From the IMG/VR virus record IMGVR_UViG_3300030331_002347, positions 1 to 30,030 of that record: DNA of 30,030 bases. One strand, 5' to 3'. The notes under the pieces were generated by a model. It made no database searches and was not told the DNA's origin. It worked only from the letters and a program-made list of their open reading frames with translations. This document shows, in pieces, positions 1 through 30,030 of this stretch. Every line of letters starts with the position of its first letter. Within the stretch, counting starts at the first letter, position 1. The stretch comes from a virus. Position numbers and translations under genes: made by a program.

Positions 1-1
1 T

Positions 2-337
2 ATGAGAAGCCGTATGAACTTGCTTGGCATTAACCAACCGATTCAACAAGAGAATCCTTTGCAAGCACTGCTTACAGGGCTTCAAGTAGGAACCTCTATG
101 CAGTCAGTCGCTCAAGATTGGGGGTCTAGAAGAGTTGACGTTTCAAATGCTGGCAGAGCTATACCTGTTGTGGGCCGCGCAGTTTCTGTAAGAGACGATA
201 CGCCACCGAGAAGACCCGTTATTGAATCTGTAACTCCTGCAAGAAGTCTTTCGTTTACAAATGTAACTCCCGATTTGCCTTCAGGCGCAGGATTCATAGA
301 CCCTATCGGACCTTTCTCAATTCTTCCACCTTTATAA
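2..337 (+). CDS. Small virion-module protein, possibly 5'-truncated
   Basis: I do not recognise a family. The reading frame is open from the window edge; the first ATG is at base 2 and a second at 14, so the true start may lie outside the window. The protein is at least 111 aa, rich in Pro, Ser and Val, has no membrane segment, and ends in a Pro-rich, hydrophobic tail. It sits 14 bp before two very large proteins in the position where T7 has gp14, the small internal virion protein, followed by gp15 and gp16. Position therefore suggests a virion or assembly protein, but no residue-level similarity to gp14 is visible to me. Confidence 0.55.
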   Translation: MRSRMNLLGINQPIQQENPLQALLTGLQVGTSMQSVAQDWGSRRVDVSNAGRAIPVVGRAVSVRDDTPPRRPVIESVTPARSLSFTNVTPDLPSGAGFIDPIGPFSILPPL

Positions 338-351
338 TTTAACAAGCAAAC

Positions 352-2757
352 ATGGCTAAGAAACCAAGAACTCAAGTTGAGGCTAAGAAATCAAGAACTC
401 AAGTTGACTACAATCCAGGTCAAGCAAGCCTCCAAGGGGGCGTAGGGGCTTCAGCAGGAAACTACAGAGTAGCTGTAGCGCCTACACCAAAGACTAATGC
501 TGCCCTCCAGTTTGCCTCTGTAATCAACCAGCTCCCTAACGCTGCCGGTCAGCTTACAAACTATGCTAACAAAGTAGCCACTGACAGGGTGTCTCAGATG
601 TCTGATGACGAGATTCTTGAAGAGCTGTCGGCTGGTGATAAGGAAACCTTTAGCATCCTTAAATACAACAAGACGTTTAACTACGAGCTGGTTAAGAGGA
701 AGTATTTGATGGAGCAACAGAACATGGCCAACGAGTATGACACTTTGGCTTCTGACTTGGGAAACAACCCAGATTCAGCAGACATTGATACCGCCATAGC
801 CAACATGGAGTCCGATTTGTTTGCCAAGTTTAGCAAGGGGATGACAAACGACCTCCAGATGCAAGCTCACAAAGCGCTTTGGAATGCAACTACAACGCCT
901 CTAAAAGCTCAAGCGTTTAGTAAATACAAGGCTCTTAAAGAAGAGGCTACTAAGATGGTTATTGAGTCTAACGCAATGGAACAGACGTTTTACTCTGGAG
1001 ACATTACGGATGGATTTAGAATCATAAAAAACGGGTTAGACGATTTAGGCGTTCCTAAAAAAGAACAAACTCAAAGGTTAATGAAGGCTACTAATGCTTA
1101 CTTTGACCGCCTTATGTTCAATGGTCGGTTTGACGAAGCAGAAGCCATGATAGGACAAGCAGAAGCATTTGAGTTTTACTCTGGGGCTAAACTTGGAGGA
1201 ATTGCGGAATACAAATCTAATTTTATAGATATGAGTCTTAGAGTTAGAAACGCAAAACAAGCTTTAAACGAAGAAGACGAAGTAAGTAAAACAGACCGTA
1301 GAAGAGCACATAGAGGTAAAGTAAACTCAACAGCTTCCGCTTTGCTTTCTAATTTACCTGTAACTGATCTTGTGTTTGCAGGAATTAAAGACACATTTTT
1401 AGACTTAAACCCCGGATTTACGGAAGAAGAAGTTACTGAAATAGCTAAAGAAATTTCTGATGCTCCAACAAAATTAACTAAATTTAAAGATTTGTATCAA
1501 AGATACGGAGGGTCGCTAAATAAAAATAGATCAGATTACACAAAACAACTTTTTGAATCAACAAGAGAAGAAACAAATAAATACTTTCTTGAGTTAGGAA
1601 AAGACAGTCCTTACGAGTATGTGTTTACAGAAAAACAAAAAGAAGAGCTTGTAAACAAAGCCATTATTTTCTTTGAAGATAATCCAGAAGCTTCTGTGAA
1701 AGAATTTTTAACAGCAGAAGGCAAAGGAAATTTAGCTCCGGGGCTTATTCCTAATGAGCTGTATAACATTAAAAAAGAAGCAACAAGAGGGTTTTGGGTT
1801 AAAACTACACCAGAATACACTCAGCTTTCAAACAGAGTTAAAGCAAGGTTTAATAGCATTAGAGATGAATTAACTAGAGCAAGGTTAACATTAAATCCAG
1901 AGCTTAGTAGTAGGATAGATACAGCAGAATTAGATACGTTTGCTTTGCTTCAAGGAGAAGTATTAGAAAAAGCAGCAGAACTTGTTATTCCAGATAATTT
2001 TATAGGACCACCAATTGAGGATACAAATAAAAACAATTTAATTAAAGAGTTTATTGAAGACCGGCTAAACAAAGCTGTAGCAATAGAAAAAGCACTGATA
2101 GATTCAAAAGAAGCAGCTAATACTTTTAGTAAATTAGTTGATTTAACAGGTGTTTCTTCTGACTACACAGAAGATAAAGATAACTTTTTAGACTTTGGAA
2201 AATATGAAGACGATACTGTAGCTAAAGAAATACAAAAAGCTTTAGATGCTGATTTAAATAAAAAAGACTACGGACACCTATATTATTTTGAACAAGCCGC
2301 TAACGATAACAAAATAAAGGTTAAAAAAGACGGGCCAACTTTTCCAGGATTAACAGAAGGTAAAAGAGAAATGAATCTGGCAGAAGTTAAAGCAGCGTTT
2401 CAAGGAGAAGCACTTAAAAAAGCTTACACAACTATGGTTCAAGCTAGTGACGCCCAAGCACTAAGAGCCACTCATTTAATTTACGGCTATCCAGAATGGA
2501 ACCCAGCATCTGCAGCTCATCTTAAATTATCTAAACTTTCGTATGTAGACGTTAAGCTATTTAAAGACGCAGGAGAGCTAGTTGACGTAACTAACCGATG
2601 GGCAGAAGCATTTAACGATCAAGATTCAATTTTTTCTGTAAGTAAACAAAAAGCACAACAAATAGAAAAATCTATAAAAGAAGCAACATCATTTGGTCTT
2701 AGTTCTCCTTCCGATGTAGCTGAGTTTAGAAGAACTCAAAGAAGTTTATTATTTTAA
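352..2757 (+). CDS. Large internal virion protein, gp15 position
   Basis: An 801-aa, mostly helical, charged protein with no signal peptide or membrane segment. It lies between a small protein and a 1634-aa protein, the T7 gp14-gp15-gp16 order, and its length is close to T7 gp15 (about 750 aa), which forms part of the periplasm-spanning ejection tube. This is inferred from position and size, as I see no diagnostic motif. The N-terminus carries a 9-aa tandem duplication (AKKPRTQVE then AKKSRTQVD). Base use changes inside the gene: the first 600-700 bases are visibly richer in G+C than the remainder, which is full of AAA, GAA and TTA codons. The start follows an A-rich leader lacking a Shine-Dalgarno sequence. 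The next gene begins 3 bases after the stop. Confidence 0.7.
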   Translation: MAKKPRTQVEAKKSRTQVDYNPGQASLQGGVGASAGNYRVAVAPTPKTNAALQFASVINQLPNAAGQLTNYANKVATDRVSQMSDDEILEELSAGDKETFSILKYNKTFNYELVKRKYLMEQQNMANEYDTLASDLGNNPDSADIDTAIANMESDLFAKFSKGMTNDLQMQAHKALWNATTTPLKAQAFSKYKALKEEATKMVIESNAMEQTFYSGDITDGFRIIKNGLDDLGVPKKEQTQRLMKATNAYFDRLMFNGRFDEAEAMIGQAEAFEFYSGAKLGGIAEYKSNFIDMSLRVRNAKQALNEEDEVSKTDRRRAHRGKVNSTASALLSNLPVTDLVFAGIKDTFLDLNPGFTEEEVTEIAKEISDAPTKLTKFKDLYQRYGGSLNKNRSDYTKQLFESTREETNKYFLELGKDSPYEYVFTEKQKEELVNKAIIFFEDNPEASVKEFLTAEGKGNLAPGLIPNELYNIKKEATRGFWVKTTPEYTQLSNRVKARFNSIRDELTRARLTLNPELSSRIDTAELDTFALLQGEVLEKAAELVIPDNFIGPPIEDTNKNNLIKEFIEDRLNKAVAIEKALIDSKEAANTFSKLVDLTGVSSDYTEDKDNFLDFGKYEDDTVAKEIQKALDADLNKKDYGHLYYFEQAANDNKIKVKKDGPTFPGLTEGKREMNLAEVKAAFQGEALKKAYTTMVQASDAQALRATHLIYGYPEWNPASAAHLKLSKLSYVDVKLFKDAGELVDVTNRWAEAFNDQDSIFSVSKQKAQQIEKSIKEATSFGLSSPSDVAEFRRTQRSLLF
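355..407 (+). repeat. 27-bp tandem duplication at the start of the virion gene
   Basis: Two adjacent copies (355-380 and 382-407) differ by a single C/T across 26 bases and keep the reading frame. They duplicate the nine residues AKK(P/S)RTQV(E/D). Near-identity suggests a recent slippage event or a gain tolerated at a flexible, basic N-terminus. Confidence 0.9.
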
Positions 2758-2760
2758 AGT

Positions 2761-5700
2761 ATGTCTGTTGTTAATAAAGAAGAGTTTATTAGAGAGTTTG
2801 AAGAAGAAAAACAAAGACTTTCTGCTCCTGTTCTACCTCCTTTGCCCTCAAGCCTTAGTGAAGCAGATAGAGAGGCTATAAACAACATTCTGTTGGAAGA
2901 CCAAGAAGCAAAAAAACAAAGAGAAGGACAGGCACTTGGTCTTATTACAGAGCTTGGAGGAGGACTAGGTGCTTCTATTGCTACAAAAAGCGGAGCAAGA
3001 GCAGCTAAAGCAGGACAACAAGCTAAGTATCTTTTAAACTTCTTTAGAGGAGCAAAAGCAACTTCTGTTGCTGGGATAGCTGCTCCTGAACCTGTTAGCT
3101 CTGTCGTGGGAGTAGCTGGGTTTGCTCTTACTGAAGCAGCTATATGGGGTCTTTCTAATTACTTTGCACAACAGGTAAGAAAATCTTACGGACTTCAAGA
3201 AGCTACAAGAGCTAGTGAGGTAATGACGGCTGCTGCTTTTGGAATCATGGCAGTTCCTGCTGACAAGGCTGCAAGATTTGTGTCAGGAGGCGTTATTTCT
3301 TATCCATTAAAACTAACAAATCAAATATTAGGTAAAAAGACTCTTGGGTTAAAACAAAAGCTTGTCGTAAAAGGAAGCGAAATAGCTGTTAGTGGTGCTG
3401 TTCTTGGAGCAGCAGAGACAGCTTTACGGCAAGAAGTAGCCTTGCAACTTAATGAAGAAGGAGCAACAAGAGACACTATTGAGTATCTTTACGCTGTTGG
3501 GGTTGGCGCAGGATTAAATTCTTTGTTTCACATACTTGCTAAATTTGGTCCTCAAGGAGTAAAAATAGCAAAAGACCTTGTAACTAGATCTTCTAAAAAA
3601 CAAAGAGCATTATCAGATCCTATTAGTGCAGAAATAAAAGAACTACAAGCAAAAGCAAAAAAACTTAAGGGAAGGCAAAAATACGCAGTAAACGCTAGAA
3701 TTCATACGCTCAGACAAAAGAAAGAAGACATAGAGCTAGCTGCTGATATTTTAGAGGATTTTGGTGATGAGCTTAACGTAGCTACTAAAGAAACTGATAA
3801 GCCAGCAGTAGTTAAAGAAGAGCCCGTTATTGACTTAGATGTTGTAGAAACTGAAGCGCCAGTTGTTAAAGAAAAACAAGAACCTAATGAAGCACCTGTA
3901 GCAGAAGAAAAAGGAGAAACAGAGCTTCTTCCTGAAGGATTTAAAGAAGAACTAGAAGAGTTTACCGGAAGCGATCAATATGAAGAGTTGATTATTTCTG
4001 GCGATGCTTTAGCTGACGGGATTCCAAAAGAAGAATGGCCCGCTTTTATTAACGCTGGCACAAAAATTATTGCAAGAGGACATGCGTTCCAAGAAAACGC
4101 TCTTAGGAACTTTATTAGCGGCACAAACAGAACTGAAAGCTTGAGAGGATTACTAGCCTCGATAAATCAAGAAATTAGAATTACTCAGAATGTTACAGGA
4201 CCGCTTACAAAAGTTGCAGGTTCTAGTGTCAAAGGTGCTGACATAGCAACAACAGTTACTGGGCGCGGGAGTAGGTATTCTATTGAAACGATGGACAAGC
4301 TGGAAAAGCTTAAAAACCTCCAGACACTGCTCAAAAAAACACTAGACGATCCAGACTTAGATGACGATTTTGTAGAGGCTGCTCAAGGATATCTTACTAC
4401 AAAAGACAAACTTCGTAAGAAGCAAAGACAAAAAGCTAGAGAAGAAGCAAAAGGGGAACAGGTAGTAAACCTGGAAACCAGAGTAAAGGAACTTGAGGAA
4501 AAACTTGCGGAAAAGAAAGCAGTAGAGGCTGGAAAGCCAGCAAAGCAACCAAAGACTGCAAAGGAAAAAGCAGAAGCCCAGCTCGAAAAAGAGCAACAGG
4601 ATTTTGTTGAGGGTAAGCAAGACGAAGCGCCAAAGAAAGCAGCTAACAAAGAAGACGCAGAGCTTCAGGAACTAAGAGAGCGCATAGCTTTCTACAAGAA
4701 AAACAAGAAAGAAGCTGCCGAAATAGAAGAGCTAGAGGCAAGTATCGACAGGCTTTCTAAGCTGGGTAAAGAAGGCGATCCTGAAAAGATTAGCAAGCTT
4801 GTTAGCAGTAAACCCAAGTGGGCTGGTATTAAAAAAGTTAAGAGCTACCTAGAAGATCTTAGAGGTGTAAATCAAGCACTTAGAAGAGAATTAAAAAAGT
4901 CTCTTGATCCGCAGAAGACTCCTGAAAAAAAGTTTCAAGACAAGATAGAAGCTCAAAAGCAAAAGCTGCAAGACAGACTTACAGAGCTACAAGAGCGTGC
5001 TGTAGGGCCTAAAGCAAAAGCTGCTGATGAACTTGTTGATGCTAAACCAGCAAAGAAAGAAGACACCGTTGAAGAGGGTCAAACAAAAATAGAGTTTACT
5101 GATAAAGACTCAGCAGAAGTAAAAGACTTAAGAGCACGTATTAAGTCTTACGATAGATTTGAAAAAGAAGCAGCAAACTATGATGCAGTAGTTGCTGAAG
5201 AGCAGAGACTTAAAGACATCTTAAAGCGTGGAGATGCTAATGAAATGCAACAAGAGGTTGGTCGTATGCCAGGTAGGTTCAAAGGAACCGTTCAAAGCAA
5301 ATACGACAAAGCAGTCAAAGAAGTTGCTAATCGTAAGAAAGCAATGCGGACTTTTCTGACAAAGCTGGCAAAACAAGAAGAGCGCATTATTAAAGCAAAA
5401 AAAGATTACGAGTTTTACAAAGCTTATTCTGAGCTTGTTGAATCATCTATTAAAGAAGACAAAGTAAACTTTGGTTTAAAACTATATAACAAAGCGTCGA
5501 TGTATAGAAGATCGGCAATGCTTTATCAACCAACAACATTACAAGCAGCATTTCCAACAGCAATCTTTTCAGCTATACGTAATTTGTTTAGACCGATTGC
5601 TACACGCTTGTATCAAAACAAAGAAGGTCTTGGAAAAGAATTAGCAGCTATTGATTTTGAAGAAGCGCTTGGAGTCTTTACTAGTTTGTTTAAGTCCAAA

Positions 5701-7665
5701 GAAAGACAAAGAATAACAAAGACTTTTAAAAGAGCGTTTCAAGAGTTACAAGATCCTGACGCAAAGGGTTATCGACCAGACTTAAGTTTAGAAGGACTAA
5801 ACGGCGACCTGCCCAGAGGTAAAATGGCTTTGCTTAAAAAAGCCGAAAAAGACGCCAACATAAGAAAAAGAGCAGAAAATAGAATAACTAATCGTCTAGG
5901 CGACATGCTTGAGATGAACAAATTAGATTTACTTTATTCTATTCCTTACAGGGCACTTATAGGTATTGATGCAATGTCGCAATCTTGGATACGTCCAAGT
6001 CGAATTAGGGCAACAATAAGAAAAAACACTAGATTAGAGTTTCATAAAAATCCTGAAAATTTCGGGAACAGCATAGAAAAAGCTCAAGAAGTAGCAGAGC
6101 AAAGAATTAAAGAGGCTACTGAAGATGTTGATGGCCTAAACATTATGCAAGCTGTAGACGATGCAGCAGATGAAGCAGACTTAATTACAGACGATTTGTT
6201 AATGGTTAGCTCTGGAGACATGGCTAGAGCAGAACAAAAGGTTACAGATAGAATATCAAAGTCATTATCAAAGATAACTCGTCTTACTGACCCTACTCCT
6301 CTTGCATTAGCTACACGTATTATAACAGATGTATTAGCTCCTTTCTTTGGTGTAGCTTTAAAAGGCACACTTAAATTAGCTTCTTATGGTTCTGGTCCTT
6401 TTGCTGGTGCATTAAGACATAGTGGAGGAACTTTTGGACGTAATGTTAAGCGTTTGAACAAACAAAGAGAAAACTTAAAGAAACAACTAAATTTAGCTCC
6501 TGAAAAAGAACTAGAAATTAGAAGACAAATAAATGAGCTAGACCAACAAATAAGCATTAACGAAAGAAGAGCTATTCTTGTAAAACGAGAAGCTCTTACT
6601 GATATGATTATTGGTTCTACGTTTGCGGTTAGTGGTCTTGCACTTGGCTATTTTAAAGGCGCAACAGGGACACTTGCTTGGATGTCTCCAGAAGAACGAA
6701 AAAGATCAAAAGAACAACCAAACACGATAAACATTGGTGGCTTTAAAATTAATATATCAGCAGCTATTCCGTTTAACGCTATTAACCCAGCGGTTGATAT
6801 AGGTAACTATATTAGACAAGTTCAAGAAGGAAAAGATCCTGGAAAAGATTGGTATACAGTATTGGGCCAATCTTTTGCGTTTACAGCTAGAGATATTCCA
6901 GTGCTTGGTTCAATAAAAAACATCGAACAAGTCTTTTTGTCTGAAGATGTTAGAAAAGGACAGTCTTTGCTGGCTGATTTGTTTGCTACTTTTATTCCAA
7001 ATCTAGCCGGAATCAGAAAACCTACTGAACTTGCGACAAGAAAAGGAACTATTAATGATCCAATGGCTCAGGATTTTAAAGATAGAGTATTTCAAAAATC
7101 GTTTGGTTTAGCAGCAGTTAATAAGAAAAGAGATATGTTTGGTGACTACGAACAGTCAGGACAAACGAACTGGGACCTTTTAAACAGATTTAAAGCAAAA
7201 ACCTTTAAACCTCTTGAGCCTATTGAAGAGATAATTGCTCAAGACAGACAAGGTGTAATCACTAAAATTAACATGCCTAAGAGCATCAATGGTGTTGATT
7301 TATACAAATACAAAAGAAAATCAGACGGAAGAAACCTTCAGCAACTTTACGCTGATTTGTTTCAAACATTTGAAGTAAAAGAACAACTCAATGACTTTGT
7401 TCTTTCAGATACCTTTTCATCACTAGCAGATTTAAAAGCGTCGACTGGTGATTCAGAAAGACAAAAAAACCTTGGACTTCAAGAAATACAAGCAATTCTA
7501 AGTAGCTTTCACACAGACACTGAAGGATTACTTTTAGTAGCTGAAGACCTTGATGATTACATCGACGAAGAAACCGGAATGACAGCTAAAGAAATCTTTG
7601 TGCAAACTGGAGCAATCACTGAAGAAGATGTCAAAATAAAAATCCCATCCCCCATTAACCCTTAG
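2761..7665 (+). CDS. Giant internal virion protein, gp16 position
   Basis: A 1634-aa protein, longer than T7 gp16 (about 1318 aa). Residues about 30-260 are Ala/Gly-rich with several hydrophobic stretches. Residues about 280-900 are dominated by Lys, Glu, Gln and Ala and look like long coiled coil. Residues about 1185-1215 and 1280-1300 (for example LTDMIIGSTFAVSGLALGYF) are hydrophobic or amphipathic and could insert in a membrane. This layout and the gene order (two large proteins, then fibre, holin, terminase) fit the ejected core protein that crosses the host envelope. T7 gp16 has an N-terminal lytic transglycosylase domain; I see no such motif here, so the wall-cutting activity may be absent or elsewhere. 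The function is inferred from position and architecture. Confidence 0.72.
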   Translation: MSVVNKEEFIREFEEEKQRLSAPVLPPLPSSLSEADREAINNILLEDQEAKKQREGQALGLITELGGGLGASIATKSGARAAKAGQQAKYLLNFFRGAKATSVAGIAAPEPVSSVVGVAGFALTEAAIWGLSNYFAQQVRKSYGLQEATRASEVMTAAAFGIMAVPADKAARFVSGGVISYPLKLTNQILGKKTLGLKQKLVVKGSEIAVSGAVLGAAETALRQEVALQLNEEGATRDTIEYLYAVGVGAGLNSLFHILAKFGPQGVKIAKDLVTRSSKKQRALSDPISAEIKELQAKAKKLKGRQKYAVNARIHTLRQKKEDIELAADILEDFGDELNVATKETDKPAVVKEEPVIDLDVVETEAPVVKEKQEPNEAPVAEEKGETELLPEGFKEELEEFTGSDQYEELIISGDALADGIPKEEWPAFINAGTKIIARGHAFQENALRNFISGTNRTESLRGLLASINQEIRITQNVTGPLTKVAGSSVKGADIATTVTGRGSRYSIETMDKLEKLKNLQTLLKKTLDDPDLDDDFVEAAQGYLTTKDKLRKKQRQKAREEAKGEQVVNLETRVKELEEKLAEKKAVEAGKPAKQPKTAKEKAEAQLEKEQQDFVEGKQDEAPKKAANKEDAELQELRERIAFYKKNKKEAAEIEELEASIDRLSKLGKEGDPEKISKLVSSKPKWAGIKKVKSYLEDLRGVNQALRRELKKSLDPQKTPEKKFQDKIEAQKQKLQDRLTELQERAVGPKAKAADELVDAKPAKKEDTVEEGQTKIEFTDKDSAEVKDLRARIKSYDRFEKEAANYDAVVAEEQRLKDILKRGDANEMQQEVGRMPGRFKGTVQSKYDKAVKEVANRKKAMRTFLTKLAKQEERIIKAKKDYEFYKAYSELVESSIKEDKVNFGLKLYNKASMYRRSAMLYQPTTLQAAFPTAIFSAIRNLFRPIATRLYQNKEGLGKELAAIDFEEALGVFTSLFKSKERQRITKTFKRAFQELQDPDAKGYRPDLSLEGLNGDLPRGKMALLKKAEKDANIRKRAENRITNRLGDMLEMNKLDLLYSIPYRALIGIDAMSQSWIRPSRIRATIRKNTRLEFHKNPENFGNSIEKAQEVAEQRIKEATEDVDGLNIMQAVDDAADEADLITDDLLMVSSGDMARAEQKVTDRISKSLSKITRLTDPTPLALATRIITDVLAPFFGVALKGTLKLASYGSGPFAGALRHSGGTFGRNVKRLNKQRENLKKQLNLAPEKELEIRRQINELDQQISINERRAILVKREALTDMIIGSTFAVSGLALGYFKGATGTLAWMSPEERKRSKEQPNTINIGGFKINISAAIPFNAINPAVDIGNYIRQVQEGKDPGKDWYTVLGQSFAFTARDIPVLGSIKNIEQVFLSEDVRKGQSLLADLFATFIPNLAGIRKPTELATRKGTINDPMAQDFKDRVFQKSFGLAAVNKKRDMFGDYEQSGQTNWDLLNRFKAKTFKPLEPIEEIIAQDRQGVITKINMPKSINGVDLYKYKRKSDGRNLQQLYADLFQTFEVKEQLNDFVLSDTFSSLADLKASTGDSERQKNLGLQEIQAILSSFHTDTEGLLLVAEDLDDYIDEETGMTAKEIFVQTGAITEEDVKIKIPSPINP

Positions 7666-7676
7666 AGAACAATACA

Positions 7677-8525
7677 ATGGCTAACAGCTATCAAGAATAC
7701 ACATCTGGTCTTACAGGCACCAGCTTTACAGGCTTTAATGTTAAATTCATAAGCCAAGAACACCTTAAAGTTGCTACGTCAACCAACAACGGTAGTAGTT
7801 TTACGACAGGATCCCTTACGGTAACAGTGAACGGAACTACGGCTACCCTTAGTGCCGCCCCAAACACAGGGAATAATGGTGTTAACAAGATTAGAATCTT
7901 TAGAGAGACAGGGACTGCTGAACTAGTAGACTTCCAAAGCGGCTCAAGGATTACCGAGAGTGACCTAGATACCTCATACCGTCACGCTGTCTATGCAGCA
8001 CAAGAGGTATTAGAGAACGCTCCTGCTAAAGCAATAGCACAACAAGGACCAGCAGGAGCAGATGGAGTAGGAATTACAAGCGTAGCTTCAAGTAAAGTAG
8101 GATCCAACACAACAATTACAATTAAACTTAGTGACAATACCGATTCTTCTTTTGTTATTTCGGATGGAACAAACGGATCGCCAGGAACTAACAGTAGTTT
8201 TTCTAAGTTTTTTCAAAGCGCTGAAACAGCAATACCAGCGTCTCAAACTAAAGTAGAGCTAGACCACAGCTTTGAAGAAGTTCCTAAGTATTTTCAATGG
8301 GTTTTAAGATGTAAAAGCGCAGAGAACGGATACGCAGTGGGAGACGAAATAGATTTGTCAGCTCAAGGACACTCAGCAGGAAGACTTGGCTTGTATGCAA
8401 ACGCAACAAAATGTTTCTTTGTTTATGATACAAAACTTACCCTTCCAGAAGCAGACGCTAGTAACACTTGGGATGTGACTGACGCAGACTCAAACTGGAA
8501 GTTAATTTGCAGAGCTTTTGCCTAA
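7677..8525 (+). CDS. Short T7 gp17-like tail fibre / fibre adaptor
   Basis: Residues about 1-118 match the T7 tail-fibre N-terminal domain that attaches the fibre to the tail: a Y-T-x(4)-F-x-F opening, then RIFRETGTAELVDFQSGS followed by a D-L-D-x-x-x-x-H-A-V-Y-A-A-Q-E pattern, comparable to the LVDFTDGS...DLN region in gp17. Residues about 122-130 and 162-172 hold two short Gly-x-x stretches (GPAGADG, DGTNGSPG). The C-terminal 100 residues form a compact, probably beta-rich domain. At 282 aa it is about half the length of T7 gp17 (553 aa), so it may be an adaptor or a very short spike rather than a full receptor-binding fibre. The gene follows the giant virion gene by 11 bp and precedes the holin. 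Confidence 0.85.
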   Translation: MANSYQEYTSGLTGTSFTGFNVKFISQEHLKVATSTNNGSSFTTGSLTVTVNGTTATLSAAPNTGNNGVNKIRIFRETGTAELVDFQSGSRITESDLDTSYRHAVYAAQEVLENAPAKAIAQQGPAGADGVGITSVASSKVGSNTTITIKLSDNTDSSFVISDGTNGSPGTNSSFSKFFQSAETAIPASQTKVELDHSFEEVPKYFQWVLRCKSAENGYAVGDEIDLSAQGHSAGRLGLYANATKCFFVYDTKLTLPEADASNTWDVTDADSNWKLICRAFA

Positions 8526-8533
8526 CAACCCAA

Positions 8534-8689
8534 ATGAACTCACCACACATCCCATCTGCTGTGGGAATCACAGGGTTACTAGGAACCATCACTCTTAGTG
8601 ACATAAACACCATTGTTGCCATAGCGGTGGGCGTTGCGACTCTGTTTTATTTAGGCGTAAAGATATTTAAAGAATTAAGAAAAGAATGA
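8534..8689 (+). CDS. Probable small holin (single membrane segment)
   Basis: A 51-aa protein with one predicted membrane helix at residues about 24-42 (INTIVAIAVGVATLFYLGV) followed by a basic tail (KIFKELRKE). Size, topology and position between the fibre and the small terminase match T7 gp17.5, the holin that permeabilises the inner membrane and lets the endolysin reach the wall. The ATG at 8534 is preferred over an in-frame start at 8507 because it avoids overlap with the fibre gene and gives a typical holin N-terminus. The stop overlaps the next gene's start (ATGA). No obvious spanin gene accompanies it. Confidence 0.75.
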   Translation: MNSPHIPSAVGITGLLGTITLSDINTIVAIAVGVATLFYLGVKIFKELRKE

Positions 8690-8916
8690 GAAAACCGACA
8701 CAAGACAAGCTTCAGCAACTCCAGGATATACTCATTGATGAATTCATATTGAGGATACAAAGCGGTGAAGCAGCACCAGCAGACCTAAGTGCAGCCCGTC
8801 AGCTTCTAAAGGACAACGGCATCAGTGCTATGGCTTCTGCTGAGAGTCCCCTAGAAGAGTTGTGTAAGATTCTTCCATTTAACGAGGATGGCGTAGATAA
8901 AGTGGTGGGCGAATAA
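8686..8916 (+). CDS. terS: Terminase small subunit (gp18-like)
   Basis: A 76-aa, helical protein. It contains an A-D-L-S-A-A-R-Q-L-L-K-D-N-G-I segment at residues about 32-46, which I know from small terminase subunits of T7-like phages, where the N-terminal helices recognise the packaging substrate. It lies directly before the large subunit and is translationally coupled to the holin through an ATGA overlap, the same gene order as T7 17.5-18-19. It is slightly shorter than T7 gp18 (89 aa). Confidence 0.8.
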   Translation: MRKPTQDKLQQLQDILIDEFILRIQSGEAAPADLSAARQLLKDNGISAMASAESPLEELCKILPFNEDGVDKVVGE

Positions 8917-8933
8917 CAAAACCCCATAGACCC

Positions 8934-10604
8934 TTGGACCTACCTGAAGAAATCAAGGACTTCCGAAACTTTCTATTCCTAGTCTGGAAACAACTAAACC
9001 TCCCACAACCAACACCTATTCAATATGAAATCGCAGACTACATGCAGCACGGCCCAAAACGAGCTGTCATCCAAGGATTTCGAGGAGTTGGTAAGTCTTG
9101 GATTTGCAGTGCTTTCGTCGTTCACCAACTGCTCCTCGACCCCAGCAAGAACATTCTTGTTGTCAGTGCTTCTAAAACTCGAGCAGATGATTTCAGCACA
9201 TTCACACTTAGACTCATCCACGAAGCTTCATTTCTCCAACATCTTGCTCCCGGAGATAAACAAAGATTCTCCAAAATCTCCTTTGACGTTGGACCAGCTC
9301 CAGCAAGTCATGCCCCCTCCGTCAAGTCCCTCGGAATTACTTCTCAACTGACAGGCTCTCGTGCTGACATAATCGTTGCTGATGACGTAGAGGTTCCAAA
9401 TAACTCAGCAACACAAATGATGCGAGACAAGCTCTCTGAGCAAGTCAAGGAGTTCGACGCTATCATCAAACCAGACGAGGAATCCAAGATACTCTTTCTA
9501 GGAACCCCACAGTGCGAGGACACAGTTTACAGGTCACTACAAGAACGAGGCTACGATACAAAAATCTGGCCCGCTCAATACATCACACAAAGCAAAAACA
9601 ACCTGACCTACAACGACAACGTAAGTCAACTGTGTGTAAGCACAGAAAAAGAAAACAAATCTACTGAACCCCTAAGGTTTTCTGACATAGACCTGGCTGA
9701 CCGAAAGGTTTCCTACGGGTCTGCTGGGTTTGCCCTCCAGTTCATGCTGGATTCCAAGCTGTCAGACGTAGAGAAGTATCCACTGAAGATAAATGACCTA
9801 CTTGTGATGAGCCTAGACAACGAGCTGGCTCCAGAAAAGGTTGTGTGGGCAAACGATCCGTCCCTAGAGTGGGACTCAACGGTTCCCAACGTAGGGATGA
9901 CCGGAGATCGCTTCCACAGGCCCTTTAAAGTTCTTGGAGATCACATACCTTACACCGGCAGTGTGATGAGTATTGACCCAGCAGGACGAGGAAAGGACGA
10001 AACAGGCTTTGCAATCTGTAAGATGCTCAACGGATTCCTCTACGTTCCTGCCGCTGGAGGACTACAAGGGGGCTACAGTGAAGAAACACTCAAGTATCTC
10101 TGTGTGTTGGCAAAAGAACACAATGTAAATACAATCATTGTGGAGAGTAACTTTGGTGATGGTATGTTTGTGGAGCTAATAAAGCCCATACTTACAAAGG
10201 TTCACCCCTGTACAATCGAGGAAGTCCGTCACAGCACCCAAAAGGAACGCAGGATCATAGATACCCTGGAACCCGTGATGGCAGGACACAAGCTTGTCAT
10301 AGACCCAGAGGTCATCAAAAGCGACTTTAGGACAGCTCAGGAATACTCACAGGAATCATCCCTGAAATACCAGCTAATCTACCAACTAAGCAGACTCACA
10401 AGAGACAGAGGGGCTATTACACACGATGACAGACTGGATGCCCTCAGTATCGCTATTGCTTACTGGACAGAACAAATGGCACAAGATGCCTCACAAAAGA
10501 TGGAGGACAGAAAAGAAGATCTACTTAGGGAGGAACTACAAAGGTTCCAAGATAGCTTCCATAAGTCCCGAGGATCCTCTGTGAGAGGTCCTAACTGGCT
10601 CTGA
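8934..10604 (+). CDS. terL: Terminase large subunit (gp19-like)
   Basis: A 556-aa packaging motor matching T7 gp19 throughout. The Walker A-like loop GFRGVGKS is at residues 48-55, with K54. The Walker B region DIIVADDVE is at 145-153, and the conserved FDVGPA...PSVKS.GIT.QLTGSRAD block lies just before it. The C-terminal RNase H-fold nuclease shows D347 in SIDPAGRGKDE, E403 in ESNFGDGMF and D498/D501 in HDDRLDAL. It cuts concatemers and pumps DNA into the prohead using ATP. The only start codon compatible with a full N-terminus is TTG at 8934: an in-frame stop lies at 8898 and no ATG or GTG occurs between. No Shine-Dalgarno sequence is evident, so expression probably depends on coupling to the small subunit 17 bp upstream. 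Confidence 0.97.
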   Translation: MDLPEEIKDFRNFLFLVWKQLNLPQPTPIQYEIADYMQHGPKRAVIQGFRGVGKSWICSAFVVHQLLLDPSKNILVVSASKTRADDFSTFTLRLIHEASFLQHLAPGDKQRFSKISFDVGPAPASHAPSVKSLGITSQLTGSRADIIVADDVEVPNNSATQMMRDKLSEQVKEFDAIIKPDEESKILFLGTPQCEDTVYRSLQERGYDTKIWPAQYITQSKNNLTYNDNVSQLCVSTEKENKSTEPLRFSDIDLADRKVSYGSAGFALQFMLDSKLSDVEKYPLKINDLLVMSLDNELAPEKVVWANDPSLEWDSTVPNVGMTGDRFHRPFKVLGDHIPYTGSVMSIDPAGRGKDETGFAICKMLNGFLYVPAAGGLQGGYSEETLKYLCVLAKEHNVNTIIVESNFGDGMFVELIKPILTKVHPCTIEEVRHSTQKERRIIDTLEPVMAGHKLVIDPEVIKSDFRTAQEYSQESSLKYQLIYQLSRLTRDRGAITHDDRLDALSIAIAYWTEQMAQDASQKMEDRKEDLLREELQRFQDSFHKSRGSSVRGPNWL

Positions 10605-10659
10605 GGGTCAGCACACCAGAACACACCTAAACCCTCTCAGAATCTAAATACGGCTCATT

Positions 10660-10977
10660 ATGGCAAAACAACCAAAATACAGACCCCTAGAGGTGCTTAT
10701 TGGAGGACATAGGTTTGCCATCGAATACAAACAGATGGAAGACTATGGAGTCCTACACTTTGAAAGGAGAACAATCTCCATCAGAAAGAACCTCAGTGAA
10801 GAAGACACTTTAGACACTATTCTCCATGAGGTAGTGCATGCTTGTTTTGCCCTCAGTGGTATTGGCTACTTGCTTGATAATGACAACCTAGAGGAAGCAC
10901 TAGTCAGAGCTGTGGAAAACTTGGTTGTTCCTACATTCAAAAAAGAACACACTTCTTACCTTAAACAAAAAGAGTAA
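10660..10977 (+). CDS. HExxH metallopeptidase-like protein
   Basis: A 105-aa protein with a zinc-metallopeptidase signature HEVVH at residues 56-60. A helical segment follows with conserved-looking acidic residues (E78, E79, E86), one of which could be the third metal ligand. The small size and N-terminal beta-strand region (VLHFERRTISIRKNLS) resemble phage-borne ImmA/IrrE- or SprT-like mini-peptidases, whose targets are usually unknown; some cleave repressors. It lies 55 bp after the terminase at the end of the late operon and directly before a repeat-rich intergenic region. Peptidase activity is inferred from the motif alone. Confidence 0.7.
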   Translation: MAKQPKYRPLEVLIGGHRFAIEYKQMEDYGVLHFERRTISIRKNLSEEDTLDTILHEVVHACFALSGIGYLLDNDNLEEALVRAVENLVVPTFKKEHTSYLKQKE

Positions 10978-11083
10978 AAATAAAATTACATTTACCTGTT
11001 GCCATATACGGTGCCGCCGATAAGGCCCCCTATAAGTACACTATTAGTTATCCAAGGGTCAAATCTTAATCATACTGACCATT

Positions 11084-11148
11084 TGTGTAATAGAGAACAA
11101 ATTGCATGTGTAATAGAGAACAAATGTCATGTGTAATAGAGAACAAAT
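11084..11148 (+). repeat. Three direct repeats with 23-bp periodicity
   Basis: The 19-mer TGTGTAATAGAGAACAAAT occurs exactly at 11084-11102, 11107-11125 and 11130-11148. The start-to-start distance is 23 bp in both intervals, slightly over two helical turns. Regular spacing and identity suggest binding sites for a protein (iterons or operators), or the short repeats that flank terminal redundancies in T7-like phages. Confidence 0.95.
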
Positions 11149-11214
11149 AAAAAAATAAAAATAACAAAGAAAAGAAAGGAAGGGATGTTTGTTTTTGTTT
11201 GTTAATATTATTCT

Positions 11215-11277
11215 ATCTATAGGTATTCCTATAGTATTCACAAACCTAGTATCTATAGGTGTTCCTATAGTAGGAAC
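11215..11277. promoter_or_regulatory. Paired CTATAGG dyads, possible operators or phage promoters
   Basis: Two near-identical 22-bp elements (11215-11236 and 11251-11272, 36 bp apart) each contain CTATAGG-N4-CCTATAG, a perfect 7-bp dyad with a 4-bp centre. The second also overlaps another dyad, GTTCCTA-TAG-TAGGAAC (11261-11277). CTATAGG is also the initiation core of T7-family promoters (CACTATAGGG), so the sites could be start sites for the phage RNA polymerase on both strands. Upstream promoter positions are not conserved between the two copies, which favours operators. They lie 36-93 bp before the small gene at 11308. Confidence 0.5.
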
Positions 11278-11307
11278 AAACAAAGGAAACAAATACCCTA
11301 CTTAAAT

Positions 11308-11580
11308 ATGGCTATTGAAAGATCAGGAGAAAAGTTCTCTGGATACAACAAACCAAAGAGAACTCCAGGACACAAAACTAAGTCACATGCTGTCTTAGCT
11401 AAATCAGGATCTACAATAAAACTCATTAGGTTTGGACAAAAGGGTGTCAGTGGTGCAGGTAAAAACCCAAAGACCCCAAAGGACAAAGCCAGAAGAAAAA
11501 GCTTTAAGGCTCGTCATGCAGCCAACATAGCCAAAGGAAAACTCTCAGCAGCCTATTGGGCAAACAAAGTAAAATGGTAG
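11308..11580 (+). CDS. Conserved small basic protein of marine podoviruses
   Basis: A 90-aa, strongly basic protein. From memory, near-identical sequence patterns (EKFSGYNKPKRTP, LIRFGQKGVSG, FKARHAANIAKGK and the C-terminal AAYWANKVKW) recur in uncharacterised proteins of marine phages, especially cyano- and pelagi-podoviruses. No enzyme motif or membrane segment is visible. The alternating basic and aromatic residues suggest binding to nucleic acid or another acidic partner, but this is unproven. It is the first of four small Lys-rich genes after the repeat-rich region. Confidence 0.85.
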   Translation: MAIERSGEKFSGYNKPKRTPGHKTKSHAVLAKSGSTIKLIRFGQKGVSGAGKNPKTPKDKARRKSFKARHAANIAKGKLSAAYWANKVKW

Positions 11581-11602
11581 AATAATTACAAAGTAAATAC
11601 AT

Positions 11603-11743
11603 ATGAGCCTCTACGAGAACATCAACAAACGCCGCAAGCTAGGCATTAGTAGATCCAAAAAGAACTCCACCATAAGCGATAAAGCATACGCAAATATGAA
11701 GGCTGGATTTCCTAAGAAGAAAAAGAAGAAGAAGAAAAAGTAA
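11603..11743 (+). CDS. Tiny Lys-rich protein with a nine-lysine tail
   Basis: A 46-aa protein: MSLYENINKRRKLGISRSKK, then a short neutral segment (NSTISDKAYANMKAGFP) and nine consecutive lysines at the C-terminus. I recall the same pattern in small uncharacterised proteins of marine phages, which supports a real gene despite its size. Composition suggests nucleic-acid or membrane binding; the function is unknown. Its stop codon overlaps the next start (TAATG), so the following gene is probably translated by re-initiation. Confidence 0.75.
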   Translation: MSLYENINKRRKLGISRSKKNSTISDKAYANMKAGFPKKKKKKKKK

Positions 11744-11904
11744 TGAAAAAACAAAAAGGACTTACAAAAAGACAACAAGATACCATGAAAAAACATAGCG
11801 TTCATCACAGCAAAAAACACATGGACTTAATGAAAAAACTAATGATCAAAGGAAAAACCTTTGGAGAAGCTCATAAAACTGCTATTAAAACAGTAGGTAA
11901 GTGA
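11743..11904 (+). CDS. Tiny His/Lys-rich conserved protein
   Basis: A 53-aa protein that is very basic and His-rich, with LTKRQQDTMKKHS, then HHSKKHMDLMKKLM and GKTFGEAHKTAIKTVGK. It looks like one amphipathic helical unit plus a short C-terminal helix. I recall similar small proteins in marine phage genomes, always without function. The start overlaps the previous stop by one base (TAATG). It is followed by a large hairpin (11921-11990). Confidence 0.75.
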   Translation: MKKQKGLTKRQQDTMKKHSVHHSKKHMDLMKKLMIKGKTFGEAHKTAIKTVGK

Positions 11905-11920
11905 TTTGTTTTTAAAAGAC

Positions 11921-11990
11921 GAAGCTTCTTGGGTCTCTGATAATCTAAGGTTTTCTTTGTTTTTCCCTTAGATCAAGCCCAAGAAGCTTT
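11921..11990 (+). other. Large two-part hairpin
   Basis: AAGCTTCTTGGG (11922-11933) pairs perfectly with CCCAAGAAGCTT (11978-11989). Inside it ATCTAAGG (11943-11950) pairs with CCTTAGAT (11966-11973) around a 15-nt pyrimidine-rich loop. The two stems are separated by an asymmetric internal loop. No U-tract follows, so it is not a standard intrinsic terminator. An RNase III site, an mRNA stability element or a DNA end/packaging signal are possible. Confidence 0.75.
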
Positions 11991-12007
11991 CGCTAAGTTT
12001 CCCTCAT

Positions 12008-12094
12008 ATGAATACCAAAAAGTCAGCAAAGAAAAAGAAACCTGTTGCTCGCCCTAAACCCACAAAAGGGAGAGGCAAAAGGTCACTCTACTAA
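12008..12094 (+). CDS. Very small Lys/Arg/Pro-rich protein
   Basis: A 28-aa open frame: MNTKKSAKKKKPVARPKPTK followed by GRGKRSLY. About half of its residues are Lys or Arg, resembling histone-tail or protamine-like sequence. It continues the run of small basic genes and ends 10 bp before a terminator-like hairpin, which supports it being the last gene of the late transcript. Too short for a homology argument. The function is unknown, with nucleic-acid binding the simplest guess. Confidence 0.55.
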   Translation: MNTKKSAKKKKPVARPKPTKGRGKRSLY

Positions 12095-12484
12095 AATCCA
12101 TACAGGCACCAGTAGTCTCTTCTTTATGTGTGAACAGGCAACTTCCTATAGGAGAGCTACTGGTGTCCTTTTGAAGTTTGGTATAAAAATCTGAAGGGGT
12201 ATACGTATATAGCGACGCGCTAAAATACCCCCGCGCACCCTCCCGGAACGCATTCTAGCAGCGGATTGTCTCTTGATTGACACCCCTACTCTCTTGTAAT
12301 CCTACAGGCTAGTCTTGCCCGTAGCACCCTAGATGCTAGGGGACGAGTGGGTTGTTCTCTTGCCAGGTTTAGCCTCGCCTAAGTTTTTTAGGCAAGGGCA
12401 TGTCTTTTTCTCTCACTTTGCGTTTTTGATTTTTTTTTATTTTTTGCTTGCGCTTTGCGATCACTTGGTCATCTTGGCGGCGAT
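12095..12484. other. Gene-poor late/early boundary, candidate genome-end region
   Basis: I see no convincing gene here. The stretch holds a terminator-like hairpin (12105-12168), GGGGTAT/ATACCCC arms (12196-12202, 12225-12231) around a TATACGTATA palindrome, a CCCTAG-ATG-CTAGGG dyad (12327-12341), and competing stems GCCTAA/TTAGGC (12377-12393) and CTTGCC/GGCAAG (12359-12396). A perfect TTGACA box (12277-12282) lacks a good partner at normal spacing. Late genes end before it and early genes begin after it. In a T7-like genome the physical ends with terminal repeats and host-type promoters are expected here. Confidence 0.55.
12105..12168 (+). terminator. Terminator-like hairpin after the late operon
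   Basis: CACCAGTAG (12107-12115) pairs with CTACTGGTG (12157-12165), extended by imperfect pairing (GGCACC/GGTGTCC outside, TCTC/GAGA inside), and is followed by a short TTTT run. The loop of about 40 nt is long for an intrinsic terminator and contains the palindrome CCTATAGG (12145-12152). The position, just after the last late gene, supports termination. Confidence 0.45.
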
Positions 12485-12742
12485 ATGCAAAAACAAACAA
12501 CACCTAATACACCTATCGTTTTTCCTACGTTTCGTCGCGAGACTCTTCTATGGAAGTTCCTAGTGAATCTCCTTGCTGTTTCTGGTGCGCTGGCTGTAGT
12601 TCCCTTCCCTCTTTTCTGGCTTGCCCTTTTAGATGTTCAAGATGTACTGCCGGTCTTTATCTTCAGCGCCTCCTTTGGCGCGCTTGCTGGCCTCTCATGG
12701 CTCGCCTTATTCTTTTACGAGCGCCCTATAAAGAGGAAGTAA
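12485..12742 (+). CDS. Small two-pass membrane protein, first early gene
   Basis: An 85-aa protein with a polar N-terminus (about 20 residues), two hydrophobic segments at about 24-47 (FLVNLLAVSGALAVVPFPLF) and about 55-77 (VFIFSASFGALAGLSWLALF), and a basic tail (YERPIKRK). This predicts a helical hairpin with both ends in the cytoplasm. No family is recognised. As the first gene after the late/early boundary it may act on the host membrane, for instance in superinfection exclusion or as a second holin. ATG 12485 is chosen over an upstream in-frame TTG (12455). Confidence 0.65.
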   Translation: MQKQTTPNTPIVFPTFRRETLLWKFLVNLLAVSGALAVVPFPLFWLALLDVQDVLPVFIFSASFGALAGLSWLALFFYERPIKRK

Positions 12743-12744
12743 GC

Positions 12745-12786
12745 CCAAGAACCACACAGACCCAATGAAAACAAACAACACCACCA
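12745..12786 (+). repeat. Leader repeat, copy 1
   Basis: About 42 bases spanning the translation start at 12765 recur with roughly five differences at 13239-13280, spanning the start at 13259. The shared core includes CCAAGAAC, ACACAGA, CCAATGAAAACAAA and AACACCA. The repeat covers the untranslated leader plus the first seven codons, so it may be a mobile or duplicated translation-initiation element. Confidence 0.85.
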
Positions 12787-13235
12787 CACCAGTTAAATTC
12801 ACCTATACTCACGCTATCACTGCTGAAGCTCAAGCGTTAGCTGATGCCCTTGGCGGCGGATGCTTGGAGTTAAACAACGAATTCCTCGAGCGTTATTGTT
12901 CAGAGGATCTTGCCAAGCTCCTAAAGGTAATCACCTGCGAAAAGGAGAGGGCTCTTATTTTAGACTCTCACCTGACTGACGATAACTGGCGTGCAATGTC
13001 AGGGCTTGATGAAGGCGCTGATATTAACCTGCCAGTAGGAGAGCTTGAGATTCAATTTGAGGGAGAGGCTGAGGATTACTTTGAGGATCCGGAGGATTGG
13101 TATATTAAGGGTGATCTTGCCTATACGGTCTTAGATGGCCTTTGTTGGACAGTAGACCTCGACAGCCTGCAACAAGACGTAAACGATTGGACAGAAAACC
13201 AACAAGATGAAGTTGCTAGTGGCGTCACTTGCTAA
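12765..13235 (+). CDS. Acidic early protein, unknown function
   Basis: A 156-aa protein with about 34 Asp/Glu against 9 Lys/Arg. The charge is concentrated in the second half (ELEIQFEGEAEDYFEDPEDW and the following residues). The N-terminal half has an alternating helical pattern and four cysteines occur in total. I do not recognise a family. Small, highly acidic proteins made first by T7-like phages can be DNA mimics, as with T7 Ocr (gp0.3), which blocks type I restriction. The charge and early position fit such a role, but the sequence does not resemble Ocr. The start has no Shine-Dalgarno sequence but lies in the duplicated A/C-rich leader. Confidence 0.75.
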   Translation: MKTNNTTTPVKFTYTHAITAEAQALADALGGGCLELNNEFLERYCSEDLAKLLKVITCEKERALILDSHLTDDNWRAMSGLDEGADINLPVGELEIQFEGEAEDYFEDPEDWYIKGDLAYTVLDGLCWTVDLDSLQQDVNDWTENQQDEVASGVTC

Positions 13236-13238
13236 TCT

Positions 13239-13280
13239 CCAAGAACTACACAGAACCAATGAAAACAAAGAACACCAATA
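13239..13280 (+). repeat. Leader repeat, copy 2
   Basis: Second copy of the leader described at 12745-12786. It begins in the spacer after the preceding gene and runs through the ATG at 13259 into the first codons (MKTKNT here, MKTNNT in copy 1). A shorter version of the core (AGAACCAATGAAAA) appears again at the start of the gene at 13883. Confidence 0.85.
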
Positions 13281-13456
13281 CCACCAGTCGATCCTTCAAG
13301 ATTACAGTTGAGGTCGCCGCTTGTCCTTTTCTCACAAACGATGAGGACACAACCGAAACCCTCCAGAAGCATTTCGAGGAGGCTCTGAGCTATTGCGACA
13401 AGTTTTACCAAACAAGCGCAGTTATTTTTCAAGAGGGCCAGACGGTTTACAAGTAA
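13259..13456 (+). CDS. Small early protein, unknown function
   Basis: A 65-aa protein with N-terminal polar repeats (MKTKNTNTTSRSFK), a beta-strand-like segment (ITVEVAACPF), then a helical acidic stretch (TETLQKHFEEALSYCDKFY) and a short C-terminal strand. This could be a small beta-alpha-beta fold. I do not recognise it. The start at 13259 is favoured over an in-frame codon at 13229 because it coincides with the duplicated leader and avoids overlap with the preceding gene. The stop codon lies within a hairpin stem. Confidence 0.65.
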   Translation: MKTKNTNTTSRSFKITVEVAACPFLTNDEDTTETLQKHFEEALSYCDKFYQTSAVIFQEGQTVYK

Positions 13457-13505
13457 TCTCTCCCGTCTCCTTATTGGTTAGCCAGTAGGGAGCGGGGAGC
13501 GATTA
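13454..13505 (+). other. Intergenic hairpin between early genes
   Basis: A 17-bp imperfect stem (14 of 17 paired): 13454-13470 with 13489-13505, around an 18-nt loop that itself can form TGG-TTAG-CCA. The left arm includes the stop codon of the preceding gene. No U-tract follows, so termination is unlikely. T7 early mRNAs are cut by RNase III at hairpins between genes, and this could be such a processing or stability element. Confidence 0.65.
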
Positions 13506-13541
13506 AATGACTCCGATTACACACAAAACAAACAAAGAAAA

Positions 13542-13853
13542 ATGCAATTAGTTACCACACTATCAACAGCTCAAGCGGCCGATATTCTCTTACAAGATGA
13601 TTTTGCCACCTGGACTCGACCGGGTGCCTTTGCCCTTTGCGAATATCTTGAGGAACTATCCGAAGACATGGAGGAGCCTGTAAAAATTCACCCTGTAGAT
13701 ATTCGCTGTGAGTATTCAGAGTATGGATCGGCATCAGAAGCAGTGGAGCAATACACTGGGGGCGCTAGTGGGATTCTTGATCCTCTGGCATGGCTCCAAG
13801 ATAGGACAACTGTGATTGTATTTGATGGAGGAGTGATCATTCAAGACTTCTAA
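13542..13853 (+). CDS. Acidic early protein, conserved-looking hypothetical
   Basis: A 103-aa protein with about 19 acidic and 4 basic residues. It reads as an N-terminal helix (STAQAADILLQDDFATW), a helix (ALCEYLEELSEDMEEP), then PVDIRCEYSEYGSASEAVEQY and a C-terminal strand pair (TVIVFDGGVIIQDF). From memory, the IRCEYSEY-type motif with a following strand occurs in uncharacterised proteins of phages and plasmids, so the gene is probably real and mobile. The function is unknown. Its acidity and position among early genes are compatible with host take-over or anti-restriction. The start follows an A-rich, Shine-Dalgarno-free leader. Confidence 0.75.
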   Translation: MQLVTTLSTAQAADILLQDDFATWTRPGAFALCEYLEELSEDMEEPVKIHPVDIRCEYSEYGSASEAVEQYTGGASGILDPLAWLQDRTTVIVFDGGVIIQDF

Positions 13854-13882
13854 AGATTGCAAAGAGAACAAACAAAGAACCA

Positions 13883-14194
13883 ATGAAAATTACCATATCA
13901 GTTCAATACCAAGGCAAACCAATGTTCGAGAGCTTTGAGGTTCCACCATCAGAAAACGAAAGGACTTTACCTCCGACTTGGAGGCAACACCGAAAGGCCA
14001 TGCGTCTTGTCAATGCACTGAACGCAAGCGGAGCTAAGGCCGATTTTCTCATGGTTCCAGAGTCTGCCGTTGAATTGCAGCGGATAGTTGCTAAGGGGCG
14101 CATGATGGCAAAAAGGGTTTGGCATTTTGCAGCCATTAAACCTTCAAAGGCTAAATCACAGGCCATCAGACAATGGCGGGAACTTGTTGCTTAA
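13883..14194 (+). CDS. Small basic early protein, unknown function
   Basis: A 103-aa protein with an excess of Lys/Arg. It opens with a strand-like segment (MKITISVQYQGKPMFESFEV), followed by helices containing PPTWRQHRKAMRLVNALNAS, a segment resembling a short alpha/beta unit, and a basic C-terminal region (KPSKAKSQAIRQWRELVA). No membrane helix or enzyme motif is visible and I do not recognise the family. It lies 29 bp after the acidic gene, behind the leader core AGAACCAATGAAAA. Confidence 0.65.
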   Translation: MKITISVQYQGKPMFESFEVPPSENERTLPPTWRQHRKAMRLVNALNASGAKADFLMVPESAVELQRIVAKGRMMAKRVWHFAAIKPSKAKSQAIRQWRELVA

Positions 14195-14197
14195 CCC

Positions 14198-14371
14198 ATG
14201 CCAAGCGGGCCGCCCATTGATGTATCGCAGTATTTGCCTTGGATAAAAAGGCAGGCAAAAGTTCTGCTTGCCCACCAGCTTCTTGATTTCATAGAAGCCA
14301 ACGCCGGAAACAAGCGAGCCACCTTGTCAGCTGTTCGTGAACTTCGGGCACTATTGAAACAAAAAGATTAA
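14198..14371 (+). CDS. Small helical protein, unknown function
   Basis: A 57-aa frame beginning 3 bp after the preceding stop: MPSGPPIDVSQYLPWIKRQA, then KVLLAHQLLDFIEANAGNKR and a C-terminal helix (ATLSAVRELRALLKQKD). It is predicted to be two or three amphipathic helices, fitting a small DNA- or protein-binding module. Tight packing between neighbours and a regular helical heptad pattern support coding. No family is recognised. Confidence 0.55.
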   Translation: MPSGPPIDVSQYLPWIKRQAKVLLAHQLLDFIEANAGNKRATLSAVRELRALLKQKD

Positions 14372-14378
14372 TTGATTG

Positions 14379-14591
14379 ATGAGCAAAGGGCGAGGACACG
14401 CTGGCGGTCAAAGCAACTTCCACAAAACCAAGGACCGCGAAAAAACAAGCTATTATCATGACGTGTATTATGGGCTCAGCAGTTCGGTAACGAAGGCTTG
14501 CGATGCATTCTTTAAGTCGCGAAACATGGATCCTCTCCGCTACAATGAAATCAAGACTTCTAACTCAAAAAAACAAAACAAGGACAAATGA
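14379..14591 (+). CDS. Small basic protein, unknown function
   Basis: A 70-aa protein, Lys/Arg-, Tyr- and Ser-rich: SKGRGHAGGQSNFHKTKDR, then YYHDVYYGLSSSVTKACDAF and a Lys/Asn-rich tail. There is no recognisable domain. ATG 14379 is preferred, although a TTG directly precedes it in frame (14376). Its last bases overlap the next start as ATGA (14588-14591), indicating coupled translation. Confidence 0.55.
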   Translation: MSKGRGHAGGQSNFHKTKDREKTSYYHDVYYGLSSSVTKACDAFFKSRNMDPLRYNEIKTSNSKKQNKDK

Positions 14592-14788
14592 ACCTATTCT
14601 TTTTATTGCTGTTGCTTTTTGGCCTCCTTGTCATGGCTTGCGTGTTGATTAGCGACAACTTGGACGAAGACGGCAACTCGAAGACACCTTTTGGTGTTCT
14701 TCTTGAAGCAACTATGCGAGGCTTCTTGGTAGTTATTGCTTTATCGGCTTTCTGGCTTGTCACTTCGTTAATTTTTTCCCTTCACTAA
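14588..14788 (+). CDS. Small two-pass membrane protein
   Basis: A 66-aa protein with hydrophobic segments at residues about 2-21 (NLFFLLLLLFGLLVMACVLI) and about 46-64 (LVVIALSAFWLVTSLIFSL), separated by an acidic then neutral linker (SDNLDEDGNSKTPFG). The termini would face the same side. The size and topology fit either a class II holin or an early membrane effector, and no family is recognised. It is coupled to the preceding gene by an ATGA overlap. It lies three genes before the amidase in an early-type region, which favours an early effector but leaves a lysis role possible. Confidence 0.65.
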   Translation: MNLFFLLLLLFGLLVMACVLISDNLDEDGNSKTPFGVLLEATMRGFLVVIALSAFWLVTSLIFSLH

Positions 14789-14807
14789 ACAAAACAAAAC
14801 CAACTAC

Positions 14808-15020
14808 ATGAAAAACAAAACAGATACGGTGTGGGCCGTTATGTGTCCCGCTTGGGGCACCGTGATTAGCCTATATTCCACCAAAGAATTAGCGGATATC
14901 TCTGCTTCAATCATGAGCGCCGAAACGGACACCTTGCACGACGTGAAAGAGTTCGAAATCTTTTCGAGCCTAGAACCTAAGGTTGCCCTTGGCGAAACTC
15001 AACTAGAGTTGGATGTATGA
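14808..15020 (+). CDS. Small acidic protein upstream of the endolysin
   Basis: A 70-aa protein with a strand-like start (TVWAVMCPAWGTVISLYST), a helix (KELADISASIMSAETDTL) and a C-terminal acidic part (EFEIFSSLEPKVALGETQLE). No family is recognised and it has no membrane segment. Its stop overlaps the amidase start as ATGA (15017-15020), so the two are probably co-translated. Confidence 0.6.
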   Translation: MKNKTDTVWAVMCPAWGTVISLYSTKELADISASIMSAETDTLHDVKEFEIFSSLEPKVALGETQLELDV

Positions 15021-15691
15021 ATAAAAGTAAGACAGAAACTATTTCTGAGTTAAACAGGGCCATAAGGATTCTTGAGCAAACAAGGGATTCTCTTTTGCCT
15101 TCTCTGAAGCCCAAAAATTTCGAAGGCAGGAGGTTAGCTATTTGCGTTGGACATAGCAGGGCGGACGACGATGGGGCTACGGCTCCGGGAGGAGTTAATG
15201 AATACGCATTCAACAAGCCGATCGCCCACGCAGTGAAGGCAAACCTTGAGGCTCTTGGGTGTGATGTTCTAGCTGTTGATCGTTACGAAGGGAATGATTA
15301 CACATCTGCTATGAAATGGCTTGCTCCCGTTGTCTCTCAGTTTGGAGCCGAGGCTGTTATTGAGCTGCATTTCAACAGTGCGGAAGATCGCTCTGCAACT
15401 GGCTTTGAGACACTAATTGCAGGAAGCCAGCGGGGAACCATCCTTGGTAACTGTTTGCAGGGATCAATGGCTGAGTTGTTTACCGGAGAACCAGACAGGG
15501 GCGTAAAGGTTGTGCGTAGCAGATCCGAAAGAGGCGGGGCTTTTCTTTATATAAACAAACCACCAGCTGCTATTCTAGAGCCCTTTTTTGCGAGCAACGC
15601 AGGATCTTGGGACACCTACAAGGACCGGCGAGATGACATAGCTCACGCCTATACCATGGGACTTATTAGTTATCTTGAGAAGGTATCATAA
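15017..15691 (+). CDS. N-acetylmuramoyl-L-alanine amidase endolysin (Amidase_3-like)
   Basis: A 224-aa zinc amidase that cleaves the lactyl-peptide bond of peptidoglycan. The Amidase_3 signature is complete: H46 in CVGHS, E62 in GGVNEYAFN, H118 in IELHFNS as metal ligands, and catalytic E188 in AAILEPFF. Residues 1-32 form a short amphipathic helix ahead of the domain, and there is no signal peptide, so release would need the holin. T7 lysozyme (gp3.5) is an unrelated Amidase_2 enzyme that also inhibits the RNA polymerase; here a different amidase family sits upstream of the RNA polymerase gene. Whether it also regulates the polymerase is not visible. Confidence 0.92.
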   Translation: MNKSKTETISELNRAIRILEQTRDSLLPSLKPKNFEGRRLAICVGHSRADDDGATAPGGVNEYAFNKPIAHAVKANLEALGCDVLAVDRYEGNDYTSAMKWLAPVVSQFGAEAVIELHFNSAEDRSATGFETLIAGSQRGTILGNCLQGSMAELFTGEPDRGVKVVRSRSERGGAFLYINKPPAAILEPFFASNAGSWDTYKDRRDDIAHAYTMGLISYLEKVS

Positions 15692-15707
15692 CTAACTTTC
15701 TTTTTCT

Positions 15708-16745
15708 ATGCCTATACGAGCAAACAAGAACAAGTGGTTGGCAGACATCATGCTTGATCGCATTCGATATCGTAAACAATTCGACACTGTAGAGGAGGCT
15801 CAAGTCTTCGAAGCAGAACTCCGTAAAAGAAACAAGCTAGGGGAGCCGATTGATGCACTGATAGAAACTAAGGAGACCAGTCCAACGGTTACTTTTGGCG
15901 ACATAAGTGACAAGACGTTTGCCCGTTATTGGGCTGGTAGTAAAAACGAAGAGCAGTGTATCAGTAACATGAAGATCCTGGAGGAGTTCTTTGGATCAGA
16001 GACTCCTATAAAGGACATCACAGTTCACCGAATAGATGATTTTATAGGTCACCTTCAGTCCCTCAACAGAGCGCCCGCTACTATCAATCAGAAGCTTGCA
16101 AGTCTCTCAAAGATCATCCGGTTTGCCCACGAACGGGGCTACCTAGAAACCAAGCCAAGGATTGAGAAAGTTACTCAGCCTAGCAACGAAAGGCTTGTTT
16201 TCTTTGATTACGATGTAGAAGCAGACATCCTTGACTATCTATCAGACAACGAACCAGCCTTTTTTGATTGGTTTATCTTTGCAATAGACACCGGAATACG
16301 ACCGGGAGAGATGGAATTACTTACAAAAAGGTCTTTCCGAAGAGATCCAGTTCTTGGATTGGTGGTGGATGTAAGAGAGGTGAAGAACACTGCAGGAACA
16401 TCAGAGCAGCGCACGATCCCACTTACAGAGAGGGCAGTGAGTGCTGTGAGGAGACAGATGCGAGACACTGACCACCCATTTGGAACGTGGACAGAAGACG
16501 CCCGCCGGATTGTTTGGAAAAAGGTCCGAAAAAATGTAGATATGGACCCTGACTTAGTTCCTTATTGTTGTAGGCACACCACCGCTACCCGACTCGTTCA
16601 ACAGGGGGTCAACCTCAAAGCTATCCAGCAATGGATGGGTCACAAGACGTTAGATATGACGCTCAAGTATGTGAAGTTAGTTCCGACAGATCTTATCTTT
16701 GGAAAGAACGCCCTTGAGAAACCACAGCACGAACGAGTCGCATGA
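15708..16745 (+). CDS. int: Tyrosine integrase
   Basis: A 345-aa site-specific recombinase. The N-terminal 45 residues (basic, WLADIMLDRIRYRKQF) look like an arm-site binding domain. Residues about 60-150 are the SAM-like core-binding domain (TINQKLASLSKIIRFAHERG). The catalytic set is R198 in GIRPGE, K226, R289 in PYCCRHT, H312 in MGHKT and the nucleophile Y321 in LKYVKL. The first His of the HxxR box is Tyr here (Y286), a variation seen in other phage integrases. Integrases in the same place, before the RNA polymerase, occur in some marine T7-like phages and imply a possible lysogenic state. I see no repressor or clear attP. The stop overlaps the next gene as ATGA. Confidence 0.95.
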   Translation: MPIRANKNKWLADIMLDRIRYRKQFDTVEEAQVFEAELRKRNKLGEPIDALIETKETSPTVTFGDISDKTFARYWAGSKNEEQCISNMKILEEFFGSETPIKDITVHRIDDFIGHLQSLNRAPATINQKLASLSKIIRFAHERGYLETKPRIEKVTQPSNERLVFFDYDVEADILDYLSDNEPAFFDWFIFAIDTGIRPGEMELLTKRSFRRDPVLGLVVDVREVKNTAGTSEQRTIPLTERAVSAVRRQMRDTDHPFGTWTEDARRIVWKKVRKNVDMDPDLVPYCCRHTTATRLVQQGVNLKAIQQWMGHKTLDMTLKYVKLVPTDLIFGKNALEKPQHERVA

Positions 16746-16921
16746 CTGAGGAAGAAAGAGCATACCTAGCATCCCAGATGTTGGTCCTGCGAAACCAAAT
16801 GGCTGATTGCTCGAACCGCATTGAAATCTTGAAGGCAAAAAGAGCAGACATAAACAAGCGTCTGAAGGGGTTGCGGGCGAGTCTTGAGCGGGACAAAATT
16901 GAGAAGGTAAGTGACTGGTAG
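16742..16921 (+). CDS. Small coiled-coil protein downstream of the integrase
   Basis: A 59-aa frame starting within the integrase stop (ATGA), with a continuous heptad-like helix: MTEEERAYLASQMLVLRNQM, then ADCSNRIEILKAKRADINKR and LKGLRASLERDKIEKVSDW. It is highly charged with Leu/Ile/Met at regular spacing, so it would probably dimerise. No family is recognised. Coupling to the integrase and small size would suit a directionality factor or regulator, but there is no DNA-binding motif such as a winged helix. It ends 37 bp before a strong terminator. Confidence 0.65.
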   Translation: MTEEERAYLASQMLVLRNQMADCSNRIEILKAKRADINKRLKGLRASLERDKIEKVSDW

Positions 16922-16958
16922 GCAGAACTAAACATTTCATGGTGTTGTGTGTAAAATG

Positions 16959-17008
16959 GCGGGGAGAATCGATGGGTAAACCTGTTTGATTCTCCCCGCT
17001 TCTTTTTT
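16959..17008 (+). terminator. Strong intrinsic terminator before the RNA polymerase gene
   Basis: GCGGGGAGAATC (16959-16970) pairs perfectly with GATTCTCCCCGC (16988-16999), a 12-bp GC-rich stem with a 17-nt loop, directly followed by a T-rich run (17000-17008). This is a textbook intrinsic terminator for the + strand. It closes the early/endolysin/integrase transcript 21 bp before the RNA polymerase start codon. Confidence 0.8.
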
Positions 17009-17029
17009 AATTAAAAAAAAATAACAACG

Positions 17030-19459
17030 ATGGAAGTCCCTCTTACACAAGAAGAACTGAACGAAGACATGACTATGATTGGGGTCGGAAGATATCGGTC
17101 TCACACCGCGCAGGCCAAGGCTAGGGAGGGGGAGGGTGATACCAAGTATGGCCAGAGATTGATGCGAGCAGCTCTTCCAAAGTTTGCCAAGGGGATTGAA
17201 GACATGATTAACGGTTGGAATCACGCCAACAAATCAAGATGGCAACATGACCTGATGGATATGAAGCCAGAGGTGATTGGGTTTATTGCCTTGAGGAGTT
17301 GCCTTGATCGGATCACAGCACGCAAGACGATGAACAGCCTTGCCTGTTTTGTTGGGGCTAGAATTGAGGATCAAGTGAGGTGTGACTTCCTTGTTAAGCA
17401 TTCAGAAAAAGGGGAAGGGATAATCCTTGGTGCAAAGAGACGCAAGAAGGCTGGCGTGAATCACATACGGACACACGTACGCCGCTCCATGATGCACGAA
17501 GCCAACAAGGGACTGATGGAGGCCTTTGATGCGTGGACGCAAAGAGACAGAGCAAACTGTGGAGCTTGGCTTGTTGAGCTGTTGAGGGACTGCACTGGAC
17601 TGATTGAATACGTATACATTCAACAGAAGGCAGGACGCAAAAGGGCAACAAGATTTGTAGTGGCTACACAAACGACCCTTGATTGGGTGGAGAACTTTAA
17701 CACAGACAGAGAGTTACTTGAGCCTTTCTGGCTTCCAACAGCAGAAACACCAAGAGAGTGGGAGAACATATGGGATGGTGGGTATGATACAGCAGGAACA
17801 ACGCTACCCAAGCTGCCCTTCATAAAGACAAGAAATATGGAGCACCTACGGGAAGCACCAGCCGTTATTTCTGAGCCAATGGAGGCTTGCAATCTTATCC
17901 AGCAGACACCTTGGAGGGTGAACAGTGAGGTTCTTGATGTTACAAGGTGGGCTTGGGAGAACTCTCTTGAGATCACAGGCTTTCCATCGAGAGAAGACGA
18001 GACGCTACCACCATTTTCAAAAGCAATCCATGAAAACAAAGAGGCACTGACAAGGTGGAAGATGATGGCTGCTGGTGTTTACAAAAGAAACGCATCCACG
18101 AAATCCAGAAGGCTACTTGTGGGCAAGGTGCTTTATTTAGCTGACAAGATGAGGGCCACCAGGTTCTTTTATCCAAGCAACTGTGACTTCAGAGGTAGGG
18201 TCTACAATATCCCTAGTTTTCTGGGCATTCAGGGGCCTGACATGTGCCGTGGGCTTTTGAGGTTCTTTCGTGGTGAGAAGGTAAAAACAAACGAAGCCTA
18301 CAGGTGGCTTGCGATTCACGGGGCGAACACATGGGGTTACGACAAGGTCACTTTGGACAAGCGCGTAGAGTGGGCAAACGACTTTGCAAAGGATGCACAA
18401 AGAATAGCAGCCAATCCAAAAAAAGAACTCCTTTGGACTGAAGCAGACAAACCATTTCAGTTTCTTGGTTGGTGTTTTGAGTGGGCCAAGCTGACATCTA
18501 CAGGAAAGCTTGAGACTTTTCTTCCGGTGTCTATGGATGCGAGTAACAACGGCTTGCAGATTCTTTCAATGCTTATTCGGGACCCGTATGGAATGAGTGC
18601 AACCAATGTGCTTCCTACAGAGACACCAGCAGACATCTACAAGGTGGTAGCAGAGAGGGTAGAGGCGTATCTCAGAAAGGATGCTAGTGAAGGACGAGTG
18701 TTCTCAAAGGAGTGGCTTCAGTTTGGAATCACTAGGTCAACATGCAAGCGTCCTGTGATGTGTTACAGCTACGGGCTGACTAGCTACAGTAACAGGGCTT
18801 ATGTTGTGGAGTGGTTCGAGGATGAGATCCATGACAGAAAAAGAACGAGTCCATTTGATCCAAGAGAAAAGATTATGGCAACAAACTATCTTGCAACACT
18901 TGTTTGGAGGGGTATCGAGGAGGTGCTTGAGAAACCAAAAGAGGTCATGCAGTGGTTCCAACAGTGCAGCCGATTGATAAGCGACAAGCAACGCCCTTTG
19001 TTTTGGAATAGCCCAAGTGGATTTCCTGTGGTGCAGGATTACAAGCAGCTTCACAGCAAACGAGTAAAGACATGGGTGTCAGGCGAGGCAACTTGGATTC
19101 GCTTTAACGAAGAAAGCGACAAGATATGCAGGAGGAAACAAGCCAACGGAGTTAGTCCTAACTTTGTTCATGCCCTTGATGCTTCTGCTCTTCACAAGAC
19201 TGTAGTTAGGGCCAACCGGGAGGCAGGGATCTACGATTTCGCAATGGTGCATGACAGCTATGGAACACATGCAACAAAGTGTGATGACCTCTCGCGAATA
19301 CTTAGGGATGTCTTTGTAAATATGTTTGAGGTTGACTTACTATCTGATTGGGCTAAACAACTGTCTGTTCAGCATCCTGACATTTCATTTCCATCTCCAC
19401 CTCAGTTTGGAGAGGCTAAAATAACAAAGATCCATGACTCAACTTACTTCTTTAGCTAG
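17030..19459 (+). CDS. T7-like single-subunit DNA-directed RNA polymerase
   Basis: An 809-aa polymerase (T7: 883 aa) that would transcribe the phage middle and late genes from its own promoters. Active-site residues are all present: D503 in SMDASNNGLQ (T7 D537), K573 and Y581 in CKRPVMCYSYG (T7 K631, Y639), and D742 in VHDSYGT (T7 D812). The FRGRVY block that precedes the palm domain and the NFVHALDAS.L.KTV block before the last aspartate also match. The C-terminus ends in aromatic YFFS, comparable to the FAFA foot in T7. It starts in an A-rich leader 21 bp after a terminator and its 3' end overlaps the methyltransferase gene by 26 bp. The N-terminal promoter-recognition part is shorter than in T7. 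Confidence 0.97.
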   Translation: MEVPLTQEELNEDMTMIGVGRYRSHTAQAKAREGEGDTKYGQRLMRAALPKFAKGIEDMINGWNHANKSRWQHDLMDMKPEVIGFIALRSCLDRITARKTMNSLACFVGARIEDQVRCDFLVKHSEKGEGIILGAKRRKKAGVNHIRTHVRRSMMHEANKGLMEAFDAWTQRDRANCGAWLVELLRDCTGLIEYVYIQQKAGRKRATRFVVATQTTLDWVENFNTDRELLEPFWLPTAETPREWENIWDGGYDTAGTTLPKLPFIKTRNMEHLREAPAVISEPMEACNLIQQTPWRVNSEVLDVTRWAWENSLEITGFPSREDETLPPFSKAIHENKEALTRWKMMAAGVYKRNASTKSRRLLVGKVLYLADKMRATRFFYPSNCDFRGRVYNIPSFLGIQGPDMCRGLLRFFRGEKVKTNEAYRWLAIHGANTWGYDKVTLDKRVEWANDFAKDAQRIAANPKKELLWTEADKPFQFLGWCFEWAKLTSTGKLETFLPVSMDASNNGLQILSMLIRDPYGMSATNVLPTETPADIYKVVAERVEAYLRKDASEGRVFSKEWLQFGITRSTCKRPVMCYSYGLTSYSNRAYVVEWFEDEIHDRKRTSPFDPREKIMATNYLATLVWRGIEEVLEKPKEVMQWFQQCSRLISDKQRPLFWNSPSGFPVVQDYKQLHSKRVKTWVSGEATWIRFNEESDKICRRKQANGVSPNFVHALDASALHKTVVRANREAGIYDFAMVHDSYGTHATKCDDLSRILRDVFVNMFEVDLLSDWAKQLSVQHPDISFPSPPQFGEAKITKIHDSTYFFS

Positions 19460-20309
19460 AGATAATGATAGTCATACCCAAACAGTTACACACCTCTCAG
19501 TTTGTTCAGGATATGACGGACTTGGGCTTGGACTCGCAAGAGTTTTCGGAGCAATCAGTCCAGTGTTTCATGTGGAGATCGAAGCCTTCGCCGTGGCAAA
19601 CTTGGTTGCGAAGATGGAAACGAATCAAATGGCTCCAGCTCCTATCTGGACGGACCTTAAAACCTTCCCATTCCAAGAGTTTCGTAACAAGGTGGACATT
19701 CTCTCTGCCGGTTACCCCTGCCAACCCTTTAGCACTAATGGAAAGCGCAAAGGTAAAAAAGACGGAAGAGCTTTGTGGTGGCACATTGCAAATGGAATTT
19801 GGGTTTGCAGACCATCCCTTGTGTTCCTCGAAAACGTCGAAGGACACATCACCCTCGGACTTAGAGAAGTCCTTAGCGATTTGGAAACGCTTGGTTACAA
19901 AACGGCGTGGGGAATATTCTCAGCGTCTGAAGTTGGCGCACCCCACAGAAGAAAAAGAGTCTTCGTATTGGCCCACACCAACGACAGCGGAAGCAATGAA
20001 GATTTCAAACAATCCAAACTTTGGGCAGCTAGGACTCAGCAACCATCCAAAGATTCATGGCTTCGAGGTGGACAGGGAGAAGCTACACAAAGACAGGAAG
20101 GGAGATACAAAAGCGAAATGTTCCCAGCAACCCCAGAAGGAGAACCCAGAGAGTGGGAAGTGTCGCGGACAGTTGAGCGTAGAGTTCGTGGAGCAGCTCA
20201 TGGGGGTGACTGTAGGGTGGACAGACTTCTCATGCTGGGAAACGGAGTCGTTCCTGCCCAAGCAGAAAAAGCATTTAGAACTTTAGCCTATGAACTATGG
20301 GGACAATAG
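19434..20309 (+). CDS. C5-cytosine DNA methyltransferase
   Basis: A 291-aa orphan methylase. Motif I is SVCSGYDGLGLGL (residues about 22-34), motif IV is GYPCQPFS with catalytic C96, motif VI is ENV at 133-135, motif VIII is GAPHRRKRVFVLA (168-180), and motif X is RLLMLGNGVVPAQAEKAF near the C-terminus (GN at 269-270). The stretch between motifs VIII and X, about 80 residues, is a short target-recognition region. No restriction partner is present, so it probably protects phage DNA against host restriction or alters host gene expression. The start overlaps the RNA polymerase gene by 26 bp. A long open frame in another phase overlaps nearly all of it. Confidence 0.94.
   Translation: MTQLTSLARDNDSHTQTVTHLSVCSGYDGLGLGLARVFGAISPVFHVEIEAFAVANLVAKMETNQMAPAPIWTDLKTFPFQEFRNKVDILSAGYPCQPFSTNGKRKGKKDGRALWWHIANGIWVCRPSLVFLENVEGHITLGLREVLSDLETLGYKTAWGIFSASEVGAPHRRKRVFVLAHTNDSGSNEDFKQSKLWAARTQQPSKDSWLRGGQGEATQRQEGRYKSEMFPATPEGEPREWEVSRTVERRVRGAAHGGDCRVDRLLMLGNGVVPAQAEKAFRTLAYELWGQ
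19465..20286 (+). CDS. Out-of-frame ORF inside the methyltransferase gene with methylase-like motifs
   Basis: A 273-codon frame runs in the +1 phase across nearly the whole methyltransferase gene without a stop. Its C-terminal third reads SSYWPTPTTAEAM (W at 19969), then LSVEFVEQLMGVTVGWTDF (20176-20229) and CWETESF. I recognise this motif chain (WPTP..., VE.LMG...GWTD) from the C-terminal parts of phage cytosine-methylase-related proteins. In the main frame the same bases encode motif X (LGNGVVP). Either both frames are translated, or this phase is the remnant or source of a variant C-terminus. The start and expression are uncertain; a shadow cannot be excluded. Confidence 0.4.
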   Translation: MIVIPKQLHTSQFVQDMTDLGLDSQEFSEQSVQCFMWRSKPSPWQTWLRRWKRIKWLQLLSGRTLKPSHSKSFVTRWTFSLPVTPANPLALMESAKVKKTEELCGGTLQMEFGFADHPLCSSKTSKDTSPSDLEKSLAIWKRLVTKRRGEYSQRLKLAHPTEEKESSYWPTPTTAEAMKISNNPNFGQLGLSNHPKIHGFEVDREKLHKDRKGDTKAKCSQQPQKENPESGKCRGQLSVEFVEQLMGVTVGWTDFSCWETESFLPKQKKHLEL

Positions 20310-20539
20310 ATAAGTCAACAAATGAGCTGATCAATGGGTGGAATAGTTTAGCCCAAGCAGCAGTAAACTTTGGATTACTTAAAAAAGCCCGCGATGATGG
20401 AGAAGACATTGACCCACAAGCATTTGATTTCAGTGAGAAAGAATTAGTAACCAGCGCAAGATTGTTTGCAATGCTTTGCGATGTTTACATTACAGACAAA
20501 CCAAAAAACAACGAAAGGAAAGATAACGATGGCAAATAA
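20297..20539 (+). CDS. Small acidic helical protein, unknown function
   Basis: An 80-aa protein overlapping the methyltransferase end by 13 bp and the SSB start by 11 bp. The sequence is helical with a mixed-charge C-terminus: STNELINGWNSLAQAAVNFG, then FDFSEKELVTSARLFAMLCD and a tail rich in Lys, Asn, Asp and Glu. No family is recognised. Being wedged between overlapping replication genes makes it probably real and co-translated. Confidence 0.65.
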   Translation: MGTIDKSTNELINGWNSLAQAAVNFGLLKKARDDGEDIDPQAFDFSEKELVTSARLFAMLCDVYITDKPKNNERKDNDGK

Positions 20540-21140
20540 AATAATGACCACCCCCGCAGGTAGAGCTTTTTGGCCCCGCCTGACAGAACCTGACACTGCA
20601 TTTAATCCCGCTGGGGTTTATAGCGCAAAGATTCATGTGCGTGAAAACGATTTCAAAGTCTTTGATGCTGAGATAAGAAAAATCTATAAGGCATATCATG
20701 CCAACGTAGAAAAAGAGACGGGCAAACCGCATGGAGAAAGTGAGGGGTATCCTTGCAGTATTACGAAGGAAGGAGACTTCCAAATATATGCAAAGCAGGT
20801 AGCAAAGAAGCTAACCGATAAGGGAGTTCTTGAGTTCTCTGTTGCGTTGGTTGATTCAAAGGGAAACAAGATAGACCAAAAACCCAACGTGGGTAATGGT
20901 TCGATCTTAAAGCTTTCCGTTGAGCCTGTTTGTTGGTCTATGAATCAAAAGGGAGCAGGGCTAGTAACTGGTATTTCTCTTCGACTGAGGGCAGCACAAA
21001 TCATTGAGCTGAAGGAATTCGGCGGTGGTGGTAGTGACTTTGGTTTTGGTGATGAAGGTGACGGCTTTGTGAGCGAAACCTTTGAGACGGAGTTTGAAAA
21101 CGAGGAAGAAAACAACAAGCAAACCGGTATACCGTTCTAA
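20529..21140 (+). CDS. ssDNA-binding protein (T7 gp2.5-like)
   Basis: A 203-aa protein matching T7 gp2.5: an N-terminal AGRAFWPRLTEPDTAFNPAG segment, an OB-fold core ending with VDSKGNKI...GNGSILKLSVEP, then GISLRLRAAQIIELKEFGGG, which aligns with the corresponding region of gp2.5. The C-terminal 35 residues are acidic and finish in Phe (GIPF). In T7 this acidic tail with a terminal Phe contacts the polymerase and helicase. The protein coats single strands and promotes annealing during replication and recombination. The ATG at 20529 is chosen over 20466 because it follows a purine-rich AAAGGAAAG and yields the family N-terminus. The tail region overlaps endonuclease I. Confidence 0.93.
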   Translation: MANKIMTTPAGRAFWPRLTEPDTAFNPAGVYSAKIHVRENDFKVFDAEIRKIYKAYHANVEKETGKPHGESEGYPCSITKEGDFQIYAKQVAKKLTDKGVLEFSVALVDSKGNKIDQKPNVGNGSILKLSVEPVCWSMNQKGAGLVTGISLRLRAAQIIELKEFGGGGSDFGFGDEGDGFVSETFETEFENEEENNKQTGIPF

Positions 21141-21474
21141 GTTTGAAAAGAGGATTGCCTCGGCTCTTTCGGGGGCCGGGGTGTCTTTTTCATACGAGGA
21201 CATGCGGTTGAAATACACGAAGGTCTGTCATTACACGCCTGACTTTGTCTTGTGCAACGGGGTTATTTTGGAGGTAAAAGGTTTCTGGAAACCAGCGGAC
21301 AGAACAAAGCACCTGATGGTTCGACGGGACAATCCTGGATTAGATATTCGATTTGTATTTCAACGGGCAAAAAACACATTGAGTAAAAAAAGCAAAACCA
21401 CATATGGGGACTGGTGCGACAAGCATGGGTTTATGTGGTGCGAAAGAGAGATACCTATATCGTGGCTACCATAG
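21082..21474 (+). CDS. Endonuclease I, Holliday-junction resolvase (gp3-like)
   Basis: A 130-aa nuclease matching T7 gp3. Conserved features are YRSKFEKRIA with the first catalytic Glu, YTPDFVL with the catalytic Asp, and ILEVKGFW with the Glu and Lys of the PD-(D/E)xK centre, then TKHLMVRRDNPGLDIRFVF and TYGDWCDKHG. It resolves branched replication intermediates and degrades host DNA. There is no ATG early enough: the frame opens after a stop at 21070, and TTG 21082 or TTG 21094 are the possible starts. It therefore overlaps the SSB by 47-59 bp, in which the acidic SSB tail and its own basic N-terminus (RRSLKTRKKTTSKP) share the same bases. Confidence 0.95.
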   Translation: MRRSLKTRKKTTSKPVYRSKFEKRIASALSGAGVSFSYEDMRLKYTKVCHYTPDFVLCNGVILEVKGFWKPADRTKHLMVRRDNPGLDIRFVFQRAKNTLSKKSKTTYGDWCDKHGFMWCEREIPISWLP

Positions 21475-23093
21475 AAGCTGCTTTAACTCATCAACCCTGC
21501 GAAGATTGTGGGAGTAGTGATGGCAGAACAATAAACATTGATGGTTCTTCTAAGTGTTACGTTTGTGACAAGTGGACACCAGCAGCAAGTCCATACAGAC
21601 CAGAGGGTTCTTTTACTTCTAAGCCAAAACAAACAAATGTATTTATTACGGGAGAGTATCAAGCGTTGCCTCAAAGGAAGCTGCATGAGGAAACCTGTAA
21701 GAAGTTTGGCTACCAAGTAGGGGAACTAGGAGGACAGCTATGTCATATAGCTAACTACTACAACCTAGATGGTAAGCAGATAGCCCAGAAGTATAGATTT
21801 GAGGGCAAGAAGTTCAGGTGTAGTGGTAATCCTGATCATTTTTTTGGGCAGCAGCTTTGGCCCAATGGAGGAAACAAGCTGATCATTACGGAGGGAGAGA
21901 TAGATTGCCTGAGTGTGAGTCAGGTAAACGGTAACAAGTGGCCCGTTGTTTCTCTTGGGTTGGGGGCTAACTCAGCAGCTTCAGTTATTAAAAAACAAAT
22001 GGATTGGCTTTCTCGATTTAAGGAAGTGATCTTGATGTTTGACGAGGACGAAGCGGGACGCAAGGCAGCAAAGGAAGTGGCTCATTTGTTACCTGCTGGT
22101 CGGGGTAAGATTGCTAGGCTCCCTATGAAGGATCCTTCAGAGTTACTTCTTGCCGGTAGAGGGGAGGAGATAACGCAAGCAATGTGGGAAGCAAAGGTGT
22201 GGAGACCTGATGACATTGTTGCTGGGAGTGAGCTGCTTGAAAGACTGACTAACCCAAAGACATACGAGTCTACCCCTTATCCATTCTTTGGTCTTAACCA
22301 GTTGACCAGAGGTTTACGCAAAGGGGAGATAGTTACCTTTTGTGCTGGGAGTGGTATTGGAAAGAGCCAGGTTTGTAAGGTAATCGCCCACCACTTGCTT
22401 ACTACTACTGAAAAGAAGGTTGGTTACATTGCTCTTGAAGAGTCTATCGAAAGGACTGGCTTGTCTCTTGTTGGCATTGAGATGAAACAACAACTTCATT
22501 TACAAGAGCAGTTCAAGGTAACGGATGAGTTTTATGATGCCTTTAAGTCAACTGTAGGTAGTGACAGGTTGTTTCTTTACGATCACTTTGGGAGTCTTGA
22601 TAGCGACAACTTGCTTTCCCACATTCGTTTTCTTGCTCTTGCTTTGGACACTGAAGTTGTTGTGTTGGATCACTTGTCAATCGTGGTAAGTGGCATGGGG
22701 GATGGGGATGAAAGACGGATGATTGATAACACCATGACAAAACTTAGGTCACTGGTAGAAGAAACAAACATAGCTCTCATCCTTGTTAGTCATCTCAAGC
22801 GTCCTGAAGGAAGGGGCCATGAGGAAGGAGCAACAACATCACTAGCCCAACTTCGTGGATCTGCTGGTATTGCCCAGTTAAGTGACATGGTCATTGGCCT
22901 AGAGAGAAACCAGCAGGACGCAGAAGAAAGAAACAAAACACAACTGAGAGTTCTAAAGAACAGATTTAGTGGACAAACAGGCATTGCTTGTTGTCTTGAT
23001 TTTGACATTGAGACTGGCTTGCTTACTGAAGATATAGCGAATGAATTCAACAACGAGACTACGACTGAAAACAATGAAGACAGCATTTTTTGA
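21462..23093 (+). CDS. Primase-helicase (T7 gp4-like)
   Basis: A 543-aa bifunctional protein. The zinc-binding module has C13, C16, C32 and C35 (CEDCG...CYVC), a TOPRIM primase core follows (ITEGEIDCLSV, then LMFDEDEAGRKAA), and the RecA-like helicase has Walker A GSGIGKS (K301) plus VVVLDHLSIV and LRGSAGIAQLSD. It primes lagging-strand synthesis and unwinds the fork. The C-terminal tail is acidic and ends in Phe (ENNEDSIF), like the T7 tail that binds the polymerase. GTG 21462 is preferred since it places the zinc finger near the N-terminus as in T7; an upstream GTG (21414) would add 16 residues. It overlaps endonuclease I by 13 bp and DNA polymerase by 20 bp. Confidence 0.96.
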   Translation: MATIEAALTHQPCEDCGSSDGRTINIDGSSKCYVCDKWTPAASPYRPEGSFTSKPKQTNVFITGEYQALPQRKLHEETCKKFGYQVGELGGQLCHIANYYNLDGKQIAQKYRFEGKKFRCSGNPDHFFGQQLWPNGGNKLIITEGEIDCLSVSQVNGNKWPVVSLGLGANSAASVIKKQMDWLSRFKEVILMFDEDEAGRKAAKEVAHLLPAGRGKIARLPMKDPSELLLAGRGEEITQAMWEAKVWRPDDIVAGSELLERLTNPKTYESTPYPFFGLNQLTRGLRKGEIVTFCAGSGIGKSQVCKVIAHHLLTTTEKKVGYIALEESIERTGLSLVGIEMKQQLHLQEQFKVTDEFYDAFKSTVGSDRLFLYDHFGSLDSDNLLSHIRFLALALDTEVVVLDHLSIVVSGMGDGDERRMIDNTMTKLRSLVEETNIALILVSHLKRPEGRGHEEGATTSLAQLRGSAGIAQLSDMVIGLERNQQDAEERNKTQLRVLKNRFSGQTGIACCLDFDIETGLLTEDIANEFNNETTTENNEDSIF

Positions 23094-24867
23094 CATAGAG
23101 ACACAAGCAATAGACAACTGGGATACGTTGGAGGACTTAAAGACTCTTCACTGTATGGTTGTTATTGACTACGAAGAGAAGGTTCACAGGTTCCAAGCGG
23201 ATAATATTAAGGATGGTTTGGCTTTACTGAGTGAGCATGACTACGTGATTGGACACAACGCCATAAACTTTGATGGTCCTGCTTTGAAGCATTTGTATGG
23301 ATGGACTCATCACTCAATCTACGACACAAAGATTCTTGCTCAGTTGTCCTACCCAGACCTCAAGGCAGACGATTACAAGAGACAAGAGTTTCCAAAGAAG
23401 TTGATTGGTAGTCACTCATTGAAAGCTTGGGGTGTTCGCATTGGAATACACAAAAGCGAGCATGGAGAGACAGAGGACTGGAGCGAGTGGAGCCAAGAGA
23501 TGGAAGACTACTGTGTCCAAGATGTAAAGGTGACTGCCTCCTTGTTTCACTATCTTGTTGAGAAAAAGAAATATTCACACCAAGCCCTTATGCTTGAGAC
23601 ATCGTTTGCCAAAGCAATGAGAAAGCAAACAGAGACTGGGTTTCCATTTGATAAAGAAAAAGCAGAGGATCTCACAAAGAAGCTGATGGTTCGGCGCACT
23701 GAGATCGAGCAAGAACTACAAGAAGTCTTTGGTCCTACAGTTACAGAGATGAAGTCATGCTGGTGGGTTGCAGGGGGCAAACAATACCCAAGCAAAAAGG
23801 CTGCTGTTAATGATGGGCACAAAGCAAAGGACGTAGAGCGAGGCCAAAAGAAAACAAAGGAAATTCCTTTTAACCCAGCATCTAGGGATCAGATAGCAGA
23901 GCGTCTTATGTCGGAGGGGTGGGATCCACAGGAATACGATGGCAAGCGCCCAGCAATTAACGAGGCAGTTCTTAGAGAGATAGACACACCTCAATCACTT
24001 AAACTTCTCGAATACTTGTTGGTCAGTAAAAGGCTCGGTCAGGTTGCTGAAGGAAATCAAGCGTGGCTCAAGTTGGAGCACAAAGGGAGACTGCATGGGT
24101 CAGTCAATACCTTGGGAACTGTGAGTGGTAGGTGTAGTCATCACCATCCAAATATGGCCCAGGTTCCAGCAGTCAGAGCTGAGTATGGAGAACAATGTAG
24201 GTCTTTGTTTACCGCCCCCAAAAACAAGGTGCTTGTAGGTGCTGATGCTTCTGGCTTGGAACTTAGGTGTCTTGCTCACTATCTGTATCAGTGGGACAAG
24301 GGGCAGTATGCAAAGGAGATCCTTGAAGGGGACATCCATACAGCAAACCAAAAGGCTGCGGGTCTTGAAAATAGAGACCAAGCGAAAACTTTTATATACG
24401 CCTTTCTATATGGTGCAGGAGACAAAAAGATTGGTGAGATTGTTGGTGGGTCTACTAAAGAGGGCAAACAACTAAAGGCATCATTTATGTCAAAGATCCC
24501 TGCAATCAAATCGCTTACCTCTGCGGTTCACCAACAAGTCCAGAAACATGGTTACTTGTTTGGTCTTGATGGCAGGACTCTTCCTTGCCGTTCGATGCAC
24601 AGCTCACTGAACTTGTTGCTTCAATCTGCTGGTGCTGTTGTGATGAAGCAAGCACTGGTGGAGTTTGAGATGGATAACAAAGACATTCCCTACGAGATAC
24701 ACGCCAATGTCCACGATGAGGTTCAGTTTTCTTGCGACAAGAAAAAAGCAGATGATCTTGGGCATTCGTTTGTCAGCGCAATCAGCAAGGCAGGAAAGAT
24801 CCTTAACTTTACATGCCCTTTGGATGGGGAATACAAAGTTGGAGCTAACTGGGCAGAAACGCACTAA
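23074..24867 (+). CDS. T7-like family A DNA polymerase with 3'-5' exonuclease
   Basis: A 597-aa replicative polymerase (T7 gp5: 704 aa). Exonuclease motifs are FFDIET (D7, E9), HNAINFDGPAL and YCVQDVKVT. Polymerase motif A is GADASGLELRCLAHY with D391, the O-helix is AKTFIYAFLYGAGD, and motif C is VHDE with D548. The region between TEMKSCWW and NPASRDQI, where T7 carries its thioredoxin-binding loop, is clearly shorter than in T7, which accounts for much of the length difference. Processivity may therefore depend less on host thioredoxin. The ATG at 23074 is chosen over 23041 because it puts the exonuclease motif at the extreme N-terminus, as in T7. Confidence 0.97.
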   Translation: MKTAFFDIETQAIDNWDTLEDLKTLHCMVVIDYEEKVHRFQADNIKDGLALLSEHDYVIGHNAINFDGPALKHLYGWTHHSIYDTKILAQLSYPDLKADDYKRQEFPKKLIGSHSLKAWGVRIGIHKSEHGETEDWSEWSQEMEDYCVQDVKVTASLFHYLVEKKKYSHQALMLETSFAKAMRKQTETGFPFDKEKAEDLTKKLMVRRTEIEQELQEVFGPTVTEMKSCWWVAGGKQYPSKKAAVNDGHKAKDVERGQKKTKEIPFNPASRDQIAERLMSEGWDPQEYDGKRPAINEAVLREIDTPQSLKLLEYLLVSKRLGQVAEGNQAWLKLEHKGRLHGSVNTLGTVSGRCSHHHPNMAQVPAVRAEYGEQCRSLFTAPKNKVLVGADASGLELRCLAHYLYQWDKGQYAKEILEGDIHTANQKAAGLENRDQAKTFIYAFLYGAGDKKIGEIVGGSTKEGKQLKASFMSKIPAIKSLTSAVHQQVQKHGYLFGLDGRTLPCRSMHSSLNLLLQSAGAVVMKQALVEFEMDNKDIPYEIHANVHDEVQFSCDKKKADDLGHSFVSAISKAGKILNFTCPLDGEYKVGANWAETH

Positions 24868-24872
24868 CTAAT

Positions 24873-25601
24873 ATGAAACAAGCATTGATAGATGGAGACA
24901 TGATTCTTTACAGGGCAGCGTTTGCTGCTGAAGTGGAGACTAAATGGGATGATGACATCTTTACTCTTCACACTGATTTCAATCAAGCCAAGGCAGAGGC
25001 AAGTCAGCTAATTGAAACTATCCTTGAAAAACTAGAAACTACTGCGGTAATAACTATTTTTTCAGACAAAAAGAATTTTAGGCATGAGTTGTTTCCAGAA
25101 TACAAGGCTAACCGAAAGGACAAAAGAAGCCCCCTTGGTATCAATGACCTTAGAGAGTGGATGATGGAAACCTTCAATGGGGACAAGTGGGACAACCTGG
25201 AAGCTGACGATGTTATTGGAATCCTTGCCACAGGAGACAGGGAGAACACCATTGCAGTCAGTGGTGACAAGGACTTTGGAACACTCCCTTGCACTTGGTA
25301 TAATTTCCTGAAGGATGAGACAAAGGACACTACAGACGAGGAAGCCGATAGGTTCCATCTTGTGCAAGCACTGGCTGGTGACTCTACTGATGGCTACGCT
25401 GGGGTGCCGGGAGTAGGCTTAATTACAGCAAAAAAGCTACTAGACAAGCACGGAGAGTCATGGGAAACCGTGGTCAATGCTTATGAATCCAAGGGACTTA
25501 CAGAGGATGATGCTTTGCTGACTGCTAGGCTTGCACGAATTCTAAGACACAACGAATACAACAAAGAAACAAAGGAAATAAAGCTATGGAACCCCCAGTA
25601 A
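24873..25601 (+). CDS. 5'-3' exonuclease (T7 gp6-like, FEN family)
   Basis: A 242-aa nuclease with the acidic metal-binding clusters of the family: DGDMILYRA at the N-terminus, EADDVIG, and SGDKDFGTL. The helix-hairpin-helix region is GDSTDGYAGVPGVGLITAKKL. T7 gp6 removes RNA primers, degrades host DNA to supply nucleotides and trims concatemer ends, and the same tasks are expected here. At 242 aa it is shorter than T7 gp6 (about 300 aa). It starts 5 bp after the polymerase stop and its end overlaps the next gene by 16 bp. Confidence 0.94.
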   Translation: MKQALIDGDMILYRAAFAAEVETKWDDDIFTLHTDFNQAKAEASQLIETILEKLETTAVITIFSDKKNFRHELFPEYKANRKDKRSPLGINDLREWMMETFNGDKWDNLEADDVIGILATGDRENTIAVSGDKDFGTLPCTWYNFLKDETKDTTDEEADRFHLVQALAGDSTDGYAGVPGVGLITAKKLLDKHGESWETVVNAYESKGLTEDDALLTARLARILRHNEYNKETKEIKLWNPQ

Positions 25602-25942
25602 GACACCTTCCAGATTCAGGAGAGCGCAGTCAGTTTGCAAGTGGAGCTGTGAGGGATTCTATGACTGGAAAAGGGCTGCCCTCGTTGTTGCCTATTGCTG
25701 CTCTGCGTGCTGCTTCAAAGAGATTTGAGGATGGAGCACTGAAGTATGGGAGGTCAAACTGGGAAAAGGGAATCCCCCTAAGCCGTTATGTTGACAGCAT
25801 TTACAGACACATGTGGTCTTTTATAGAAGGAGACGAAGAGGAAGACCATCTTGGAGCTGTGGTGTGGAATGCTATGTGCCTTTTGCAAACAAAAGAGTGG
25901 ATCAATAACGATAAACTTCCGGTAGAACTTAACGACCTCTAG
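25586..25942 (+). CDS. dATP/dGTP diphosphohydrolase-like protein
   Basis: A 118-aa protein with the pattern of the small phage family I know as dATP/dGTP diphosphohydrolase (formerly DUF5664): SGAVRDSMTGKGLPSLLPIA, FEDGALKYGRSNWEKGIP, YVDSIYRHMWSFIEG and EEEDHLGAVVWNAM. The acidic EEED-H cluster would bind magnesium in an all-alpha NTP pyrophosphatase fold. The likely role is adjusting the dNTP pool during replication. Members of this family also occur in phages with modified adenine, but no PurZ homologue lies in the window, so no base modification is claimed. An AAAGGAAA box sits about 9 bp before the ATG, one of few Shine-Dalgarno-like sites here. Confidence 0.8.
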   Translation: MEPPVRHLPDSGERSQFASGAVRDSMTGKGLPSLLPIAALRAASKRFEDGALKYGRSNWEKGIPLSRYVDSIYRHMWSFIEGDEEEDHLGAVVWNAMCLLQTKEWINNDKLPVELNDL

Positions 25943-25948
25943 CCATAT

Positions 25949-26137
25949 ATGATAACGAAAAATAAAGACTTCCCCACTGTATCTAAAGTTTTCCTTGAGG
26001 CACTACAAGAAAGGTTCCCTCAAAAAGACTTTGATATATCTACCAGCCTTCGGGAACTAGACTATCACTTTGGACAAAGGTCTGTGATTAAGTTTCTGGA
26101 GTCTGCCTTCCAAGAACAGAACGAGAATATCCTCTAA
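25949..26137 (+). CDS. Small conserved-looking phage protein, unknown function
   Basis: A 62-aa protein: FPTVSKVFLEALQERFPQKD, then LRELDYHFGQRSVIKFLESA and a polar end (QEQNENIL). I recall similar small proteins of T7-like phages after the exonuclease or before the portal, without assigned function. Two helices with a Gly-Gln-Arg turn are predicted. It starts 6 bp after the preceding gene and ends 5 bp before the next. Confidence 0.7.
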   Translation: MITKNKDFPTVSKVFLEALQERFPQKDFDISTSLRELDYHFGQRSVIKFLESAFQEQNENIL

Positions 26138-26142
26138 ATATC

Positions 26143-26346
26143 ATGTGCATGTCCAGACCAAAGGTGGTTCAAGCAGACCCGCCTCCACCACCACCCCCTC
26201 CACCTACGGAAGTGGCAGTTCAAAAAAAGCCTAAAAAGAAACAAGCAAAACGCCGTGGCTCTGGTATTAGCAGTCTTATTATTAGAAGGCCCACTGTAAA
26301 TACAGGCAGTACTAGCGGGGGGTCTGGATCTAATATGAATTACTAA
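26143..26346 (+). CDS. gp7.3-like virion/tail-associated protein
   Basis: A 67-aa protein: a short Cys-containing start (MCMSRPK), a run of nine prolines, a Lys/Arg-rich segment (KKPKKKQAKRRGSGISSL) and a Gly/Ser-rich end (GSTSGGSGSNMNY). The last part resembles the basic-then-GGG end of T7 gp7.3 (KRARAGGKKSLSVARSSGGG), a small tail protein made just before the portal. Similar Cys-Pro-rich small proteins precede the portal in many T7-like phages. The function is inferred from this similarity and position. Confidence 0.65.
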   Translation: MCMSRPKVVQADPPPPPPPPPTEVAVQKKPKKKQAKRRGSGISSLIIRRPTVNTGSTSGGSGSNMNY

Positions 26347-26367
26347 AACAGCAAATAACTATAAATC

Positions 26368-26682
26368 ATGCAATATGGAATATCACAAACGGTTGCTGCA
26401 AGCGCAGGAACAGTAAATGTTAAGTGGCACGGGGGCACAGGTTTGTTTTCGGTTGTCCCTGTTTCTAGCTTTAACGCAACAAAAATAGAGTTGCAACACG
26501 ATTTAAGCGTAGCAGGTAATGTCGCAAGATATAGCAGTCTTGGTGTAGACGCTGAGTTTACAGATGAAGGCCAGGTTATTTTCACCACAGCAGCTAATTC
26601 GCTACGAGTCAAAATTTCAGGTGGATCTTCAGAAACTTATCAAATTCTAGTGAAGCCAGTAAACGAGCGTAGTGCTTACTAA
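26368..26682 (+). CDS. Small beta-rich protein, probable minor virion component
   Basis: A 104-aa protein with alternating hydrophobic and polar residues (GTVNVKWHGGTGLFSVVPVS, then VIFTTAANSLRVKISGGSSE and YQILVKPVNE), suggesting a compact beta-sandwich. There are no catalytic motifs, signal peptide or membrane helix. It lies between the gp7.3-like gene and the LamG giant, at the front of the virion module, so it may decorate the particle or connect to the LamG protein. I do not recognise a family. Confidence 0.65.
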   Translation: MQYGISQTVAASAGTVNVKWHGGTGLFSVVPVSSFNATKIELQHDLSVAGNVARYSSLGVDAEFTDEGQVIFTTAANSLRVKISGGSSETYQILVKPVNERSAY

Positions 26683-26690
26683 TTAATTAA

Positions 26691-29600
26691 ATGTCTCTTA
26701 CCCGCAAACTTACCCGACCTCTTACAAGACCACTTGTTATTGCTTCAAGTGAAGATGTTGTTGAGAGCGACAATGTTGTTAAATCTGGCAGCTATAAAAG
26801 CTTTACGCCAACCTTCATTGCCGACAAGTCGATGCTGTTTGACGGAACAGATGATTTTGTGGAGACAGGAATCCAACCCGACTTCATCCACACTGGCGCG
26901 ACGATGAGTTCTTGGGTCAAGATGGGGGACTTTTCAGGGAACCAATTTATGGGGACCCATAACAGCAAAAGATTTTATTTTGGTTTTAACGGCACAACCG
27001 CAGCGATGGGCGTGCAAAATACCAAAGTCAACTCTGGCACCGACTTGTCGGACTATCTAGCAATTAATCAGTGGCACCACATCGCGTTAGTCGCTGACGG
27101 TGGCACAGCTACCTTTTACTTGGATGGTGTTGCTCGGGACACGATGAGCTACACGCCAAATGCTGCAAGCAACCCAAGCGACAATCTTTATATTGGAGCA
27201 CGGGGCCATAACACGTCCGCTGACACCTTCATGAACGCATCAATTGATGAGTTCGCAGTGTTTTCCTCCGCATTCACCGCACGCGAAGTAGACGCCTTAT
27301 ACAACAACGGACGCCCGACAAACCTGCTGCAATACTCCACGCTAGAAGCTTGGTATCGCATGGGAGAGGGCGTGCTGGGTACTAAGAGAGACGGGGACGA
27401 GAACCTGCTGTTTGACCAGAGCACGAATGGGGGACTGGGTCCAGAGCTGACTATTGCCAACCCATACGATTCCTCAAAATGGACTACTTACGGCAACATA
27501 ATAACTAACCCATCAACAACCTCAATTAGAGCAGCAAGAGGAGCGTCTGGCGGCAGCAATAGCGCACTGCAAGCTTCTCTAGCAGGTAGCGGCATCCTCA
27601 CAAGCAATGTTACTGTGGGCAAAACTTACAAGCTCACGTTTGATTTTGAGACGGATGAGACATCAGGCAGTATTGCGCTGGCTCGATTCTTCGGCGGGTC
27701 ATCATACACAACCCTCCAAACTGGCTCAGGCTCAGTAGAGTATTGTTTCACGGCAGCGAGCACTGGACTTGCGCTTGGCTCAATTGAACTGAGTCCAAAC
27801 CAATACGTTCAGTTTTCAAATATTTCTTTGAAAGAGATTTTTAATTCCGGCACCATCAATGGCGCTCGGATTCAGGCGGATGGCGGGTCTGAGCTTGTGG
27901 TCAACGGTGGGTTTGATAATAGCACTGCAAACTGGACTGCTGAAAATAGCGCCACGCTTGCATCTGTTGATGGTAAGTTAAAGGTTTCAAACCCTAGCGG
28001 CTCTAACCACGGCTCTGCCACCCAACAAATAGCTGTTGTCACCGGCGCAACGTATCGAGCAACGGCAGACCTTTTGCTTTCCTCGGGAACTGCGGTGGAC
28101 TTGCAATTCAAGCTAGGCACATCGTCTCAAGGAACTGAATACCACAACTCTGGAAACGTAACATCTGATTCAAAGCAAGACGTTACCTTTACAGCTACAG
28201 GCACAACACTCCACGTTACTCTGCAAAACTCAGGTAACGCCGGCACTGATGGATACTTTGACAGTATTAGCGTGAAGGAGCTGACCGAATCAGTCCCAAA
28301 ACAATGTAAGAATCTGCGACCTATCGCACCAGGGGAGCGCTCTTTGAGTTTTGATGGGACAGATGATGTCCTTGATCTCGGCGCTTCCAGCACGTTTTTC
28401 TCCGGCAATGTAAACAGTATCTCGATGTGGTTCAAGATGCCGGACACCAGCGGCGGTGAAGAAAGAATCTTTGTCAGCAGCTCAGATGCTGGGGCCAGTG
28501 ATTTGCGAGTGGTTGTTTCAACCAGCGGCATAATTTCTGTCGATATTTGGAACGGCAGTAGTTTAGTGAGCACAACGGGGGGTTCAGCAATCGACGATGA
28601 CATTTGGCATCATTTGGTCTATACGACTAACGCCTCTGCTCAAGCTTTGTACATCGATGGCGTTTCGGTTGCTACTACTACCCACACTCGGTCTTCACGG
28701 GCAGGCAGTGTCTCTGCAACGATTGGGGCACACGTTGCCTCTAGTGTCTATGCGGATGTAGACGTTGATGAGGTAGCCATCTGGGACACCGCACTGGATG
28801 GTGACGCCGTGAGGGCTATCTATAATGCAGGCCAACCCACGCACCTAGTGGTCAACACGGGGGCATATGATATCTACAAAAATAAGCTTCAGGCTTACTA
28901 CCGGATGGGGGACGCAACGGACCCTGCGCAGGACGGGACCAGTAACCTGCTGTTTGACCAAACGAATCCGGGGGTGGGTCCAGAGCTTATTACTAACGGT
29001 GACTATGAAACAGGCGACCTGACTGGGTGGGGCGTTAACAATAGTGGCGGGCAAACTGTAGAAGTTGCAAAGAATAGCTTAGGCTCTAACGCGCTGCATA
29101 TTGTTAGTGATGGTACATTTGCCCAGGCAGTTCAGAACATAACTGCTTTAACCGCCGGGACAGTTGCTAGACTTACCTTTGATTTTGAAAATGTAAGGAG
29201 CAACGGAATGCAAATGGTGGTCAATGGGGTCGCTTCTACTTACACCTCTTCGGGAAGCTATACTTTGTATTTTGTCTCAGACGGAAGTGACAGCATTGGG
29301 ATAAAGCGGACCGGTGCGCCTGAATTTTTTGTGGACAACGTGTCAGTCCGCGCTGTGAACGGACACACCGGGGTTATCAACGGCGCTACCTTGGTAGACG
29401 GCAATTCTCCAAAGCAGATTTATGCGCTTGCTCCAGTTGACAACAAGTTCTCACTGAATTTTGACGGAGTAGATGACCATCTCGTTACGCAGGTAGACGC
29501 TACAGCTCAACCAAACAACGAGAGCAGGTATTATAGCTGGTGGTATAAGTCACCGTCCCCCGCAGGGCAAAGAGAGACTGTGTTCAGTCACGGCGGAGAA

Positions 29601-30030
29601 ACCATAGGAATGTTTGCCTTTGACTGGAGCAGTAACAGAAATTTGCTCTACATGTCTGCAAGCTGCCTGAGATACTGGAATAGTAACTCCAAATCTAGCG
29701 ACAACGCATGGCACCACTGGGTTTTAAAGATAAAATACAACGACATCACTGGGTGCGAGCTATGGTGTGATGGAGAAAAACAGACTGTTAACGCTACGAC
29801 GAACAGTGGCTCGATGAACGTTTATACCAGTGGAATAACCATTGGAGCAGGAGTGGACAATAGTCGGTATCTGGAAGGAAACATCGATGAATTCTCCATC
29901 CACGAGGACCTCGACGAGGAAGCCATTCGTGCCCTATTCAATCGCGGACGCCCCATAGATGTTTCTAAAGCCAGGGGAGCATACGATGAGCCTGAGAAGC
30001 TGTTGCATTGGTGGCGCATGGCAGACGCAC
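26691..30030 (+). CDS. Giant LamG-repeat protein, 3' end beyond the window
   Basis: The frame is open for more than 1,113 codons to the window end; I followed it codon by codon and found no stop. It contains three LamG / concanavalin A-like domains, each opening with FDG(T/V)DD (FDG codons at 26838, 28350, 29460), passing through W-H-H or its equivalent, and closing with a DE(F/V)-containing strand, a helix reading A(L/I)(Y/F)N.G(R/Q)P, and a W/Y-R-M-(G/A) motif. Between them are beta-sandwich-like pieces (PELVVNGGFDNSTANW type) resembling carbohydrate-binding modules. Such domains bind glycans or surface polymers. No signal peptide is visible, so a virion-bound adhesin is likely. It looks richer in G+C than the neighbouring genes. 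It starts 8 bp after the previous stop. Confidence 0.88.
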   Translation, partial: MSLTRKLTRPLTRPLVIASSEDVVESDNVVKSGSYKSFTPTFIADKSMLFDGTDDFVETGIQPDFIHTGATMSSWVKMGDFSGNQFMGTHNSKRFYFGFNGTTAAMGVQNTKVNSGTDLSDYLAINQWHHIALVADGGTATFYLDGVARDTMSYTPNAASNPSDNLYIGARGHNTSADTFMNASIDEFAVFSSAFTAREVDALYNNGRPTNLLQYSTLEAWYRMGEGVLGTKRDGDENLLFDQSTNGGLGPELTIANPYDSSKWTTYGNIITNPSTTSIRAARGASGGSNSALQASLAGSGILTSNVTVGKTYKLTFDFETDETSGSIALARFFGGSSYTTLQTGSGSVEYCFTAASTGLALGSIELSPNQYVQFSNISLKEIFNSGTINGARIQADGGSELVVNGGFDNSTANWTAENSATLASVDGKLKVSNPSGSNHGSATQQIAVVTGATYRATADLLLSSGTAVDLQFKLGTSSQGTEYHNSGNVTSDSKQDVTFTATGTTLHVTLQNSGNAGTDGYFDSISVKELTESVPKQCKNLRPIAPGERSLSFDGTDDVLDLGASSTFFSGNVNSISMWFKMPDTSGGEERIFVSSSDAGASDLRVVVSTSGIISVDIWNGSSLVSTTGGSAIDDDIWHHLVYTTNASAQALYIDGVSVATTTHTRSSRAGSVSATIGAHVASSVYADVDVDEVAIWDTALDGDAVRAIYNAGQPTHLVVNTGAYDIYKNKLQAYYRMGDATDPAQDGTSNLLFDQTNPGVGPELITNGDYETGDLTGWGVNNSGGQTVEVAKNSLGSNALHIVSDGTFAQAVQNITALTAGTVARLTFDFENVRSNGMQMVVNGVASTYTSSGSYTLYFVSDGSDSIGIKRTGAPEFFVDNVSVRAVNGHTGVINGATLVDGNSPKQIYALAPVDNKFSLNFDGVDDHLVTQVDATAQPNNESRYYSWWYKSPSPAGQRETVFSHGGETIGMFAFDWSSNRNLLYMSASCLRYWNSNSKSSDNAWHHWVLKIKYNDITGCELWCDGEKQTVNATTNSGSMNVYTSGITIGAGVDNSRYLEGNIDEFSIHEDLDEEAIRALFNRGRPIDVSKARGAYDEPEKLLHWWRMADA
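27402..28987 (+). repeat. Diverged internal duplication in the LamG gene
   Basis: The 17-mer AACCTGCTGTTTGACCA occurs at 27402-27418 and 28944-28960, each followed after about 17 bases by GGGTCCAGAGCT (from 27438 and 28976). The copies are 1,542 bp apart and mark equivalent linker positions after LamG domains 1 and 2. Conservation at nucleotide level points to fairly recent duplication of a domain-plus-linker unit. The coordinates cover the distance between the two copies. Confidence 0.85.

Follow-up and report, generated by a model that had tools for sequence, protein, structure and literature searches.

The window, by which we mean the whole analysed stretch of 30,030 nt (IMG/VR record IMGVR_UViG_3300030331_002347), is a virus contig with T7-type replication genes. 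Its gene content includes RNA polymerase, single-stranded DNA-binding protein, endonuclease I, family A DNA polymerase, T7-type terminase and tyrosine integrase. The T7-type RNA polymerase gene (17030..19459, plus strand; PF00940, E 2e-95) overlaps with its 3' end the start of a C5-methyltransferase ORF at 19434..20309 (frame 0, alpha; plus strand, 291 aa). A second plus-strand ORF of 273 aa (beta) is open in the +1 frame at 19465..20286, and its first ATG lies 5 nt past the stop codon of the polymerase gene. This ORF covers nearly all of the frame-0 ORF, with an overlap of ~820 nt on the same strand, and the third frame (+2) contains 21 stops within the dual-frame stretch. A first-pass annotation had described a complete methyltransferase with the motif X sequence LGNGVVP in frame 0 and 273 open +1 codons carrying WPTPTTAEAM, VEQLMG..GWTDF and WETESF in this order. 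Both frames and their motifs are present as described.

The frame-0 product matches PF00145 (E 4e-32) and PHROG 363 (E 1.5e-56). It contains PCQPF, ENV and RRKRV, and motifs I, IV (PCQ), VI (ENV), VIII and X follow each other in the order expected for PF00145. C96, E133-N134-V135, R173/R175 and G269-N270 are invariant in the frame-0 family. The AlphaFold model, for which an alignment of 68 relatives was used with row L036 left out, reaches pLDDT values above 90 across most of residues 20-180, and Foldseek matches it to the M.HhaI fold (E 4e-13, ~183 columns). Motif X lies in the segment RVDRLLMLGNGVVPAQAEKAFRTLAYELWGQ (20214..20306, plus strand; motif match), which overlaps the end of the +1 motif IX-like segment described below and is modelled as a helix with a pLDDT of 94. 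At residues 205-228 and 246-267 the pLDDT falls below 50. Within this otherwise variable linker one element is conserved in the frame-0 consensus, PxRPGxxQxxWExPR with a nearly invariant W241, here FPATPEGEPREWEVSRT (20115..20171, plus strand). A target-recognition domain of its own between motifs VIII and X of the same chain was not found for frame 0; the recognition stretch is predicted to be a disordered linker to motif X. The description of the enzyme as complete thus holds for its motifs but not for its recognition region, which is near-neutral and mostly disordered in the model.

Coding evidence for the +1 frame

Related loci were gathered in two separate ways, by frame 0 and by the +1 product. 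They contain 160 unique motif I-VIII blocks. Searches with frame 0 or annotated phage records supplied 100 of these, a few of which also matched the +1 query. In these 100 relatives, picked nearly all on frame 0, not a single +1 stop occurs in 16,195 codons. Synonymous permutation of the same codons predicts a mean of 245 stops with a minimum of 215 (200 runs), flanking-gene codon usage predicts 618, and the +2 frame of the same blocks contains 787. For the recognition region (145 loci, 20,648 codons) we count no stop in frame 0, none in +1 and 1,108 in +2. Permutation predicts 649 stops for frame 0 and 288 for +1 there, and we conclude that both frames are held open in this region. A further set of 90 bacterial, plasmid and phage loci, selected by +1 similarity, shows no +1 stop in the block in 80 cases.

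The codon positions of the two frames are offset, frame-0 third positions being +1 second positions and frame-0 first positions being +1 third positions, so that the substitution pattern reveals the frame under protection. In pair tests that used no locus twice, all 67 independent pairs show the highest number of changes in the motif I-VIII block (19488..19967, plus strand) at frame-0 third positions, and frame 0 is dominant. In the recognition region, frame-0 first positions change most in 46 of 48 pairs (p 8e-12), and the +1 frame is dominant. The window and its relative L003 differ at frame-0 positions 1/2/3 by 14/8/28 changes in the block and by 20/3/5 in the recognition region, where they share an identity of 0.92 in +1 and 0.71 in frame 0. 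By site-class rates, the dN/dS of the recognition region is 0.14-0.22 in +1 and 0.59-0.91 in frame 0, while values in the IX/X overlap are mostly 0.1-0.5 in both frames, so both are constrained there. The +1 frame is also constrained where frame 0 dominates: in the motif I-VIII block its SN/SS is 0.30 (0.26-0.35) versus 0.71 (0.62-0.84) for flanking genes, and each half of the block shows this by itself. It thus appears that the +1 protein is produced and put to use in its entirety.

The first-pass annotation had left three options for the +1 frame, one of them a wrongly framed family in the databases, and had named common +1 stops in related phages as evidence against a gene. If the frame were open merely through the codon composition of frame 0 and its database relatives were mis-framed predictions, a reduced number of +1 stops relative to flanking codon usage would be expected, which is what the permutation gives, and so would +1 homologues confined to the same overlapping locus, which is the case throughout the close set. 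This explanation is nevertheless barely credible. The +1 frame is stop-free in all close-set relatives where every permutation produces stops in the hundreds, selection is seen at +1 codon positions, the starts are conserved, and the +1 frame persists across interruptions of frame 0 in the relatives L031 and L105. A shadow ORF was accordingly rejected through the permutation and codon-position tests. The proposed comparison of substitutions in both frames across homologues finds +1 selected in the recognition region and constrained over its full length, and that the +1 frame is a real overlapping gene, with an own conserved ATG, is strongly supported.

Of 158 loci, 113 have the start codons of both frames merged into ATGTG, in which the ATG belongs to +1 and the GTG to frame 0. 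In 29 others the starts are at most 11 nt apart (142 of 158 in total), and a Shine-Dalgarno-like sequence lies upstream in 88 of these 142. One GTG is the sole possible frame-0 start in 77 loci. The window is atypical in its starts, which are 31 nt apart: the frame-0 ATG (19434) still lies within the 3' end of the RNA polymerase gene, and the +1 ATG (19465) is accompanied by no more than a weak Shine-Dalgarno-like AGAG. The position of this ATG directly behind the polymerase stop codon would fit reinitiation.

The remaining option of the first-pass annotation was a C-terminus made by frameshift. A programmed ribosomal frameshift would read motifs I-VIII in frame 0 and slip by +1 near motif VIII, giving one chain with catalytic and recognition parts. 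The +1 recognition module does follow directly after motif VIII, and in five relatives (L031, L083, L087, L092, L093) frame 0 ends before motif X and motif X lies in the +1 frame, so that slipping by +1 would yield a complete enzyme. In about 145 relatives and the window itself, however, motif X is encoded in frame 0 and would be missing from the fusion. A frameshift gene needs its downstream frame only past the shift point, whereas the +1 frame here has no stops and is under constraint already from the start region, upstream of any such point, and carries a conserved ATG fused to the frame-0 start. The openness of frame 0 across the recognition region, for its part, goes far past what chance would give. 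We consider a frameshift improbable, and a product made by frameshift only is disfavoured.

Modules and probable identity of the +1 protein

The +1 protein begins with an N-terminal part, which is followed by a conserved helix, one to several W(P/A/G)TP modules and LNPxWVExLMGxPxGWT. The helix, KSLAIWKRLVTKRRGEYSQRLKLAH (residues 130-157; 19852..19935, plus strand), lies N-terminal of the recognition module, is modelled by AlphaFold with a mean pLDDT of 84-94 and aligns with the beta gene of phage Catdawg. The recognition module of the window, beginning with WPTPTTAEAMKISNNPNFGQLGLSNHP, occupies 19969..20169 (plus strand), where frame 0 is near-neutral filler, as seen in the differences to L003. 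Recognition modules recur among otherwise differing loci in +1 only; the window module KISNxxNFGQxGLSNHP is found in 8 loci in this frame, and frame 0 diverges there. The motif IX-like segment QLSVEFVEQLMGVTVGWTDFSCWE (20170..20241, plus strand) is the most conserved part of the +1 family, and its counterpart in Mycobacterium phage Madiba gp71 is in frame with motif X.

In a comparison with phage proteins, as the first-pass annotation had suggested, the +1 product matches PHROG 1008 'DNA methyltransferase' (E 1.5e-12), as do 72 of 72 relatives tested, and Catdawg gp5 aligns with the +1 family in a comparison of profiles (E 2e-8). The product has no match in Pfam or NCBIfam, and the family has no sequence match among PDB structures. 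Modelled alone it is poorly folded in AlphaFold (mean pLDDT 59), and a Foldseek search of viral structures with this low-confidence model returned nothing, as expected. The motif IX candidate, LNPxWVExLMGxPxGWT, is placed by its position and by single-chain relatives, in which it is in frame with motif X (22 aligned columns; no Pfam match). PF00145 stops short of the C-terminal part even in those single-chain relatives, and motif IX therefore receives no confirmation from the profile. By position and conservation, we infer that LMGxPxGW corresponds to motif IX and that the WPTP modules form the recognition domain.

The missing Pfam and PDB matches, together with an N-terminal part over motifs I-VI that has no counterpart in single-chain methyltransferases, would also suit a real but overprinted phage protein with its own function, for example in anti-restriction or regulation, that is no part of the methyltransferase. 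We regard this as unlikely. LPTP units and LMG/MMGxPxGW stand between motifs VIII and X in single-chain actinophage enzymes and recur in separate beta genes, frame 0 lacks a conserved or ordered recognition domain of its own, and the five relatives with motif X in +1 tie the +1 product to the enzyme. The link between the +1 frame and target recognition that the first-pass annotation had raised is borne out in that the +1 modules are the selected frame in this region and lie in-frame in single-chain actinophage methyltransferases. The +1 part most likely selects the DNA sequence to be methylated.

A methyltransferase probably divided between two polypeptides

With good though not full confidence, we propose that two genes overlapping over almost their full length encode a DNA cytosine-5 methyltransferase of two polypeptides at this locus. 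We read frame 0 as the catalytic part of a two-chain enzyme and not as a complete monomer, because its recognition stretch is near-neutral and mostly disordered and the selected sequence is in +1. The best reading is that frame 0 represents the large domain, motif X included, and +1 the small domain. Frame 0 would supply SAM binding, catalysis and motifs I-VIII, and its motif X helix would pack on the same large domain, joined via the disordered stretch. The second protein would contribute the target-recognition module or modules and the motif IX-like segment behind its conserved N-terminal part. Both proteins would start from nearly one ribosome-binding region, in most relatives at the ATGTG with its +1 ATG and frame-0 GTG. 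The two products would then associate, and the +1 protein, whose recognition modules appear to vary and recombine among relatives, would set the sequence specificity. Translation of both proteins, their assembly and a specificity set by +1 are thus what we infer for this system, and its role may be to shield phage DNA from host restriction.

The dual-frame layout is present in the window and at least 150 related loci. It is also found in Paenibacillus phage Bloom, an E. coli phage, an Acinetobacter phage, Klebsiella phage PIN1, Lacticaseibacillus phage R9.1 and others, as well as in many bacterial genomes. Both ORFs are annotated as DNA cytosine methyltransferase in Bloom; the annotation of PIN1 holds only the +1-type protein, and most other records hold frame 0. 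In Bloom, R9.1, C72C1 and ctgrD200 the +1 ORF is shorter and starts inside the motif I-VIII block. We think it likely, if less firmly than the two-polypeptide enzyme itself, that these loci form a widespread phage and prophage class that is obligately dual-coded, with the catalytic domain in one frame, the specificity domain in +1 and the fused ATGTG coupling their synthesis. Specificity in such a class would evolve by cassette swaps in the hidden frame, and the visible frame would only be kept open as a disordered linker to motif X. Swapping in one frame would be tolerated because the other frame is a disordered linker at this place.

The pair is among the longer and better-supported same-strand overlapping gene pairs, and selection on the two frames can be separated segment by segment. 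From the proposed division it follows that, in many cytosine methyltransferases of phages, the annotated protein does not contain the specificity part, and that gene callers would retain one of two needed halves, so that standard annotation would miss the specificity half. The 'recognition domain' of frame 0 would be unfit for target prediction.

Comparison with known systems

The order of elements divided here between two frames is found in actinophage enzymes within one frame. Madiba gp71 is one chain of 479 residues with motifs I-VIII, several LLPTP modules, MMGWPAGWVT and GNGVCP. In Catdawg, Eagle, Orcanus and Jarcob the recognition/IX/X modules form a separate beta gene that adjoins or partly overlaps the motif I-VIII gene. 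Single-chain Madiba gp71 and the split pairs Catdawg gp6/gp5 and Eagle gp78/gp77 share with the window the order of motifs I-VIII, (L/W)PTP modules, LMG/MMGxPxGW and GNGVxP. They differ in using one frame or shorter overlaps and in carrying motif X in the chain of the recognition domain.

In M.EcoHK31I the gene of the small subunit lies within that of the large one, in a different reading frame. Given this nesting, M.EcoHK31I would be the closest precedent, by analogy, for the second gene that we find selected in the +1 frame of alpha. For this enzyme (YGGCCR; Lee, Kam & Shaw 1995), PMC3404938 gives motifs I-VIII and X for the large subunit and motif IX for the small one, and it places the predicted target-recognition domain in the large subunit. 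The division of motifs would be the same as that between frame 0, with I-VIII and X, and +1, with its motif IX candidate. Compared by description, our system differs in that selection puts the recognition domain in the +1 protein, in its near-complete overlap and mostly fused starts, and in being phage-borne and widespread.

According to PMC3404938, M.AquI (CYCGRG) is a natural C5-methyltransferase of two polypeptides, with motifs I-VIII in one and IX-X in the other. It is divided after motif VIII, as here. The motif IX candidate and motif X both lie in the second polypeptide in the five relatives with motif X in +1, which have an M.AquI-like layout, whereas the window has motif X in its first polypeptide and an almost complete overlap of the genes. 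C5-methyltransferases split between motif VIII and the recognition domain, artificially or naturally, are reported to assemble and to complement well (PMC5944983, PMC3404938). With frame 0 as the large and +1 as the small domain, the division between our two frames lies close to this split.

The name 'DNA methyltransferase' of PHROG 1008 was given by association and hides the absence of catalytic motifs in the products' own frame. A phage methylase gene with an inserted homing endonuclease likewise hides a second product in another frame, but the second frame here would be the enzyme's own recognition part. In the literature searched, mostly without subscription journals, we found no description of this layout in phages. 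C5-methyltransferases of two polypeptides are known from M.AquI and M.EcoHK31I. As far as we found, new are the scale, the near-complete overlap with fused starts, recognition modules that are selected in +1 and near-neutral in frame 0, and a series that leads from one chain via split genes to coextensive ones.

Genes flanking the methyltransferase

Upstream of the RNA polymerase gene, the window encodes an amidase (15017-15691) and a tyrosine integrase (15708-16745), a combination suggestive of a T7-like podovirus with a temperate life cycle. The 3' end of the methyltransferase gene is shared with an 80-codon ORF (window 20297-20539), for which no match is found in Pfam.

Frame-0 linker and altered frames in related loci

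Between motifs VIII and X, the otherwise near-neutral frame-0 linker contains a conserved PxRPGxxQxxWExPR-type element (window 20115-20171), a possible contact site for the +1 protein. For the related locus L105 (1924-3244), we observe stops in frame 0 shortly past motif VIII, while the +1 modules are unbroken, including the KISN..GLSNHP recognition module of the window. The start region differs in loci L012 and L182: ATGTAG replaces the usual ATGTGG, which places a stop at +1 codon 2 and removes the frame-0 GTG. This could reflect inactivation, a different start or amber recoding.

Proposed division of the enzyme in related loci

Klebsiella phage PIN1 (L200) has its +1-type recognition protein annotated as 'DNA methyltransferase' (1405-2343), and the frame with PCQPF and GNAIVP carries no annotation. 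Mycobacterium and Arthrobacter phages (L201, L206, L207, L208) contain adjacent or overlapping gene pairs in which each member is labelled as a 'DNA methylase' or methyltransferase; the two look like the catalytic and recognition halves of a single enzyme. In the relatives L031 (1496-2374), L083, L087, L092 and L093, frame 0 stops short of motif X, and recognition module, LMG..G segment and motif X all reside in the +1 ORF. This layout is a natural rearrangement that resembles the two-polypeptide C5-methyltransferase M.AquI.
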